From: Qipengyuania oceanensis
Lineage (GTDB): Bacteria > Pseudomonadota > Alphaproteobacteria > Sphingomonadales > Sphingomonadaceae
DNA: 64,000 nt
Assembly: GCF_009827535.1 (NCBI RefSeq)
Contig: NZ_WTYN01000001.1
Coordinates: forward strand, 124,001 to 188,000
Reading direction: 5' to 3'
This document shows positions 1 to 64,000 of this stretch, in pieces. The translations under genes were made by a program, and so were the position numbers. Numbering within the stretch: position 1 is the first letter of the stretch; each line of letters begins with the position of its first letter. The notes below the pieces were generated by a model. That model was not told the origin of the DNA. It saw only the letters and a program-made list of their open reading frames with translations, and did no database searches.

Positions 1-285
1 GCACCGGCGCCAGCCGGCGGTTTCGAATACTGGTCGCTCGGTCGCAGCGACAAGAGCGAAACCGGCTTCGGCTATATCGAAACGCCGCTCAGGATTCCGC
101 CCAAGCGCAGCGGGATCGAACCGGACGAATTCCTGCCCGAAGTCGAGCGGATGCTGCACGAAGCGCTCGACAAGTGGATCCTCGGCGACGAGCCGTTCAC
201 CGCGCGCGAGAATCCCGACGCGCCGGTCTACGCCAGCTACGACCAGCTGATGCGCTTGCAGGAATGGTTGGGGCGCGAGGCATGA
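1..285 (+). CDS. addB: AddB C-terminal end (partial, runs off the left edge)
   Basis: An open frame enters from the window edge and stops with TGA at 283-285, giving about 94 residues of a C terminus. The visible part (GGFEYWSLGR, then a stretch ending LMRLQEWLGREA) fits the tail of the alphaproteobacterial double-strand-break repair protein AddB, which partners AddA. The identification rests mainly on position: the stop overlaps the addA start in an ATGA (282-285), the usual addB-addA arrangement implying coupled translation. The helicase-like and iron-sulfur nuclease motifs would lie outside the window. Confidence 0.75.
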   Translation, partial: APAPAGGFEYWSLGRSDKSETGFGYIETPLRIPPKRSGIEPDEFLPEVERMLHEALDKWILGDEPFTARENPDAPVYASYDQLMRLQEWLGREA

Positions 286-3200
286 GCGGTAAGGTCTACC
301 AGCTACAGGACAACCAGGCGCTGGCGGTCGCGCCGTTCGATAGCGTATGGCTGTCGGCCTCGGCGGGAACGGGCAAGACGCAGGTGCTTTCTGCGCGCGT
401 TTTGCGCCTGCTGCTGCGGCCAGATGTCGCCCCCGACCAGATATTGTGCCTCACCTTCACCAAGGCCGGCGCGGCGGAGATGGCGACGCGCGTGAACGAG
501 GTCCTCGCGCGATGGGTGCGCCTGGACGAGGCGGAACTGGGCCGCGAGCTCGGTCATATAGGTGCGCCGGTGGATCCCGAGACCCGCGCGCGGGCGCGAA
601 CGCTCTTCGCAAGCGTTCTCGACTGTCCGGGCGGCGGCCTGCGGATCGACACGATCCACGCCTTTGCCCAGTGGCTGCTTGCAGCTTTCCCCGAAGAGGC
701 CGACCTCACGCCGGGCACCCGCCCGATGGAGGATCGCGATCGTGACCTGCTGGCGCAGCAGGTGCTGGGCGACCTGTTGCTCGAAGGCGATCCGGACTTC
801 GTCACCGCGATCGAGGAATTGTCGGTGCGGCTCGGCCCTGAGGGGACACGCGCCTATCTGATGCGCTGCGCCGAGGCGCGCGAGGCATGGTTCGGGCCGG
901 GCAGCTGGCAGCCGCCCATGGAAGCGCGCACGAAACAGCTCCTCGGCTTGGCAAGCGATACGAGCGAAGCCAGCCTCACCGAACTGGTGAGCGACGGGGC
1001 TTTCGACCGTGCCGCTCTCGACCGCTGCCTTGCAGCCAACCGGGCCTGGGGCACGGCGACGGCGCAGAAGTCGATCGATGCGATCGAGGCGTGGACCGCG
1101 TCGGATGCAGCCGGGCGGATCGACCTGCTCGGCGCCTTGCAGGACAAACTGTTCACCCAGAAAGGCGACATCCGCTCCCTGAAATCGCTCGAGAAGCAGG
1201 ACGCGGGCTATGCCGATGCTGCGGCATCGGTCCAGTCGCTGTGCCAGCAGGTCGCGCAGATGCGGGCGTTGCTGTCGCTGGCGCAATGGCTGGCCCCCGC
1301 GCTGGCTGCCGGTCGCGCATTCGCGCTTGCGTGGGACGATGCCAAGCAGCGCGAAGGCTTCATCGATTTCGACGACCAGATCCGCCGTGCGGCGGAACTC
1401 CTGTCGCATTCGGACCTATCCGACTGGATCCGCTACAAGCTCGATCGCCGTTTCGACCACGTCCTGATTGACGAGGCGCAGGATACCAACGAGTCGCAAT
1501 GGAAGATCATCGACGCGCTGACGGACGATTTCTTTTCCGGCGCGGGGCAGCGGGAAGGGCGGCAGCGCACGCTGTTCGTGGTCGGAGACTACAAGCAGGC
1601 GATCTTCGGCTTCCAAGGGACGAGCCCGGAGAATTTCAGGCAGGCCAAGGAGCGCTTTGCCGCCATCATGCGCTCGAGCCGCGAGAACGCCGAAGCCTTG
1701 CGCGAACCGGTCTCGATCCGCGACCTGGTCGATCTGGGGCTCGGGCGCAGCTATCGCACCGCGCAGCCGGTGCTGGATTTCGTGGACGAGGCGATCGCAT
1801 CGATCGGACCGGCCCAGTTCGGGCTGGATGCCGCGCCCGAACGGCATCGCGGCTTCGACCGCGACGGGCTCGTCCGCTTGTGGAAGCCGGTTAGTGCGAT
1901 AGCCGATGATACGGAAGACCCGGACGGCCCGGACTGGATATCCGAGCCGGAGCGCCGCATGGCGGACAGCATCGCCGAACAGGTCCAGGTATGGCTGCGT
2001 GACGGCTATCCGCTGCTCAAGGAGAATCGCAACGCGAATGCCGGCGATATCATGGTGCTGGTCCGCAAGCGGCGGGAACTCGCCGGGCTGATCGTCGCGC
2101 GGCTGCACGCTGCCGGTATTCCGGTCGCCGGCGTCGATCGCCTGCGCCTCGGCGCGCCGCTGGCGGTGCAGGACCTGATGGCCGCCCTGCGCTTTGCCGC
2201 CCAGCCGCTTGACGATCTTACACTCGCGAGCCTGCTGGTTTCGCCGCTGATGGGCTGGTCGCAGGATGAGTTGCTCGAATACGGCTATCGCGATCGGGGC
2301 AAGGCGCTCTGGCGTCATCTTCGCGACAGCGATGCTCCGAAGGTCCACGAGACGGTGGACCGGCTGGGCCAATTGCTGGCGCTGGCCGATTTCGAGCCGC
2401 CCGAGGCGCTGCTGCACTGGGTGCTCGTCGGTCCGTGGAAGGGTCGCAGCACGTTGATCGGGCGGCTGGGTCGCGAGGCGAACGATCCGATCGACGAGTT
2501 GCTCAATGCCGCGCTCACATATTCGGCATCGCATGTACTGAGCCTGCAGGGATTTATCCGCTGGTTCGACGCGGGCGAGGGCGAACTCAAGCGCGACCAG
2601 GGCGAGGGTGGCGGGCAGGTGCGCGTCATGACGGTCCACGGGTCGAAGGGCTTGCAGGCGCCGATCGTCATCCTTGCCGATGCAAGCGGAAATCCGGACA
2701 ATTCTCCTGTCCGCAGCCTCGTTCTGCCCGATCCGCTCGACGATACCCGCAAGCTGCCGCTTCCGCCGCTGCGGAAGGACGACCGCGCAGGCAGGATCGA
2801 GGAATATGCGGAGGCCCAGGCGACCGTCGAGCGGGAGGAACACTGGCGGCTGCTCTACGTGGCGATGACGCGCGCGGAGGAAGCTCTCTTCGTTGGTGGA
2901 GCCTTGGGCAAGCGCGAACAGGAACCGGCGCCCGACAGCTGGTATGCAAGGCTCGCGCGCATCATGCCGTCTGACGAAATTGACGACCCCGTATGGGGCT
3001 GGCGCAAGGATCGGGGCACGATGCCGCCGCCACTGGCTGGCTCGCAAGGCGCGGAAGAATCGGTCGCAGCCCGCACCGTCCCCGACTGGGCGCGGACACC
3101 GATTGGCCCCGAACCGCGCCCGCCGCGTCCGCTAGCGCCTTCCGGCCTGGGCGAGGAACGCGTAGCCAATCCGCCCCTTCCGGCGGAGCAGGTCGCCATC

Positions 3201-3737
3201 GCCGCGCGGCGGGGGGTCTTGATCCACGCCTTGCTCGAGCGGCTCCCCGAAACCCCGGCGGCAGGGCGGGAGGAAAAGGCGCGCGCGTGGCTTGCGCGAC
3301 AGGCGGGCGATCTCGGCGAGGCAGTCCGGGAGGAGATGCTGGCGAGCGCGCTCGCCGTGCTGGCCGACGAACGCTTCGCCCATGTTTTCGGGAAGGACAG
3401 CCTTGCAGAGGTGCCGCTGGCCGCGGTGGTCGAAGGCCAGGTCGTCGCCGGTACAGTGGACCGGCTGCTCGTCACTGACCAGACGGTGACCGTGGTCGAT
3501 TACAAGACTGCCAGGCGCCCTCCGACCTCGCTCGAAGCGGTGCCGGAAGCGATCCTGAGACAGATGGCCGCCTATGCGGCAGCACTGGCACAGGTCTATC
3601 CGGGTCGGGTGATCGAGGCAGCGCTGCTGTTCACCCAGACCCCGCAGCTGATCGCGATTCCCGCCGAAATGCTGGAGCGGTTCAAGCCCGCCTACCAGAC
3701 CGGGCAGGAAAGGTTTGGGCCTCTGCCCGTTGAGTAA
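282..3737 (+). CDS. addA: Double-strand break repair helicase-nuclease AddA (UvrD/Rep family)
   Basis: This 1151-residue protein is the helicase-nuclease subunit of AddAB, which processes DNA ends for RecA-dependent recombination. Superfamily 1 motifs are visible: Walker A (SASAGTGKT, residues 25-33), IDTIHAF, Walker B with LIDEAQDT, VVGDYKQAIFGFQG and VMTVHGSKGLQAP. The C terminus carries a PD-(D/E)XK nuclease signature, GTVDRLLV followed by VVDYKT. The frame is open further upstream, to 174, but ATG 282 is chosen because it overlaps the addB stop (ATGA) and puts the ATP site at the expected distance from the N terminus. Length is normal for alphaproteobacterial AddA. Confidence 0.95.
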   Translation: MSGKVYQLQDNQALAVAPFDSVWLSASAGTGKTQVLSARVLRLLLRPDVAPDQILCLTFTKAGAAEMATRVNEVLARWVRLDEAELGRELGHIGAPVDPETRARARTLFASVLDCPGGGLRIDTIHAFAQWLLAAFPEEADLTPGTRPMEDRDRDLLAQQVLGDLLLEGDPDFVTAIEELSVRLGPEGTRAYLMRCAEAREAWFGPGSWQPPMEARTKQLLGLASDTSEASLTELVSDGAFDRAALDRCLAANRAWGTATAQKSIDAIEAWTASDAAGRIDLLGALQDKLFTQKGDIRSLKSLEKQDAGYADAAASVQSLCQQVAQMRALLSLAQWLAPALAAGRAFALAWDDAKQREGFIDFDDQIRRAAELLSHSDLSDWIRYKLDRRFDHVLIDEAQDTNESQWKIIDALTDDFFSGAGQREGRQRTLFVVGDYKQAIFGFQGTSPENFRQAKERFAAIMRSSRENAEALREPVSIRDLVDLGLGRSYRTAQPVLDFVDEAIASIGPAQFGLDAAPERHRGFDRDGLVRLWKPVSAIADDTEDPDGPDWISEPERRMADSIAEQVQVWLRDGYPLLKENRNANAGDIMVLVRKRRELAGLIVARLHAAGIPVAGVDRLRLGAPLAVQDLMAALRFAAQPLDDLTLASLLVSPLMGWSQDELLEYGYRDRGKALWRHLRDSDAPKVHETVDRLGQLLALADFEPPEALLHWVLVGPWKGRSTLIGRLGREANDPIDELLNAALTYSASHVLSLQGFIRWFDAGEGELKRDQGEGGGQVRVMTVHGSKGLQAPIVILADASGNPDNSPVRSLVLPDPLDDTRKLPLPPLRKDDRAGRIEEYAEAQATVEREEHWRLLYVAMTRAEEALFVGGALGKREQEPAPDSWYARLARIMPSDEIDDPVWGWRKDRGTMPPPLAGSQGAEESVAARTVPDWARTPIGPEPRPPRPLAPSGLGEERVANPPLPAEQVAIAARRGVLIHALLERLPETPAAGREEKARAWLARQAGDLGEAVREEMLASALAVLADERFAHVFGKDSLAEVPLAAVVEGQVVAGTVDRLLVTDQTVTVVDYKTARRPPTSLEAVPEAILRQMAAYAAALAQVYPGRVIEAALLFTQTPQLIAIPAEMLERFKPAYQTGQERFGPLPVE

Positions 3738-3757
3738 CCGTAGGGCCGACCTAGATT
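3730..3757 (+). promoter_or_regulatory. Candidate sigma-70 promoter for trxA
   Basis: TTGAGT (3730-3735), a 16-bp spacer and TAGATT (3752-3757) lie 25 bp before the trxA start. The -35 element overlaps the addA stop codon, so trxA could be transcribed independently of addBA. Sequence match only. Confidence 0.45.
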
Positions 3758-3782
3758 GGCCGCCGAGACAGGAGATACCGAT

Positions 3783-4103
3783 ATGGCCACCAAGACCGTC
3801 ACCGACGACAGCTTCAAGACCGACGTCCTCGAATCCGACAAGCCCGTGCTGGTCGATTTCTGGGCCGACTGGTGCGGCCCGTGCAAGATGATCGCACCCG
3901 CGCTTGAGGAAATCAGCGAGGAACTCGCCGACCAGGTGACGATCGCGAAGATGGACATCATGGAAAACACCGGCATTCCTGGCGAGATGGGCGTGCAGTC
4001 GATCCCGCTGATGGTGCTGTTCAAGGATGGCAAGCCGGTCGCGCAGAAGCTCGGCGCGGCGCCCAAAAGCCAGCTCAAGGGCTGGCTCGAAAGCGAACTC
4101 TGA
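3783..4103 (+). CDS. trxA: Thioredoxin
   Basis: A 106-residue cytoplasmic thioredoxin, the general disulfide reductant recycled by thioredoxin reductase. The redox site WCGPCK follows LVDFWADW, and the cis-proline loop is present as QSIPLMVLF, all in canonical positions. ATG 3783 is preferred over an upstream non-ATG extension because AGGAGA precedes it at good spacing and the protein then has the family length. One mild deviation is Leu instead of the usual Thr after the cis-Pro. It is convergent with the phosphatase gene, with 4 bp between stop codons. Confidence 0.95.
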   Translation: MATKTVTDDSFKTDVLESDKPVLVDFWADWCGPCKMIAPALEEISEELADQVTIAKMDIMENTGIPGEMGVQSIPLMVLFKDGKPVAQKLGAAPKSQLKGWLESEL

Positions 4104-4107
4104 GAGA

Positions 4108-4914
4108 TCAGCCCTCGGCGGTAACTCTGGCGACGAATTCGTCCCAGATCTGCGGACTGGATGCGCCGACGAGGCCGGGCTTGTCCCCCTCGTCCACGCG
4201 ATACTCGCTGCCGTCGAGGCGGCAGGCCTTGCCGCCCGCTTCGTTAAGGAACAGCACGCCGGCGGCATGGTCCCAGGCCAGTGTTCGCTTGAAACTGGAA
4301 ACGTCGTTTTCGCCCAGCGCCAGCCGCGGGTATTGTTCTGCCGCGCAGCGCGGGATCTCGACCAGCCGGTAGTGCGGTGCCAGCTTGCGCCCGACCATTT
4401 CGCGCTGCTCTTCGGTCAGGAAGATGAGCGAGATCGCCGCGACCGGCTCATCTTCGCCGGTCGGTCTGGATCGGATGCGCTCTCCATCCACATAGGCCCC
4501 TTCGCCCAACGCTGCATGGCAGAGCCGGTCCGATAGCGGATCGTAGAGCCAGCCGGCCTCGGCAATCCCGCCAGTCGCGCGCGCAAGGAGAATGCCGAAG
4601 GGCGGTTTGCCCGCGGCAAAATTGTTCGTCCCGTCGAGCGGATCGATGATCCAGCAATCGCTGGAAAGCCGTTCCAGCACCGATGGGTCTGCGTGGGCAG
4701 CTTCCTCGCCGACAATCGCCAGCGACGGGTCGATGGCGGCAAGTCCCTCTGCAAGCATCTCCTCCGCCAGATGGTCCGCGACGGTGACGACATCGTCCGC
4801 CGCCTTGTTTTCGACCTGGTGGCTCGACAGCGAGCGATATTGCGGGAGGATCGCTTCTTGTGCGACCTTGCGCAGCAGGGCTGCGACGGCTTCGTTGAGG
4901 AAGCGGCTTTCCAT
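4108..4914 (-). CDS. Inositol-monophosphatase-family phosphatase
   Basis: A 268-residue member of the Mg/Li-dependent sugar phosphatase superfamily. The metal-binding signatures are present: VGEEAA in the first third, then WIIDPLDGTNNF, then AWDHAAGVLFLNEAGG near the C terminus. Family substrates include inositol monophosphate, 3'-phosphoadenosine nucleotides and histidinol phosphate; the sequence does not decide among them. It lies 2 bp downstream of argJ on the same strand, so both are probably cotranscribed, which slightly favours a biosynthetic phosphatase such as HisN. A second family member (SuhB-like) lies at 44047-44865. Confidence 0.85.
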   Translation of the reverse strand: MESRFLNEAVAALLRKVAQEAILPQYRSLSSHQVENKAADDVVTVADHLAEEMLAEGLAAIDPSLAIVGEEAAHADPSVLERLSSDCWIIDPLDGTNNFAAGKPPFGILLARATGGIAEAGWLYDPLSDRLCHAALGEGAYVDGERIRSRPTGEDEPVAAISLIFLTEEQREMVGRKLAPHYRLVEIPRCAAEQYPRLALGENDVSSFKRTLAWDHAAGVLFLNEAGGKACRLDGSEYRVDEGDKPGLVGASSPQIWDEFVARVTAEG

Positions 4915-4916
4915 CC

Positions 4917-6143
4917 TCAGGAACGGTAGTCAGCGTTTATCGAGATGTAGCCGTGCGTGAGATCGCAGGTCCATACGCTGGCGCGGCCGTCAGCCATTCC
5001 CAGATCGACATCAATGCGGATTTCCCGTCCGCGCAGATGCGCTGCAACCGGTGCCTCGTCGTAGTCGGCGAGCGGCTGGCCTTCGCGCGCTGCCCAAGTA
5101 CCGCCGAAGCCGATGGACAGTCGGTCGCGATCCGCGGGTTCGCCCGCCTTGCCCACGGCCATCACCACGCGGCCCCAGTTCGCGTCCTCGCCTGCGATCG
5201 CGGTCTTCACCAGCGGCGAATTGGCAATCGCGAGGCCTACCCGGCGCGCGCTTTCATCTGAAACTGCCCCGCCGACCACGATTTCGATGAACTTGCTGGC
5301 ACCTTCGCCGTCGCGCACCACCAGGTGGGCGAGCTGCCGGCAGACATCGTGCAGCGCTGCGAAGAATGCGTCCGCTCCCGCATCCTCGACCGAGGTGAGC
5401 GGGACATTGCCTGCGCCACCCGTGGCGAAAGCGAGCACGGTGTCGCTGGTCGAGGTGTCGCTGTCGACGGTGATGCAATTGAAAGTCCGGTCGCTCGCGG
5501 CGCTCAGGCAGTGCTGGAGAAAGGCCGGATCGACCGCGGCATCGGTGAAGATGTAGCCAAGCATTGTCGCCATGTCGGGCGCGATCATGCCGCTTCCCTT
5601 CACGATGCCGACCAGTTCCACCCGCGTATCGCCGATCATCGCGCTCGCCGTTGCGCCCTTGGCGAATGTGTCGGTCGTTCCGATCGTGTCGGCGGCCTCT
5701 TTCCAGCTGCACTGCGGCGCTTCGAGCGCTGCGGCGATCCCGGCCCGGGCCTTGTCCTTCGGCAGCGGGACACCGATTACGCCGGTCGAGGAAACGAACA
5801 CGTCGCTCGGCTGGCATCCGAGGTGATCGGCCACCTGCGCCATGATCTGTTCGACCGCCTCGCGCCCGCGATAGCCGGTGAATGCGTTGGAATTGCCGGC
5901 ATTGACGACCAGCGCACGGGCCTTGCCCAGCGTCACCTGTTCGCGTCCGAGTTCCACCTCGCTCGAACAGCACACATTCCTGGTAAAGACGCCCGCAACG
6001 CTCGTACCCTCGACCAGTTCGACATAGGTCAGGTCGCAGCGGTCCCAGTCCTTGTAGCGAGCGCGCGCGACGCGCGGCGTTGCACCCGCAATCTCAGGCA
6101 TGTCGGGGAAGGGCAGGGCTAGCGGAGACGGCTCGAGATCCAT
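4917..6143 (-). CDS. argJ: Bifunctional ornithine acetyltransferase / N-acetylglutamate synthase ArgJ
   Basis: A 408-residue ArgJ, the arginine-pathway enzyme that transfers the acetyl group from N-acetylornithine to glutamate. Family markers are VVNAGNSNAFTG, SSTGVIG and the self-cleavage region KGSGMIAPDMATMLGYIF, where autoproteolysis occurs before the Thr of ATML to give alpha and beta chains with that Thr as nucleophile. Length and motif spacing are typical. ATG at 6143 is the natural start. The phosphatase gene follows after only 2 bp. Whether it is bifunctional or monofunctional cannot be read from sequence alone. Confidence 0.95.
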   Translation of the reverse strand: MDLEPSPLALPFPDMPEIAGATPRVARARYKDWDRCDLTYVELVEGTSVAGVFTRNVCCSSEVELGREQVTLGKARALVVNAGNSNAFTGYRGREAVEQIMAQVADHLGCQPSDVFVSSTGVIGVPLPKDKARAGIAAALEAPQCSWKEAADTIGTTDTFAKGATASAMIGDTRVELVGIVKGSGMIAPDMATMLGYIFTDAAVDPAFLQHCLSAASDRTFNCITVDSDTSTSDTVLAFATGGAGNVPLTSVEDAGADAFFAALHDVCRQLAHLVVRDGEGASKFIEIVVGGAVSDESARRVGLAIANSPLVKTAIAGEDANWGRVVMAVGKAGEPADRDRLSIGFGGTWAAREGQPLADYDEAPVAAHLRGREIRIDVDLGMADGRASVWTCDLTHGYISINADYRS

Positions 6144-6240
6144 GTGCCCCGCGTTATTTCAGCAAGAGGTCCGCAGACAAGCTCATTATGGCGCGCTAGG
6201 CTGCTATCGGACGTGGACAGGGCGAAAGGAAACGGACGCA

Positions 6241-6903
6241 ATGCTTGTGCTTCCCCTCACGCTGGCTCTGGGTAGCGGACAGATCGCTGTTTCCGACAGT
6301 CCGATTCCGCGCGATCCGCCCGTAACCGCGCAGGTTTCCGAGGAGGATGCTAAAGCGTCGCCGGATTCATCCGGAGCCAGGAAACCGGCACCACTCAATG
6401 CAAGCGTATGGTTCAGTCATTACGATGTGCCGGCCCGCAATCTGAACAACCCCGCGATCCGGCCGGTCAGGTTCCGGCTGGATGTCGGCCCTGCCGGACG
6501 CGTAATTGGTTGCGCTATTCTCGACAGCAACGGTTTCGAGGACGTCGACGAGGGCATTTGCCGGGCTGCGAGCGAGCGTGCGCGTTTCGCACCTGCTCGC
6601 AACGGGCAGGGTCAGCCGATCGAGGGATATTATGTCGGCAAGATCTCGTGGAACCGCAATCAGGATCCTGTGACGGCGACATTTACCGCTGTATACGAGT
6701 TCACCCTGCACATCGACGGCACGACATCGGATTGCGAGGTGGTCGGGCTTTTCGGCCCGGTGCCGCCAACGCTGATGAACAGCAATCCTTGCACCCGCCC
6801 GCGAACCTTCGCGCCGGTGCGCGACGAGGATGGAAAACCCGTCGAACGGCGAATACGCTCGGTCTATTCGATGGAAGTGATCGAGCCGGCAGAGGGCTAC
6901 TGA
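6241..6903 (+). CDS. Secreted protein with TonB C-terminal-like domain
   Basis: A 220-residue protein with a short hydrophobic N terminus (MLVLPLTLALGSGQIAV), a likely export signal. The middle region (FRLDVGPAGRVIGCAIL, then RARFAPARNGQGQPIEGYYVG) has the pattern of the TonB C-terminal domain found in many sphingomonad periplasmic proteins. There is no proline-rich energy-transducing stretch, so it is unlikely to be a full TonB. ATG 6241 is chosen over an upstream in-frame extension because AAAGGAAA precedes it and it opens the hydrophobic segment. It is divergent from argJ. Function unknown. Confidence 0.65.
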   Translation: MLVLPLTLALGSGQIAVSDSPIPRDPPVTAQVSEEDAKASPDSSGARKPAPLNASVWFSHYDVPARNLNNPAIRPVRFRLDVGPAGRVIGCAILDSNGFEDVDEGICRAASERARFAPARNGQGQPIEGYYVGKISWNRNQDPVTATFTAVYEFTLHIDGTTSDCEVVGLFGPVPPTLMNSNPCTRPRTFAPVRDEDGKPVERRIRSVYSMEVIEPAEGY

Positions 6904-6953
6904 CACGCATGCGGGCTGGCTTTTACCACCCGGCGCCCTTATATCGCGCCGCA

Positions 6954-7226
6954 ATGCTACGCCGCCTGCTTGCCCTCTTTGCGCTCATCACCGGTCTTGC
7001 CGCGACGGCGACCCCGGCAGAAGCTGCATGGGCCGGGGAAAGACGCGCCAGCGTAGTCGCGTCGGCCTTCGCCGTGACAGGTCAGGCGGAGCAGCATTTG
7101 CATGCTGAGTTTTCCGCCTTGAACCGCCCGGTCGCAGCACCGGCCGAGCAACGCTCGCTGCTGGTCGAACGGCCCGCCGTCCGGCTGGCGCCGGTCATCC
7201 TGAAGGCCGACCGCGCGCTCGAATAG
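6954..7226 (+). CDS. Small secreted protein upstream of secA
   Basis: A 90-residue protein beginning with a clear Sec signal ([19 protein letters not shown], cleavage likely near PAEAA). The mature part, about 65 residues, has no motif I recognise. An in-frame ATG at 6909 is possible, but 6954 starts directly at the signal peptide. It is same-strand with secA, about 100 bp upstream, so it may be cotranscribed; small signal-bearing proteins upstream of secA suggest the SecM type of regulator, but I see no arrest motif. Confidence 0.6.
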
Positions 7227-7329
7227 CGCCGTATCCGCCGACGACTACCCAATGCCGCCGGCCTGGCCACCAGGTCGCGAGCGGCCTCCAAACCTTATCC
7301 ATATCTCCAGAATTACCGGGATTCCGCCC

Positions 7330-10125
<2,796 letters not shown>

Positions 10126-10153
10126 CGCGGCATAGGTGACGGGTCGGCCTTGC

Positions 10154-10765
10154 CTAGCGGGGCCGTCTCGTCATCGGCACCAGCGGAGGGCTGCCGGGTT
10201 CCGGGTGGATGGCATCCGCCGACTGCTCGAACCCGCACGACCGGTAGAACGCCGTGTTTTCCGGGTTCGAGTTCTCGAGATAGGCGGGAAGCCGGGCCCG
10301 GTCGCATGCCTTGAGCACCGGCGTGATGAGCTTGCGGCCAAGGCCCTTGCCCTGGCTCGCCGGGCGCACGCCGATCGTGAACAGATAGGCATGCGGGAAC
10401 GTGGGATGAGCGGCCTCCATCGCCGGAACCGTGTGATTGATCCGCCGGACCGCGCCGCGCGTACCCCGAAACAGCGTATTGAACTGCAGCTTCTTGAGCG
10501 CCCAGAAACCGAAATCGGCATGCTGTCCCGGTAGCAGCCACATGCAGGCGCCATCGTTGCCGAGGTGATAACAGAAGCCCTGTGGCACGTAGACGTGGCG
10601 CGCTAGTGGCAGGAAGATACCGCGAACGCCTGCCCGCGTACCCACGAGCCACAGGTTGAACGGATCATCGGCGAAGGCATCTGCGGTGATGTCACCGACC
10701 AGCCGTGCCTCGGCGGGTCCCGCACGGGTGAGATCGGTGCCCAGGTCGATATCGTCAGCTGTCAT
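10154..10765 (-). CDS. GNAT-family N-acetyltransferase
   Basis: A 203-residue acetyltransferase. The acetyl-CoA loop is seen as FTIGVRPASQGKGLGRKL (Q-G-K-G-L-G), followed by YLENSNPENTAFYRSCGF, the usual end of the GNAT fold. Substrate unknown. ATG 10765 is strongly favoured because GGGAGG lies 5 nt upstream; the frame also allows a TTG five codons earlier. It is convergent with secA and divergent from the TauE-like permease. Confidence 0.85.
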   Translation of the reverse strand: MTADDIDLGTDLTRAGPAEARLVGDITADAFADDPFNLWLVGTRAGVRGIFLPLARHVYVPQGFCYHLGNDGACMWLLPGQHADFGFWALKKLQFNTLFRGTRGAVRRINHTVPAMEAAHPTFPHAYLFTIGVRPASQGKGLGRKLITPVLKACDRARLPAYLENSNPENTAFYRSCGFEQSADAIHPEPGSPPLVPMTRRPR

Positions 10766-10822
10766 CGCCGCCTCCCGCAATCGTGTCTAGCGCAGCTTGT
10801 GCCGAACCGATAGGCGCGAACG

Positions 10823-11563
10823 ATGCTCGCGATGATCCTCGCCTTTTTCGTCACGGCGCTGCTCTATGCGAGCGTAGGCTTCGGCGGGGGATCGACCTAC
10901 AGCGCGCTGCTGGCGCTGTCCGGCTTCGACTATCGCCTGCTGCCCATTCTCTCGCTCGCCTGCAACGTCGTGGTCGTGACCGGCGGATCGATCCGCTTCG
11001 CCCGCGCGGGATTGACGCCCTGGCGCGGAGCCTTACTCCTGACCGCGGTCGCCGCGCCGGCGGCATTCCTCGGCGGGCTGACGCCGATCGCGCGCGATGA
11101 ATTCCTGTTCCTGCTGGGGCTGAGCCTGCTGCTGACGGGCGCGGGCCTCCTTGTCCCGATAAGCGGCGGCGATGCGGCGGTCCCGACGCGGTTTGCGCGT
11201 TACATGCCGCTGGCTGCCGCACCGATCGGCTATCTCGCCGGACTGGTCGGGATCGGGGGAGGCATTTTCCTCGCGCCGCTGCTGCATTTGGCGCGCTGGA
11301 ACTCGGCCCGCGCCGTGGCCGCCACGGCGAGCCTGTTCATCCTGGTCAATTCGCTGTTCGGTATTGCCGGACAATTGCTCAAGAGCGGGCCCGGCATGAT
11401 CGGGGCAGCGGTGGAAAGCGGCCTGCCCTTGCTTCTCGCCGTCGTCGTCGGCGGGCAGATCGGCAGCCTGCTCGCGGTGCGATTCCTGCCGCAAAGGGTT
11501 ATCCGCTGGCTGACCGCCGCCCTGACGATCGTGGTCGGGCTACGCCTCCTGACCGGACAGTGA
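10823..11563 (+). CDS. TauE/SafE-family membrane permease
   Basis: A 246-residue integral membrane protein with about eight hydrophobic segments in two similar halves, each opening with a glycine-rich motif (ASVGFGGGSTYSALL; AGLVGIGGGIFLAPLL). This is the TauE/SafE fold, associated with export of sulfite, sulfoacetate or other organosulfur anions. Substrate cannot be assigned and no sulfur genes are adjacent. The 3' end overlaps the convergent PAP2 gene by 24 bp. Confidence 0.85.
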   Translation: MLAMILAFFVTALLYASVGFGGGSTYSALLALSGFDYRLLPILSLACNVVVVTGGSIRFARAGLTPWRGALLLTAVAAPAAFLGGLTPIARDEFLFLLGLSLLLTGAGLLVPISGGDAAVPTRFARYMPLAAAPIGYLAGLVGIGGGIFLAPLLHLARWNSARAVAATASLFILVNSLFGIAGQLLKSGPGMIGAAVESGLPLLLAVVVGGQIGSLLAVRFLPQRVIRWLTAALTIVVGLRLLTGQ

Positions 11564-12607
11564 CGATGGCATCGCTTCCGGCGACGGGGCCGGCTCGATC
11601 TCGACCAGCTTGAGCAGGCGCCAGAAGGCATAGACTGCCGCGATCGAGACGATGCCGTCCCAGGCATAGTGCCAGGCGAGGTGGAACGAGCCGATCCAGA
11701 TCGCAAAGCAGAACAGGCCTGCGGGGACCACTGCCCACCACCGGCCGACCTTTTCCCGCATCAGCAGGAAGAAGAAGAAGGCGATTGCCACGTGTACGGA
11801 TGGCATGGCCGAGATCCCGGAGCCCAGGTTGCCGCTCGCACGTTGTTCGAGCAGCCACTCCGCGATCGGCAGCATCGCGAGAGGGGAGATGGCATCGGCG
11901 CGGTGCAACTCGGCCATCAGCGGCGCGTAATAGGCGCTGCGGTAATACTCCTGGTAGAAGACCGGCCCGCAGGACGAGAGCGCCATTGCCGCGAAAGTGC
12001 CCAGCACGATCCAGATGAAGAACAGCGTCAGGATCCCGCGAAACTGGAAATTGCGATCGCGAGTGGCGCAGATCCACACCGCCAGCGGCGGGATGAGCAT
12101 GAACCACGCGATGTAGATCTTGTCGATGACGATGGTCCCAGCGGTTCCGAACAGGCCATGGGTCACTCGCCAGGGATCCGTGCCGAGGAACAGGAGCTTG
12201 TCCGCTTCGAGCAGCAACGGGTCGAGATAGAAGGGCACGTGCGTTGGGATCGCATCCTTGAGCAGGACGAACACGCGGCTCGGGAAAACGGTCAGGAAAA
12301 TGAGCGCCACCGGGGCCAGCAGCGCCAGCGGGTTACGCTTCACCTGGGCGATCGCATAGCCGAGCGGACTTTCGACCTTGGCGCGGAATCCGTCCCAGAT
12401 ATACAGCATCAGCACCACCAGCGAACCGAACGAGCCGATGCCGAGCATTCGCGGGGAGAACGGGTTGCCGAAGAGACCTGCGGGCCCGTCGAAGAACGCC
12501 ATCGCGATCGCGCCCGGGATCAGCGCGATGATCGCGATCACTACCAGGGCGACGGGATAGGACAGCCTAAGCACGGGGTTCTTCCGGATGGTTAACGGCA
12601 ACGCCAA
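11540..12607 (-). CDS. PAP2-superfamily membrane phosphatase/transferase
   Basis: A protein of up to 355 residues with several membrane segments and the PAP2 phosphatase motifs SGISAMPSVHVA and HYAWDGIV, providing the two catalytic histidines. The long N-terminal membrane region and this motif style resemble inositolphosphotransferase-like PAP2 proteins, so a lipid head-group transfer role is possible; this is inference. The start is uncertain: TTG 12607 is the first start after an in-frame TAG, while GTG 12574 is preceded by GGAAG at 6 nt. Confidence 0.8.
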   Translation of the reverse strand: MALPLTIRKNPVLRLSYPVALVVIAIIALIPGAIAMAFFDGPAGLFGNPFSPRMLGIGSFGSLVVLMLYIWDGFRAKVESPLGYAIAQVKRNPLALLAPVALIFLTVFPSRVFVLLKDAIPTHVPFYLDPLLLEADKLLFLGTDPWRVTHGLFGTAGTIVIDKIYIAWFMLIPPLAVWICATRDRNFQFRGILTLFFIWIVLGTFAAMALSSCGPVFYQEYYRSAYYAPLMAELHRADAISPLAMLPIAEWLLEQRASGNLGSGISAMPSVHVAIAFFFFLLMREKVGRWWAVVPAGLFCFAIWIGSFHLAWHYAWDGIVSIAAVYAFWRLLKLVEIEPAPSPEAMPSSLSGQEA

Positions 12608-12674
12608 GGGATAGCGATCCGCGCTCTACCGTCCAGACGCTGACAAATCCTTACACAGGCGAGTGCGAGCTGGT

Positions 12675-12827
12675 TCAGCTGGCCTTGAGCAGGCGGCTGA
12701 GGAACCCGCGCGGGCGATGCATCGGCTGGATTGGGCCATAGGCCATCCGGCGCAGCGTGGCGTCGCTATAGGGACGCGGTGACACCCATCCGTCGGGCCG
12801 GCTGGAATGATAACTGTATTGCGACAT
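12675..12827 (-). CDS. Small hypothetical protein
   Basis: A 50-residue polar, arginine-rich protein (MSQYSYHSSRPDGWVSP at the start, FLSRLLKAS at the end). ATG 12827 is preceded by AGGGAG at good spacing, the main support that it is translated. No signal peptide, membrane segment or known motif. Function unknown. Confidence 0.5.
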   Translation of the reverse strand: MSQYSYHSSRPDGWVSPRPYSDATLRRMAYGPIQPMHRPRGFLSRLLKAS

Positions 12828-12976
12828 GGCGATACTCCCTTTCTGGGTGCATCGCTGATGTCGCGCGCCATCCGCGAAGGGAACCACGTTAACCGGTCGC
12901 GTCCCGTAGCGGGATTGCGGAAATTTTGAAGGTTAAGAGCCTTGCGGGTGCCGGCCTTCGGGCGGCTGGCTGCAAG

Positions 12977-13051
12977 TGGCTCCCCGAGTTGGATTCGAAC
13001 CAACGACCAAGTGATTAACAGTCACCTACTCTACCGCTGAGCTATCGGGGA
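12977..13051 (-). tRNA. tRNA-Asn (GTT)
   Basis: The reverse strand folds as a tRNA: acceptor TCCCCGA/TCGGGGA, D arm GCTC...GAG, anticodon loop CTGTTAA with GTT, T arm GTTGG-TTCGAAT-CCAAC, discriminator G and an encoded CCA. Confidence 0.97.
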
Positions 13052-13076
13052 GCAGCCTCTTGCGGGCAGGGCAGGG

Positions 13077-13104
13077 CCTATAGCAGCGCGCCGAGGCAAT
13101 GCAA
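13077..13104 (-). promoter_or_regulatory. Promoter of tRNA-Asn
   Basis: On the reverse strand TTGCAT (13104-13099), a 16-bp spacer and TATAGG (13082-13077) precede the tRNA by about 25 bp. Good sigma-70 match and position. Confidence 0.65.
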
Positions 13105-13140
13105 TACGGCTGTTGGCGATTTTTGCCGCTAGCCCCGGAT

Positions 13141-13929
13141 TCAGACCACGAACTGCTCGGCGACGATGCGGTCATCGAGAGCATGGCCAGGGTCGAACAG
13201 CAGGGTGAGCTCGCGATCGCGCGCGATTTCCAGCGATACTTCGGCGATGTCGCGCAGTTCCTTCTGGTCGGCCACCGCCGAAACCGGTCGCTTGTCGGGC
13301 TCGCGTACCGTGAACTTGACCTTCGAGCGATCGGGCAGGATTGCGCCGCCCCAGCGCCGCGGGCGGAAGGCGGAGATCGGCGTCAGTGCGAGCAGGTGCG
13401 AATCGAGCGGAAGGATCGGGCCATTGGCGGACAGGTTGTAGGCGGTCGAGCCGGCCGGGGTCGACAGCAGCACGCCGTCGCAAACGAGCTCGTCGATGCG
13501 GACCTTGTCGTCCACCGAGATCTCGATCTTCGCGGTCTGGCGCGTCTCGCGCAGCAGCGAGACTTCGTTGATCGCGTAATAGCTGCGGGCCTCGCCCGTC
13601 TGCGTGACGGCGTCCATCCACAGCGGCGCAACAGCGGTGGCCCGGGCGCGATTGATCCGTTTGAGGACGTTTGCCCCGCTCCGGTAGCGGTTCATCAGGA
13701 AGCCGACCGTTCCCAGGTTCAACCCGTAGGCCGGCAACACCCGGCCACCGTCGAGCATCGAGTGGAGCGTCTGCAGCATGAAGCCGTCGCCACCGAGCAC
13801 GACTGCCGCCTCGGCGTCTTCCAGCGCGACGAAATCCATCGTTTCGCGCAGCGCGTCGCTGGCTTCCTGCGCACGTTCGCTTTCGGAAACCAGGAGCGCC
13901 ACTCGCTCGAAGGTGTTGGTGCTGGTCAG
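13141..13929 (-). CDS. nadK: NAD kinase (likely CTG start)
   Basis: NAD kinase, which phosphorylates NAD to NADP. The GGDG motif (VVLGGDGFMLQTL), the NE motif (AINEVSLLRETRQTAKIEI) and LLSTPAGSTAYNLSANGPI are all present. The first conventional start in frame is GTG 13902, but the family N terminus begins earlier: codons from 13926 encode TSTNTFERVALLV, and a perfect GGGAGG (13940-13935) sits 5 nt before a CTG at 13929. An in-frame TGA at 13950-13948 leaves no other candidate. I therefore call a 262-residue protein from CTG; from GTG it would be 253 residues. Confidence 0.9.
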   Translation of the reverse strand: MTSTNTFERVALLVSESERAQEASDALRETMDFVALEDAEAAVVLGGDGFMLQTLHSMLDGGRVLPAYGLNLGTVGFLMNRYRSGANVLKRINRARATAVAPLWMDAVTQTGEARSYYAINEVSLLRETRQTAKIEISVDDKVRIDELVCDGVLLSTPAGSTAYNLSANGPILPLDSHLLALTPISAFRPRRWGGAILPDRSKVKFTVREPDKRPVSAVADQKELRDIAEVSLEIARDRELTLLFDPGHALDDRIVAEQFVV

Positions 13930-14055
13930 ATGATCCTCCCGGCCGGGTCACTTTATCGTCCGACGTGCCGGGAAACTATGGACCCGTGTCCCATTTGGCA
14001 ACGCATTCGCAGGGCATTGTGTCGCGCACTGCCAATTTGACTATGGCAGCGGGCG

Positions 14056-14865
14056 ATGTTGTCGCTTTCCAACCTGTCCCTGCGCGAGGGCTACTATGCC
14101 GTGCCCGGAGCGCGTGCAGCTTCGCTCGAAACCGATCTCATCGGCGCATTAGACTGTAACGAGATCGAGGTGCTGTTCCAGCCGCAATACCGGGTCTGCG
14201 ATCGTGCTCTGTACGGGGGGGAGGCGCTGGCCCGCTGGCGACACCCCGCGCTGGGCGTGATCGGTGCGCAGGAGCTATTTGCCGCAGCACAGCGCGCCCA
14301 TTGCGTCGCCGAGGTCTCGCAGCAGGTCTTCCAGCGGGCGCTTGCCAGCGCGGCGGATTGGCCTGCCCATCTCGTCCTGTCGCTCAACGCGACACCGGGC
14401 GAACTGACCGACAGCCGGTTCGTGGAGAAGATCGCCGCGCTCGCCGCATGGTACCGGCGCTCGCCCGAAACCGTCACGGTCGAGATTACCGAGGAATGGC
14501 TGCTCGAAGACATCGATCTGGCGGCCGAAGCATCGGAGCGGCTGAAACAGCTGCGATTTCGCATCGCGCTCGACGATTTCGGCGCCGGCTTCTGCAATTT
14601 TCACTACCTCAAGCGACTGCGCCTCGATGCGCTGAAGCTCGACCGCAGCATGATCGAGGGGGTCACGCGCGACGAGCGCGACGTCGCCGTGTTGCGCGGC
14701 ATCGTCGCCATGGCGAAGGCACTTTCGCTGCAAGTCGTTGCCGAGGGGATCGAAACGGCGGCACAGCACGCGGTAATCACCCACGAGCGACTGGACGTAT
14801 ACCAAGGGTTTCTCGGCGCACCGCCGCTGACGGCGGAGACTTTCCTCCAGCTGACGCGCAGCTAG
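14056..14865 (+). CDS. Stand-alone EAL-domain cyclic-di-GMP phosphodiesterase
   Basis: A 269-residue protein that is almost entirely an EAL domain. The signature glutamate (GGEALARW, about residue 56) and the other catalytic and metal positions are kept: LNATP, VEITEEW, ALDDFGAGF, LKLDRSMI, VVAEGIET and YQGFLGAPPL. It should therefore hydrolyse cyclic-di-GMP to pGpG. There is no GGDEF, PAS, receiver or membrane segment, so any input must come from partners. Its stop shares a CTAG with the convergent mfd stop (14862-14865). Confidence 0.88.
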   Translation: MLSLSNLSLREGYYAVPGARAASLETDLIGALDCNEIEVLFQPQYRVCDRALYGGEALARWRHPALGVIGAQELFAAAQRAHCVAEVSQQVFQRALASAADWPAHLVLSLNATPGELTDSRFVEKIAALAAWYRRSPETVTVEITEEWLLEDIDLAAEASERLKQLRFRIALDDFGAGFCNFHYLKRLRLDALKLDRSMIEGVTRDERDVAVLRGIVAMAKALSLQVVAEGIETAAQHAVITHERLDVYQGFLGAPPLTAETFLQLTRS

Positions 14866-17800
14866 GCGGGCTCCTTCTCTTTCGCTGCTCCCGCTCCCGC
14901 TCCCGCCTTGGCCGCGATCCGGCTGAGGCCCTTGGTGAGCTGGAACAAGCCGTTGAGCCGGCTCTGCGGATCGGTCCAGGCCCGGCTGATCACCAGTTTC
15001 ATGTCGGGCCGCAGCTTGGCCGTCCCCTTGAGCCGGTCGACATATGCCAGCAGGCCCACAGGATCGGGGAAATCGTCGTTGTGGAAGGTGACCAGCGTTC
15101 CCTGTGCCCCCACGTCGATCTTGGCGATATTGGCCACAAGTGCCTGGTGCTTGATCTCGATCAGGCGGATGAGGTTGGTCGTCGCGGCGGGCAACGGGCC
15201 GAAGCGGTCGATCATCTCTGCGGCCATCGCCTCGATTTCCGCCTTGTCCTGCGCATCGTTGAGGCGGCGATAGAGCGCCATCCGGACGGCGAGATCGGGG
15301 ACATAGTCTTCCGGGATCATGATCGGTGCATCGACGGTGATCTGCGGCGAGAATTTCTCCCGCGCCGATTCGAGGCCCATCTCGCCCGCCTTGGCAGCCA
15401 GGATCGCGTCTTCGAGCATCGACTGGTAGAGTTCGAAACCGACTTCGCGGATATGGCCCGACTGCTCGTCGCCGAGCAGGTTGCCCGCGCCGCGAATGTC
15501 GAGATCGTGGCTGGCGAGCTGAAACCCTGCGCCGAGCGAATCGAGATCGCTGAGCACCTTGAGCCGCTTTTCGGCGATCTCCGAAAGCTGCGTATCCTTC
15601 GCGGACGTGAGATAGGCGTAAGCGCGCAGTTTCGCGCGCCCGACCCGGCCGCGCAACTGGTACAGCTGGGCAAGGCCGAAACGATCGGCGCGATGGATGA
15701 TGATCGTATTGGCAGTCGGCAGGTCGAGGCCGCTTTCGACGATCGTGGTCGAAAGGAGCACCTCGTACTTGCCTTCGTAAAAGGCGCTCATCCGCTGTTC
15801 GATCTCGCCGGCGCCCATCTGGCCGTGCGCTGCGACGACCTTCACCTCGGGTACGTTGTCGCGCAGCCACTCCTCGATTTCCGGCATGTCCGAAATGCGC
15901 GGAACCACGATGAAACTCTGCCCGCCACGATGATGTTCGCGCATCAGGGCCTCGCGCATCACCATGTCGTCCCACTCCATCACATAGGTCCGCACGGCGA
16001 GCCGGTCGACCGGCGGGGTCTGGATCGTGGTCAGTTCGCGCAGGCCCGACATGGCCATTTGGAGGGTGCGCGGGATCGGCGTCGCGGTCAGGGTCAGCAT
16101 GTGCACATCGGCGCGCAGCTGTTTCAGCTTTTCCTTGTGCGTGACGCCGAAGCGCTGCTCCTCGTCCACGATCACGAGACCGAGGTTCTTGAAACTCGTG
16201 TTCTTGGACAGGATCGCGTGCGTGCCGATGACGATATCGACGTCGCCACTGGCAAGGCCGTCGCGTGTCTCGCTCATCTCCTTGGCGGAAACGAGGCGCG
16301 AGAGCCGCCCGATCTTCAGCGGGAAGCCGGCGAAACGTTCCGAGAAATTCGTAAAATGCTGCCGTGCGAGCAAGGTCGTCGGCGCGACGAGAGCGACCTG
16401 CTGTCCGTTCATGGCGGCGACGAAGGCCGCCCGCAGGGCGACCTCGGTCTTGCCGAAACCGACATCCCCGCAAATCAGCCGGTCCATCGGCTTGCCACTT
16501 TCCAGATCGCTGAGCACATCGCCGATCGCGCGATCCTGGTCGTCGGTTTCCTCCCACGGGAAGCGGTCGACGAACTGGTTATAGCTGGCGTCATCGGCTT
16601 CGAGCACCGGGGCCTTGCGCAGCGCGCGGGCAGCAGCGGTTTTCATCAATTCGCCCGCGATCTCGCGGATCCGCTCGCGCAGGCGTGCCCGGCGCTTTTG
16701 CCAGGCTTCGCCGCCGAGCCGGTCGAGCATGACCTCGTCCTCGCTCGAGCCGTAGCGCGAGAGGACGTCGATGTTCTCGACAGGGATGTATAACTTGTCG
16801 CCGCCCTTGTACTCGAGCATCACGCAATCATGCTCGGACTTGCCGACGCTGATCGGTTCGAGACCGAGGTAACGCCCGATTCCGTGCTCCACATGGACTA
16901 CGAGATCGCCGCGGCTAAGCGCTTGCAATTCCGCGAGAAAGGCATCTGAATCCTTTCTGCGCTTGCGACGGCGGACGAGCCTGTCTCCCAGGATGTCGCG
17001 TTCGGTCAGGACTTCGAGATCGTCGCTGGCAAAGCTCGCCTCGAGCGGGAGCACCATCGCTGCCGCCTTGCCCTTTGCCGATTTGCCGAGCGCGTCCTGC
17101 CAGCTTTCGGCGAGCGCGACGGGAACGCCTGCTTCGGACAGGATCGAGGCCATCCGCGATCGGCTGCCGGTGGAATAGGCCGCGAGCAAGGGCCGCTTGC
17201 CCGACTTGCCGACGGCCTTGAGATGCTCGGCCACGGCTTCGTAGACGTTCTCGCCGCGCGCCCGCTCGGGGGCGAAATCCCGCCCCGACCGGAAGCCGAA
17301 ATCGACCACCCCGTCACGCTCCGGCTCGGGCAGGGGGGTGGCACGATGCACCGGCCATTCGGCGAGCCTGGCGTCGAACTCGGCCTTGGCGAGGTACAGC
17401 GCCTCGCTCTCGATCGGGCGATAGCTGCCTGCCGCCTGTCCGGCGGTTTCCGCGCGAGCCCTGCGATAATCGGCGATATCGTCCAGCCGCTCTCCTGCCG
17501 CTCCTATGGCGGACGTCTCGATCACCACGAGGTCGTCGTTTCCGAGGTGATCGAACAGGGTGACGAGCTTTTCCTCGAACAGCGGCAGCCAGTGCTCCAT
17601 GCCGGCGAGGCGACGACCATCGCTGACCGCCTCGTAAAGCGGGTCCTGCGTCGCATTGGCCCCGAACTGTTCGCGATACCGCGTCCGGAAGCGCTTGATG
17701 CTGTCCTCGTCGAGCAGCGCCTCGCTGGCGGGCAGCAGCAGATGCCGATCAATCACGCCGGTGCTCATCTGGGTCGATGGATCGAACAGGCGCAGGCTCT

Positions 17801-18368
17801 CGATCTCGTCGCCGAAGAAATCGAGCCGGAGACCCTGGTCTAGACCCGACGGCCAGATGTCGACGATGGATCCGCGCATGGCATATTCGCCGGCATCGAC
17901 CACCGTGTCGACGCGGCTGTAACCCTGTCGGCGCAGGAGCGCGGAAAGGCTTTCGTGCCCGATCTGCGTGCCGACCGCGAATTCGCGCACGGCTTCGCGA
18001 ATCCGGAAGGGCGAGAGCACCCGCTGCAGCAGGGCATTGGCCGTCGTTACGACGAGCTGGCTGCCGCTCTTGCCGGCCTGGAGCCGGTGGAGGGTAGCCA
18101 GCCGGGTCGCGCTGATCGATAGGGCAGGGCTGGACCGGTCGAAGGGCAGGCAGTCCCACGCCGGGAACTCGAGTACCTCGAGCTCGGGCGCGAAGTACTG
18201 CGCGGCATCGCTCACCGCGCGCATGGCCGCATCGTCCGCGGTCACCAGCACTGCGCGGCCGGTCGCCGCACGGGCAAGGTCGCTCATGACCAGCGGCTGG
18301 GCTCCGCGGGCGAGCGATGCGAGGGTCAGCGGCTGCTTGGCGGTCAGGATCTTGGAAAGGTCGGGCAT
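14862..18368 (-). CDS. mfd: Transcription-repair coupling factor Mfd
   Basis: A 1168-residue Mfd, which removes stalled RNA polymerase and recruits UvrA. Domains appear in order: a UvrB-like N-terminal region, the RNA-polymerase-interacting CarD-like domain (RGDLVVHVEHGIGRYLGLE), the translocase with Walker A (ICGDVGFGKTEVALRAAF) and DEEQ box (VIVDEEQRFGVTHKEKL), then the TRG motif region and C-terminal domain. Length is typical. ATG 18368 opens the protein. The A/G-rich C terminus (AKAGAGAGAAKEKEPA) is a flexible tail. Confidence 0.96.
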   Translation of the reverse strand: MPDLSKILTAKQPLTLASLARGAQPLVMSDLARAATGRAVLVTADDAAMRAVSDAAQYFAPELEVLEFPAWDCLPFDRSSPALSISATRLATLHRLQAGKSGSQLVVTTANALLQRVLSPFRIREAVREFAVGTQIGHESLSALLRRQGYSRVDTVVDAGEYAMRGSIVDIWPSGLDQGLRLDFFGDEIESLRLFDPSTQMSTGVIDRHLLLPASEALLDEDSIKRFRTRYREQFGANATQDPLYEAVSDGRRLAGMEHWLPLFEEKLVTLFDHLGNDDLVVIETSAIGAAGERLDDIADYRRARAETAGQAAGSYRPIESEALYLAKAEFDARLAEWPVHRATPLPEPERDGVVDFGFRSGRDFAPERARGENVYEAVAEHLKAVGKSGKRPLLAAYSTGSRSRMASILSEAGVPVALAESWQDALGKSAKGKAAAMVLPLEASFASDDLEVLTERDILGDRLVRRRKRRKDSDAFLAELQALSRGDLVVHVEHGIGRYLGLEPISVGKSEHDCVMLEYKGGDKLYIPVENIDVLSRYGSSEDEVMLDRLGGEAWQKRRARLRERIREIAGELMKTAAARALRKAPVLEADDASYNQFVDRFPWEETDDQDRAIGDVLSDLESGKPMDRLICGDVGFGKTEVALRAAFVAAMNGQQVALVAPTTLLARQHFTNFSERFAGFPLKIGRLSRLVSAKEMSETRDGLASGDVDIVIGTHAILSKNTSFKNLGLVIVDEEQRFGVTHKEKLKQLRADVHMLTLTATPIPRTLQMAMSGLRELTTIQTPPVDRLAVRTYVMEWDDMVMREALMREHHRGGQSFIVVPRISDMPEIEEWLRDNVPEVKVVAAHGQMGAGEIEQRMSAFYEGKYEVLLSTTIVESGLDLPTANTIIIHRADRFGLAQLYQLRGRVGRAKLRAYAYLTSAKDTQLSEIAEKRLKVLSDLDSLGAGFQLASHDLDIRGAGNLLGDEQSGHIREVGFELYQSMLEDAILAAKAGEMGLESAREKFSPQITVDAPIMIPEDYVPDLAVRMALYRRLNDAQDKAEIEAMAAEMIDRFGPLPAATTNLIRLIEIKHQALVANIAKIDVGAQGTLVTFHNDDFPDPVGLLAYVDRLKGTAKLRPDMKLVISRAWTDPQSRLNGLFQLTKGLSRIAAKAGAGAGAAKEKEPA

Positions 18369-18504
18369 CGTGGCTTCAATCCGCTTTCGGGCAATTGGTT
18401 CACGCGGCCTGCCGGATTGCAGACGCGTCGAAGCCCGCCGGAAGTATTTTTCCGCGGGCGCTTGTCATCGGGTCGCCACGGCCGGGCCGCGACATCGTCG
18501 CCGT

Positions 18505-18777
18505 CTATATGGTGACGTAATCCAGTTTTTGCATCGCTTTCATCAGCGGGCCGTCGAATTCGGGCGGCGTGGGCTGCGTGCCCAGCGCCCAGGCCATGAC
18601 GTCGACGTCGTCCTCGTCGAGCAGCGCCTCGAACCAGACCAGTTCGGCCTCGTCCCAACCTTCGTGGTAGCGATCGAAGAAACCGCCGATCATGTAGTCC
18701 GCCTCGCGCGTGCCGCGATGCCAGGCGCGGAACTTCGCGCGGGCGATACGGGCGGGCTTGGTCAGCGACTGGGGCAT
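18505..18777 (-). CDS. sdhE: Succinate dehydrogenase assembly factor SdhE
   Basis: A 90-residue protein of the SdhE/Sdh5 family, which promotes covalent FAD attachment to SdhA. The defining RGxxE motif appears as RGTREADYMIGGFFD. It lies between mfd and recG as in many alphaproteobacteria, although here a secreted-protein gene separates it from recG. Length matches the family. Confidence 0.9.
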   Translation of the reverse strand: MPQSLTKPARIARAKFRAWHRGTREADYMIGGFFDRYHEGWDEAELVWFEALLDEDDVDVMAWALGTQPTPPEFDGPLMKAMQKLDYVTI

Positions 18778-18782
18778 GGAAA

Positions 18783-18811
18783 GGGCGTCATCCTCTTGCG
18801 GAATGACGCCC
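18783..18811 (-). terminator. Hairpin, possible terminator
   Basis: A perfect 9-bp inverted repeat, GGGCGTCAT (18783-18791) and ATGACGCCC (18803-18811), with an 11-nt loop, lies downstream of the 18869-19309 gene. On the reverse strand it is followed by only three T residues, so intrinsic termination would be weak. Confidence 0.5.
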
Positions 18812-18868
18812 CTGTGGCCTTTCGGCCAGGTCAGATCAAGCGCAAGGCCCGATCACGCCCCCATGCTG

Positions 18869-19309
18869 CTAGGGATGGGTATGGGTGTACATGGTCTTGC
18901 TGGCCTTCTCGAGCTTGTCCCATTCTTCCAGGATCGGCGGCATCTTGTCGGCACCCCCGGCGATCTTGTTCACCTGTTGCCGGAAAGCCCAGCGCGACGC
19001 GGGCCGGTGGGAATCGAAAGTAGCCATGCCGTCCGGCATTTCGGACACCACCATCAGGTCGTAATCGTCGTTCAGCATAAGGAAGTGCACGACCTCGGGG
19101 CTCTGGCCTGCGGCCTTGCGTGCAGGAACGACATACTTTTCGTGCATCTCGAGCCAGCGCTGCTCGGCCCCGTCGGCCAGCTTTATCATCGTAATGGCGT
19201 AAGTGGTCCGCTGGTCTTCGACGTAGTTGTCGGCATCTTGCGCCAGCGCCGGAACAGCTGTGGCGCAAAGCGTCACGGCGGCAATGCCGCCAAGAATAGT
19301 ACGGATCAT
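18869..19309 (-). CDS. Exported protein of unknown function
   Basis: A 146-residue protein with a clear signal peptide (MIRTILGGIAAVTLCATAV, cleavage near ALAQ). The mature part alternates short hydrophobic strands and helices (ITMIKLADGAEQRWLEMHE; VVHFLMLNDDYDLMVVSEM), which could be a small alpha/beta ferredoxin-like barrel, but I cannot name a family. ATG 19309 follows GAGGGGG. A much longer open frame reaches upstream but is antisense to recG. It sits between sdhE and recG, divergent from recG. Confidence 0.7.
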   Translation of the reverse strand: MIRTILGGIAAVTLCATAVPALAQDADNYVEDQRTTYAITMIKLADGAEQRWLEMHEKYVVPARKAAGQSPEVVHFLMLNDDYDLMVVSEMPDGMATFDSHRPASRWAFRQQVNKIAGGADKMPPILEEWDKLEKASKTMYTHTHP

Positions 19310-19355
19310 GGTAGTCCCCCTCAATGGTTCTGCGACCACACGAGCGACCCGAAAG

Positions 19356-19393
19356 AACGCTCCAGTAGAGAAACCTGGGTTTCCCGGAGCGTT
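19356..19393. repeat. Nested inverted repeat in the recG divergent intergenic region
   Basis: AACGCTCC (19356-19363) pairs perfectly with GGAGCGTT (19386-19393). Inside the arms sits a second dyad, GAAACCTGGGTTTC (19370-19383). It could be an operator between the divergent genes or an RNA hairpin in the 5' leader of the secreted-protein gene. Confidence 0.6.
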
Positions 19394-19480
19394 GTCCAGC
19401 CTTAGAGCGCGGATCGGATTCTTTTGCAAGCCACGCGCAAGCTTCGCTTTGGCGTAGGGATTGGCTAGGGCAGGCGCACG

Positions 19481-21541
19481 ATGCGTCCCGAAGCCCTCAA
19501 CCCGCTGTTCGCCGAAGTCGAAACGCTCGACGGCGTCGGGCCCAAGCTGAAAAAACCGCTCGAACGGCTGGGCCTGTCGCGGGTCCGGGACGTGCTGTTC
19601 CACCTGCCCGACCGCTTCGTAACGCGCCGCCCGGTGGCCAGCCTCGACGAGGCGGGCGAAGGCGAGAACATCGTCATCGCGCTCACTGCAACCGAACACC
19701 GCGCTTCTCGCAACCAGCGCGCACCGTACCGGGTGTTCGCGCAGGACGAGATCGGCAACGTGCTGGCGCTGACCTTCTTCGGCCGGGCATCCTTCACCGC
19801 GAAGAAACAGCTGCCGGTAGGGGAGAAACGCTGGGTCGCAGGCAAGCTCGAACGCTATGGCGACATGCTGCAGATGGTCCATCCCGATCACGTGATGGAG
19901 CAGGCCGATGCATCGCTCGTCCATTTGAACGAGCCGGTCTATCCGCTCGCCGAAGGGCTGACCCAGCCGCGCATGGCATCGCTGGCGGCTCAGGCTCTCG
20001 ACCGCGCACAGGCTCTGCCGGAATGGATTGAACCCGGCGTGATCGCGCGAGAGAAATGGCTGCCATGGCGCGAGGCGCTGGTCGCTGCCCACAAGGCGGA
20101 GGCGCCGGCGGCGCGCGACCGCCTTGCCTATGACGAGCTCTTCGCCAACGCGCTCGCCCTGATGCTGGTGCGGGCGGACAACCGGGCCAGGCGCGGGCAG
20201 TCGCTGCAAGGTGACGGCTCGCTGAGGGACAGGCTTCAGTTGCCGTTTCCCCTGACCGGGGCGCAGCGCCGCTCGATCGACGAAATAACCGGCGACATGG
20301 CCCAGGAATCGCCGATGCTGCGCCTGCTCCAGGGCGACGTCGGGGCGGGCAAGACCGTGGTCGCGCTGGAGGCCATGCTCGTCGCGGTCGAGGCGGGGGC
20401 ACAGGCGGCGATGCTCGCCCCGACCGAGATCCTGGCGCGCCAGCATTACGATACGCTGCGCCGGATGGCCGCGCCAACGGGTGTCGAGATCGCGCTGCTG
20501 ACGGGGCGCGACAAGGGCAAGGCGCGCGAATCGACATTGCTGGGCCTACTGGATGGCAGCATCGATATCGTCATCGGGACCCACGCCATTTTCCAGGACA
20601 CCGTCGGCTATCGCAATCTCGGCCTGGTGGTGATCGACGAGCAGCACCGCTTCGGGGTCAACCAGCGGCTGATGCTGACCAAGAAGGGCAGACGCACGCC
20701 GCACACGCTGGCTATGACCGCCACGCCGATCCCGCGCACGCTGACGCTGGCGCAATACGGCGAAATGGACGTCAGCCGGCTCGACGAGATGCCGCCCGGT
20801 CGCCAGCCGATCGACACGGTCGTGGTTGCGCAGGAGCGCATGGACGAGGTCGTCAACGGCGTCGCGCGGCACCTGTCGGCAGGACAGCAGGCCTATTGGG
20901 TGTGTCCGATGGTGCGCGACAGCGAGACCGCCGATATCGCCGCAGCGGAAGCCCGCTACGCCATGCTCGAACAGCGTTTCGGCGACCAGGTCGTGCTGGT
21001 CCATGGCCAGCTCAAGCCGGAGATCAAGGACGCGGCGATGGAGCGTTTCGCGAGCGGCGAGGCGAAGCTGCTCGTCGCGACTACCGTCATCGAGGTCGGG
21101 GTGGACGTACCCGCGGCGACGTTGATGGTGATCGAACAGGCCGAGCGTTTCGGTCTCGCGCAATTGCACCAATTGCGTGGACGCGTGGGGCGGGGCAGCG
21201 AGAAGTCGGTCTGCCTGCTGCTGCGCGGCGAGGCATTGTCCGAAACCGGCAAGGCGCGGCTGGCCCTGATGCGCGAGACGCAGGACGGTTTCCGCATCGC
21301 GGAAGAAGACTTGGAACTGCGGGGCGGAGGAGAGCTGCTCGGCACGCGCCAGTCCGGCGACACGCCGTTCCGGCTCGCCACGCTCGAGCAGATCCAGCGG
21401 ATGCTGCAAATGGCTCACGACGATGCGCGCCTGCTGATGGAGCGCGACGGCGGGCTGACCGGCGAACGGGGCGAGGCGGCCCGCCTGTTGCTGTATTTGC
21501 AGGAACGCGACTGGGGCGTTCAGCTCCTGCGCGGCGGCTAG
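19481..21541 (+). CDS. recG: ATP-dependent DNA helicase RecG
   Basis: A 686-residue RecG, which regresses stalled replication forks and branch-migrates Holliday junctions. The N-terminal wedge/OB region (LDGVGPKLKKPLERLG) precedes superfamily 2 motifs: Walker A (LLQGDVGAGKTVVALEAML), the DEQH box (VVIDEQHRFGVNQR), MTATPIPRTL and, near the C terminus, QLHQLRGRVGRG. Length is normal. The stop overlaps the convergent phosphatase stop in a CTAG (21538-21541). Confidence 0.96.
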   Translation: MRPEALNPLFAEVETLDGVGPKLKKPLERLGLSRVRDVLFHLPDRFVTRRPVASLDEAGEGENIVIALTATEHRASRNQRAPYRVFAQDEIGNVLALTFFGRASFTAKKQLPVGEKRWVAGKLERYGDMLQMVHPDHVMEQADASLVHLNEPVYPLAEGLTQPRMASLAAQALDRAQALPEWIEPGVIAREKWLPWREALVAAHKAEAPAARDRLAYDELFANALALMLVRADNRARRGQSLQGDGSLRDRLQLPFPLTGAQRRSIDEITGDMAQESPMLRLLQGDVGAGKTVVALEAMLVAVEAGAQAAMLAPTEILARQHYDTLRRMAAPTGVEIALLTGRDKGKARESTLLGLLDGSIDIVIGTHAIFQDTVGYRNLGLVVIDEQHRFGVNQRLMLTKKGRRTPHTLAMTATPIPRTLTLAQYGEMDVSRLDEMPPGRQPIDTVVVAQERMDEVVNGVARHLSAGQQAYWVCPMVRDSETADIAAAEARYAMLEQRFGDQVVLVHGQLKPEIKDAAMERFASGEAKLLVATTVIEVGVDVPAATLMVIEQAERFGLAQLHQLRGRVGRGSEKSVCLLLRGEALSETGKARLALMRETQDGFRIAEEDLELRGGGELLGTRQSGDTPFRLATLEQIQRMLQMAHDDARLLMERDGGLTGERGEAARLLLYLQERDWGVQLLRGG

Positions 21542-22011
21542 GCTTCGGCGAGCAGTTTTGCGACCAGCGCCTTTGCCGCAGTCCTCGCATCGTCCCAGGT
21601 GTCGAGGAAGTTCTCTTCGCCGCCGTAATACGGATCGGCGATCGATGCGCCTTCGCGCCCCGGCACGACATCCATCAGCAGGCCGATGCGCGCCGTCGTA
21701 TCGCCCGGTGCGAGGGTCTTCAGGTCTTCAAGGTTCCGGTGGTCCATCGCCAGGACATGGGTGAAGCGCGCGAAATCGCGCGTCTGGACCTGCCGTGCCT
21801 CGTAATGGCGGATGTCGATGCCATGCTCTGCCGCGGTCGCGATGCTGCGCGGATCGGGCGCCTTGCCGACGTGATAGGCAGCTGTCCCCGCGCTATCGCA
21901 GTCGGCGTCTAGCCCGGCGCGCTCTGCTTCTGCGCGAAAGGCGGCTTCCGCGAGCGGCGAGCGGCAGATATTGCCGAGGCAGACGAAGAGTATCGCCGGG
22001 GGCTGGCTCAC
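21538..22011 (-). CDS. Low-molecular-weight protein-tyrosine phosphatase
   Basis: A 157-residue LMW-PTP with the N-terminal P-loop CLGNICRSP (C-x5-R-S) right after the first strand (ILFVCLG) and the general-acid loop IADPYYGG in the C-terminal half. Such enzymes dephosphorylate tyrosine kinases and other phosphoproteins; the target is unknown. GTG 22011 is chosen because it overlaps the stop of the upstream lipoprotein gene in a GTGA and places the P-loop at the expected distance from the N terminus. The frame stays open upstream but runs through the lipoprotein gene. Confidence 0.9.
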   Translation of the reverse strand: MSQPPAILFVCLGNICRSPLAEAAFRAEAERAGLDADCDSAGTAAYHVGKAPDPRSIATAAEHGIDIRHYEARQVQTRDFARFTHVLAMDHRNLEDLKTLAPGDTTARIGLLMDVVPGREGASIADPYYGGEENFLDTWDDARTAAKALVAKLLAEA

Positions 22012-22127
22012 ATCGCGCGGTCGCCGGCCTCGCCGACCGATTCGATATCGCGGCCAAGGCCCTTGACCGTGTTGCAGCCCGTCAGGGTCACACCTGCCAG
22101 CACTATCGCGATCATCATCTTGCGCAT
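22008..22127 (-). CDS. Entericidin A/B-family small lipoprotein
   Basis: A 39-residue peptide: lipoprotein signal MRKMMIAIVLAGVTLTGC with the lipid-modified Cys, then NTVKGLGRDIESVGEAGDRAM. The C-N-T-V-x-G-x-G-x-D-I pattern is characteristic of the entericidin family, bacteriolytic or stress-linked small lipoproteins. ATG 22127 is preceded by GGGAG. The TGA overlaps the GTG of the tyrosine phosphatase by 4 nt, indicating translational coupling. No second, antidote-like copy is adjacent. Confidence 0.85.
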   Translation of the reverse strand: MRKMMIAIVLAGVTLTGCNTVKGLGRDIESVGEAGDRAM

Positions 22128-22160
22128 CTTTCACTCCCTGGAATGCGTCGTTCGGGGTCT

Positions 22161-22189
22161 GCGCTAACCCACCGACGCTGGCGAGGCAA
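22161..22189 (-). promoter_or_regulatory. Candidate promoter for the lipoprotein-phosphatase pair
   Basis: On the reverse strand TTGCCT (22189-22184), a 17-bp spacer and TAGCGC (22166-22161) lie about 35 bp before the lipoprotein start. The -10 is a weak match. Confidence 0.4.
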
Positions 22190-22471
22190 TGAACAGGCGA
22201 CCCAGTCGATCGCACCAGCGCGCCTGGCAGACGCAATTGACGGCCGGACCCGGGAGGGGACCGACCGCCATGCGACGAGGCGAATGTCGCGGAGTTGCAG
22301 CGTATCGGCTGACGCCAGGGCAGAACCTTGCGGGGATGGGATACCGGGGATCGATGGGCAATGCCTCGCGGCGCACGACCTCGAGCATTGGCGCGATCCG
22401 ATGCCGGCGCGACAAGCAAGGCCCAAGGGCCCTCAGGTCCGGCGCATGCGATCTTTAGAAGAGAAGAGAAT
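22190..22471. other. Stretch without an identifiable gene
   Basis: Between the candidate lipoprotein promoter and tRNA-Pro I see no convincing gene on either strand. Open frames of 80-100 codons exist, but their products are arginine/proline/serine-rich, match no family I know and lack good ribosome binding sites. A short GGCCCAAGGGCC palindrome near 22421 is the only visible structure. Confidence 0.5.
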
Positions 22472-22548
22472 TGGTCGGGGAGAGAGGATTCGAACCTCCG
22501 GCCCCTGCCTCCCGAAGACAGTGCTCTACCAGGCTGAGCTACTCCCCG
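22472..22548 (-). tRNA. tRNA-Pro (CGG)
   Basis: The reverse strand folds as a tRNA: acceptor CGGGGAG/CTCCCCG, anticodon stem CTGTC/GGCAG around loop TTCGGGA (anticodon CGG), T arm GGAGG-TTCGAAT-CCTCT, discriminator A and encoded CCA. It decodes CCG proline codons. Confidence 0.97.
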
Positions 22549-22601
22549 ACCGTGTCGCGCCCACCGCTCGATAAAAAGCTGTGGGTCGAGGCAAGGCGCG
22601 C

Positions 22602-22630
22602 CCTATAGGCAGCATGCCGCGGGGTGGCAA
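22602..22630 (-). promoter_or_regulatory. Promoter of tRNA-Pro
   Basis: Reverse-strand TTGCCA (22630-22625), a 17-bp spacer and TATAGG (22607-22602). The -10 is the same hexamer as at tRNA-Asn. It lies back-to-back with thyA. Confidence 0.6.
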
Positions 22631-22659
22631 GCGGGCAATTGCGCGTTTAGGACACTCGG

Positions 22660-23616
22660 ATGGCGACCGCCTCGATTCCTTCCGAACTCGTCGGCCCCGG
22701 ACATCCGGAGCGGCAGTACCTCGACCTCATGCGCCGCATCAGGGAAGAGGGCAGCGAACGCGTGGATCGCACGGGAATCGGCACGCGATCGATCTTCGGC
22801 ACGATGCTGCGGTACGATCTTTCCGACGGCATGATGCCGCTGATCACGACCAAGCGCGTCTACTGGAAGACCGCCACCCGCGAGATGCTGTGGTTCCTCA
22901 CCGGCGAGACCAATATCCGGCCGCTGGTGCTGCAGGGCGTCAAGATTTGGAACGAGTGGCCGCACGCCAATTACGTGCGCCAGACCGGCGATGCGATCTC
23001 GCTCGGGGATTTTGTACAGCGGATTGCCGATGACGAGGATTTTGCCGCGCGCTGGGGCGATCTCGGCCCGGTCTACGGCAAGCAATGGGTCGACTGGCCG
23101 ACTTATCGCTATCGCAAGGACGGTCTCTACGAGAAGGGCGAGGGGATCAACCAGGTCGCCGAGGTGATCGCGAGCCTGCGCGCCAATCCCGGTAGCCGGC
23201 GGCATATCATCGAAGGTTGGAACGTTGCCGAGCTGGACCGGATGGCGCTGCCCCCGTGCCACAAGACCTACCAGTTCCATGTCGCGGGCAACCGCCTCAA
23301 CTGCGCGCTGTACCAGCGTAGCTGCGACGTGGCACTGGGCCTGCCGTTCAACCTGTGGGGCGGGGCTCTGCTCACCCGGATGATCGCCCAGCAGGTCGAC
23401 CTCGAGCCCGGCGAGTTCGTCTGGATGGGCGGTGACACGCATCTCTACCTCAACCACGAGGAACTGATTGCCGAGCAGCTCGGGAGGGAACCACAGGGTC
23501 TACCGCGGCTTGAAATAAAGCGGCGGCCCGACAGCATTTTCGGATACCGGATCGAGGATTTCGAGGTGCACGACTACCAGCCGCATCCGCCGATCAAGGC
23601 TCCAGTGGCAGTCTGA
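22660..23616 (+). CDS. thyA: Thymidylate synthase
   Basis: A 318-residue ThyA, which methylates dUMP to dTMP using methylene-tetrahydrofolate. Catalytic Cys is in LPPCHKTYQF; the dUMP-phosphate arginines (DRTGIGTRSIFG; NPGSRRHI) and the nucleotide-binding YQRSCDVALGLPFN are present, as is HLYLNHEE near the C terminus. A modest insertion in the middle (GDAISLGDFVQRIADD) is of a kind seen in several ThyA proteins. No dihydrofolate reductase gene follows; the branched-chain dehydrogenase operon does. Confidence 0.96.
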   Translation: MATASIPSELVGPGHPERQYLDLMRRIREEGSERVDRTGIGTRSIFGTMLRYDLSDGMMPLITTKRVYWKTATREMLWFLTGETNIRPLVLQGVKIWNEWPHANYVRQTGDAISLGDFVQRIADDEDFAARWGDLGPVYGKQWVDWPTYRYRKDGLYEKGEGINQVAEVIASLRANPGSRRHIIEGWNVAELDRMALPPCHKTYQFHVAGNRLNCALYQRSCDVALGLPFNLWGGALLTRMIAQQVDLEPGEFVWMGGDTHLYLNHEELIAEQLGREPQGLPRLEIKRRPDSIFGYRIEDFEVHDYQPHPPIKAPVAV

Positions 23617-23628
23617 AAGCCCGCGACC

Positions 23629-23657
23629 TTGACCAAATCATCGCCGCGCAATAATAT
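23629..23657 (+). promoter_or_regulatory. Promoter of the branched-chain 2-oxoacid dehydrogenase operon
   Basis: TTGACC (23629-23634), a 17-bp spacer and TAATAT (23652-23657) form one of the best sigma-70 matches in the window. The E1 alpha start is about 38 bp downstream, with AGGGAGAG as ribosome binding site. Confidence 0.65.
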
Positions 23658-23695
23658 GTCGCGAGCTTAAAACATTGCGTCAGGGAGAGCGCCGC

Positions 23696-24991
23696 ATGGC
23701 CGACAAGGCCGCAACCACACCGGGTAGCAACCGCCCCTCGCTCGAACTGCACGTTCCCGAACCGAAGTTCCGCCCCGGGGATGCCGTCGATTTCGGCCAT
23801 ATCGCCATCCCTTCGGCAGAGGGGCAGAAGCGGCCCGATGAAGCCAGCGAACCGAGGGATCTGTCGGAGTATCCCTACGGCCTCGTCCGAGTGCTGGGCG
23901 ACGACGATCGGGCGCACGGCGAATGGGATCCCAAGCTCGATCCCGAAACGCTGCGCACGATGCTGCGCAACATGGCGCTGGTGCGCGCTTTCGACGAGCG
24001 GATGTTCCGCGGGCAGCGGCAGGGCAAGACCAGCTTCTACATGAAGTGCACCGGCGAGGAGGCGACCAGCGTCGCCGCCGCCATGGCGCTCGCCAGCGAC
24101 GACATGGTGTTCCCCAGCTACCGCCAGCAGGGCATTCTGATCACGCGCGGCTACGATCTGGTCGAGATGATCAACCAGATCTATTCGAACAAGGGCGACA
24201 AGCTGCTCGGTCGGCAGTTGCCGATCATGTATTCGAGCCGGGAACACAGCTTCTTCAGCATTTCCGGCAATCTCGCGACGCAGACACCGCAAGCGGTCGG
24301 CTGGGCTATGGCGAGCGCGATCAAGCGCGATAGCCGCATCGCCGCGACCTGGGTGGGCGAGGGCAGCACCGCGGAAGGCGACTTTCATTCCGCCTGCACC
24401 TTCGCGACCGTGTACAACGCGCCGGTCATTCTCAACGTCATCAACAACCAGTGGGCCATCTCGAGCTTCTCTGGATTCGCCGGGGCCGAGCGGACGACCT
24501 TCGCGGCGCGCGCACTGGGCTACGGTCTTGCCGGGCTGCGGGTCGACGGGAACGACGCGCTGGCGGTCTACGCGGCGCAGGCCTGGGCAGCGAACCGGGC
24601 GCGGGCGAACGGCGGCCCGACGCTGATCGAATACTTCACCTATCGCGCGGAAGGGCATTCGACATCGGACGATCCGAGCGGATATCGCAGCGCGACCGAA
24701 CGCGAGGAATGGCCGCTGGGCGACCCGATCAACCGCCTGAAAAAGCATCTGATCGCGATTGGCGAGTGGGACGAGGAGCGTCAGGCGGAGATGGACCGCG
24801 AGGCCGCCGAGCGAGTGAAGGCCGCGACCAAGGAAGCCGAGAAGAACGGCATCCTCGGCCACGGGATGCACCATCCGTTCCGCACCATGTTCCAGGATGT
24901 CTACGAGGAATTGCCCTGGCACCTCAAGGAACAGGCCGAACAGGCGCGTCACGAGCGCGAGGTCAAGTGGCCGGAGGGCAAGCCGGAATGA
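23696..24991 (+). CDS. bkdA1: Branched-chain 2-oxoacid dehydrogenase E1 alpha subunit
   Basis: A 431-residue thiamine-diphosphate-dependent E1 alpha, which with E1 beta decarboxylates branched 2-oxoacids from valine, leucine and isoleucine. The ThDP motif is TWVGEGSTAEGDFHSA ending at NNQWAIS. The N-terminal stretch (YPYGLVRVLGDD) and the ring FYMKCTGEEATSVAAA match the branched-chain rather than the pyruvate enzyme. The C-terminal YRSATEREEWPLGDPINRL is also typical. ATG 23696 is chosen for AGGGAGAG upstream. The stop overlaps the next start (ATGA, 24988-24991). Confidence 0.93.
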   Translation: MADKAATTPGSNRPSLELHVPEPKFRPGDAVDFGHIAIPSAEGQKRPDEASEPRDLSEYPYGLVRVLGDDDRAHGEWDPKLDPETLRTMLRNMALVRAFDERMFRGQRQGKTSFYMKCTGEEATSVAAAMALASDDMVFPSYRQQGILITRGYDLVEMINQIYSNKGDKLLGRQLPIMYSSREHSFFSISGNLATQTPQAVGWAMASAIKRDSRIAATWVGEGSTAEGDFHSACTFATVYNAPVILNVINNQWAISSFSGFAGAERTTFAARALGYGLAGLRVDGNDALAVYAAQAWAANRARANGGPTLIEYFTYRAEGHSTSDDPSGYRSATEREEWPLGDPINRLKKHLIAIGEWDEERQAEMDREAAERVKAATKEAEKNGILGHGMHHPFRTMFQDVYEELPWHLKEQAEQARHEREVKWPEGKPE

Positions 24992-25890
24992 AAAGGCCTG
25001 GCGAAATGCGCAAGTACGCAGGAATGCGGATCCTAGCAGTGGCCCTTGCGGCTTCCCTGACCGCTGGTTGCGCGATGGACCGGGCAGCAATCGCAGACCC
25101 ACAGGCGGTCACGGCCGCGACGGCGGAGACGGTCACTCTTGCGGTACGCGAAGGCCGGACGACCGAACTAACCATCTGGTCGCCCGCCAAACCGCGCGGA
25201 ATTGCGATCTTCTCGACCGGGATGGGTTCTTGGCCGGAACGGTATGAACGCGCTGCACGCATGCTAAACGAAGAGGGCTTCGTCGTTGTCGCCCCGTTGC
25301 ACGTGGACTCCCAGCGAAGCCCCGATCTCGGCAAGTTCTCGATGCAGGAAAGCCTGGTTGAACGGGTTGCCGACTTGCAGGCGAGCGCGGCATACGCCTC
25401 CCTGCGATTTGCCGGCCTGCCGATGATCGCCGTTGGCCATAGTTACGGCGCTTTGCTTTCGATGGGAGAAGGCGGCGCGTTCGCCGGCATGATTCCGATG
25501 CGAATACCGCAGGTTCGCGCAGTGCTGGCTTTCTCTTCTCCCGCGCGCATTCCGGGCCTTGTCAGCGAGCAGGCATATTCGACGATCGAGGTTCCGGTAA
25601 TGATGATCACGGGCACCGCCGATACGATCCCGGCGCAGATGGGATATGCCAATACTGCTGCCGATCATCTGCTGCCGATCGAAAGTACGAAGACGTCGGC
25701 TTACGCGGTGACGGTGCAGGATGCCGATCACGGGCTGGTCGACGACGCGAACCTTCTTGCCCGAGCGGCACCGGCGATCCGGCTCTTCCTGCAGGGACAT
25801 GGTCTCGACGATAAGCAAGCCGTCGCGCGGCTCACGGCCTGGAAGGCTCACGCCGGAGACGAGTTCGTGGTGAAGGGGTCGAAGCGATGA
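24988..25890 (+). CDS. Lipoprotein alpha/beta hydrolase embedded in the bkd operon
   Basis: A 300-residue predicted lipoprotein: the signal ends in the lipobox LTAGC near residue 30. The body is an alpha/beta hydrolase: IAIFSTGMGSWPERYE in the oxyanion region, nucleophile motif GHSYGA, then ITGTADTIP and DADHGLV offering the acid and histidine of the triad. It should act in the periplasm or at a membrane face, unlike the cytoplasmic dehydrogenase. It overlaps E1 alpha by ATGA upstream and E1 beta by ATGA downstream, so translation of all three is coupled. The in-frame ATGs at 25006 and 25024 are alternatives. Substrate unknown. Confidence 0.85.
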   Translation: MKRPGEMRKYAGMRILAVALAASLTAGCAMDRAAIADPQAVTAATAETVTLAVREGRTTELTIWSPAKPRGIAIFSTGMGSWPERYERAARMLNEEGFVVVAPLHVDSQRSPDLGKFSMQESLVERVADLQASAAYASLRFAGLPMIAVGHSYGALLSMGEGGAFAGMIPMRIPQVRAVLAFSSPARIPGLVSEQAYSTIEVPVMMITGTADTIPAQMGYANTAADHLLPIESTKTSAYAVTVQDADHGLVDDANLLARAAPAIRLFLQGHGLDDKQAVARLTAWKAHAGDEFVVKGSKR

Positions 25891-26945
25891 GCACGGAAGT
25901 GAAAGAGGCTTTGGCGACGTCGAACGGCACCGAACGACGGCTCAACATGATCGAGGCGATCAACGAGGCGCTCGACATCATGCTCGCGCGCGATCCGGAC
26001 GTTATCATCATGGGCGAGGATGTCGGGTATTTCGGCGGCGTATTCCGTTGTACCGCCGGCCTGCAGGAGAAACACGGCAAGACCCGGGTGTTCGACACGC
26101 CGATCTCTGAATGCGGAATCATCGGCGTTGCCGTCGGCATGGGCGCCTACGGCCTCAGGCCCGTTCCGGAAATCCAGTTCGCCGATTACATCTATCCCGG
26201 GCTCGACCAGCTCATCAGCGAGGCGGCGCGCCTGCGGTATCGCTCGGCGACGGAATTCATCGCCCCGATGACGGTGCGCTCGCCCTTCGGCGGGGGCATT
26301 TTCGGCGGGCAGACGCACAGCCAGAGCCCCGAGGCGCTGTTCACCCACGTATCGGGTCTCAAGACCGTGATTCCCTCGACGCCTTACGACGCCAAGGGCC
26401 TGCTGATTGCCGCGATCGAGGATAATGATCCGGTCATCTTCTTCGAACCCAAGCGGATCTACAACGGACCGTTCTCGGGCTATTACGACAAGCCGGTCGA
26501 GCCGTGGAAGCGACACGACGCGAGCGTGGTCCCGGAAGACTATTACCGCATACCGCTCGGCAAGGCGCGCACCGTGCGCGAAGGCGATGCGCTGACCATC
26601 CTGACCTACGGCACAATGGTCCATGTCGCCGAGGCGGTGTGCCGCGAGAAGGGCTGCGATGCGGACATCCTCGACCTGCGCACGCTCGTCCCGCTCGATA
26701 TCGAGGCGATCGAGGCCAGCGTCGAGAAGACCGGCCGTTGCCTGATCGTCCATGAGGCGACCCGGACCAGCGGTTTCGGCGCGGAGCTTTCGGCCCTTGT
26801 TACCGAGCGGTGCTTCTATCACCTCGAAGCTCCGGTCGAACGCGTGACCGGCTTCGACACGCCCTATCCCCACAGCCTCGAATGGGCCTATTTCCCCGGC
26901 CCGGTCCGTATCGGCGAGGCCATCGACAAGATCCTGAGCGAGTAA
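25887..26945 (+). CDS. bkdA2: Branched-chain 2-oxoacid dehydrogenase E1 beta subunit
   Basis: A 352-residue E1 beta, partner of E1 alpha. Transketolase-like pyrimidine-domain motifs are visible: VIIMGEDVGYFGGVFR, FDTPISECGIIGVAVGMG and PVPEIQFADYIYPG, followed by RSPFGGGIFGGQTHSQSPE. The C-terminal domain includes ILDLRTLVPLD and HEATRTSGFGAE. ATG 25887 overlaps the stop of the embedded hydrolase gene. E2 follows after 6 bp. Confidence 0.95.
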   Translation: MSTEVKEALATSNGTERRLNMIEAINEALDIMLARDPDVIIMGEDVGYFGGVFRCTAGLQEKHGKTRVFDTPISECGIIGVAVGMGAYGLRPVPEIQFADYIYPGLDQLISEAARLRYRSATEFIAPMTVRSPFGGGIFGGQTHSQSPEALFTHVSGLKTVIPSTPYDAKGLLIAAIEDNDPVIFFEPKRIYNGPFSGYYDKPVEPWKRHDASVVPEDYYRIPLGKARTVREGDALTILTYGTMVHVAEAVCREKGCDADILDLRTLVPLDIEAIEASVEKTGRCLIVHEATRTSGFGAELSALVTERCFYHLEAPVERVTGFDTPYPHSLEWAYFPGPVRIGEAIDKILSE

Positions 26946-26951
26946 CCGACC

Positions 26952-28247
26952 ATGGCAAAGTTCACATTCAACATGCCCGATGTCGGCGAAGGCGTTGCCG
27001 AGGCGGAAATCGTCGACTGGCACGTCAAGGTCGGCGATACCGTCAGCGAAGACCAGCACCTGGTCGACGTGATGACAGACAAGGCGACCATCGACATCGA
27101 AAGCCCGGTCGACGGCAAGGTTCTGGAAGTCGCGGGCGAAGTCGGCGACACGATCGCGGTCGGCTCGATGCTGCTGGTGATCGAGACCCAAGGCGATGTC
27201 GAGGTCGAGGAAGACTCACCTGCCGAGACCACGCCTGCTCCCGCGCCGAAGGATGAAGACGTGGTCGAGCGAATTGAGGTCGAGACGTCGGATGCGAGCG
27301 ATGCCGACGATGCGATTGCTGCCGATCCCGACCCGCAGCCGCTGCCTGAGCCGACCCCGGCACCTGCGCCGCAATCGCACGCGAAAGTGCTGGCCTCGCC
27401 CGCAGTCCGTGCGCGAGCGAAGGACCTTGGCGTCGACCTGTCGCAGGTGAAGCCGGCCGGCGATGGCCGCGTTCGCCATGCGGATCTCGATAGCTTCCTG
27501 TCCTACAACGGCGGATTCTCCGCCGGTGGAGCCACGCGATCGGACGAGGAAATCAAGGTTATCGGCCTGCGCAAGCGCATCGCGCAGAACATGGCAGCCT
27601 CCAAGCGTTCGATCCCGCATTTCTCCTACGTCGAGGAAGTCGATGTCACGGAATTGGAGCGGCTGCGCGCCCAGCTGAACAGCGCGAAGGGCGATCGCCT
27701 GAAGCTAACGATGCTCCCGCTGCTGATCACCGCTATCTGCAAGCTGGTCCCCGAGTTCCCGATGATCAACGCTCGCTACGATGACGAGGCCAATGTCGTG
27801 ACGCGGCACGGATCGGTCCATCTCGGCATGGCGACCCAGACAGATGGCGGGCTGATGGTCCCCGTGATCCGGGATGCGCAGGCGAAGAACCTGTGGCAGC
27901 TCGCTCGGGAAATCACGCGCCTGGCCGAAGCTGCGCGCGACGGTTCGGCGAAATCGGAGGAACTGTCTGGATCGACGCTGACGATCACCTCGCTCGGCCC
28001 GCTTGGCGGAGTAGCGACGACACCGGTCATCAACCGGCCGGAAGTCGCGATCATCGGCCCCAATCGCATCATCGAGCGGCCGATGTTCGTCAGCGACGGA
28101 AATGGCGGCGAGCGCATCGAGAAGCGCAAGCTGATGAATATCTCCATCAGTTGCGATCATCGCGTCGTCGACGGCTGGGATGCCGCCAGCTTCATCCAGG
28201 AGATGAAGAAGCTGATTGAAGCGCCGGCGAGGTTGCTCGCCGACTGA
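26952..28247 (+). CDS. bkdB: Branched-chain 2-oxoacid dehydrogenase E2 (dihydrolipoyl acyltransferase)
   Basis: A 431-residue E2 with one lipoyl domain (lipoyl Lys about residue 44 in VMTDKATIDI), an acidic Ala/Pro linker, a peripheral-subunit-binding domain (VLASPAVRARAKDLGVDL to HADLDSFL) and the catalytic acyltransferase domain ending in the active-site ISCDHRVVDGWDAASF. It transfers acyl groups from E1 to CoA. No E3 (lipoamide dehydrogenase) gene follows within the window, so E3 is probably shared with the other 2-oxoacid dehydrogenases. Confidence 0.95.
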   Translation: MAKFTFNMPDVGEGVAEAEIVDWHVKVGDTVSEDQHLVDVMTDKATIDIESPVDGKVLEVAGEVGDTIAVGSMLLVIETQGDVEVEEDSPAETTPAPAPKDEDVVERIEVETSDASDADDAIAADPDPQPLPEPTPAPAPQSHAKVLASPAVRARAKDLGVDLSQVKPAGDGRVRHADLDSFLSYNGGFSAGGATRSDEEIKVIGLRKRIAQNMAASKRSIPHFSYVEEVDVTELERLRAQLNSAKGDRLKLTMLPLLITAICKLVPEFPMINARYDDEANVVTRHGSVHLGMATQTDGGLMVPVIRDAQAKNLWQLAREITRLAEAARDGSAKSEELSGSTLTITSLGPLGGVATTPVINRPEVAIIGPNRIIERPMFVSDGNGGERIEKRKLMNISISCDHRVVDGWDAASFIQEMKKLIEAPARLLAD

Positions 28248-28256
28248 CTTGACCGT

Positions 28257-28643
28257 TCAGCGCACGATCGCGCTGTAGGCAAGGCGGCGTGTCGCGCCCG
28301 TGCGCCAGCGAAGGTGCGTAACCCGGCCGCTCGCATTGCTGTCTGCGGCCTGCCAGCTGCGTCCGCCGTCTCGCGACAGCTCGACATCGTCGAGGCTCGC
28401 GTCGAGGAAGCTGAGGTGCGACGGCACCTCGCTGGTCAATACTTCGTTGCGGCGGGGCAGGGCGGACCAGTCCAGCACCGCTACTACGCGATCGCCCCGG
28501 CGCAATTCGCGCGGTTGCGACACCATGCGTTGCGAGCCGTCACGGCTCTCGAGATAAATGCGGCTGTCGACCGCGCGGTCCTGCGCGCTGAGCGGCCCCC
28601 AGAACATTGCCATCATTGCCATGCATTCGAGAATTCTGCGCAT
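28257..28643 (-). CDS. Exported hypothetical protein
   Basis: A 128-residue protein with a signal-like N terminus (MRRILECMAMMAMFWGPLSAQ). The mature part (ESRDGSQRMVSQPRELRRGDRVVAVLDW, split by a turn) resembles the repeated beta-sandwich modules of surface proteins where a PxxLxxGDxVxYxL phrase recurs; the similarity is weak. ATG 28643 is preferred; ATG 28658 is also in frame. It is convergent with bkdB, 9 bp apart. Confidence 0.55.
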   Translation of the reverse strand: MRRILECMAMMAMFWGPLSAQDRAVDSRIYLESRDGSQRMVSQPRELRRGDRVVAVLDWSALPRRNEVLTSEVPSHLSFLDASLDDVELSRDGGRSWQAADSNASGRVTHLRWRTGATRRLAYSAIVR

Positions 28644-28779
28644 CGATTGCCCCCGCATCGCGCTGTTGTTGCGAGGCGGCAAATGGCGCCTGAGCGGTCA
28701 AAATATGGTTAACGCGGTGGCAGTTTTCTTCGTCCGAAGGGCGTGGGAAAAAACCATGCCCAAAGCGCCCCGAACGCGG

Positions 28780-28808
28780 TTGACAGCCTTTCGACCCTCC
28801 ACTAGATG
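28780..28808 (+). promoter_or_regulatory. Promoter of tRNA-Asp
   Basis: Consensus TTGACA (28780-28785), a 17-bp spacer and TAGATG (28803-28808), 36 bp before the tRNA. Confidence 0.7.
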
Positions 28809-28844
28809 CGCGGCTCCCAAGAGGCGCTGAAGCCGCTTAAATGC

Positions 28845-28921
28845 GCGGGTGTAGCTCAGTTGGTTAGAGTATCGGCCTGTCACGCCGAGGGTCGCGGGTT
28901 CGAGTCCCGTCACTCGCGCCA
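28845..28921 (+). tRNA. tRNA-Asp (GTC)
   Basis: Acceptor GCGGGTG/CACTCGC (one G-T pair), anticodon loop CTGTCAC with GTC, T loop TTCGAGT, discriminator G and encoded CCA. Confidence 0.97.
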
Positions 28922-28936
28922 CTTGGGACCATCTTT

Positions 28937-30019
28937 CTAGAGAAGCTGATCGAATGTGATCGTGGATTTGCCTGCGGGCAGGCTGACGATCATGCCGTCC
29001 TTCGCCAGTTCGAGGTCGCCGGAAAAAGCTTCGCGCGCGCTGCCGAGGAAGGCCTCGTTCATGAGCGCTACGGGCGGTCCGGGAACCATGTGGTACAGCA
29101 CCAGCGTCGATGCGCCGGCCCGCTCGGCAATTCGCGCTGCCTCGAGTGGCGTTGCGTGGTAATCGGGAATGTCGGTCATGATCTTCGCCAGCCGCGGCTG
29201 GTCGTGCCGCTTCAGCGCGGCGCCCATCCGGCCCACCATCTGAGGATTGAGCGCGTCGTGGAAGATGACGTCCGCATTCTTGGCAAATACAGCCAGATCG
29301 GGAACGGCAGAGGTGTCTCCGCTGATCACCACCGCGCGCCCGCCGTACTCGATGCGATAGGCGAAGGCGAAATCGACCGGGCTGTGATCGACCCGCAGCG
29401 CTTTGATCACCACCCCGTTCTCGGAGAAAACCATACCGTCCCAGCCGGCCGCTTCGAGCGCATCGATGTCGATGACCTTCGCATCTGCGCCAAAGCCGCC
29501 GGGCTTGGCAACTTGCGGGCCGTGATGCGCGATCCTGAAGCCGCGATCGGGAGCGTAGGCGCTGGTGAAGCCTGCCACTGCCTCGTCGGTCCGCGGGGGG
29601 CCGTAAATCGGCAACGGCGTGTTGCGGCCGCCGGCAATCCAGGCCTGCAGCATGAGTTCGCCGAGACCATCTATGTGATCGGAATGCAGATGCGTCAGGA
29701 AAGCCGCATCGAGCCGGTCGAACGGAAACTGCATCGCGCCGAGCTTGCGGATAGAGCCGGAGCCTGAATCGAAGACGAATCCGTGCTTACCTGCGAGTAC
29801 GGCGATGCACGGTCCGGCTCGCTCTGCATCGGCCAGAGGGGCGCCGCTGCCGCAGACGAAGGCGTGCAGGCCGTCCGGCAATTCGGCGACTAGATCCCGC
29901 TGGACACGCTGATCCACCGCCCGGTCGAACAGGCGTTGTCCGATCGCGCGCTGGTTGACCCACGCGAGCGCCGCCACGGTGAGCAGAACGATTAGCGCAT
30001 GCCCGAGCAGGCGCTTCAC
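28937..30019 (-). CDS. Membrane-anchored metallo-beta-lactamase-fold hydrolase
   Basis: A 360-residue protein with one N-terminal hydrophobic segment (LLGHALIVLLTVAALAW) and an MBL domain: zinc ligands THLHSDHIDG, further HHGP, SGDTS, and a late H in ILYHM-like context (VLYHMVPGP). The arrangement is that of the RNase Z/arylsulfatase-like branch, but the leader implies a periplasmic enzyme. GTG 30019 is chosen because it overlaps the stop of the upstream transporter (GTGA). Substrate unknown; the neighbour suggests a pair that hydrolyses and imports an organic compound. Confidence 0.85.
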   Translation of the reverse strand: MKRLLGHALIVLLTVAALAWVNQRAIGQRLFDRAVDQRVQRDLVAELPDGLHAFVCGSGAPLADAERAGPCIAVLAGKHGFVFDSGSGSIRKLGAMQFPFDRLDAAFLTHLHSDHIDGLGELMLQAWIAGGRNTPLPIYGPPRTDEAVAGFTSAYAPDRGFRIAHHGPQVAKPGGFGADAKVIDIDALEAAGWDGMVFSENGVVIKALRVDHSPVDFAFAYRIEYGGRAVVISGDTSAVPDLAVFAKNADVIFHDALNPQMVGRMGAALKRHDQPRLAKIMTDIPDYHATPLEAARIAERAGASTLVLYHMVPGPPVALMNEAFLGSAREAFSGDLELAKDGMIVSLPAGKSTITFDQLL

Positions 30020-31461
30020 GCGCGGACGTCTCGTTCGGCCAGCTGGCGCAGGTTCTCCTCGTGGCCGGCCTTGTCGATCCTGTAGCGCGAGATGCACCAC
30101 AGCGCGCTCAGCCACAGCACCAGCAGGGTGGGGGCATAGAACGCGCCGAGGTTCCACAGGATCTGCGGCGCCACGCTCGACGGTTCGGCACCTTCGGGAA
30201 ACTGCACGATGGAGAGGATCAGGCCCGCGGCGAGCACGCCGAGGCCCTGCGTCGTCTTCCGGGTAAAGGTGAGCGAGGCGTAATAGACCCCCTCGTTACG
30301 GCGACCGGTCCTCAGTTGGTTGGACTCGACGAGGTCGGCGATCATCGCATAGGCCGTTGTGGTCACCGCGATGATCAGCGAGAGGTCGACGACGTTGATC
30401 GCCAGCACCAGGGGGAAGAGCAGCGGATCGCCGTTTTCCGGCATCAGCCCGGCGAGGCGCGCAAGGACCGGTGCGGGCTGGATAGTGAAGGCGAGAACGC
30501 CGAGGATCATCGTCGCCTTCTTCTTGCCCCAGCGCCGGCTTGCCCAGGGCGCGACGATGAAGCCTATCGCTGCCGAGAAGAACACCGTGCAGGTCCAGAT
30601 GAAGATCTGGAATTCGGAGAATCCCCAGAAGTAATTGAGCATCAGGAAGGCAAGCGCCGCGGACAGGCCGCTCGCGATTGCGAAGATTACGGTCGAAAAG
30701 AACAGGGCGATGAAGCTCTTCTCGCTCAGCGTCTCGATCATCTCGCGAAAGATTCGCCGCACGCTGTAGCGTTCGCCGCGAGCAACCGGTCGGTGGAGAT
30801 AGGGGATGCGGCTATGCGTGCCCAGCGCGGAGACCATGATGGCGATGAAGATCAGCACGCTGGCGATAATGCCGTAGGTCTCGAAAGCCTCGCGGTCGCG
30901 CATTCCGAGCGGTCCGGTCAGCAAGATGCCGAACATCAGCACGCTCATCACGTTGCCGCCGGTCCAGGCGAAGAACATGCGGAACGACTGAAGACTCGTG
31001 CGCTCGTCGTAATCGGTGCTCAACTCGGGGATCAGCGCCGAACTGGGAGTTTCGTAGAAGGTGATGAACGTCCGGATCAGGATCGCGATAAGCGTGAGGT
31101 AGACGAACAATCCGGTCTGACCCCAGTCCGGCGGGTTCCAGAGCAGGAAATAGCTGAGCGCCACGGGGATCGCGGCGGCATACATGAAGGGGTGTCGACG
31201 GCCCCATTTCGAATGGAGATTGTCGGACCAGTAACCGACCAAGGGGTCCGAAAGGGCATCGGCGCACAATGCGATCAGGATGGCGAGACCTACGAGGCCC
31301 GGCTCGAGCCCGACGACGGTGCCATAGAAAAGCAGCAGGAAATAATCGAAGCCGTTGTTCTTGATCCCGAATGCGGCTGCGCCGAAGCCATACGCCGATT
31401 TCAGGCCGATCGTTGCCGGAGGCGCAAGCTCCGCGCCTGCAACACCTTCGCGTGATACCAT
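30016..31461 (-). CDS. GPH/MelB-type MFS transporter
   Basis: A 481-residue transporter with about twelve membrane segments. The motif ALSDPLVGYWSDNLHSKWGRRHPFMY is split in this entry as ALSDPLVGYWSD and KWGRRHPFMY; it is the loop of the glycoside-pentoside-hexuronide:cation symporter branch. FYETPSSALIPELS in the next loop also fits. Substrate (sugar, glycoside or other organic solute) is not determinable. It overlaps the downstream MBL hydrolase gene by GTGA, so the two form an operon. Confidence 0.88.
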   Translation of the reverse strand: MVSREGVAGAELAPPATIGLKSAYGFGAAAFGIKNNGFDYFLLLFYGTVVGLEPGLVGLAILIALCADALSDPLVGYWSDNLHSKWGRRHPFMYAAAIPVALSYFLLWNPPDWGQTGLFVYLTLIAILIRTFITFYETPSSALIPELSTDYDERTSLQSFRMFFAWTGGNVMSVLMFGILLTGPLGMRDREAFETYGIIASVLIFIAIMVSALGTHSRIPYLHRPVARGERYSVRRIFREMIETLSEKSFIALFFSTVIFAIASGLSAALAFLMLNYFWGFSEFQIFIWTCTVFFSAAIGFIVAPWASRRWGKKKATMILGVLAFTIQPAPVLARLAGLMPENGDPLLFPLVLAINVVDLSLIIAVTTTAYAMIADLVESNQLRTGRRNEGVYYASLTFTRKTTQGLGVLAAGLILSIVQFPEGAEPSSVAPQILWNLGAFYAPTLLVLWLSALWCISRYRIDKAGHEENLRQLAERDVRA

Positions 31462-31529
31462 CCCCGTACCTCTCTCTCGAACGCGAGGCTACGGCGGCTT
31501 GGGACGCTTGGCAACTCAAACCGGAGCGT

Positions 31530-31760
31530 TCAGTCGGTCGGGGGCGCGCTCCAGCGGCCGGTCTCCATCCAGATCAGGAAGCGGCGCAAGGGCAGTAGCC
31601 AGATCAGTCCGAGAACCAGATAGACGACCGTCTGCACGAGGGTCGGCCAGTTGCCGATCGCGTGTGGAACATAGCGCGCGATCACGATGCCGTAGATCAG
31701 CAGTGCTGCGAGCAGCAGCAAGATGCCCACGGGAATGCGCCAGGTCGGTTCGGTTCTCAT
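31530..31760 (-). CDS. DUF2842-family small membrane protein
   Basis: A 76-residue protein with two membrane segments (GILLLLAALLIYGIVIA; TVVYLVLGLIWLLPL) ending in RRFLIWMETGRW, the recognisable tail of DUF2842. Function unknown. It overlaps the 5-formyl-THF cyclo-ligase gene by ATGA and is probably translated from the same message. Confidence 0.82.
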   Translation of the reverse strand: MRTEPTWRIPVGILLLLAALLIYGIVIARYVPHAIGNWPTLVQTVVYLVLGLIWLLPLRRFLIWMETGRWSAPPTD

Positions 31761-32341
31761 GACATGCTCCGGTCGAAGGGGCCATAGAGGCGGGTAGGGG
31801 TGACTACCGCGGTAAGCGGCACGTCGTGCGCTTCGGTAGGCAATTCGTCGACGAGTTGCGCGTCCCAGGCCATGCCGATCGTGACCGTGTTTGGATGTTC
31901 AGCGAGCCAGCGATCATAGTGGCCCGCGCCCTGGCCGATCCGTTCGCCGCGTTCGGTGAAGCCGAGCAACGGGACGAACAGCACGTCCGGAACCAGCGTC
32001 TGCGCTCTTGGTCCCGGTTGCATGATACCGGATGGAGTTTCAACGAGATCGCCTTTATCGAAAGGATCCTGGTGAAGCGCAAAGTCCATGGGCGCTTCGC
32101 GGCCCGTGAAGCGGGGCAGGGCGATGGTGTGGCCACGCTCGGCGAAGAAGCGCGCGTAAGCACCTGCAGGGGCTTCGTTTTTCGTCGCGTGATAAAGGCC
32201 GACGACCGCATCGTCTGGCACAAGCTCCTGCACCGCGCCGGGCGGACGCAGGAAGATCAGCGCGCGCGTCGTATCGGGCAAGGCGGCGACATGGGCCGCC
32301 CGCGTGGCGCGCAGCTGTGTGCGAAGCGAAGATTTGTCCAT
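31757..32341 (-). CDS. 5-formyltetrahydrofolate cyclo-ligase
   Basis: A 194-residue enzyme (YgfA/Fau/MTHFS) converting 5-formyl-THF to 5,10-methenyl-THF with ATP. The phosphate/folate loop GFTERGERIGQGAGHYDRWL is complete, and basic residues near the N terminus (SSLRTQLRATR) fit the ATP region. It follows the 6S RNA gene, the widely conserved zapA-ssrS-ygfA order. Start ATG 32341. Confidence 0.93.
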   Translation of the reverse strand: MDKSSLRTQLRATRAAHVAALPDTTRALIFLRPPGAVQELVPDDAVVGLYHATKNEAPAGAYARFFAERGHTIALPRFTGREAPMDFALHQDPFDKGDLVETPSGIMQPGPRAQTLVPDVLFVPLLGFTERGERIGQGAGHYDRWLAEHPNTVTIGMAWDAQLVDELPTEAHDVPLTAVVTPTRLYGPFDRSMS

Positions 32342-32421
32342 CTCGTATGGTGCCTAGATTGAAGTGCGGGTCTTCGACAAGACCGACCCTGCAGGGTTGT
32401 CAGGCACCGCGCTCGGGCAGC

Positions 32422-32581
32422 GGGAGCGAAACCGGCCACGGTACCCTGTGGCGCGATAGTAAAGTAGCGGAACCACCATGGGTCGTTTGCCAGTGAAATC
32501 CTCTGACGCCAAAACGTCAGGTGGGCGCCGTGTACCCCAGTTCCCAGGACGAACCCGTGTTCCGGGGCAGGGACAGCTCCC
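32422..32581 (-). ncRNA. ssrS: 6S RNA
   Basis: The zapA to ygfA interval on this strand holds a long-hairpin RNA of about 160 nt. The ends pair as GGGAGC (32581-32576) with GCTCCC (32427-32422), then CCCTG with CAGGG; inner arms CGGAAC and GGTTCCG pair; the tip is a perfect CTGACG-TTTTGG-CGTCAG (32520-32503). A weakly paired middle gives the open-complex-like bubble that lets 6S RNA bind the sigma-70 holoenzyme. Position, size and fold support the call; exact ends are inferred. Confidence 0.8.
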
Positions 32582-32589
32582 TAGGATTG

Positions 32590-32595
32590 CTTATA
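32590..32595 (-). promoter_or_regulatory. -10 element of the 6S RNA promoter
   Basis: Reverse-strand TATAAG lies 8-9 nt before the inferred 5' end of 6S RNA, the right distance. No convincing -35 hexamer is visible. Confidence 0.5.
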
Positions 32596-32647
32596 GCCTC
32601 AGGGATATTCGAACGGCTCGTGCCGGGCAGTCCCGCCAGTGGCCGAT

Positions 32648-32950
32648 TTAGGAAGCCGGACGCCCGCTCTCAAGACCCTGCGCGCATCGTTCGAGCGAAT
32701 TGGCAACGCGTTCGAGCGCATCGGCCATTTCTTCGGAGTCGTTTTCGGGGCTGGAGGTCTCGTGCACCTGGTCGGCAAGCATCAGGGCGGCGAACAGCAG
32801 GGATTGCGCTTCCGGAGTCGGGCGGCCGCCGGTGACGGCCTTGACCTTGTCGTCGATCAAACGGCCGAGGTCGCGCACATGCGCTTCCTCGCCATCGCCG
32901 CAGGAAACGGTGTAATTGCGGCCACCGATGTTGAGCGTGACCTGGCTCAT
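32648..32950 (-). CDS. zapA: Cell-division protein ZapA
   Basis: A 100-residue ZapA, which bundles FtsZ filaments. The N-terminal strand region (VTLNIGGRNYTVSCGDGEEAHV split: VTLNIGGRNYTVSC, GDGEEAHVRDLGRLID) followed by a long helix (ALMLADQVHE to ALERVANSLERC) is typical. It overlaps the upstream small helical gene by ATGA and precedes 6S RNA. Confidence 0.9.
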   Translation of the reverse strand: MSQVTLNIGGRNYTVSCGDGEEAHVRDLGRLIDDKVKAVTGGRPTPEAQSLLFAALMLADQVHETSSPENDSEEMADALERVANSLERCAQGLESGRPAS

Positions 32951-33141
32951 CGCTCGAGCCTTGCAATCAGACTGTCGAGCTCGCCGAGTTGCTCGCGAAC
33001 GGTGTCTTTCAGCCGCTCGTGACGCTTCGCAAGATCCGCGTCACCGGCGTCGACCGATCGGGGACTGGCAGCAGCACGTTCGATGCGCGCGAGCGCGTCC
33101 TCGATGCGCGACATGGCACGGGTTACGCGGCTGCTGTCCAT
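32947..33141 (-). CDS. Small helical protein coupled to zapA
   Basis: A 64-residue, highly charged protein (MDSSRVTRAMSRIEDALARI to LGELDSLIARLER) that should be nearly all helix, with heptad-like hydrophobics suggesting a coiled coil. Its TGA overlaps the zapA ATG, so the products are made together; a division-associated role is inferred from this only. ATG 33141 is used; the frame stays open far upstream in the transketolase antisense. Confidence 0.7.
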   Translation of the reverse strand: MDSSRVTRAMSRIEDALARIERAAASPRSVDAGDADLAKRHERLKDTVREQLGELDSLIARLER

Positions 33142-33159
33142 GACCGTAAAATTACAGGC

Positions 33160-33178
33160 TTTGCGCAAATTGTGCAAA
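33160..33178. promoter_or_regulatory. Near-perfect palindrome between the zapA operon and tkt
   Basis: TTTGCGCAAATTGTGCAAA is a 19-bp dyad with eight of nine pairs matched around a central A. It lies about 20 bp upstream of the zapA-operon start and 160 bp upstream of tkt, a good position for a dimeric repressor or activator. The cognate protein is unknown. Confidence 0.45.
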
Positions 33179-33339
33179 AGCTTGGGACGGGCTGTTGATA
33201 ACTCGTCGGATCGGCAAGCGACCGCGCGAATGCGGGGCCCAATTGGGGAGTGACAAGGGCAGCTTGCTTGACCTCTTACCGAGGGTCCGCAAAGGCACTT
33301 GCGCGCGCCCGAATCAGCCTGCCGCAGGAGCCCTTTCGC

Positions 33340-35322
33340 ATGAGCCTCGATCCCGCCCGCCTCGCACCGATGGCGAATGCCGTCCGTGCCCTTTCGATGG
33401 ATGCGGTACAGGCAGCCAATTCGGGCCACCCCGGAATGCCGATGGGCATGGCCGACGTGGCCACCGTGCTGTGGTCGAAATATCTCAAATTCGATCCGTC
33501 CGCGCCCGACTGGGCAGACCGCGACCGCTTCGTCCTGTCGGCCGGCCATGGATCGATGCTGATCTACGCACTGCTCAACCTGTCAGGCTATGCCAGGCCG
33601 ACGATGGAAGACATCGCCAATTTCCGCCAGCTGGGCAGCCGTTGTGCCGGTCACCCGGAGAATTTCCTGCTCGACGGCATCGAATGCACAACCGGCCCGC
33701 TGGGGCAGGGTCTCGCGATGGCGGTCGGGATGGCGATGGCGGAACGTCATCTCAACGCGATCTACGGCGACGCGCTGGTCGACCACCGTACCTGGGTGAT
33801 CGCGGGCGACGGATGCCTGATGGAGGGCATCAACCACGAGGCCATCGGGCTCGCCGGGCACCTGAAGCTCGGCCGGCTCAACGTGCTGTGGGACAGCAAT
33901 AACATCACGATCGACGGCGACACCGACCTGTCGACCTGCGAGGACATTCAGGCCCGCTATCGTGCGAATGGCTGGCATGTCGTCGAATGCAGCGGGCACG
34001 ACTTCGGCGAAATCGACACCGCCCTGGCCGCCGCTCGGGACGACACCGACCGTCCCACGCTGGTCGTCTGCAACACCGTCATCGGCAAGGGCGCTCCCAA
34101 CAAGCAGGGGACCAGCGGCGTGCACGGCTCACCTCTTGGCGCAGACGAGATTGCCGCCGCGCGCGAGCAGCTGGGTTGGGAATACGAGCCCTTCGTCGTT
34201 CCGGACGCGATCCTCGCCGACTGGAAGGCGACCGGCGAACACGGCAAGGCCGCCCGTTCGCAGTGGCAGGATCGCGCAAAGCAATACGATACCACCGGCG
34301 AATTCGCCGACCGCATGGCCGGCAAGCTGCCGGATGGCGACCTGCTTGCCGGCGCGATGGAGGAATGGCTTTCGGGCGATCAGAAGGTCGCGACGCGCAA
34401 GGCATCGGAGATGGTGCTCGGCAAGCTGACCGCCAGCGTGCCGGCGATGATCGGCGGTTCTGCGGATCTCACCGGCTCGAACAACACGAAGACGCCCTCA
34501 ACCGGGCCTTTCACGGCAGACAATTACGACGGGCGCTACGTATATTACGGCATCCGCGAATTCGGCATGGCCGCGGCGATGAACGGCATGGCGCTGCACG
34601 GCGGCGTGATCCCCTATGGCGGCACCTTCCTGATCTTCAGCGACTATTGCCGCAACGCGATCCGGCTCGCGGCGCTCCAGCAGACGCGCTCGATCTTCGT
34701 GCTGACGCATGACAGCATCGGGTTGGGCGAAGACGGGCCGACCCACCAGCCGGTGGAACAGGTGATGAGCCTGCGCCTGATCCCCAATCTCAACGTATTC
34801 CGGCCGGCGGACCTGATCGAAACGGCGGAATGTTGGTTGCTGGCGCTCGAACACGCCGGAACGCCCTCGGCACTGTGCCTCACCCGGCAGAACCTTCCGC
34901 AGGTTCGCAAGGCCGATCTCGGCCAGAACATGTCCGCCAAGGGGGCCTACCGCCTGAAAGCGGCGCAAGGACCCCGCAAAGTCGTGATCGTGGCAAGCGG
35001 TTCCGAAGTGGAAGTAGCACTGGCTACTGCCGCGAGGCTGGAAGAGCAGGGCGTGGGGGCAGATGTCGTCTCGATGCCGTGCATGGATCTTCTTGAGGCG
35101 CAGGACGCAAACTACAAGGCGGACCTCTTCCCGGCTGGTCTGCTCAAGGTTTCGATCGAGGCGGGCAGCACGCTCGGCTGGGAACGCTATGTCGGCAACG
35201 ACGGCATCACCATCGGCCTCGACCGGTTCGGCGCATCGGCACCGGCAGAACAACTGTTCGAGAAGTTCGGCTTCACCGCCGATGCCATCGTGCCCAAGAT
35301 CATGAACAAATTGAACGGATAA
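33340..35322 (+). CDS. tkt: Transketolase
   Basis: A 660-residue transketolase of the non-oxidative pentose phosphate pathway. The ThDP motif is VIAGDGCLMEGINHEA ending near WDSNNITIDG; substrate-binding residues are seen in NSGHPGMPMG, VLSAGHGSM and GTSGVHGSPLG; the pyrimidine-domain helix has REFGMAAAMNGMA and EDGPTHQPVEQ. ATG 33340 is preceded by GCAGGAG; a GTG-initiated upstream extension is disfavoured. It heads a tkt-gap-pgk cluster with a 15-bp gap to gap. Confidence 0.96.
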   Translation: MSLDPARLAPMANAVRALSMDAVQAANSGHPGMPMGMADVATVLWSKYLKFDPSAPDWADRDRFVLSAGHGSMLIYALLNLSGYARPTMEDIANFRQLGSRCAGHPENFLLDGIECTTGPLGQGLAMAVGMAMAERHLNAIYGDALVDHRTWVIAGDGCLMEGINHEAIGLAGHLKLGRLNVLWDSNNITIDGDTDLSTCEDIQARYRANGWHVVECSGHDFGEIDTALAAARDDTDRPTLVVCNTVIGKGAPNKQGTSGVHGSPLGADEIAAAREQLGWEYEPFVVPDAILADWKATGEHGKAARSQWQDRAKQYDTTGEFADRMAGKLPDGDLLAGAMEEWLSGDQKVATRKASEMVLGKLTASVPAMIGGSADLTGSNNTKTPSTGPFTADNYDGRYVYYGIREFGMAAAMNGMALHGGVIPYGGTFLIFSDYCRNAIRLAALQQTRSIFVLTHDSIGLGEDGPTHQPVEQVMSLRLIPNLNVFRPADLIETAECWLLALEHAGTPSALCLTRQNLPQVRKADLGQNMSAKGAYRLKAAQGPRKVVIVASGSEVEVALATAARLEEQGVGADVVSMPCMDLLEAQDANYKADLFPAGLLKVSIEAGSTLGWERYVGNDGITIGLDRFGASAPAEQLFEKFGFTADAIVPKIMNKLNG

Positions 35323-35337
35323 GCAGGAGCTTTTAAC

Positions 35338-36345
35338 ATGGCGACCAAGGTTGCAATCAACGGTTTCGGACGCATCGGCCGCCTCGTGGCGCGGGCCATC
35401 CTCGAACGTGACGACCACGATCTCGAACTGGTCTCGATCAACGATCTCGCCGACACCGGCTCGAATGCGCTGCTGTTCGGCTTCGACAGCACGCATGGCC
35501 GCTTTCCCGGCACGGTCGAGGTCGACGGCACCGACCTCGTCGTCAACGGCAAGCACATCAAGGTCACCTCGGAGCGCGAGCCGGGCAAGCTCCCGCATGG
35601 CGACAACGGCATCGACATCGTCCTCGAATGCACCGGCTTCTTCCAGTCGGACGAGGCCGCCAGGCCGCACTTGTCGGCCGGTGCTAAGAAGGTGCTCATC
35701 TCCGCTCCTGCGACAGGCGTTTCCAAGACCATCGTCTTCGGCGTCAACCAGGACACGCTGACGCCTGAAGACGACGTCGTTTCCAACGCCAGCTGCACGA
35801 CGAACTGCCTCGCTCCGGTCGCCAAGGTGCTGAACGACCTCGTCGGGATCGAACGCGGTTTCATGACCACGATCCACAGCTACACCAACGACCAGCGGAT
35901 GCTCGACCAGATCCACAGCGACCTTCGCCGGGCGCGTGGCGGGGCGCAGAACATGATCCCGACAACCACCGGTGCGGCCCGCGCGGTCGGCCTTGTGCTG
36001 CCGGAACTGAAGGGCAAGCTCGACGGCTCCTCGGTCCGCGTGCCGACGCCCAACGTCAGCCTCGTCGACCTGACCTTCGTTCCCAAGCGCGATACCAGTG
36101 CCGAGGAACTGAATGCGGCGCTCAAGGCGGCCGCGGAAGGCAAGATGAAGGGCGTGCTCGATTATACGGACAAGCCGCTCGTCTCGAGCGACTTCAACCA
36201 CCATCCGGCCAGTTCGACCGTCGACAGTCTCGAAACCAGCGTTATGGAGGGCAAGCTGGCGCGTGTCGTATCTTGGTACGATAACGAGTGGGGCTTCTCC
36301 AACCGGATGATCGACACCGCCGGGGTCATGGCCGGGATGCTTTGA
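35338..36345 (+). CDS. gap: Glyceraldehyde-3-phosphate dehydrogenase
   Basis: A 335-residue GAPDH. The NAD-binding start is [17 protein letters not shown], the catalytic Cys is in [17 protein letters not shown], and the C-terminal [13 protein letters not shown] is canonical. Asp in INDLADT after the second strand favours NAD over NADP. AGCAGGAGC provides the ribosome binding site. The stop overlaps the pgk start (TGATG). Confidence 0.96.
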
Positions 36346-37547
36346 TGGCGGCCTTCAAGACCCTCGACGACCTGGGTGACGACCTGACGGGCAAGGTCGC
36401 GCTCGTACGCGTCGATCTCAACCTGCCGATGCAGGAAGGCCGCGCGAGTGACGTGAGCCGGGTCGAGGCGGCCAAGCCGACGATTCTCGAGCTCGCCGAC
36501 AAGGGGGCCAAGGTGCTCCTGCTCGCCCATTTCGGTCGTCCAAAGGGGCAACGCCACTCGACCATGAGCACCAGCATGGTGCAGGGCGATCTCGAGAGGG
36601 TGCTCGATCGCGAGATCATGTTCATTCCCGAGGTTTCCGGGCCGGTCGTCGGACAGTCGATCGGGATCCTCGGCAACGGCGACATCGGCCTGCTCGACAA
36701 CGTCCGCTTCTGGCCGGGCGAGGAAGCCAACGATCCCGAATTCGCCAAGGCGATCGCCGCGCATGGCGATCTGTACGTCAATGATGCCTTTTCCGCCGCG
36801 CACCGCGCCCACGCCTCGACCGAGGGGCTGGCGCATTTCCTGCCTGCCTACGCCGGACGTTCGATGGAAGCCGAACTCAAGGCGCTGGATGCGGCGCTCG
36901 GCTCGCCCGAACAGCCGGTGGCCGCAGTCGTCGGCGGGGCGAAGGTATCCACCAAGCTCGACGTGCTGGAAAACCTAGTCGGCAAGGTCCAGCACCTGAT
37001 CATCGGCGGCGGCATGGCGAACACCTTCCTCGCCGCGCGCGGGGTCGATGTCGGCAAGTCGCTGTGCGAGCACGACCTGACCGATACCGCAAACCGGATC
37101 ATGGACGAGGCAGACCATGCAGGGTGCACCGTGCATCTGCCCTATGACGTGGTAGTGGCGAAGGAATTCGCGGCCAATCCGCCCAGCCTGCGGACCTGCA
37201 ACGTCCACGAAGTCGCCGGAGACGAGATGATCCTCGATCTCGGGCCGCAGGCGGTCGAAGCACTGGCCGACGTGCTCAAGACCTGTCGGACCCTCGTATG
37301 GAACGGGCCGCTCGGCGCGTTCGAGACCGAGCCTTTCGACGAGGCGACCGTCGCTCTTGCCCGGACTGCAGCGGCGCTGACCCAGGACGGTTCGCTGATT
37401 TCCGTCGCCGGCGGGGGCGATACCGTCGCTGCGCTTGCCCACGCGGGCGTGAAGGAAGATTTTACCTTCGTTTCAACGGCTGGTGGCGCTTTCCTCGAAT
37501 GGATGGAAGGCAAGGATCTGCCGGGCGTTGCGGCGCTGCGAGCGTGA
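36345..37547 (+). CDS. pgk: Phosphoglycerate kinase
   Basis: A 400-residue PGK, which transfers phosphate between 1,3-bisphosphoglycerate and ADP. Motifs: [49 protein letters not shown], and the nucleotide-binding WNGPLGAFE and [15 protein letters not shown] 36345 overlaps the gap stop by one base, and longer in-frame starts are inside gap. Length is typical. Confidence 0.96.
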
Positions 37548-37560
37548 GCGGGCGGGCTGT

Positions 37561-38028
37561 ATGAGCGAAATCGTCGAATCGTCCCACGGGCCCATCGCCA
37601 TCACCGAAGGCGAGTGGGCGGGTTGGGCCACCTGGAAGTCCGATGCGTTCGAACAGCGGGCAGGCCCGTTCTACGAGAAGCAGGACGCCAACGGAGACTG
37701 GATCTGCGCCTTCGTCGCGGAAGAGCGGCACATGAACGGCGCCGGCTTCATGCACGGCGGGTGCCTGCTGACCTTCGCGGACGCGGCACTGTTCACCATC
37801 GCGCGCGAGGAAATGCGCGACAGCTACGGAGTGACGATGAACCTGGCGGGCGATTTCCTCGCCGCGGGGCAGGTAGGACAGTTCATCGAGGCCCGCGGCG
37901 AGGTGACGCGCGGAGGCGGCAAGACGATCTTCGTACGCGGCATCGTGACCGGAGACGGGACGCCCTTGCTCAGTTTCACGGGTATCATCCGCAAGCTCGG
38001 CAAACGCGGCGAGCGAGCCGCCGGCTGA
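37561..38028 (+). CDS. PaaI-family hotdog thioesterase
   Basis: A 155-residue single hotdog domain: HMNGAGFMHGGCLLTFADAALF carries the HGG and the following aspartate of the PaaI/4HBT class (shown here as HMNGAGFMHGG and TFADAALF). It probably hydrolyses acyl-CoA esters; the natural substrate is unknown. ATG 37561 is 13 bp after pgk, so it likely ends the glycolytic transcript. It abuts the convergent flavodoxin-fold gene with no gap. Confidence 0.85.
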   Translation: MSEIVESSHGPIAITEGEWAGWATWKSDAFEQRAGPFYEKQDANGDWICAFVAEERHMNGAGFMHGGCLLTFADAALFTIAREEMRDSYGVTMNLAGDFLAAGQVGQFIEARGEVTRGGGKTIFVRGIVTGDGTPLLSFTGIIRKLGKRGERAAG

Positions 38029-38787
38029 TCAGCGGTATTCGGGGTTGGGCGCGTCGAAGCGCCGTCCTTCCTTCCACAGGTCGACCGAGTTGCCGTGACA
38101 AGGGATGCCGCCCGCATCCTTCAGCATTCGCGCCATGTGCATCAGGTTCCACGTCATGAAGGTGGTGTTGCGGCGCGTGAAATCGTTGTCGAAACCGACA
38201 TAGCCGTCGCCGTCCTCCTTCGGATCGCCATAGCTCGGCCCTGGACCTGCTTCGCCGATCCACCCCGCGTCGGCTTGCGGAGGGATGGTGTAGCCGACGT
38301 GCTGCAGCGAATAGAGCACGCCCATGCCGACGTGCTTGATGCCGTCTTCGTTGCCGGTGACGATGCAACCGCCGACCTTGCCATAGAATACATACTGGCC
38401 CTTGTCGTTTGTCTGCCCCGAATGCGCGTAAAGTCTTTCGATCAACCTCTGGCAAACACTAGATTTTTCACCGAGCCAGATTGGCGTTCCGACGATCAGG
38501 ATGTCGGCTGCCCGGAACTTTTCCCAAATGACGGGCCAATCGTCCTGCTCTGCGCCATGTTCGGTCATGTCGGGATAGACGCCCGGAGCGATGTCGTGAT
38601 CGACGAGCCGGATCTGCTCCAGCGCGACCTTGTTGCGCACCAGGATGGTTTCGGGAATGCCGAGCAACTTGTCGGTGTGCGATCCGCCGGGTGATGGCTT
38701 CAAAGTGCAATTGATCGTCAACGCTTTCAAGTCGCTGAAATCGGTCCGATTGTCGGTGCAGAGCTTTTCCTGGGTTTTGTCGAGCAC
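38029..38787 (-). CDS. Flavodoxin-fold NAD(P)H-dependent oxidoreductase
   Basis: A 252-residue protein with an FMN-binding flavodoxin-like fold: the phosphate loop NCTLKPSPGGSHTDKLL, then ADILIVGTPIWLGEKSSVCQ and GKVGGCIVTGNEDG, as in the NADPH-dependent FMN reductase/WrbA group. Probable role is two-electron reduction of quinones or flavin. GTG 38787 is the start: AGGAGG stands 6 nt before it. It is divergent from the aldolase gene. Confidence 0.82.
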   Translation of the reverse strand: MLDKTQEKLCTDNRTDFSDLKALTINCTLKPSPGGSHTDKLLGIPETILVRNKVALEQIRLVDHDIAPGVYPDMTEHGAEQDDWPVIWEKFRAADILIVGTPIWLGEKSSVCQRLIERLYAHSGQTNDKGQYVFYGKVGGCIVTGNEDGIKHVGMGVLYSLQHVGYTIPPQADAGWIGEAGPGPSYGDPKEDGDGYVGFDNDFTRRNTTFMTWNLMHMARMLKDAGGIPCHGNSVDLWKEGRRFDAPNPEYR

Positions 38788-38874
38788 GGGAGCCTCCTTT
38801 TCTATTTCCCCAACGCCCGGAAGCCGCGAAGGTCACGTTCCCACAGCCGCGCATGATTGTTATCGTTCACAAAG

Positions 38875-38903
38875 TTGCGGGCAGCGGACGTGCTGGCTAA
38901 GCC
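38875..38903 (+). promoter_or_regulatory. Candidate promoter for fructose-bisphosphate aldolase
   Basis: TTGCGG (38875-38880), 17-bp spacer, TAAGCC (38898-38903), about 47 bp before the start. The -10 is weak. Confidence 0.4.
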
Positions 38904-38950
38904 GCCTCGCAACCGCATCTCCGCCACCGAGCAGCCAAGGATCCGCCCGC

Positions 38951-39838
38951 ATGAACACCGAGCAAATGACCGCCCAGATCGAGAACGGCGAGGGCTTCAT
39001 TGCCGCGCTGGACCAGTCGGGTGGTTCGACCCCCAAGGCGCTCCAGGGCTATGGCATCGGTGACGATGCCTGGGGCAGCGAGGCCGAGATGTTCGAGCTC
39101 ATTCACCAGATGCGCAGCCGTATCATCACCTCGCCCTGCTTCGCCAATGGCAAGGTTCTGGGTGCTATTCTGTTCGAGAAGACGATGAACGGCATGGTCG
39201 ATGGCAAGCCCACCCCGCAAGCCCTGAAGGATCGCGGGATCGTTCCCTTCCTGAAAGTCGACAAGGGGCTGGAAGACGAGGACGACGGGGTCCAGCTGAT
39301 GAAGCCGATCCCCGATCTCGACGACCAGTGTCGCCACGCTGCCGGCCTGGGGATGTTCGGCACGAAGATGCGTTCCGTCATCAATCTTGCCGATCCGAGC
39401 GGCATCGCTTCGATCGTCGAGCAGCAGTTCGCCTTCGGACGGCAGATCCTCGGCCACGGACTCGTCCCGATCATCGAGCCGGAAGTGAACATCAAGAGCC
39501 CCGAACGCGAGGCTGCCGACGCGATCCTGCTTTCGAAGCTCGGTGAGGCACTCGATGCTATGGACGGACCCGAGCGCGTGATGCTCAAGCTGTCGATCCC
39601 GGTGGATGCCAACCTCTACGCTCCGCTCATCGCACATCCGCGTGTTCTGCGCGTCGTGGCGCTGTCGGGCGGCTATTCGACCGAGGAAGCTTGCAGCGAA
39701 CTGGCCAAGAACCAGGGCATGATCGCGAGCTTCAGCCGGGGACTGCTGCAGGACCTGCGCGCCGAGATGAGCGACGAGGAGTTCGATTCGACGCTCGGCG
39801 CGGCGATCGATCAGATCCACTCGGCCAGCGTCGCCTGA
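38951..39838 (+). CDS. Class I fructose-bisphosphate aldolase
   Basis: A 295-residue Schiff-base aldolase: AALDQSGGSTPKALQGYGI, ILFEKTMNG, VPFLKVDKGL and GLVPIIEPEVNIKS are class I landmarks, the lysines among them including the Schiff-base and phosphate-binding ones. It catalyses cleavage and synthesis of fructose 1,6-bisphosphate and completes the set with tkt, gap and pgk. ATG 38951 is used although the frame extends far upstream; the extension would run antisense through the flavodoxin-fold gene. Ribosome binding site is weak. Confidence 0.93.
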   Translation: MNTEQMTAQIENGEGFIAALDQSGGSTPKALQGYGIGDDAWGSEAEMFELIHQMRSRIITSPCFANGKVLGAILFEKTMNGMVDGKPTPQALKDRGIVPFLKVDKGLEDEDDGVQLMKPIPDLDDQCRHAAGLGMFGTKMRSVINLADPSGIASIVEQQFAFGRQILGHGLVPIIEPEVNIKSPEREAADAILLSKLGEALDAMDGPERVMLKLSIPVDANLYAPLIAHPRVLRVVALSGGYSTEEACSELAKNQGMIASFSRGLLQDLRAEMSDEEFDSTLGAAIDQIHSASVA

Positions 39839-39841
39839 CCG

Positions 39842-40270
39842 TTATCTGACCGGTGGCGGTGCCATCCGGTCCGGTGCGAACAGGAAGCCGAAGCGATAGC
39901 GGGCGGCCGGCACAGCCTCGCCTTGCGCTGTCTCGCCTGGCACGACCTCGCCGATGGAGAGCATCCCGCCATTGACGCGATAGGGCCGTTCGGTCGTCAG
40001 TTCCGCCTCTATGGTTTCCGTGCCCGTCGTCAGCCTGGCTGACAGGCGTACGCGGCCTGCCCAGACGCATTGTGCGCCGGTGGGGCAGCGCGAATCCTCC
40101 AGAACCTGCAGCGGGGTGACGACGAGGTCGCCGTCCCATCGGCCGACCTGCTGGGCTTCTCCGAGGGCGACGCATTCCATTGCGCCGCACCTTTCGGGTT
40201 CGGCCTCGTCGGCGGCGGAAACGCAGCCGGCCAGCGCCAGCACGATGAAGCCTGTCATGATCGCTTTCAT
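39842..40270 (-). CDS. Predicted lipoprotein of unknown function
   Basis: A 142-residue lipoprotein (signal MKAIMTGFIVLALAGC). The conserved core VLEDSRCPTGAQCVWAGRVRL is found in a family of uncharacterised bacterial exported proteins; its paired cysteines probably form disulfides. It is convergent with the aldolase gene (3-bp gap) and divergent from thiE. Confidence 0.72.
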   Translation of the reverse strand: MKAIMTGFIVLALAGCVSAADEAEPERCGAMECVALGEAQQVGRWDGDLVVTPLQVLEDSRCPTGAQCVWAGRVRLSARLTTGTETIEAELTTERPYRVNGGMLSIGEVVPGETAQGEAVPAARYRFGFLFAPDRMAPPPVR

Positions 40271-40305
40271 TTGCGTCGCTGTGCTCCGGGGCTATTGAGC
40301 GCTCC

Positions 40306-40932
40306 ATGAACGAACCCGGTTGCCTCCTCTACCTCATTTCGCCGCAGGACGTCGGCGGAGAATTTCCCGAACGGCTCGAACGCGCGATCGTTGCGGGGGA
40401 AGGTCTGGTCGCTGCCTTCCAGTTTCGGGTGAAGGGAATCGACCAGCACGAGGCCGCCAGGCTTGCCGAGCCGTTGCAGGCAATCTGTGCGCGGCATGAC
40501 GTCGCCTTCATCGTCAACGACGACATCGCACTCGCAAAGCGGTTGAAGGCCGATGGCGTCCACCTGGGACAGGGCGACGGCGAGCCGAAGTCTGCGCGGG
40601 AAGAACTCGGCAAGGACGCGCAGATCGGCGTGACCTGTCACGATTCGCGGCACTTCGCGATGGAAGCGGGCGAAGCCGGGGCTGACTATGTTGCCTTCGG
40701 CAGCTTCTTTCCGAGTACCACGAAGGCGAGCGACCATCGCCCGCAAGTCGAGATCCTGGAATGGTGGAGCCAGCTGTTCGAGATCCCCTGCGTCGCGATC
40801 GGCGGTATCACGCCCGACAATTGCGCCCCGGTGGTGGCAGCGGGGGCGGATTTCCTCGCAGTTTCGGCGGCTGTCTGGGTCGGGGACGAAGCTGCGAACG
40901 TTAAGCGATTCAAAGACGTAATCTCCGCTTAG
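40306..40932 (+). CDS. thiE: Thiamine phosphate synthase ThiE
   Basis: A 208-residue TIM-barrel enzyme joining the pyrimidine and thiazole moieties of thiamine. Motifs: FQFRVKG, FIVNDDIALAKRLKADGVHLGQGD (given here in parts: FIVNDDIALA, DGVHLGQGD), IGVTCHDSRH, FGSFFPSTTK and VAIGGITPDN. The first motif has RVK where many ThiE have R-x-K, so it is intact. No TPP riboswitch is recognisable upstream. Confidence 0.92.
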   Translation: MNEPGCLLYLISPQDVGGEFPERLERAIVAGEGLVAAFQFRVKGIDQHEAARLAEPLQAICARHDVAFIVNDDIALAKRLKADGVHLGQGDGEPKSAREELGKDAQIGVTCHDSRHFAMEAGEAGADYVAFGSFFPSTTKASDHRPQVEILEWWSQLFEIPCVAIGGITPDNCAPVVAAGADFLAVSAAVWVGDEAANVKRFKDVISA

Positions 40933-41017
40933 TCCTGCTCGTTGGACCCATCGTGGACGATGTGCGTTAGGGACCGAAAGGGCGTGAGGGTCGCGCCCGG
41001 AAAGCTGGGAGTCCCGC

Positions 41018-42262
41018 ATGCGCCATATCCTTATCACTGCCTCGTTGATCGCCTTGGCCGCTTGCGGTCCGAACAAGAACGCCGACGATGCCGATACCGA
41101 GACGGCGCAGACGCAGACGCAGAGCGACAATCTCGCCGATTCGATGGCGTCGAACGACGACGGCGACCCCAACGATCCCGCGCTCGACATCGCGGATCCC
41201 GAAGATCGACCGATCATGCAGGCACAGGTCGTGCTCGACCGGCAGGGCTTCGGGCCGGGCGTGATCGACGGCAAGATGGGCATGAGTACCGAGAATGCGC
41301 TCGTTGGTTTCCAGACAGCGAACGACCTCGAAACGACAGGCAAGCTCGACGAGGCTACCAAGGAAGCGCTCGCGCGCTGGGAGACGATCCCGGCAACCCG
41401 CGTCGTGCGCATCCCGGCGGACTGGTCGGACAACGAATACACCGACATTCCCGACGATACGGCGGCGCAGGCCAAGCTCGACCGGATGGGTTACGAATCG
41501 CTCGACGAGAAGCTGGCGGAACGTTTCCACACGACGATCGAGGTTCTCGAGCAGCTCAATCCCGGCGGCAAACCGGCAGGCATGAAGGAAGGCTCGGCCA
41601 CCGGTGATGCAACGCCATCGGCTTCGCCCAGCGCCATGGCCAGCGCGTCTCCCAGACCCACCCCGTCCGCCTCGCCGAGTGGCGGGGAGACCACCCGCAC
41701 CGCCGAAAATTCCAGCACCAGCATGTACCGGCCCGGCCAGCTCATCCGGGTCCCGAACATCGGCGCCGACACGATCCAGCCGGGATCGGTCGACGACAGT
41801 GACTGGCAGGCCACGCTGACGTCGCTCGGCGTCGGTTCCGAACAGCCCAAGCTCGACCGGATCGTCGTCAGCAAGGCGGGCAAGACGCTCAAGGGTTACC
41901 AGGGCGACAAGCTCGTGGCATTGTTCACGGTCAGCTCCGGCTCGAGCGAATTCCCGCTCCCGCTCGGGAACTGGAAGATCAAGGGGGAGGCGTATAATCC
42001 GCCCTTCGCTTACGATCCCAAGGTGCTCAAGGGCGACAAGAACGCCAAGGGCGAGGAACACCAGCTCCCGCCGGGACCGAACGGCCCGGTCGGCGTCGTT
42101 TGGATCGACCTCAGCAAGGAGCACTACGGCATCCACGGTACGCCGGACCCCGAAACCATCGGTCGCGCGCAAAGCCACGGCTGCGTTCGCCTGACCAACT
42201 GGGACGCGGCGCGCCTCGCCCAGATGGTTTCGCAGAGCACCAAGGTGGAATTCGTCGCCTGA
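41018..42262 (+). CDS. L,D-transpeptidase lipoprotein with peptidoglycan-binding domain
   Basis: A 414-residue lipoprotein (lipobox LIALAAC) with an acidic spacer, a peptidoglycan-binding helix-turn region (VLDRQGFGPGVIDGKMGMST), a middle region, a Ser/Pro/Ala-rich linker (about residues 190-235) and a C-terminal YkuD catalytic domain, with HGTPDPETIGRAQSHGCVRL giving the H and the C of the SHGCVR site. It should form 3-3 or lipoprotein crosslinks in the periplasm. An M23 peptidase gene follows 18 bp later. Confidence 0.92.
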   Translation: MRHILITASLIALAACGPNKNADDADTETAQTQTQSDNLADSMASNDDGDPNDPALDIADPEDRPIMQAQVVLDRQGFGPGVIDGKMGMSTENALVGFQTANDLETTGKLDEATKEALARWETIPATRVVRIPADWSDNEYTDIPDDTAAQAKLDRMGYESLDEKLAERFHTTIEVLEQLNPGGKPAGMKEGSATGDATPSASPSAMASASPRPTPSASPSGGETTRTAENSSTSMYRPGQLIRVPNIGADTIQPGSVDDSDWQATLTSLGVGSEQPKLDRIVVSKAGKTLKGYQGDKLVALFTVSSGSSEFPLPLGNWKIKGEAYNPPFAYDPKVLKGDKNAKGEEHQLPPGPNGPVGVVWIDLSKEHYGIHGTPDPETIGRAQSHGCVRLTNWDAARLAQMVSQSTKVEFVA

Positions 42263-42280
42263 TCCGGTAGAACGATAGAC

Positions 42281-42970
42281 ATGGGGATCATCGACCGCCT
42301 CCTGACCATCGTGATTACTGCCACCGCGACGTCCGCCGTGTGGATCGTGGCGGGTGGCAGCATCATCGAGAATACGTCGACCATGCGCGGCGACCAGTCG
42401 GTCAGGCCGGCCGAGGCCGCCCCGAGCCCCGATACGGGGCCGGGGGTGGTCGACCGGGAGAACGGCACCGTCGCGCGCAGCACGGCTGCTCCGCCGCTGG
42501 ACCGCGGCGGTGCGAGCAATCCGGCAGCGTCGGAAACGCGGGACCTGATGATCCCGGTGCTCAATATCCGTGCCAGCGAACTGTCCGATACCTTCACCGA
42601 TTCGCGCGGGAGCGGCAGCCGGTTGCACGAAGCGATCGACATCATGGCGCCGGAAGGGACCAGCGTGGTGGCGGCCGCGCCCGGTACGATCGAGAAGCTG
42701 TTCTTGTCCGATGCGGGCGGCAAGACGATCTACGTGCGCTCACCCGACCGGCAGACCATCCATTACTACGCGCACCTGGCCGATTATGCGCCGGGTTTGA
42801 AGGAAGGTCAGAAGATCGCTCGCGGCCAGCGTCTCGGCACGGTCGGCTCTACGGGCAATGCCGCGCCTGACGCGCCGCACCTCCACTTTGCGATCATGCG
42901 GACGACGCCTGGGGCGGAGTGGTGGGAGCCGGCCAATGCGCTCAACCCCTATCCGCTGCTGACCCGCTGA
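42281..42970 (+). CDS. M23-family metallopeptidase (LytM domain)
   Basis: A 229-residue protein with one N-terminal membrane/signal segment (LLTIVITATATSAVWIVAG), a low-complexity region, and a C-terminal LytM domain: HEAIDIMAPEGT (HxxxD), later HLHFAI (HxH). The zinc ligands are intact, so it should cleave peptidoglycan crosslinks and not merely activate amidases. It is likely in an operon with the L,D-transpeptidase. Confidence 0.9.
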   Translation: MGIIDRLLTIVITATATSAVWIVAGGSIIENTSTMRGDQSVRPAEAAPSPDTGPGVVDRENGTVARSTAAPPLDRGGASNPAASETRDLMIPVLNIRASELSDTFTDSRGSGSRLHEAIDIMAPEGTSVVAAAPGTIEKLFLSDAGGKTIYVRSPDRQTIHYYAHLADYAPGLKEGQKIARGQRLGTVGSTGNAAPDAPHLHFAIMRTTPGAEWWEPANALNPYPLLTR

Positions 42971-42974
42971 AGGG

Positions 42975-43334
42975 TCAGCTGCCGCGTTTCACACAGCGCA
43001 ATTCGCCCAGTGTGCCGTCCGCCATCCGTTGCCGCAACATCGTTTGGGAAACCCGTTCGAACGTCTCGCCGCGCAGGACACCCGAGGTGAAAACCACCCG
43101 GGTCCCGGTGTGCAGATAGGTTCCGCGCTTGCCATCGCGTTCGTAGCTCGACCCGTTGACGACCTTGAAGTTTTGATCGTCGCGCGCAACGATCGGAGTA
43201 TTCCCGGCCAGTCCCGGCAAGGCGCAATCATAATGCCCGCGCGGCAAGGTTCGCAGCGGCCCGCCGGGCGCGGCGGCGGCGTGGGTTGCCGCCAGAAGGG
43301 CGGCGATTGCGATCGAGATGCGGCAAATCGTCAT
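42975..43334 (-). CDS. Exported hypothetical protein
   Basis: A 119-residue protein with a signal peptide (MTICRISIAIAALLAATHAA, cleavage near AAAAP) and a small beta-rich mature part that contains two cysteines (HYDCALPGLAG; ELRCVKRGS), probably a disulfide. ATG 43334. Function unknown. Convergent with the M23 gene and divergent from efp. Confidence 0.65.
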   Translation of the reverse strand: MTICRISIAIAALLAATHAAAAPGGPLRTLPRGHYDCALPGLAGNTPIVARDDQNFKVVNGSSYERDGKRGTYLHTGTRVVFTSGVLRGETFERVSQTMLRQRMADGTLGELRCVKRGS

Positions 43335-43388
43335 GCTGTCTCGCGTATCATCACCGCCATGCGCTGGCCAGATCGCACATCGCCAGCC

Positions 43389-43417
43389 TTGCCGCACCGG
43401 CAGCGCTAGGCTAAGGC
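43389..43417 (+). promoter_or_regulatory. Candidate promoter of efp
   Basis: TTGCCG (43389-43394), 17-bp spacer, TAAGGC (43412-43417), 55 bp before efp. Confidence 0.45.
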
Positions 43418-43472
43418 GCGCCGCGCATCCGCGGATCATCCCGCGCACTCGCACAATCGAAAGCTCATTCTC

Positions 43473-44036
43473 ATGAAGATCAGCGGCGTGGACATCCGTC
43501 CCGGCAACATTCTCGAATACGAAGGCGGCATCTGGAAGGTCGCCAAGATCCAGCACACCCAGCCCGGCAAGGGCGGTGCCTACATGCAGGTCGAGATGAA
43601 GAACCTGCAGGACGGCCGCAAGACCAACGTGCGCTTCCGCAGCGCCGACACGGTCGAAAAGGTCCGGCTGGACACCAAGGACTACCAGTTCCTTTACGAG
43701 GATGGCGACATGCTCGTCTTCATGGACAAGGACACCTACGAGCAGATCAACCTGCCGTCCGACCTGCTGGGCGACGCCCGCCCGTTCCTGCAGGACGGGA
43801 TGGAAGTCATGCTCGAACTGTGGGACGAGAAGCCGATCAGCGTCGAACTGCCTTCGCAGATCGAAGCGACGATTGTCGAGGCCGATGCAGTGGTGAAGGG
43901 CCAGACCGCCTCTTCCAGCTACAAGCCCGCGATGCTCGATAACGGCGTGCGCATCATGGTCCCGCCGCACATCGAGAGCGGTACGCGGATAGTCGTCGAC
44001 GTCTACGAGCAGTCCTACGTCGGCAAGGCCAGTTGA
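43473..44036 (+). CDS. efp: Elongation factor P
   Basis: A 187-residue EF-P of three beta-barrel domains, which rescues ribosomes stalled at polyproline. The modification loop is [10 protein letters not shown] with Lys about position 33, so it is the lysine type modified by EpmA-like enzymes and not the arginine type modified by EarP. Neither modifying enzyme is in the window. The SuhB-like phosphatase gene follows 10 bp later. Confidence 0.96.
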
Positions 44037-44046
44037 GGTCTAGCTG

Positions 44047-44865
44047 ATGGCTGCAATCTCCGGTCTCATTCGCGTGATGGAAAAGGCTGCCCGCAAGGCG
44101 GGTGGCCGGTTGCGGCGCGACTTCGGCGAAATCGAGCACCTCCAGGTGAGCCGTAAGGGTCCTGCGGACTTCGTTTCCAAGGCCGATATCCGTGCCGAGC
44201 GCGCGATCTACGATGAATTGCTGCAGGCCCGGCCGGACTGGGGTTTCGAGCTCGAGGAAGCCGGCACGATCGAGGGCGCCGAGGGTGCTCCGCGCTGGAT
44301 CATCGACCCGCTCGACGGAACCAGCAACTTCCTTCACGGCATCCCGCATTTCGCGATCTCGATCGCGGCGCAGGAACCGCGCCTCGATGGCAAGGGTTGG
44401 GGCGACGTGATCGCGGCGGTCGTCTACCAGCCGATCACCGACGAAACCTTCTGGGCGGAAAAGACCCGCGGAGCATGGCTTCACGACGGTCGGCTGCGCG
44501 TGTCGTCGCGCCGCCAGCTCTCGGATTCGCTGATTGCAACCGGAATTCCGTTCCAGGGTGCGGGTGACCCGGTCGAATGGACCAAGATTTATGCGGCGCT
44601 CGGCCCGCAGGTGGCCGGCATCAGGCGTTTCGGCGCGGCCTCGCTCGACCTCGCATGGGTCGCAGCCGGTCGGTTCGACGGCTTCTGGGAAAGCAATCTC
44701 AAGCCGTGGGACACGGCAGCAGGCACGCTGCTGGTGCGCGAGGCAGGCGGTTTCGTGACCGACTTCCGCGGTCGCTCGAACCCGGTGCACGACGCGCAGG
44801 TTCTCGCGGCCAACGACGGCCTTCATTCCAAACTGCACAAGTCGCTGGTCAACGCTCTCAAGTAG
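44047..44865 (+). CDS. suhB: Inositol-1-monophosphatase (SuhB-like)
   Basis: A 272-residue member of the inositol monophosphatase family: FELEEAG, WIIDPLDGTSNFLHGIPHF and KPWDTAAGTLLVREAGG supply the metal ligands. The LDGTxNFLHGxP wording is SuhB-type, better than the family member at 4108-4914. Besides phosphatase activity, SuhB proteins can act in ribosomal-RNA antitermination; coupling to efp (10 bp) is compatible with a translation-related role but this is inference. Confidence 0.88.
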   Translation: MAAISGLIRVMEKAARKAGGRLRRDFGEIEHLQVSRKGPADFVSKADIRAERAIYDELLQARPDWGFELEEAGTIEGAEGAPRWIIDPLDGTSNFLHGIPHFAISIAAQEPRLDGKGWGDVIAAVVYQPITDETFWAEKTRGAWLHDGRLRVSSRRQLSDSLIATGIPFQGAGDPVEWTKIYAALGPQVAGIRRFGAASLDLAWVAAGRFDGFWESNLKPWDTAAGTLLVREAGGFVTDFRGRSNPVHDAQVLAANDGLHSKLHKSLVNALK

Positions 44866-44888
44866 CGCGATCGAGTGAAGCGGAAGGC

Positions 44889-44917
44889 TTGATGCCGCGC
44901 GGGGTCACGGCTAACAG
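44889..44917 (+). promoter_or_regulatory. Promoter of tRNA-Leu
   Basis: TTGATG (44889-44894), 17-bp spacer, TAACAG (44912-44917), 18 bp before the tRNA. Confidence 0.55.
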
Positions 44918-44935
44918 CCGCGCTCCCGCATCAGT

Positions 44936-45019
44936 GCCCCTGTGGCGGAATTGGTAGACGCGCTCGACTCAAAATCGAGTTTCTTCGAAGTGCCGGTTCG
45001 AGTCCGGCCAGGGGTACCA
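44936..45019 (+). tRNA. tRNA-Leu (CAA)
   Basis: An 84-nt class II tRNA: acceptor GCCCCTG/CAGGGGT (terminal G-T pair), anticodon loop CTCAAAA with CAA, a short variable arm (TTTCTTCGAAG), T loop TTCGAGT, discriminator A and encoded CCA. It reads TTG. Confidence 0.96.
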
Positions 45020-45102
45020 GGGTTTCCGCATTCCCGCTTCCGCACCGGAAGCGCGAAACTCCTTGCAAAGCCGCAGCCCCTCTGGGATTCACGATCGCAA
45101 CG

Positions 45103-46905
45103 ATGCTCGGCGTCCCTTCCTTCCACGCACTGGCTGCCATGGCCGTCACGGTCTCGATGTTCGTGGCGTTCGCGCGGGGACGGCTGTCGGTCGAGATCGT
45201 GTCGCTGGTGACGATCGCGGTGATCGCGGTCGGGCTGTATTTCTTTCCGCTGCCGGGCACCGAGCCGACCGACGGGCTGGAGCTCGCCTTTGCCGGCTTC
45301 GGTCATTACGCGCTGATCACCATCTGCGCGTTGATGATTATGGGCCGCGGGCTGGTCGTCACGGGGGCGCTGGAGCCAGCCGCGCGCCTGCTCGAACGCA
45401 TCTTCAAGTTCAACCTTCAGATCGGCCTGCTCGTGTCGCTGGTGGCGGCAATGGTGCTGTCGATGGGCGTCAACGATACGCCCGTGCTGGTGTTGCTGAT
45501 GCCGATATTCGTGGCGCTTGCCTCGCGCGGGGCGATGCCGGCTTCAAAGACGCTGATTCCGCTCAATGCCGCCGTGCTTATCGGCGGGATGGCGACGACG
45601 ATCGGCACGTCTACGAACATCCTGGTCGTCTCGATCGCGGTCGATCTGGGAATGCCGCAGATGAGCGTGTTTCACTACACGCCGATCGTGCTGATCGCTG
45701 CGCTGGTGGCGCTGCCTTACCTGTGGCTCGTCATGCCGCGGCTGCTGGGCGACAACCGCGTCGAGGCGGCCGGTGTGAAGCGCCGGTTCCACACACGCCT
45801 TCGCATCGGCGAGGGGAGCATCCTGAACGGGCAGGAACTCGCCAGCGTGATCCCGAACCTGCCCGAAAGCATCACTTTTCACGACCAGCCCGAAGGCCCG
45901 CTCTCCAGTCAGCAGCGGCTTCATATCTCGGGCACGCACGAAGCGCTCGAAGACGCGATGCGCGTACTCAAGGGCGAGGTCGCGCCCGCCTGGGTACTCG
46001 ACCGCATTCGGCGGTCCTCGTCGCAGCGGCGCGAGGACATCACCGTCGTCGAGATGACGGTGACGGGCGATTCGCGCCTGATCAACCGGACGCTGCCGAC
46101 ATCCGGCGTCGCCGATCTCTACGGCGTGGCCGTACTCGGGATTCATCGCCCCAATCGCATAATGGGCGAAAAGGAACAGTATTCGACCGGCGGCGACCTG
46201 CGCATCCAGGAAGGCGACGTGCTGCTGGTAATGGGCCTCAACGAGGAGTTGCAGGAGTTTGCGCGCAACGACAGCCTGCTTACGCTGGACGGGGCGCAGG
46301 AATTGCCCCGCCGCTCGAAGGCGCTGTTGTCGGCCGCGATCATGGTCGGTGCCGTCGGCACGGCCTCCGTCGGGCTGCTGCCGATCGCCATTTCGGCGCT
46401 GGCCGGAGCGATCGCCATGTTCCTGACCGGCTGCGTCAAGTTCGACCGCGTCGGGCGCGCGCTTTCGGCCAAGGTGATCGTATTGGTCGCTGCGAGCATC
46501 GCGATCGGCCGCATCATCCTAGAAAGTGGGGCGGCCGAATGGCTCGGCACGGCGCTCGCATTGGGCCTGCAATTTCTGCCGCCGGCAATGGTGCTCGCCG
46601 CGATCATGCTGTTCGTGACGCTACTGACGAATTTCGCTTCCAATGCGACTGCCGCGACGGTCGGCACGCCGATCGCCTACAATATCGCGACCCAGCTGGG
46701 CTTGCCGGCAGAGCCGTTGATCCTGGCCGTGCTGTTCGGCTGCAACCTGTGTTACGCGACACCCATCGCCTACCAGACGAACATGCTGATCATGGCGGAG
46801 GGGTCGTACGAATTCAAAGACTACATCCGCACGGGCGTGCCGCTCGTGATCCTGATGACCGCGACCTTGTCGGTCCTGCTGGTGATCAGTTACGGCATGG
46901 GGTGA
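45103..46905 (+). CDS. SLC13-type anion permease with RCK_C domains
   Basis: A 600-residue transporter. Two membrane halves, each with the re-entrant SNT-type loop of the DASS/SLC13 fold (MGVNDTPVLVLLMP; FASNATAATVGTP), flank a cytoplasmic region of about 200 residues with two TrkA-C/RCK_C modules (ITFHDQPEGPLSSQQRLHIS; DLYGVAVLGIHRP to EGDVLLVMG). Substrates of this branch include sulfate and dicarboxylates; not determinable here. An exported M20 amidohydrolase gene lies 25 bp downstream, probably in the same transcript. Confidence 0.88.
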   Translation: MLGVPSFHALAAMAVTVSMFVAFARGRLSVEIVSLVTIAVIAVGLYFFPLPGTEPTDGLELAFAGFGHYALITICALMIMGRGLVVTGALEPAARLLERIFKFNLQIGLLVSLVAAMVLSMGVNDTPVLVLLMPIFVALASRGAMPASKTLIPLNAAVLIGGMATTIGTSTNILVVSIAVDLGMPQMSVFHYTPIVLIAALVALPYLWLVMPRLLGDNRVEAAGVKRRFHTRLRIGEGSILNGQELASVIPNLPESITFHDQPEGPLSSQQRLHISGTHEALEDAMRVLKGEVAPAWVLDRIRRSSSQRREDITVVEMTVTGDSRLINRTLPTSGVADLYGVAVLGIHRPNRIMGEKEQYSTGGDLRIQEGDVLLVMGLNEELQEFARNDSLLTLDGAQELPRRSKALLSAAIMVGAVGTASVGLLPIAISALAGAIAMFLTGCVKFDRVGRALSAKVIVLVAASIAIGRIILESGAAEWLGTALALGLQFLPPAMVLAAIMLFVTLLTNFASNATAATVGTPIAYNIATQLGLPAEPLILAVLFGCNLCYATPIAYQTNMLIMAEGSYEFKDYIRTGVPLVILMTATLSVLLVISYGMG

Positions 46906-46930
46906 TCGGCACGAAAACGGGGGAGCAATT

Positions 46931-48253
46931 ATGAAAAGATGGATTCTGGCAAGCGCGGCAATGGCCGTATGCGCACCGGCACAGGCGCAAGACCTGGCGG
47001 CGGAGGTGGCGACCGACATGCCGATGCTGATGGACCTCTATCGCGACCTCCATGCCAATCCCGAACTGAGCTTCCAGGAACACCAGACCGCGGCCAAGCT
47101 CGCCGCGCGCATGAAAGCGCTCGGCTTCGAAGTGACCGAAGGCGTCGGGCAGACAGGCGTGGTCTCGGTGATGCGCAACGGCGATGGCCCGACAGTGATG
47201 ATCCGCGCCGACATGGACGCGCTGCCCGTGATCGAGCAGACCGGCCTGCCTTACGCCAGCAAGGTCCGCGCGGTGTCGAGTGCCGGCGTCGAAACCGGGG
47301 TGATGCATGCTTGCGGCCACGACACCCATATGGCGGGCTTCATCGGCGCGGCGCGCAGGCTTGTTGCCAACAAGGGGGCCTGGAGCGGGACGCTCGTCAT
47401 GATCCTCCAGCCAGCCGAGGAGATCGGCAGCGGCGCGCGCGCGATGATCGAGGACGGCCTGTTCACGCGCTTTCCCAAGCCGGACTACGCTCTTGCTTTC
47501 CATGATGCGGCGGCGCCGGCACCTGCCGGCATGATCGGCGCGACGCCGGGCTATGCGCTGGCCAATGTCGATTCGGTCGATGTGACGGTGAAGGGCATCG
47601 GCGGGCATGGCGCGCAGCCGCACACCACGAAGGACCCGATCGTCCTGGCGAGCGCGATCGTGATGAAGCTGCAGACCCTGGTCAGCCGCGAAACGAGCCC
47701 GATCGACCCGGCGGTCGTCACTGTCGGCAGTTTCCATGCCGGCGCAAAGCACAACATCATCTCGGACAAGGCGGAACTGCAGCTGACCGTGCGCAGCTAT
47801 TCCGACGAGACGCGCAAGGCCCTGCTCGACGGGATCGGCCGGATCGCGAAGGGCGAGGCGATGGCTTCCGGCGTACCGGAAGACCTGATGCCGGTCGTCA
47901 CCGTGAAGGACGAATTTACCCCTTCCACGTACAACGATCCGGAGCTGACGCAGAAGCTGATCGGCCAGTTCAAGCAGCGCTTCGGCGAAAATCGCGTCGC
48001 GGTGATGCCGCCGACCACTGGCGGTGAGGATTTCGGGCGCTACCGGCGCGAGGACCCGGAGAATATCGAATCGGTGATCTTCTGGGTCAGCGGAACGCCG
48101 CAGGCCCTGCTCGACAAGGTCGCGGCGGGCGAAGCCACCATGCCGTCGCTTCATTCGCCCTTCTGGGCTCCCGATGCGGAGAAGGTGATCGCCACCGCTG
48201 CCGAGGCGCTGTCCGCCGCGGCGATCGACCTGATGCCCGCTAGCGGCGGCTGA
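46931..48253 (+). CDS. Exported M20D-family amidohydrolase
   Basis: A 440-residue metallopeptidase/amidohydrolase with a signal peptide (MKRWILASAAMAVCAPAQAQ). Zinc-site motifs: IRADMDALP, MHACGHDTHMAGF, LQPAEEIGSGA and, near the end, TGGEDFGRY. The M20D branch includes hippurate and indole-acetyl-amino-acid hydrolases. Periplasmic location and the adjacent permease suggest that it releases an acid from an amide for uptake. GGGGAGCAATT precedes ATG 46931. Confidence 0.9.
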   Translation: MKRWILASAAMAVCAPAQAQDLAAEVATDMPMLMDLYRDLHANPELSFQEHQTAAKLAARMKALGFEVTEGVGQTGVVSVMRNGDGPTVMIRADMDALPVIEQTGLPYASKVRAVSSAGVETGVMHACGHDTHMAGFIGAARRLVANKGAWSGTLVMILQPAEEIGSGARAMIEDGLFTRFPKPDYALAFHDAAAPAPAGMIGATPGYALANVDSVDVTVKGIGGHGAQPHTTKDPIVLASAIVMKLQTLVSRETSPIDPAVVTVGSFHAGAKHNIISDKAELQLTVRSYSDETRKALLDGIGRIAKGEAMASGVPEDLMPVVTVKDEFTPSTYNDPELTQKLIGQFKQRFGENRVAVMPPTTGGEDFGRYRREDPENIESVIFWVSGTPQALLDKVAAGEATMPSLHSPFWAPDAEKVIATAAEALSAAAIDLMPASGG

Positions 48254-48269
48254 ATTTACCTGGCCCCAC

Positions 48270-48315
48270 AAAAAAATGACGGCCGCCGGAGCTTGGGGGC
48301 GCTCCGACGACCGTC
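48270..48315 (-). terminator. Rho-independent terminator after the aceA-small protein transcript
   Basis: On the reverse strand GACGG/CCGTC and CGGAGC/GCTCCG arms form an interrupted stem (48278-48315, loop 48293-48300) followed by seven T residues (complement of 48270-48276). Confidence 0.75.
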
Positions 48316-48337
48316 TTCTCCTCCCCAGGAGTTGGTG

Positions 48338-48517
48338 TCAGCTCGGCGTGTAGGTGCCCAGCCGGTGATGCAATGCGTTGATCTTGGCGAGTTCCTCGCG
48401 GTCCTCGGTGGCCTTGGCGTGGCTTTCGAGCGCACGCCGCAGCAGTTTGAAATCGGCGGTCGAGAACAGCGCCCTGGCGCGGGCGGGTTCCTTCTGTCCG
48501 GTGCTTTCATCGCTCAT
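48338..48517 (-). CDS. Small helical protein downstream of aceA
   Basis: A 59-residue charged protein (MSDESTGQKEPARARALFST then FKLLRRALESHAKATEDREE) predicted to be mostly helical. ATG 48517 follows GAGGAG. It lies 29 bp after aceA and before the terminator, so it should share the aceA transcript and its regulation. Function unknown. Confidence 0.68.
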   Translation of the reverse strand: MSDESTGQKEPARARALFSTADFKLLRRALESHAKATEDREELAKINALHHRLGTYTPS

Positions 48518-48546
48518 GTCGAAATCTCCTCAGTCTGGCGAAGCGA

Positions 48547-50145
48547 TCAGGCCGCTTCGAACTGATTCATCGTGTTGTCCGCGCCGCCCGCTTTCAAGGC
48601 TGCTTCGCCGGCGAAGTATTCCTTGTGGTCGTCCCCGATGTCGGAGCCGGCCATGTTCTGGTGCTTCACGCAGGCGATGCCTTCGCGGATCTCGCGGCGC
48701 TGGACCTGCTGGACGTAGCCGAGCATTCCTTCTTCGCCGAAGTACCGCTTGGCGAGATTGTCGGTGCTCAGCGCGGCCGTGTGATAGGTCGGCAGCGTGA
48801 TCAGGTGATGGAAGATGCCGGCACGCTTGGCCGCATCGGCCTGGAAGGTGCGGATCCTCTCGTCGGCTTCGGCGGCCAGTTCTGTGTCGTCGTAATCGAC
48901 GCTCATCAGCCTGTCGCGCTCGAATGCGGACACGTCCTTGCCGGCCTCCTCCCAGGCATCGAACACCTGCTGGCGGAAGTTTAGCGTCCAGTTGAAGCTG
49001 GGCGAGTTGTTGTAGACCAGCTTGGCGTTGGGGCAGACTTCGCGAATGCGGTCGACCATGCCGGCGATCTGTTCGACGTGCGGCTTCTCGGTTTCGATCC
49101 AGAGAAGGTCGGCGCCGTTCTGGAGCGAGGTGATGCAGTCGAGCACGACGCGGTCCTCGCCGCTGCCGGGGCGGAACTGGAACAGGTTCGAAGGCAGGCG
49201 CTTGGGCTTCAGCAGCTTGCCGTCACGGCTGATGTAGACATCGCCGTTGGCAATCGATGCCGGATCGACTTCATCGCAGTCGAGGAAGCTGTTGTACTGG
49301 TCGCCCAGATCGCCTTCTTCGCGGACATAGGCGATCTGCTTGGTCAGGCCGGCACCGAGGCTGTCGGTGCGCGCCACGATCACGCCATCGTCGACGCCGA
49401 GCTCGAGGAAGGCATAACGGACCGCCCGGATCTTCGCGAGGAAGTCTTCGTGCGGAACGGTAACCTTGCCGTCCTGGTGGCCGCACTGCTTTTCGTCCGA
49501 CACCTGGTTTTCGATCTGGATGGCGCAGGCGCCGGCCTCGATCATCTGCTTGGCGAGCAAGTAGGTCGCCTCGGCATTGCCGAACCCTGCATCGATGTCG
49601 GCGATGATCGGCACGACATGCGTTTCGTAATTGTCGATCGCGTTTTCGAGGCGCTTCGTTTCCACCTCGTCACCGCGCTCGCGCGCGGTATCGAGATCGC
49701 GGAACATGCCGCCCAGTTCACGGGCGTCGGCCTGCTTGAGGAAGGTGTAAAGTTCCTCGATCAGCGCGGGCACCGAGGTCTTCTCGTGCATCGACTGGTC
49801 GGGCAGGGGACCGAAATCGCTGCGCAGCGCGGCGACCATCCAGCCCGAGAGATAGAGGTAACGGCGCTTGGTGCTGCCGAAATGCTTCTTGATGCTGATC
49901 AGCTTCTGCTGACCGATGAAGCCGTGCCAGCAGCCGAGCGACTGCGTGTACTGCGCGGTGTCGGCATCATAAGCGGCCATGTCTTCGCGCATGATCCTGG
50001 CAGTGTACTTGGCGATGTCGAGGCCGCTGTTGAAGCGGTTCTGCAGCTTCATGCGAGCTGCGCTTTCGGCATCGATCGCGGCCCACGACGATCCGTTGTC
50101 CTTGATCAGCTTCTGCAGGTCGGTGATGGTGTTTTGGTAGGTCAT
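48547..50145 (-). CDS. aceA: Isocitrate lyase
   Basis: A 532-residue isocitrate lyase, splitting isocitrate into glyoxylate and succinate so that acetate, fatty acids and branched-chain carbon can support growth. The active-site loop reads EKQCGHQDGKVTVPHEDF, the long-form variant with Q where shorter enzymes have KKCGH; the rest (VIVARTDSLGAGLTKQIA; YNNSPSFNWTLNF) is intact. ATG 50145 follows AAGGAG. Malate synthase is not in the window. The ScfR-type regulator gene is divergent, 159 bp away. Confidence 0.95.
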   Translation of the reverse strand: MTYQNTITDLQKLIKDNGSSWAAIDAESAARMKLQNRFNSGLDIAKYTARIMREDMAAYDADTAQYTQSLGCWHGFIGQQKLISIKKHFGSTKRRYLYLSGWMVAALRSDFGPLPDQSMHEKTSVPALIEELYTFLKQADARELGGMFRDLDTARERGDEVETKRLENAIDNYETHVVPIIADIDAGFGNAEATYLLAKQMIEAGACAIQIENQVSDEKQCGHQDGKVTVPHEDFLAKIRAVRYAFLELGVDDGVIVARTDSLGAGLTKQIAYVREEGDLGDQYNSFLDCDEVDPASIANGDVYISRDGKLLKPKRLPSNLFQFRPGSGEDRVVLDCITSLQNGADLLWIETEKPHVEQIAGMVDRIREVCPNAKLVYNNSPSFNWTLNFRQQVFDAWEEAGKDVSAFERDRLMSVDYDDTELAAEADERIRTFQADAAKRAGIFHHLITLPTYHTAALSTDNLAKRYFGEEGMLGYVQQVQRREIREGIACVKHQNMAGSDIGDDHKEYFAGEAALKAGGADNTMNQFEAA

Positions 50146-50272
50146 GGTTACGCTCCTTGGGGAGTGGGAATCGGCAGTGCGCCGTTGCAATCCAAATGCC
50201 GGAGCATGCAGCGATTCGACAGGAAAAGTTACAAACTATCTTGTCTTACGAGCGCATTTAGACCAAGTTCTG

Positions 50273-50296
50273 TGTAAATGTGTAAATAGCTTTACA
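50273..50296. promoter_or_regulatory. Dyad operator in the aceA-scfR intergenic region
   Basis: A perfect dyad TGTAAATAGCTTTACA (50281-50296) with an extra direct half-site TGTAAA at 50273-50278. It ends 8 bp before the regulator ATG, so binding would overlap its leader and ribosome binding site (autorepression) and lies upstream of aceA on the other side. Confidence 0.6.
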
Positions 50297-50304
50297 GGTG
50301 AACC

Positions 50305-51687
50305 ATGGCCGATGATGCCGTTTTTGCCGGGGCTGCCCTGCGTCGCCTGCGCCGCAAGGAGGGGATGACGCAGGCCGCGATGGCTGAGCGTATCGGCATT
50401 TCGCCGAGCTATCTGAACCTGATCGAGCGCAACCAGCGCCCTTTGACCGCGCGCGTGATGATGCAGGTCGTCGACCGGTTCGATTTCGATCCACGCGGGT
50501 TTCGCGAGGACGAGAGCATCGGCGGCGTTGCCGGTCTCGTCCGCCGCTTCCAGGACGAACGGTTCGCCGATCTCGGGATCGATCGCGACGACATTGCCGA
50601 GTTCCTTTCGCAGGCACCGCAAGCCGCAGCCGCATTCGCGCGTCTTTACGATACGTCGGGCGAGGGCGGCATCGTGGGCACGGATCCCCTGGACGAGGCA
50701 CGCCGCGAGATCGAGCGGTGGCGCAACCACTTCCCCGACCTCGATCGCGATGCGGAAGAACTGGCCGACGAATTGCGCCTGTCGCGCGGCGATATCGGCG
50801 TCGCCCTGACGGAACGCCTGCGGGACAAGCACCAGCTGGCAGTGCGAATCTTGCCGCGCGAGGTCATGCCCGATCTGCTGCGACGGCTCGATCTTCACGC
50901 CCGGCAACTGCAGATAAACGAGATGCTGCCGCCCTCGGCACGCAACTTCCAGGTGGCGACACAGCTCGCCCAGCTCGAGAAGCGGGAGGAGATCGCGAAT
51001 ATCGCGCGCGGACCCGATTTTTCCGACGAGGCCGCCCGTGCGCTGTTCGAACGGCATCTGACCGGGTATTTCGCCGCCGCCCTCATCATGCCGTACAGCC
51101 GCTTCCTGCGCGCCTGCGATGCGACCGGATACGATCTCACCGTGCTGCAACGGCGTTTCGGCGTGAGTTTCGAGCAACTCGCTCATCGCCTCACCACGCT
51201 GCAGAGGGTGGGGCAGCGCGGCTTGCCCTTTTTCATGGCGCGGATCGATCGCGCCGGCCAGTTCTCGAAGCGCTTCGTCGGCGCCAGCGGCACGACACTG
51301 CTCGACAGCGATACCAGTTGCCCCTTCTGGAACGTGCATCAGGCGTTCGAACAGCCCGATCGCCTGCAGGTGCAGCAGATCGAGCTGGCCGGGTCGGACG
51401 CGGCGCCGTCGCACTGGTTCACGCTCGCCCGTTCGATCACGGCCGCCGATGGCGCCGAGGGTGCGCGCTTCAGCGTGGTAGTTGGCATCGAGGCCAGGCT
51501 CGCCGGCGAACTCGCGCATGCGCGAGGCGTCGACCTCGATCCGGCCAAGGCCCAGCCGGTCGGATTGGGATGCGCACGCTGCTTTCGGGAAAACTGCCGC
51601 CAGCGCAGCCTTCCGCCGCGCGCCACGGCGTTGCACTTCGACCCCGTCACGCGCTCGGTCGCGCCGTTTTCCTTCGGCTCCCGCTGA
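50305..51687 (+). CDS. ScfR/RamB-type XRE-family transcriptional regulator
   Basis: A 460-residue regulator: N-terminal XRE helix-turn-helix (LRRLRRKEGMTQAAMAERIG; ISPSYLNLIERNQRPL), a middle IrrE/DUF955-like region, and a C-terminal ScfR domain with clustered cysteines (CARCFRENC). Family members control acetate, propionate and glyoxylate-cycle genes, and RamB acts on isocitrate lyase in actinobacteria. The divergent position next to aceA and the shared dyad make aceA the likely target. The motif of its binding site is inferred, not known. Confidence 0.87.
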   Translation: MADDAVFAGAALRRLRRKEGMTQAAMAERIGISPSYLNLIERNQRPLTARVMMQVVDRFDFDPRGFREDESIGGVAGLVRRFQDERFADLGIDRDDIAEFLSQAPQAAAAFARLYDTSGEGGIVGTDPLDEARREIERWRNHFPDLDRDAEELADELRLSRGDIGVALTERLRDKHQLAVRILPREVMPDLLRRLDLHARQLQINEMLPPSARNFQVATQLAQLEKREEIANIARGPDFSDEAARALFERHLTGYFAAALIMPYSRFLRACDATGYDLTVLQRRFGVSFEQLAHRLTTLQRVGQRGLPFFMARIDRAGQFSKRFVGASGTTLLDSDTSCPFWNVHQAFEQPDRLQVQQIELAGSDAAPSHWFTLARSITAADGAEGARFSVVVGIEARLAGELAHARGVDLDPAKAQPVGLGCARCFRENCRQRSLPPRATALHFDPVTRSVAPFSFGSR

Positions 51688-51758
51688 GCGAACCAAGCTG
51701 CGACGGGAACCGCAGGTAGCCGGCCCGCGTTCTGCCGCGATAACATAGGGAGATTCCC

Positions 51759-52049
51759 ATGACAGAAGAACGCATTACGACCGTCGAGACGCCGACCGGC
51801 AATACGCATACGACCACCACCGTCACGCATGACGATGCGCCGCGCAAGAGCGGTGGCGGCATCATCCTTCTCGTGGTGCTGGTGATCGCGGCGATTGCTG
51901 CGGTCTTCCTGTTCTCGAACATGAGCAATTCGGAAGTCGCCAAGGACAATGCCATCGCGGGCGCAGCCGAGAGCGTTGGTGACGCAGCAGGCCAGGTCGG
52001 TGACGCCGCCCAGGAAGCCGGCGACGCGATTCAGGGCGCTGCTGACTAA
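51759..52049 (+). CDS. Small membrane protein
   Basis: A 96-residue protein: polar Thr-rich N terminus, one membrane segment (IILLVVLVIAAIAAVFLF), then an Ala/Gly-rich amphipathic tail with repeats of GDAAxxxGDA (SVGDAAGQVGDAAQEAGDAI), which resembles stress-linked tails of small envelope proteins. ATG 51759 follows AGGGAGA. Function unknown. Confidence 0.68.
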   Translation: MTEERITTVETPTGNTHTTTTVTHDDAPRKSGGGIILLVVLVIAAIAAVFLFSNMSNSEVAKDNAIAGAAESVGDAAGQVGDAAQEAGDAIQGAAD

Positions 52050-52070
52050 TTCATCGCCAGCAATGACGAG

Positions 52071-52100
52071 CGAGGCGGGGCAGGGCGCTGCTCCGCCTCG
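52071..52100 (+). terminator. Strong hairpin, probable terminator
   Basis: CGAGGCGGGGCAG (52071-52083) and CTGCTCCGCCTCG (52088-52100) pair over 13 bp with one G-T and a 4-nt loop, about 20 bp after the small membrane protein gene. No T tract follows, so termination may be weak or factor-assisted. Confidence 0.5.
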
Positions 52101-52191
52101 TCTCGTCTCATGAAGCGTCGGTTCACCCTTTTCATAAGCAAAAGGCTAAGCGCACTGGTGTGGAGCAGGCTCTCGAACACGGGAGCTTGGC

Positions 52192-52347
52192 ATGGCAGAC
52201 TGGAACCGCACCGATTACGACGCGCTCGAGCGAGCCGGGCGATGGCGTATGACTGTGCTGTCGCCTGACTCGCTGCATGGCGTCTCGCCGGTCCTGATCG
52301 GCTATCTCGCTGTAGCGCTCGCTGTCCTCGCCGCCGTCGGACGGTAA
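52192..52347 (+). CDS. Very small membrane protein upstream of prsK
   Basis: A 51-residue protein starting MADWNRTDYDALERAGRWRM, ending in one membrane segment (PVLIGYLAVALAVLAAVGR). ATG 52192 is preceded by GGGAG at 7 nt. It is same-strand with, and 170 bp before, prsK. No family recognised. Confidence 0.55.
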   Translation: MADWNRTDYDALERAGRWRMTVLSPDSLHGVSPVLIGYLAVALAVLAAVGR

Positions 52348-52517
52348 GGGTTCGGATCCCTGCCAGCCTCTCGACGCGCCTGAGGCTGTAAAGTTTACCG
52401 ACATTTCATACCTTACGATTAATCCGAATGCCGGGTTAACGAGGGTGAAGACCGGCTGATGCTGCCTTTCCGATACTGCCAATCTGCAGAGGCCGCGCCG
52501 GTGCGCGGGGCGATCTC

Positions 52518-54638
52518 GTGAGCATTCCGGTCGATGGATGGTCGGCAGTCGTGGGCACGTTGTTCCACATGCTCGGGGCCATCGTCAGCATCAGTGCGGC
52601 TGCCTGGGTCTATCGCCGCGGCGAGAAGGCCCGTCCCGAACGTGCTGCCATCATCGGCGCGCTGTGCCTTACAGCGCTGTGGTGCATTTCCGTCGCTTCG
52701 TTCGGTCCGTTGTCGTTTCTCGCGGTCGTCACCGAAGCCGCGCGAACACTAGCGTGGCTGGTGGTCGTGCTGCGGCTGTTCGCCAATGACGGGCGCGATG
52801 CGAGCATGGCCCCGGTGCGGCCGGTAGTCGTCGTCCTAGCGCTGGTGGTGTGCCTCCAGCCACTGCTCGGCTTTGTCGAGCGCAACATCGCGGCAACGGG
52901 AGAGATCTCGCTGCTGACCGCGCAATCGGCGCGCCTGCTGCACCTCCTCGTCGCGGTCGGTGCGCTGATGCTGCTCCACAATCTCTACGCGGGGGCGGCT
53001 ACGGCTTCGCGGCAGATGCTGCGCTGGAGCGCGGCAGGCCTCGCTGCGATGTGGGCGTTCGATCTCAATTACTACACGATTGCCTGGCTCGGAAAATCGC
53101 TGCCGGTCGAGCTTGCGGCATTCCACGGGCTCATTGCCGCCATCGTCGCTCTCCCGGTCGCGATCAGCACGCGGGCGAGTTCCTCCGGCATGGCTTTTCG
53201 CCCGTCGCGCGCGGTTGCTTTCCGTACTCTCTCGCTGGTCGTGATCGGCATCTACCTGCTGGGCATGATCGTGATCGCGCGGTGGCTGAGCCTGTTCGTG
53301 GGCGACATGAGCCGGCTGACGCAGGTCGGCTTCGTGGTCGCCGCGACCACGGTAGCGCTCTTGTGGCTGCCATCCCATCGCATGCGCGCCTGGTTGCGCG
53401 TGACGGCGGCCAAGCATTTCTTCCAGCATCGCTACGACTATCGTGCGGAATGGCTGAGGTTCAACGCGACTATCGGCAGCGGCGGAAACAGCGCGCTTAC
53501 GCTGCAGGAACGCGCGGTGCAGGCGGTGGCGGACATCACCGACAGTCCCTCGGGACTGCTTCTCACGCCGACCGACGATGGCTCGCTCGAACTGGCTGCA
53601 CGCTGGCAGTGGCCCTCGCTCGAAGTGCCAGGCCAGGCCTTGCCCGAGGACCTGGGCGACCTGCTCGAGCGCGAAAGCTTCATTCTCGATCTCGACGAGA
53701 CCCGTCAGGGGCGCGACCATCATGGCGAAATGGCGCTGGTCCCCGCCTGGCTACATGCCGATCGCCGGGCCTGGGCATTGGTGCCGCTGTCGCATTTCGA
53801 CCGCCTGGTCGGCGTGGTGGTGCTGGCCCGGCCACCTCATCCGCGCTCGCTCGATTGGGAAGACTTCGACCTGCTGCGCGTGGTCGGCCAGCAGCTGGCC
53901 AGCTACCTGGCGGAATATTCCGGCCAGCAGGCGCTGATGGATGCAAGCCGGTTCGACGAATTCAATCGCCGGATCGCCTTCGTCATGCACGACATCAAGA
54001 ATCTTTCGAGCCAGCTGTCGCTCCTGCTCCGCAATGCCGAAAAGCACGCCGACAAGCCGGAATTTCGTGAGGATATGCTCGTCACGCTGCGCAACAGCGC
54101 GGACAAGCTGAATCATCTGCTCGCGCGGCTCGGCCGGTACGGCACGGACAGCGCGCCGCAGCGCGACAAGCTCGAGCTGGGAGGGATCGCCCGTGCGATC
54201 GCTGCGCGTTACGACGGGCAGCACAGGGTCGTCGTCGTGGCCCCCGAGCCGTGCGAGGCTTCGGGCGATCGGGAAGCGCTGGAGCAGGCAATCGCGCACC
54301 TGGTGCAGAATGCTATCGACGCGAGCGAGGCCGGTCAGACCGTCTACCTCGAGGTTTCGAACGACGGGGTGCTGGGCCGGATCGACATAGCGGATTCCGG
54401 CCATGGCATGAGCCCGAACTTCCTGCGGTCCGGGCTCTTCAAACCATTCGTGTCCTCCAAGCCCGATGGCTTTGGCATCGGCGCGTTCGAGGCGCGCGAA
54501 TTGGTCCGTGCGATGGGCGGGCGGCTCGAAGTGGAATCGCGGGAAGGGCTGGGAACGCGCTTTTCGCTGTGCCTCCCGCTCAGCGCCACCGCCACCTTCC
54601 TCGCTCCCGAAAACACAGACATCCAGAAGGTCGCCTGA
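52518..54638 (+). CDS. prsK: PEP-CTERM-system histidine kinase PrsK
   Basis: A 706-residue sensor kinase with about eight membrane segments in the first 300 residues, a GAF-like middle, and a kinase core: H-box FVMHDIKNLSSQLSLL (phospho-His), N-box HLVQNAIDAS, G1 DSGHGM and G2 GFGIGAFEAREL. This layout is that of PrsK, the kinase paired with PrsR in exosortase/PEP-CTERM organisms. GTG 52518 is the start. The stop overlaps prsR (TGATG), so the pair is translationally coupled. Confidence 0.9.
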   Translation: MSIPVDGWSAVVGTLFHMLGAIVSISAAAWVYRRGEKARPERAAIIGALCLTALWCISVASFGPLSFLAVVTEAARTLAWLVVVLRLFANDGRDASMAPVRPVVVVLALVVCLQPLLGFVERNIAATGEISLLTAQSARLLHLLVAVGALMLLHNLYAGAATASRQMLRWSAAGLAAMWAFDLNYYTIAWLGKSLPVELAAFHGLIAAIVALPVAISTRASSSGMAFRPSRAVAFRTLSLVVIGIYLLGMIVIARWLSLFVGDMSRLTQVGFVVAATTVALLWLPSHRMRAWLRVTAAKHFFQHRYDYRAEWLRFNATIGSGGNSALTLQERAVQAVADITDSPSGLLLTPTDDGSLELAARWQWPSLEVPGQALPEDLGDLLERESFILDLDETRQGRDHHGEMALVPAWLHADRRAWALVPLSHFDRLVGVVVLARPPHPRSLDWEDFDLLRVVGQQLASYLAEYSGQQALMDASRFDEFNRRIAFVMHDIKNLSSQLSLLLRNAEKHADKPEFREDMLVTLRNSADKLNHLLARLGRYGTDSAPQRDKLELGGIARAIAARYDGQHRVVVVAPEPCEASGDREALEQAIAHLVQNAIDASEAGQTVYLEVSNDGVLGRIDIADSGHGMSPNFLRSGLFKPFVSSKPDGFGIGAFEARELVRAMGGRLEVESREGLGTRFSLCLPLSATATFLAPENTDIQKVA

Positions 54639-56014
54639 TGCCGGAGAAGAAAACCCAAGCCCTGCCCAAACTGCTGATCGTCGAGGACGACGAGGGCCTG
54701 CAGGCCCAGCTGAAGTGGGCCTACGAGGATTTCGAAGTCCTGATCGCGGGCGATCGCGACACCGCGCTGGCACTGCTCCGCTCGGAAGAGCCGGCCGTCG
54801 TCACGCTCGACCTCGGCTTGCCCCCGGATCCCGACGGGACGAGCGAGGGCTTCGCGGTGCTGGACGCGATCATGCAATTGCGGCCCCAGACCAAGGTGGT
54901 GGTCGCCTCGGGTCACGGGGCACGTGAAAGCGCGCTGCAGGCGATCGAGCGCGGGGCCTACGATTTCTACCAGAAGCCGGTCGATATCGAGGCTCTCGGA
55001 CTGATCGTGCGCCGGGCCTGCAACCTTGCCCAGATCGAGGCCGAGAACCGCAAGCTGGCAGCGCGCGCAGGCGAAGAGAACACCGTGCTGGGCGGTCTCA
55101 TCACCAGCGCGCCGGAAATGCTCAAGGTCGCGCGGACCATCGAACGCGTCGCCGATACCAACGTCTCGGTGCTGCTGCTCGGGGCGAGCGGAACGGGCAA
55201 GGAACTGCTCGCCAAGGGGCTTCACGAATCGAGCGAGCGGCGCGACCGTGCCTTCGTCGCGATAAACTGCGCCGCGATCCCCGAGAACCTGCTCGAAAGC
55301 GAGCTGTTCGGGCACGAGAAGGGCGCGTTTACCGGTGCCGTTCGCACGACCGAGGGCAAGATCGAACTCGCCGACGGCGGCACTCTGTTCCTCGACGAGG
55401 TGGGCGACATTCCGCTGCCCTTGCAGGTCAAGCTGTTGCGCTTCCTGCAGGAGCGCACGATCGAGCGCATCGGGGGCCGCAAGGAAATCGCGGTCGACAC
55501 GCGGATCGTGTGCGCGACCCACCAGAACCTGGAAAAGATGATCCAGGAAGGCAGTTTCCGCGAGGACCTCTATTACCGCTTGGCTGAGATCGTCGTCACG
55601 ATCCCGTCGCTGCGCGAGCGTCCGGGCGATGCGCCGCTGCTCGCCAGGGCATTCCTCAACCGGTTTGCGAGCGAGATGAACCCGGCGATCAAGGGCTTTG
55701 CGCCCGATGCACTGGCCGCGATCGACGCGTGGCCCTGGCCGGGCAATGTCCGCGAACTTGAAAATCGCGTGAAGCGCGCCGTCATCATGGCCGATGGGAA
55801 GCTGGTTTCCGCCGGCGACCTCGATCTAACCGACCCGGCCGAGGCGGAACTCGATGCGCTGAACCTCAAGAGCGCCCGCGAGATGGCCGATCGCAAGATC
55901 ATTCGCCACGCCCTAGCGCGAAGCGAAGGCAATATTTCCAGCACCGCCCGGATGCTCGGCATCAGCCGTCCAACGCTCTACGACCTGCTCAAGCAATACG
56001 ACCTGCACGCCTGA
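54638..56014 (+). CDS. prsR: PEP-CTERM-box sigma-54-dependent response regulator PrsR
   Basis: A 458-residue response regulator: receiver (LLIVEDDEGLQ; phospho-Asp in VVTLDLGLPP), AAA+ ATPase with Walker A GASGTGKELL, the sigma-54 contact loop GAFTGA, Walker B LFLDEVGD, and a Fis-type HTH (SSTARMLGISRPTLYDLL). It should open sigma-54 promoters of exosortase-linked exopolysaccharide and PEP-CTERM genes. Walker A has GASGTGK where GESGTGK is usual. The start overlaps the prsK stop. Confidence 0.92.
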   Translation: MPEKKTQALPKLLIVEDDEGLQAQLKWAYEDFEVLIAGDRDTALALLRSEEPAVVTLDLGLPPDPDGTSEGFAVLDAIMQLRPQTKVVVASGHGARESALQAIERGAYDFYQKPVDIEALGLIVRRACNLAQIEAENRKLAARAGEENTVLGGLITSAPEMLKVARTIERVADTNVSVLLLGASGTGKELLAKGLHESSERRDRAFVAINCAAIPENLLESELFGHEKGAFTGAVRTTEGKIELADGGTLFLDEVGDIPLPLQVKLLRFLQERTIERIGGRKEIAVDTRIVCATHQNLEKMIQEGSFREDLYYRLAEIVVTIPSLRERPGDAPLLARAFLNRFASEMNPAIKGFAPDALAAIDAWPWPGNVRELENRVKRAVIMADGKLVSAGDLDLTDPAEAELDALNLKSAREMADRKIIRHALARSEGNISSTARMLGISRPTLYDLLKQYDLHA

Positions 56015-56056
56015 GCGCACTCGACAGCACGCAGAGTTGAAGGCAGTGGGCCGCGG

Positions 56057-57025
56057 ATGCGTTCACGTCTCGCAATCCTTGCCGATCCGATGGTGGTCAT
56101 GCTGGTGCTGGCAACCGGCTTTGCCGTATTGCTGCCGGTCGCCGGCGAGGCGCGCACTGCAGCGCAGCAAGTCTCCAACGTCGCGATCTTCGTGCTGTTT
56201 CTCGTCAACGGGATGCGCGTCCCGCGTGGCGATATCGCGCGCGGGCTCGCCAACTGGCGGTTCTTCCTCCCGCTGACGCTGTTCGTGTTCGGCGCGATGG
56301 CCCTGATGGGGCTGGGGCTGTCGCGACTCGCGAGCCTGACGCTTCCACCGCTGGTGGCGCTGGGTTTCGTGTTTCTCGGTACGCTACCTTCCACTGTGCA
56401 ATCGGCCACGTCCTATTCGACGCTGGCAGGCGGCAATGTCGCGCTCTCGGTGATCGGGGCGGCCTTGCTGAACATCCTCGGGGTATTCGTGACTGCACCG
56501 CTGTTCGCATTGCTCGGCGGGGGCGAGGCCGTCGCCGCGGGCAGCGATGTCATCGTGAAGATCGGCCTGATCCTGGTGTTGCCCTTCGCAATCGGGCAGG
56601 TGGTGCAGGGCTGGACCGGCGAGTGGGTGAAGTCGCACAAGTCCAAGATCGTCTGGCTCGATCGCGGGATCATCGCGCTCGCCGTCTACGTCGCCATGTC
56701 GGGTGCTGTCTCGCAAGGCCTGCTCGGCGATCTCGATGCGGAGAGCTGGGCCTGGCTGGTCGCAACAGTCGTCCTGTTCCTCGCGCTCGCCAATATTGCT
56801 GCGTGGATCGGCGCAAGGATGCTCGGCTACCCGCTGCCCGACCGGATCAGTTTCCTGTTCGCGGGATCACAGAAGAGCGTGGCCATCGGGGCTCCGCTCG
56901 CGGCAATCCTGTTCCCCCCGACAACCGCCGGCTTCGTGATCGCGCCGCTTTTGCTGTACCACCTTCTGCAGCTGGTGCTGGCGGCGCCGCTCGCTACTCG
57001 ATTGGCACGGCTGGCGAGGAACTGA
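56057..57025 (+). CDS. Bile-acid:sodium-symporter-like (SBF/BASS) permease
   Basis: A 322-residue membrane protein with nine or ten segments. The signature GSQKSVAIGAPLAAILFPP and GTLPSTVQSATSYSTLAGGN mark the SBF-like branch of the bile acid/Na symporter superfamily; these transport organic anions. Substrate unknown. It follows prsR by about 40 bp and may be in the same transcript. Its end overlaps the convergent DUF475 gene by 32 bp. Confidence 0.85.
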   Translation: MRSRLAILADPMVVMLVLATGFAVLLPVAGEARTAAQQVSNVAIFVLFLVNGMRVPRGDIARGLANWRFFLPLTLFVFGAMALMGLGLSRLASLTLPPLVALGFVFLGTLPSTVQSATSYSTLAGGNVALSVIGAALLNILGVFVTAPLFALLGGGEAVAAGSDVIVKIGLILVLPFAIGQVVQGWTGEWVKSHKSKIVWLDRGIIALAVYVAMSGAVSQGLLGDLDAESWAWLVATVVLFLALANIAAWIGARMLGYPLPDRISFLFAGSQKSVAIGAPLAAILFPPTTAGFVIAPLLLYHLLQLVLAAPLATRLARLARN

Positions 57026-58067
57026 CGCCGTGCCGCCGATTGTGGCGGACCGACCACCACAGCGAGAGCCCTATCAGGATTGCACCGATCAGTCCCGTGA
57101 TCGTTTCCGGGATATGGATCTTCGCCGACAGCAGCATGATCGCGCCGAGCACGATGATGGCCCAAAACGCCCCGTTCTCGAGGAACTGGTATTGCGCAAG
57201 CGTGCCCTTCTTCACGAGGTGGATGGTCATCGACCGAACGAACATCGCGCCGATCGACAGGCCCAGCGCGATGACGACCATGTTGTTCGACAGGGCGAAT
57301 GCGCCGATCACGCCGTCGAAGCTGAAGCTGGCATCGAGCACGTTGAGATAGAGAAATCCGCCTAGCCCGCTGCGCACGGCCGCGCCTGCAAGCTTCTGCT
57401 TTTCCTCGTGCAGTTCGAGCAGCGCGTTGATCCCCTCGACCGCGATGAAAGTCACGAGACCCAAGATACCGGCAATGAGAAAGGTCAGCGCTTCCTCATC
57501 CGGCAGCAACGTCGAAATGCCCCACAGCGCCAGCAGCAGCAGCGCGATCTCGGCGGCGGGAAGAGCCGCGAACTTCGCGAGGAACTCTTCCACCTTGCGG
57601 ATCCAGTGCACTTCCTTGTCGGCATCGAAAAAGAACTTCAATCCGACCATCGCCAGGAATGCGCCGCCGAAGCCTGCGATGCCGACATGGGCCGAACTGA
57701 CAAGACGCTCGTATTCCGCAGGATCGTTGAGCGACAGGTTGATCGTCTCGATCGGACCGAGGCCGGCTGCGATCGCGACGATCGCCAGCGGAAAGACGAT
57801 CCGCATTCCGAAGACCGCGAAGGCGATTCCCCAGGTCAGGAAACGCCGTTGCCATACGTCGTCCATGTCCTTCAGAACCGAGGCGTTCACCACGGCGTTG
57901 TCGAAGCTGAGCGAGATTTCGAGCACTGCCAGCACCACGACGATCCACAGCAGCGACAATGTTCCTCCCACCGAGCCGGTGCTCGCCCAGCCATACCAGA
58001 CCGCGAGGCCGAGGCAGAACAGCGTGAACAGGAAAGAGAATTTGTAGAAGCGCAGCAGTGTCGCCAT
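56994..58067 (-). CDS. DUF475/TerC-superfamily membrane protein
   Basis: A 357-residue integral membrane protein with repeated TerC-like motifs: VLEISLSFDNAVVNASVL early, and LDASFSFDGVIGAFALSNN late. The paired acidic FDNA and FDGV membrane motifs suggest metal-ion transport (manganese or calcium in related families); substrate is unproven. ATG 58067 is used; the longer open frame runs antisense through panB. Confidence 0.85.
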   Translation of the reverse strand: MATLLRFYKFSFLFTLFCLGLAVWYGWASTGSVGGTLSLLWIVVVLAVLEISLSFDNAVVNASVLKDMDDVWQRRFLTWGIAFAVFGMRIVFPLAIVAIAAGLGPIETINLSLNDPAEYERLVSSAHVGIAGFGGAFLAMVGLKFFFDADKEVHWIRKVEEFLAKFAALPAAEIALLLLALWGISTLLPDEEALTFLIAGILGLVTFIAVEGINALLELHEEKQKLAGAAVRSGLGGFLYLNVLDASFSFDGVIGAFALSNNMVVIALGLSIGAMFVRSMTIHLVKKGTLAQYQFLENGAFWAIIVLGAIMLLSAKIHIPETITGLIGAILIGLSLWWSVRHNRRHGVSSSPAVPIE

Positions 58068-58080
58068 GGGGCAGGGGCCT

Positions 58081-58953
58081 TCAGGTCTTGGGCTGGTAAG
58101 TCTGTTCTTCGCCCGGGAAAGTGCGTGAACGCACTTCCGAGGCATAGGTTTCGGCGGCCTTCGAGATGACGCTCGCCATGTCTTCGTAGCGTTTGACGAA
58201 GCGCGGAACCCGCTCGAACATGCCGAGCATGTCCTCGGTGACCAGTACCTGGCCATCGCATTGCGACGAGGCGCCGATGCCGATGGTCGGGCATGAAACC
58301 GCCTTGGTAACGTCGATCGCGATCGGCTCGACCACGCCTTCGACGACGATGGCGAAGGCTCCCGCCTCGTCGAGCGCCTTGGCATCGGACACGATCTTGT
58401 CCGCTTCGGCATCGCTACGCCCGCGCGCCATGTAGCCGCCGAGCACGTTGACCGCCTGCGGGGTGAGGCCGACGTGGCCCATCACCGGGATGCCGCGTTC
58501 ATTCAGGAAGCGGACTGTCTCGGCCATTTGCGCCCCGCCTTCCAGCTTCACCGCTGCCGCACCGCTGTCCTTCAGCAGGCGCGAGGCGCTCTCGAAGGCC
58601 TGTTCGGGCGAACGCTCGTAACTGCCGAAAGGCATATCGACGACGACCACTGCGTGATAGCTGCCGCGCACGACGGCCGCGGCGTGGTTGGCCATCATGT
58701 CGAGAGTGACGGGAATGGTCGAAGGCAGGCCATAGATCACCTGGCCCAGGGAATCCCCGACCAGCAGGATATCGCAATGCGCGTCGAGCAGCTGAGCGGT
58801 GCGGGCGGTATAAGCGGTCAGCATCACGAGCGGTTCATCGACCGAGCCATCCTTCTTGTGCGCGCGGATTTTGGGCACCGTGAGCCGCTTCATCGGCTGC
58901 GGGGTCGGATTGGCGCGGCTGGTCGACGTATCGAGCTGGAAGGTCGTGGACAT
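58081..58953 (-). CDS. panB: 3-methyl-2-oxobutanoate hydroxymethyltransferase PanB
   Basis: A 290-residue ketopantoate hydroxymethyltransferase, first step of pantothenate synthesis. Motifs: [31 protein letters not shown] in parts ([18 protein letters not shown]), [30 protein letters not shown] and [18 protein letters not shown] 58953 is chosen; the open frame reaches 59049. The substrate, 3-methyl-2-oxobutanoate, is also the substrate of the dehydrogenase at 23.7 kb. 13 bp separate it from the DUF475 gene downstream. Confidence 0.95.
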
Positions 58954-59099
58954 GGTCGCGGTGTGTAGACGGCCAATCTGGGCGGGGGAAGGGCGCAGAT
59001 TCCGCCTTGCTTTGATACGGGCAAACGCTAGCTTCCGGCGCATTATCAAGGGGCCGGCATCCTCGAGGGAAACGACCGGTCGGGAAAGGGAACTCCTCC

Positions 59100-60686
59100 A
59101 TGCTCTTGGATCGCGTCAAACCGCTGGATGCCATTTTGGCGGCAGCGGAAAAGAAATCGCTCAAACGCTCGCTCGGAGCGATCCAGCTGATGCTGTTCGG
59201 CATCGGCTGCATCATCGGCACCGGCATCTTCGTGCTGACCGCCGCCGGTGCGCAGAAGGCCGGACCCGGCCTGATGCTCGCGTTCATCATCGCCGGCGCC
59301 GTCTGCGTCGTGGCGGCGCTCTGCTACGCGGAAATCGCCTCCACCATCCCGGTTTCGGGGTCCGCCTACACCTACTCCTACGCCACAATGGGCGAATTCC
59401 TCGCCTGGACGGTCGGTTGGGCGCTGGTGCTCGAATACGCGATCGCGGCGAGCGCCGTTTCGGTCGGTTGGTCTGGGTATTTCGTCGGGACGATCCTCAA
59501 CGAGTTCATGGGCGTACAGCTACCAGCCTGGCTCGCGGCCGGGCCACTGGTACTCGGCGGCGCGGAAGGCGGGTTCATCAACCTGCCCGCCATGTTCATC
59601 GCGTTGCTGATCACCGGCCTGCTGATGATCGGGACCAGCGAAAGCGCGAAGGTCAATGCGGTGCTGGTAGCCATCAAGGTCACCGCGCTGACGATCTTCA
59701 TCGCGCTGACCCTGACCAGCGCCTATTTCGACCCCGACAAGTTCAACCCGTTCCTGCCCGCCGGCCTGTTCGGCGGCTTCGGCTCGGGCGTCGGTGCGGT
59801 CGGTGCCGCAGCGACGATCTTCTTCGCTTACGTCGGTTTCGACGCGGTCTCGACTGCGGCTGAAGAAACCAAGGACCCGCAACGCAACGTGCCGATCGGC
59901 CTGGTCGGTTCACTCGTATTCTGCACTATCTTCTACATTCTCGTCGCTGCCGGTGCGGTCGGCACGATCGGCGGCCAGCCGATCATGGGACCGAACGGCA
60001 TTCCGTTCCCCGCCGGGTCGGAAGAACTGGCGCGCCAGTGCATGATGCCGGAACACGCACAGGCGCTGGTCTGCTCTAACGAGGCACTGGCTCACGTCCT
60101 GCGCCAGATCGGCTTCTCGGGCGTCGGCAACATGCTCGGCATCGCCGCCTTCCTCGCGCTTCCGTCCGTCATCCTCGTTCTGCTGTTCGCGCAGACGCGC
60201 ATCTTCTTCGTGATGAGCCGCGACGGGCTGCTGCCGGAATTCCTCAGCAAGGTGCACCCCAAGTGGCACACGCCGCACGTGGTCACCGCGATCACCGGCT
60301 GCGTCGTTGCAGTCGGCGCCGCCTTCTTCCCGGTCGGCCAGCTCGCGGATATCGCCAACGCCGGAACGCTCTACGCCTTCCTGATGGTCGCGATCGCCGT
60401 CATGCTGCTGCGCAAGCAGCGTCCGGACGTGAAGCGCAGCTTCCGTGTCGCCGGCTTGTGGCTGGTTGGCCCGCTGACGATCTTCGGCTGCGCCTTCCTG
60501 TTCCTGAACCTGCCGTCGGAAGCCATGTTCGTGCTGCCGATCTGGTCGGTGCTCGGCTTCGTGATCTACTTCGGTTACAGCCGCAGCCACAGCCACCTGG
60601 GCCGCGGCATCGTCGAAGTGGTCGACGACATCGAGGGCGTGGAGCACGCCATTCCGATCGATACACCGGAAAGCAGGCGGGACTGA
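59100..60686 (+). CDS. APC-superfamily amino acid permease
   Basis: A 528-residue permease with twelve or more membrane segments. The first segment [17 protein letters not shown] is the APC unwound-helix motif, followed by [19 protein letters not shown] and [16 protein letters not shown]. The family context is the cationic/branched amino-acid CAT branch, but substrate is open. A strong bidirectional terminator follows. Confidence 0.88.
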
Positions 60687-60702
60687 TCCGGCAATCGGAC
60701 AA

Positions 60703-60740
60703 GAAAAAAGGGCCGCTCCTTCATCGGGAGCGGCCCTTTT
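60703..60740. terminator. Bidirectional rho-independent terminator
   Basis: GGGCCGCTCC (60710-60719) and GGAGCGGCCC (60727-60736) form a perfect 10-bp stem with a 7-nt loop, preceded by an A tract (60704-60709) and followed by TTTT. It serves the permease gene and the convergent flavin-protein gene. Confidence 0.9.
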
Positions 60741-60770
60741 CGTTGATGCATTCGACGTGGTGAGCTGACC

Positions 60771-61256
60771 TTACAGTTCGACTGAGGTCACGTGCTTCTT
60801 TTCGGCATCGTCGTGGACGTTCATGCCGAGGGCCATCTTGCCGACATTGAGCAGGCTCATGTCGCCGTCCCAGATCTCGGCAGTGCCGAGGTCCATCCGC
60901 AAAAACAGGATATCGGGATCGTCCTTGCCGCCGTCGTACCAGGCGGCGACGAAGTTGTTCCACATATCGTCGAAGATTTCGCGGTCGGTTTCGACGGCTA
61001 GGGTTCCGTTGAACCGGGCGAACATCTTGTGATCGTTGCCAGCGTAAGTGGCAGTCACTCGGCCGAGCTTTGCAAAGTCGCTCTTCGTTTGGGTGAAGAA
61101 CCAGATCGCGCTGTTGGCGTCCTTGTCGAGTTGTGCCGTCATCGGCACGGCCGTCTGCGGCTGGCCATCGAGCTCGAGGAAGAGGAACGAGGAATCGGCC
61201 ATCGCCTTCCAGAATTTCTTCTTCAGTTCGTCGGGATTGCCTTCAGCGTGTTTCAT
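60771..61256 (-). CDS. Flavin split-barrel (pyridoxamine-phosphate-oxidase-like) stress protein
   Basis: A 161-residue protein of the general-stress GS26/pyridoxamine 5'-phosphate oxidase-like family: FLFLELDGQPQTAVPMTAQL, IWFFTQTKSDFAKLG and an acidic middle. The fold binds FMN or F420; the enzymatic role is unknown. ATG 61256 follows AAGGAG. The frame continues upstream but in a shadow of other sequence. Confidence 0.83.
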   Translation of the reverse strand: MKHAEGNPDELKKKFWKAMADSSFLFLELDGQPQTAVPMTAQLDKDANSAIWFFTQTKSDFAKLGRVTATYAGNDHKMFARFNGTLAVETDREIFDDMWNNFVAAWYDGGKDDPDILFLRMDLGTAEIWDGDMSLLNVGKMALGMNVHDDAEKKHVTSVEL

Positions 61257-61365
61257 GGGTTTCTCCTTATCAATTGTCGACGCAACGAGCAGGAGAGAGA
61301 ACGGGTTCCGCAAATGTCCGGCAGATCGTTGGCGACAAGCGGCCAGCGGACGCGGGGGTGCAGGG

Positions 61366-61758
61366 TCAGTTGCGCGAAACGAGGCTGCGCCGTCCCTTTT
61401 GCGCGACGGGAATGTTTCCGAAATTGGCGACCGGTCCGCTGGGCGACACGCTCCTTGCAGCCATGGCCTCGATGACCTCGCTCGAGAGCGGGCGCTCGAA
61501 CTCCAAGCCGCAGCCCTCTGCATTCGACCAGATGATCTTGCCGAAGGCTTCGAAACCGGCCCACTCGAGCAAGCCGGATGTTCCGGTGGGCGGCGGGTTG
61601 CTGGTCGTGAACCGGGCGCCTTCCTGCGAGATATCGTAGAGCCATCCCTGGCGCTCGCCCATCGGCATGCGGAGCTTGGCCTGGCAATCCACGCGGTAGC
61701 GCGCGCTCGATCGCCGTTCGGACGGTCGAACCGTGGTCTGACCGCGGAAAAGGCCCAT
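61366..61758 (-). CDS. PilZ-domain protein
   Basis: A 130-residue single PilZ domain. The cyclic-di-GMP-binding RxxxR is present in ERRSSARYRV and the D-x-S-x-x-G in LYDISQEGARF, so nucleotide binding is expected. No other domain is present; it may act as a soluble effector on motility, secretion or polysaccharide machinery. ATG 61758. It complements the EAL phosphodiesterase at 14056. Confidence 0.82.
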   Translation of the reverse strand: MGLFRGQTTVRPSERRSSARYRVDCQAKLRMPMGERQGWLYDISQEGARFTTSNPPPTGTSGLLEWAGFEAFGKIIWSNAEGCGLEFERPLSSEVIEAMAARSVSPSGPVANFGNIPVAQKGRRSLVSRN

Positions 61759-61862
61759 GCTGTGCTCCCGAAAAATGGTGTCGGACCGGCTTCGGGCAAT
61801 TTAGTTAAGAACGGATTGAGGGCGCCTCGCTGGCCACGATCAAGGGTCGCCAATTTAACATG

Positions 61863-61891
61863 AAAAAGGCGCGCCCCTTTCAGGACGCGCC
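61863..61891 (-). terminator. Rho-independent terminator after the alpha/beta hydrolase
   Basis: On the reverse strand GGCGCG (61891-61886) and CGCGCC (61873-61868) pair, followed by five T residues (complement of 61863-61867). Confidence 0.7.
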
Positions 61892-61952
61892 CCTTCATCG
61901 TCACGCGGCAGTAGGCGGTCCGATAACCGCTAGCCTGCCAAATGTTCGAGCC

Positions 61953-62765
61953 TCAACCTTTGCGCAGAAACTCGAGAATATCGTCACCAAGGCGCTCGGT
62001 CTGCGTGGCGAATACCGCGTGCGGTTCGCCTTCGTATTCGATGATCGACGCGCTCTCGACCTGGTCGGCAACTGCGCGGCCGGTCGCATCGATCGGCACG
62101 GTCACGTCCTTGGTCCCGTGGACGACGAGTGTCGGAACGGTGAAATGCGGCAGGTCCGGGCGGAAGTCGGTGGTCGCAAAGGCATCGGCCGACTGCAAGG
62201 TTGCATACTGGTTTGCCTGCATCGTCGTCTGCCAGGCCCAGTGACGTTCTTCATCGCTGACGTCGTCGCCGTAAAAGTCCTTGAAAAACCCGGTGAAGAA
62301 GGCGCGGAAATCGTCCTTCATGCCCTCGGCCATTTCATCGAACGTCGATTGCGGGACGCCTTCGGGATTGTCGTCGGTCTTGAGCATGAAGGGCACGACC
62401 GAACTTACCAGTACGGCCTGCGTGACGCCCTTTCCGCCGTGGCGCGACATGTAGCGGGCGATCTCGCCGCCACCCATCGAGAAGCCGACGAGCGCGACAT
62501 TCTCGGTTGCACCGGTTGCTGCCATGACGTCGGCAAGGTCGTCCGCGAAGGTATCGTAATCGTAGCCTGCCTTCGCATGATCGGACCGGCCGAAGCCGCG
62601 TCGGTCATACGCAATCGCGCGATAGCCGTTTTCGGCGAGCTTCATCATGATCGGATCCCAGCTGTCGCCGGACAGCGGCCAGCCGTGGATGAGAATGACG
62701 GGGCGTCCTTCGCCCAGTTCCTTGTAGCGCAGTCGAGTATCGTCCTTGGTTTGCAGATTCGGCAT
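61953..62765 (-). CDS. Alpha/beta hydrolase (chloroperoxidase-like)
   Basis: A 270-residue cytoplasmic alpha/beta hydrolase: oxyanion HGWPLSGDSW, AYDRRGFGRSDH, nucleophile VGFSMGGGE, then HGTKDVTVP for the acid and EGEPHAVFAT for the histidine. The wording is that of non-heme chloroperoxidase/esterase relatives. Substrate unknown. It is divergent from the SOS-linked radical SAM gene, with about 135 bp between starts. Confidence 0.87.
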   Translation of the reverse strand: MPNLQTKDDTRLRYKELGEGRPVILIHGWPLSGDSWDPIMMKLAENGYRAIAYDRRGFGRSDHAKAGYDYDTFADDLADVMAATGATENVALVGFSMGGGEIARYMSRHGGKGVTQAVLVSSVVPFMLKTDDNPEGVPQSTFDEMAEGMKDDFRAFFTGFFKDFYGDDVSDEERHWAWQTTMQANQYATLQSADAFATTDFRPDLPHFTVPTLVVHGTKDVTVPIDATGRAVADQVESASIIEYEGEPHAVFATQTERLGDDILEFLRKG

Positions 62766-62866
62766 TGAATAGTCTCCTTGAGCCGCTCCAACCGTCGGAA
62801 AACGGCTTCAGTTCCGGCATTTGCGCGGAATTACACCTGACGCCCGTTCAGACACCGACAAAACTG

Positions 62867-62899
62867 TTGGCGTTGTCGTTGTGAGAACGTATATAGAAC
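62867..62899 (+). promoter_or_regulatory. Promoter with overlapping LexA (SOS) box
   Basis: TTGGCG (62867-62872), a 17-bp spacer and TATATA (62890-62895) form the promoter. GAAC-N7-GAAC (62885-62899), the reverse complement of the alphaproteobacterial SOS box GTTC-N7-GTTC, overlaps the -10. The start codon at 62902 is only 6 nt past the -10. Confidence 0.75.
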
Positions 62900-62901
62900 A
62901 A

Positions 62902-64000
62902 ATGGGCGCACCATCGATCATCGAACGACTTGGGATTCTCGCCGACGCGGCGAAATACGATGCTTCCTGCGCGTCATCCGGAACCGCAAAGCGCAATTCC
63001 AAGGGAAGCGCGAAAGGCATCGGTTCGACCGAGGGGATGGGCATCTGCCACGCTTATGCCCCCGATGGTCGCTGCATTTCGCTGCTCAAGATTCTCCTGA
63101 CGAACCACTGCATTTTCGACTGCCACTACTGCGTCAATCGGAAGAGCTCGAACGTGCGACGGGCGCGTTTCACGCCGCAGGAAGTGGTGGACCTCACCCT
63201 TAGTTTCTATCGCCGCAATTATATTGAGGGGCTGTTCCTTTCGTCGGGGATCATCAAGAGCTCGAACCATACGATGGAGCAATTGGTCGAGACCGCGCGG
63301 ATCCTGCGCGAAGAGCATGATTTTCGCGGCTACATCCATCTGAAGACGATACCGGAAGCCGATCCGGAACTGGTTCACCAGGCCGGTCTCTACGCCGATC
63401 GGGTGTCGATCAATGTCGAATTGCCGACCGACAGCGGTCTCACGAGGCTCGCCCCCGACAAGGATGCGCGCCAAATCGAAGGCGCGATGGGCAAGGTAAA
63501 GAACGATGTCATCGAGGCGAAAGATGCGCGGAAGCGGTTCAGGAATGCGCCGCGGTTTGCGCCTGCCGGACAGTCGACGCAGATGATCGTCGGCGCGGAC
63601 GCCGCGACCGATGCGGACATCGTCGGCAAGGCGAGCAGGTTGTATGACAATTTCCGCTTGCGCCGGGTGTATTACAGCGCCTTTTCCCCGATCCCCGACG
63701 CGAGCGCGGTTCTGCCGCTGAAACGTCCCCCGCTGATCCGAGAACATCGTCTCTACCAGTCGGACTGGCTCATGCGCTTTTACGGCTACAAGCCGGGCGA
63801 GGTGATGCAGGCGACCGAGGCGGACGGCAACCTTCCGCTCGACATCGATCCGAAGCTCGCGTGGGCGCTCAAGTTCCGCGAACGGTTTCCGGTCGATCTG
63901 AACTGCGCCTCGCGAGAGGAGATGCTTCGCGTGCCCGGGCTCGGTGTGAAAGCGGTGAACAAGATCCTCGCCAGCAGGCGGCACAGGACCCTGCGCCTCG
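62902..64000 (+). CDS. Putative DNA modification/repair radical SAM protein (partial, runs off the right edge)
   Basis: At least 366 residues, open to the window edge. The radical SAM cluster site CIFDCHYC (Cys about 70, 74, 77) follows LLKILLTNH; ILADAAKYDASCASSGT at the N terminus and a C-terminal helix-hairpin-helix (REEMLRVPGLGVKAVNKIL) identify the family that is usually adjacent to a uracil-DNA-glycosylase-like partner and annotated as DNA modification/repair. The HhH implies DNA binding. No Shine-Dalgarno is visible before ATG 62902. The partner gene, if present, would lie to the right. Confidence 0.92.
   Translation, partial: MGAPSIIERLGILADAAKYDASCASSGTAKRNSKGSAKGIGSTEGMGICHAYAPDGRCISLLKILLTNHCIFDCHYCVNRKSSNVRRARFTPQEVVDLTLSFYRRNYIEGLFLSSGIIKSSNHTMEQLVETARILREEHDFRGYIHLKTIPEADPELVHQAGLYADRVSINVELPTDSGLTRLAPDKDARQIEGAMGKVKNDVIEAKDARKRFRNAPRFAPAGQSTQMIVGADAATDADIVGKASRLYDNFRLRRVYYSAFSPIPDASAVLPLKRPPLIREHRLYQSDWLMRFYGYKPGEVMQATEADGNLPLDIDPKLAWALKFRERFPVDLNCASREEMLRVPGLGVKAVNKILASRRHRTLRL

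Follow-up and report, generated by a model that had tools for sequence, protein, structure and literature searches.

A putative exported alpha/beta hydrolase gene between the E1 alpha and E1 beta genes of a bkd operon in scattered Sphingomonadaceae

In the window (the whole stretch of 64,000 nucleotides of Qipengyuania oceanensis DNA analysed here), the gene for an alpha/beta serine hydrolase with an export-type N-terminus lies between the E1 alpha and E1 beta genes of a branched-chain keto acid dehydrogenase (bkd) operon, and the sequence at both of its ends allows a four-nucleotide overlap of the coupling type. As read from the sequences, the gene occupies the same position in 24 genomes, belongs there to one clade and is under purifying selection. 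Its recurrence in 24 sampled genomes from a single family shows that the arrangement is real and under selection. The firmest of the predictions drawn from it are that hydrolase output would be coupled to that of the dehydrogenase and that the enzyme would act outside the cytoplasm. The arrangement is a recurrent combination of known parts, a variant of a known operon. A hydrolase in the bkd seam was not described among the matches listed in a search of the openly licensed literature (titles and abstract openings).

The operon and its two joints

The operon is of the bkd type by sequence, with an E1 alpha of the 2-oxoisovalerate class and a substrate preference that is predicted. All of its genes lie on the forward strand. 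E1 alpha of the 2-oxoisovalerate (branched-chain keto acid) dehydrogenase (23696–24991, 431 aa) was assigned from Pfam and solved-structure matches. It matched PF00676 at 1.5e-93 and the 2-oxoisovalerate dehydrogenase E1 alpha N-terminal family PF12573 at 8.6e-17 (61.1 bits, cut-off 25), and its best solved matches were the 2-oxoisovalerate dehydrogenase alpha subunits 2bp7 (4.5e-139) and 1qs0 (5.3e-139). E1 beta of the same dehydrogenase (25887–26945, 352 aa) contains Transket_pyr and Transketolase_C, and E2, the dihydrolipoyl acyltransferase of the same complex (26952–28247, 431 aa), contains lipoyl, E3-binding and catalytic domains. The order E1 alpha, E1 beta, E2 on one strand is that of other bkd operons; the window differs from them by the hydrolase cistron between the two E1 genes. 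No E3 gene was seen after E2 when the list of open reading frames was inspected by eye to about 31 kb. The first open reading frame after E2 (within 28248–31461) encodes 141 aa on the reverse strand and has no Pfam match. A tRNA-Asp gene lies 3′ of E2 at 28845–28921, and 3′ of it an MBL-fold gene lies on the reverse strand at 28937–30157. On the other side, thyA (22660–23616, forward strand, PF00303) is 5′ of the operon. A thyA match was present in 19 of the 20 relatives that were read (L031–L050); in the twentieth, L038, the stretch read stops inside E1 alpha.

Positions 23400–28900 were scanned with consensus patterns. Two promoter-like sites were found where 1.0 was expected, so the signal is weak: a sigma-70-like match upstream of E1 alpha (23629–23657, forward strand, 9 of 12 matches) and a second site, on the same strand, after E2. 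The scan found no promoter-like site within the four genes from E1 alpha through the hydrolase and E1 beta to E2, and no terminator-like site on the forward strand of the scanned region. The result fits a single transcript, although it is no proof of one.

The hydrolase gene (24988–25890, forward strand, 300 aa) was defined from the list of open reading frames, a Pfam match and a structural model. E1 alpha ends in GAATGA, and the hydrolase ATG at 24988 lies inside this stop region, giving joint 1 (ATGA, 24988–24991, forward strand). The 3′ end of the hydrolase gene is GCGATGA, and the E1 beta ATG at 25887 falls on the hydrolase stop, giving joint 2 (ATGA, 25887–25890, forward strand). That the gene is wedged between E1 alpha and E1 beta with ATGA at both ends, as the original prediction held, can be read directly from the window. 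Across the 24 inserted loci, which are related to each other and so do not amount to 24 independent trials, a 4-nt overlap was available at joint 1 in every case (14 GTGA, 10 ATGA), and joint 2 allowed one in 20 loci (18 ATGA, one GTGA and one TTGA), the remaining four having an offset of +2 or +3 and no overlap; the start codons are predictions, and the choice of start favoured an overlapping one wherever it existed. GTG and TTG starts were rendered as M in the translations.

In experiments on six gene pairs from H. volcanii and E. coli, translation was coupled by short overlaps, and with gaps of about 20 nt the coupling was nearly lost (PMC10666635). The same paper describes an enrichment of such overlaps where neighbouring genes encode parts of one complex, and proposes that they help to secure precise stoichiometry and co-translational assembly (PMC10666635). 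SD-like sequences precede both window starts (−10.0 and −8.6 kcal/mol). Sites of −4 kcal/mol or better precede 18 of 24 starts at one joint and 17 of 24 at the other, against 49% of random in-gene stretches, which is a weak difference. Because SD-like sequence at both starts makes independent initiation possible, the original wording, in which the overlaps were forcing coupled synthesis, was too strong in its verb, although the coupling-type overlaps on which it was built are present.

The encoded hydrolase

The hydrolase matched Pfam Hydrolase_4 (PF12146) over residues 68–159 with 36.3 bits (cut-off 27), and all four members of alignment A4 matched the same family at E ≤ 0.01. These are monoacylglycerol-lipase-like alpha/beta hydrolases, and monoglyceride lipases were among the best solved sequence matches of the window protein; it differs from them in covering only profile positions 2–91 of 239 and in its export-type N-terminus, and its activity is predicted. 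The nucleophile of the GxSxG type is Ser152 (25441–25443) in GHSYG (residues 150–154), invariant in all 24 inserted copies and in a 22-row alignment. Asp212 (25621–25623) and His248 (25729–25731), also invariant in 24 of 24 and encoded like Ser152 on the forward strand, are the predicted catalytic Asp and His of a triad, their roles being suggested by their places in the model. No paralogue of the hydrolase was found in its own genome at E ≤ 0.001.

An AlphaFold2 model of the protein (pLDDT 88.4, pTM 0.83) gave as its best structural match a variant of IsPETase (Z 24.2, 221 residues, 2.4 Å, 15% identity), and the overall fold of the model is the same as that of cutinases and PET hydrolases (IsPETase, LCC, TfCut). 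IsPETase is a secreted enzyme. The PETase motif is GWSMG, whereas the window protein has GHSYG, and it scored 13.9 bits against the PET hydrolase-like family PF12740, whose cut-off is 28. The modelled fold is cutinase/PETase-like, and by fold alone it confers no membership and implies no shared substrate.

A signal peptide with a loose lipobox, LTAGC, is predicted at residues 1–28 (24988–25071, forward strand; ILAVALAASLTAGC28), with a hydrophobic peak of 2.30 from residue 15. By simple patterns an export-type N-terminus was found in all 24 inserted copies, 18 of them Tat-like and six Sec-like, and their hydrophobic peaks were 1.69–2.57, whereas E1 beta did not exceed 1.25; the exported hydrolase of the original prediction agrees with this. 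N-termini were also scored with a strict lipobox pattern, [LVI][ASTVI][GAS]C, and with a loose, PROSITE-like one. The window protein fails the strict pattern (Thr at −3 in LTAGC), which L122 alone of the 24 passes, and the loose pattern was found in the window protein and L122 only. The protein had been called lipobox-bearing, which holds for the loose pattern and fails for the strict one; with a lipobox in two of 24 copies and a Tat-like N-terminus in 18, general lipidation is not supported, and a lipoprotein as a clade trait was rejected. The shared trait is probably export, not lipidation, judging from these N-termini.

Pairwise dN/dS of the hydrolase was 0.11–0.32, against 0.02–0.17 for E1 beta (11 close pairs). 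In all 11 pairs dN/dS was higher for the hydrolase than for E1 beta, and dS was higher in 10 of the 11. By this comparison of sequences the hydrolase is selected, yet it is less constrained than E1 beta.

Distribution and descent of the insert

The same gene was found in the same seam in 24 distinct genomes: the window, three of 60 genomes of the Qipengyuania group (the genus of G254), one genome of another genus, and 19 of 295 genomes of the genus of Sphingomonas kyeonggiensis, in which an E1 beta match was present in 287. A scan of named genomes placed the gene at this seam in Sphingomonas kyeonggiensis and Qipengyuania polymorpha, and the match in G254 is placed as in the Q. polymorpha genome. 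A profile search of 397 genomes drawn from the family gave three with the insert; G254 was counted in both this sample and the sample of 60. Neighbourhoods were checked for 30 of 41 match rows in the family search, the others giving no new locus, and for 30 of 34 in the search of 295 genomes. Outside this second check were G514, in which the hydrolase and E1 beta are on separate contigs, a G519 row representing an additional copy that lies far away from the inserted gene, and two G599 rows that are a single broken gene in a genome whose E1 seam is empty. In 296 genomes drawn from the order, a sample whose share from other families is not stated, there were 14 matches at E ≤ 1e-40, all in the family of the window. 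The genus of the window is represented in the genome collection by the window's genome alone. An accident of one strain was ruled out by the 24 genomes that carry the insert; the outcome that the original prediction had named as contrary to it, an insert in one strain with unconserved overlaps, did not occur (overlaps at 24/24 and 20/24 joints).

In a first survey of 199 family genomes, both E1 genes were placed in 148 among the matches listed, and of these the insert was found in the window only. The distance between the E1 alpha and E1 beta matches, measured between match ends and not between codons, was −10 to 238 bp in 147 of the 148 genomes and 898 bp in the window. In 60 insert-free loci, a set that overlaps with the 147 genomes, the two matches were at most 271 bp apart. 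Gaps of this size leave no room for a gene of the hydrolase's size. Among twenty relatives with similar E1 genes, the available E1 alpha/E1 beta offset was −4 in 17 cases, −1 in two and −16 in one. Given such insert-free relatives, either the line of the window gained the hydrolase gene or the relatives lost it.

A tree of 80 hydrolases (out of 118 loci; at least 150 bits and at least 260 aa, duplicates removed) placed the 23 distinct inserted ones in a single clade (96/97). Its sister group was composed of 13 Xanthomonadaceae and seven Sphingomonas-side hydrolases outside the seam. An E1 tree built from 84 loci implies nine or more changes of the insert state, of which five or more are forced by starred branches; this is a quick tree with 60 hand-chosen insert-free loci, so the nine changes hold for that sample. 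From the patchy presence (19/295, 3/60 and 3/397) and these changes of state it follows that the dehydrogenase complex can do without the hydrolase. The data fit a single entry with subsequent losses, whether or not exchange also took place.

Transfer, not loss, may lie behind the insert of the window itself, a Sphingomonas-type donor having supplied the hydrolase to the same seam; we regard this as possible but doubtful, and it is compatible with any functional reading. The hydrolase of the window falls with L114 and L119 on the Sphingomonas side (99/98, and 97/97 in a second tree), apart from the other erythrobacterial-side inserts, and its E1 is on the erythrobacterial side of the E1 tree. 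Against transfer, a single clade of all erythrobacterial-side inserts was not rejected (AU p 0.296), and the E1 segments beside the window joints share 82 and 85% identity with insert-free erythrobacterial ones, against 71 and 76% with those of L114 and L119. This comparison of identities gave no sign of conversion or import of the E1 flanks at the window joints.

The sister hydrolases (Xanthomonadaceae and some Sphingomonas) are of the same subfamily, with 38–45% identity to the window protein, and unlike it they have no adjoining E1 gene. In the Xanthomonadaceae loci (L052–L064) an MBL-fold gene and upp were both present in the same 11 of 13 (PF00753 and PF14681 in the annotation of L053). 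The MBL-fold gene is directly 5′ of the sister hydrolase in several of these loci. On the Sphingomonas side, purD was near the hydrolase in three of nine loci outside the seam. None of the sister contexts read (MBL-fold gene with upp, or purD) held a pointer to branched-chain substrates, and the branched-ester metabolism suggested in the original prediction is not supported. Two hydrolases outside the seam, L187 (G620) and L189 (G599), look broken, with internal stops or a change of frame; both are absent from the hydrolase tree and were put in the sister group by similarity alone. A third, G626, was flagged with one stop, has a 275-aa open frame and was not counted as broken.

Possible reasons for retention

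We tentatively favour the reading that the exported hydrolase is coupled into the bkd operon and tied to the branched-chain pathway by a nutrient link, and hold it to be somewhat short of an even chance. The gene would have entered the E1 alpha/E1 beta seam once, early in the family, and would have been retained as a coupled operon member in a scattered set of species. A single transcript would span the operon; ribosomes finishing E1 alpha would re-initiate on the hydrolase and those finishing the hydrolase on E1 beta, so that hydrolase output would track dehydrogenase output. The signals, fold and triad suggest an enzyme of the esterase/lipase type that would leave the cytoplasm via Tat or Sec and act in the periplasm or at the outer membrane. 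On the substrate side, we infer that its extracytoplasmic products may be small acids or amino acids that the branched-chain pathway of the same cell burns; release and oxidation would thus rise together. Counted in favour of this explanation were the insertion with its overlaps, the published coupling by such overlaps, the recurrence in one clade, the seam that elsewhere has no room, the invariant triad, dN/dS, the export-type N-termini and the fold. Counted against it were the patchiness, the other contexts of the sister hydrolases, the higher dN/dS and dS than in E1 beta, and the four of 24 loci without an overlap at joint 2.

Nearly as likely as the pathway link is a passenger kept by its position: an enzyme with an extracytoplasmic job of its own, unrelated to branched-chain catabolism, whose gene arrived in the seam by accident. 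Since nonsense and frameshift mutations in this gene would break the coupling to E1 beta, the usual decay would be barred and the gene could leave only by an exact deletion from joint to joint. The restriction to one clade, the patchy presence and the other contexts of the sister hydrolases favour such a passenger, as does the clean −4 joint available in many insert-free relatives (20 of 24 loci on the erythrobacterial side, 16 of 36 on the Sphingomonas side). None of the 24 seam copies was flagged with a stop and two of nine Sphingomonas-side copies outside the seam look broken, a difference in the direction expected of a passenger that is not significant (Fisher p 0.068). The invariant triad and the dN/dS range argue that the activity itself is selected, which does not separate a passenger from the pathway link. 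The SD-like sequence before E1 beta may reduce polarity. In addition, 14 of the 36 insert-free Sphingomonas-side operons have no tight seam, their nearest candidate E1 beta start being 37–202 bp past the E1 alpha stop (L139, L142, L146, L149–L151, L154–L157, L159, L164, L165 and L173); coupling of E1 alpha to E1 beta is therefore not universal in Sphingomonas-side operons, and the losses, if they are losses, were not all exact. That the gene is kept by its place, as the gene of an exported enzyme locked between two subunits and either maintained in active form or lost by a clean joint-to-joint deletion, we consider unlikely.

Much less probable is a spacer that adjusts stoichiometry: by reducing or postponing E1 beta synthesis relative to that of E1 alpha, the added cistron would tune assembly, and its enzyme activity would be secondary. 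The hydrolase does part two subunits of one complex, the type of pair in which short overlaps are enriched (PMC10666635), but if spacing were its role, neither the invariant triad nor the conservation of export-type N-termini would be needed. An artefact of assembly or annotation was ruled out for practical purposes by the same structure in 24 genomes.

Whichever reading applies, the gene of a probably exported enzyme splits the E1 subunit pair and yet keeps coupling-type overlaps on both sides. The insert comes and goes among relatives, which provides a natural series of matched operons, some carrying the insert and others lacking it, for testing the purpose of the coupling. The arrangement points to an uncharacterised hydrolase whose expression would be tied to branched-chain catabolism. 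If the gene is indeed kept by its place, genes unrelated to an important operon could in general become entrenched in it by way of coupling seams, and such entrenchment would require no mobile element.
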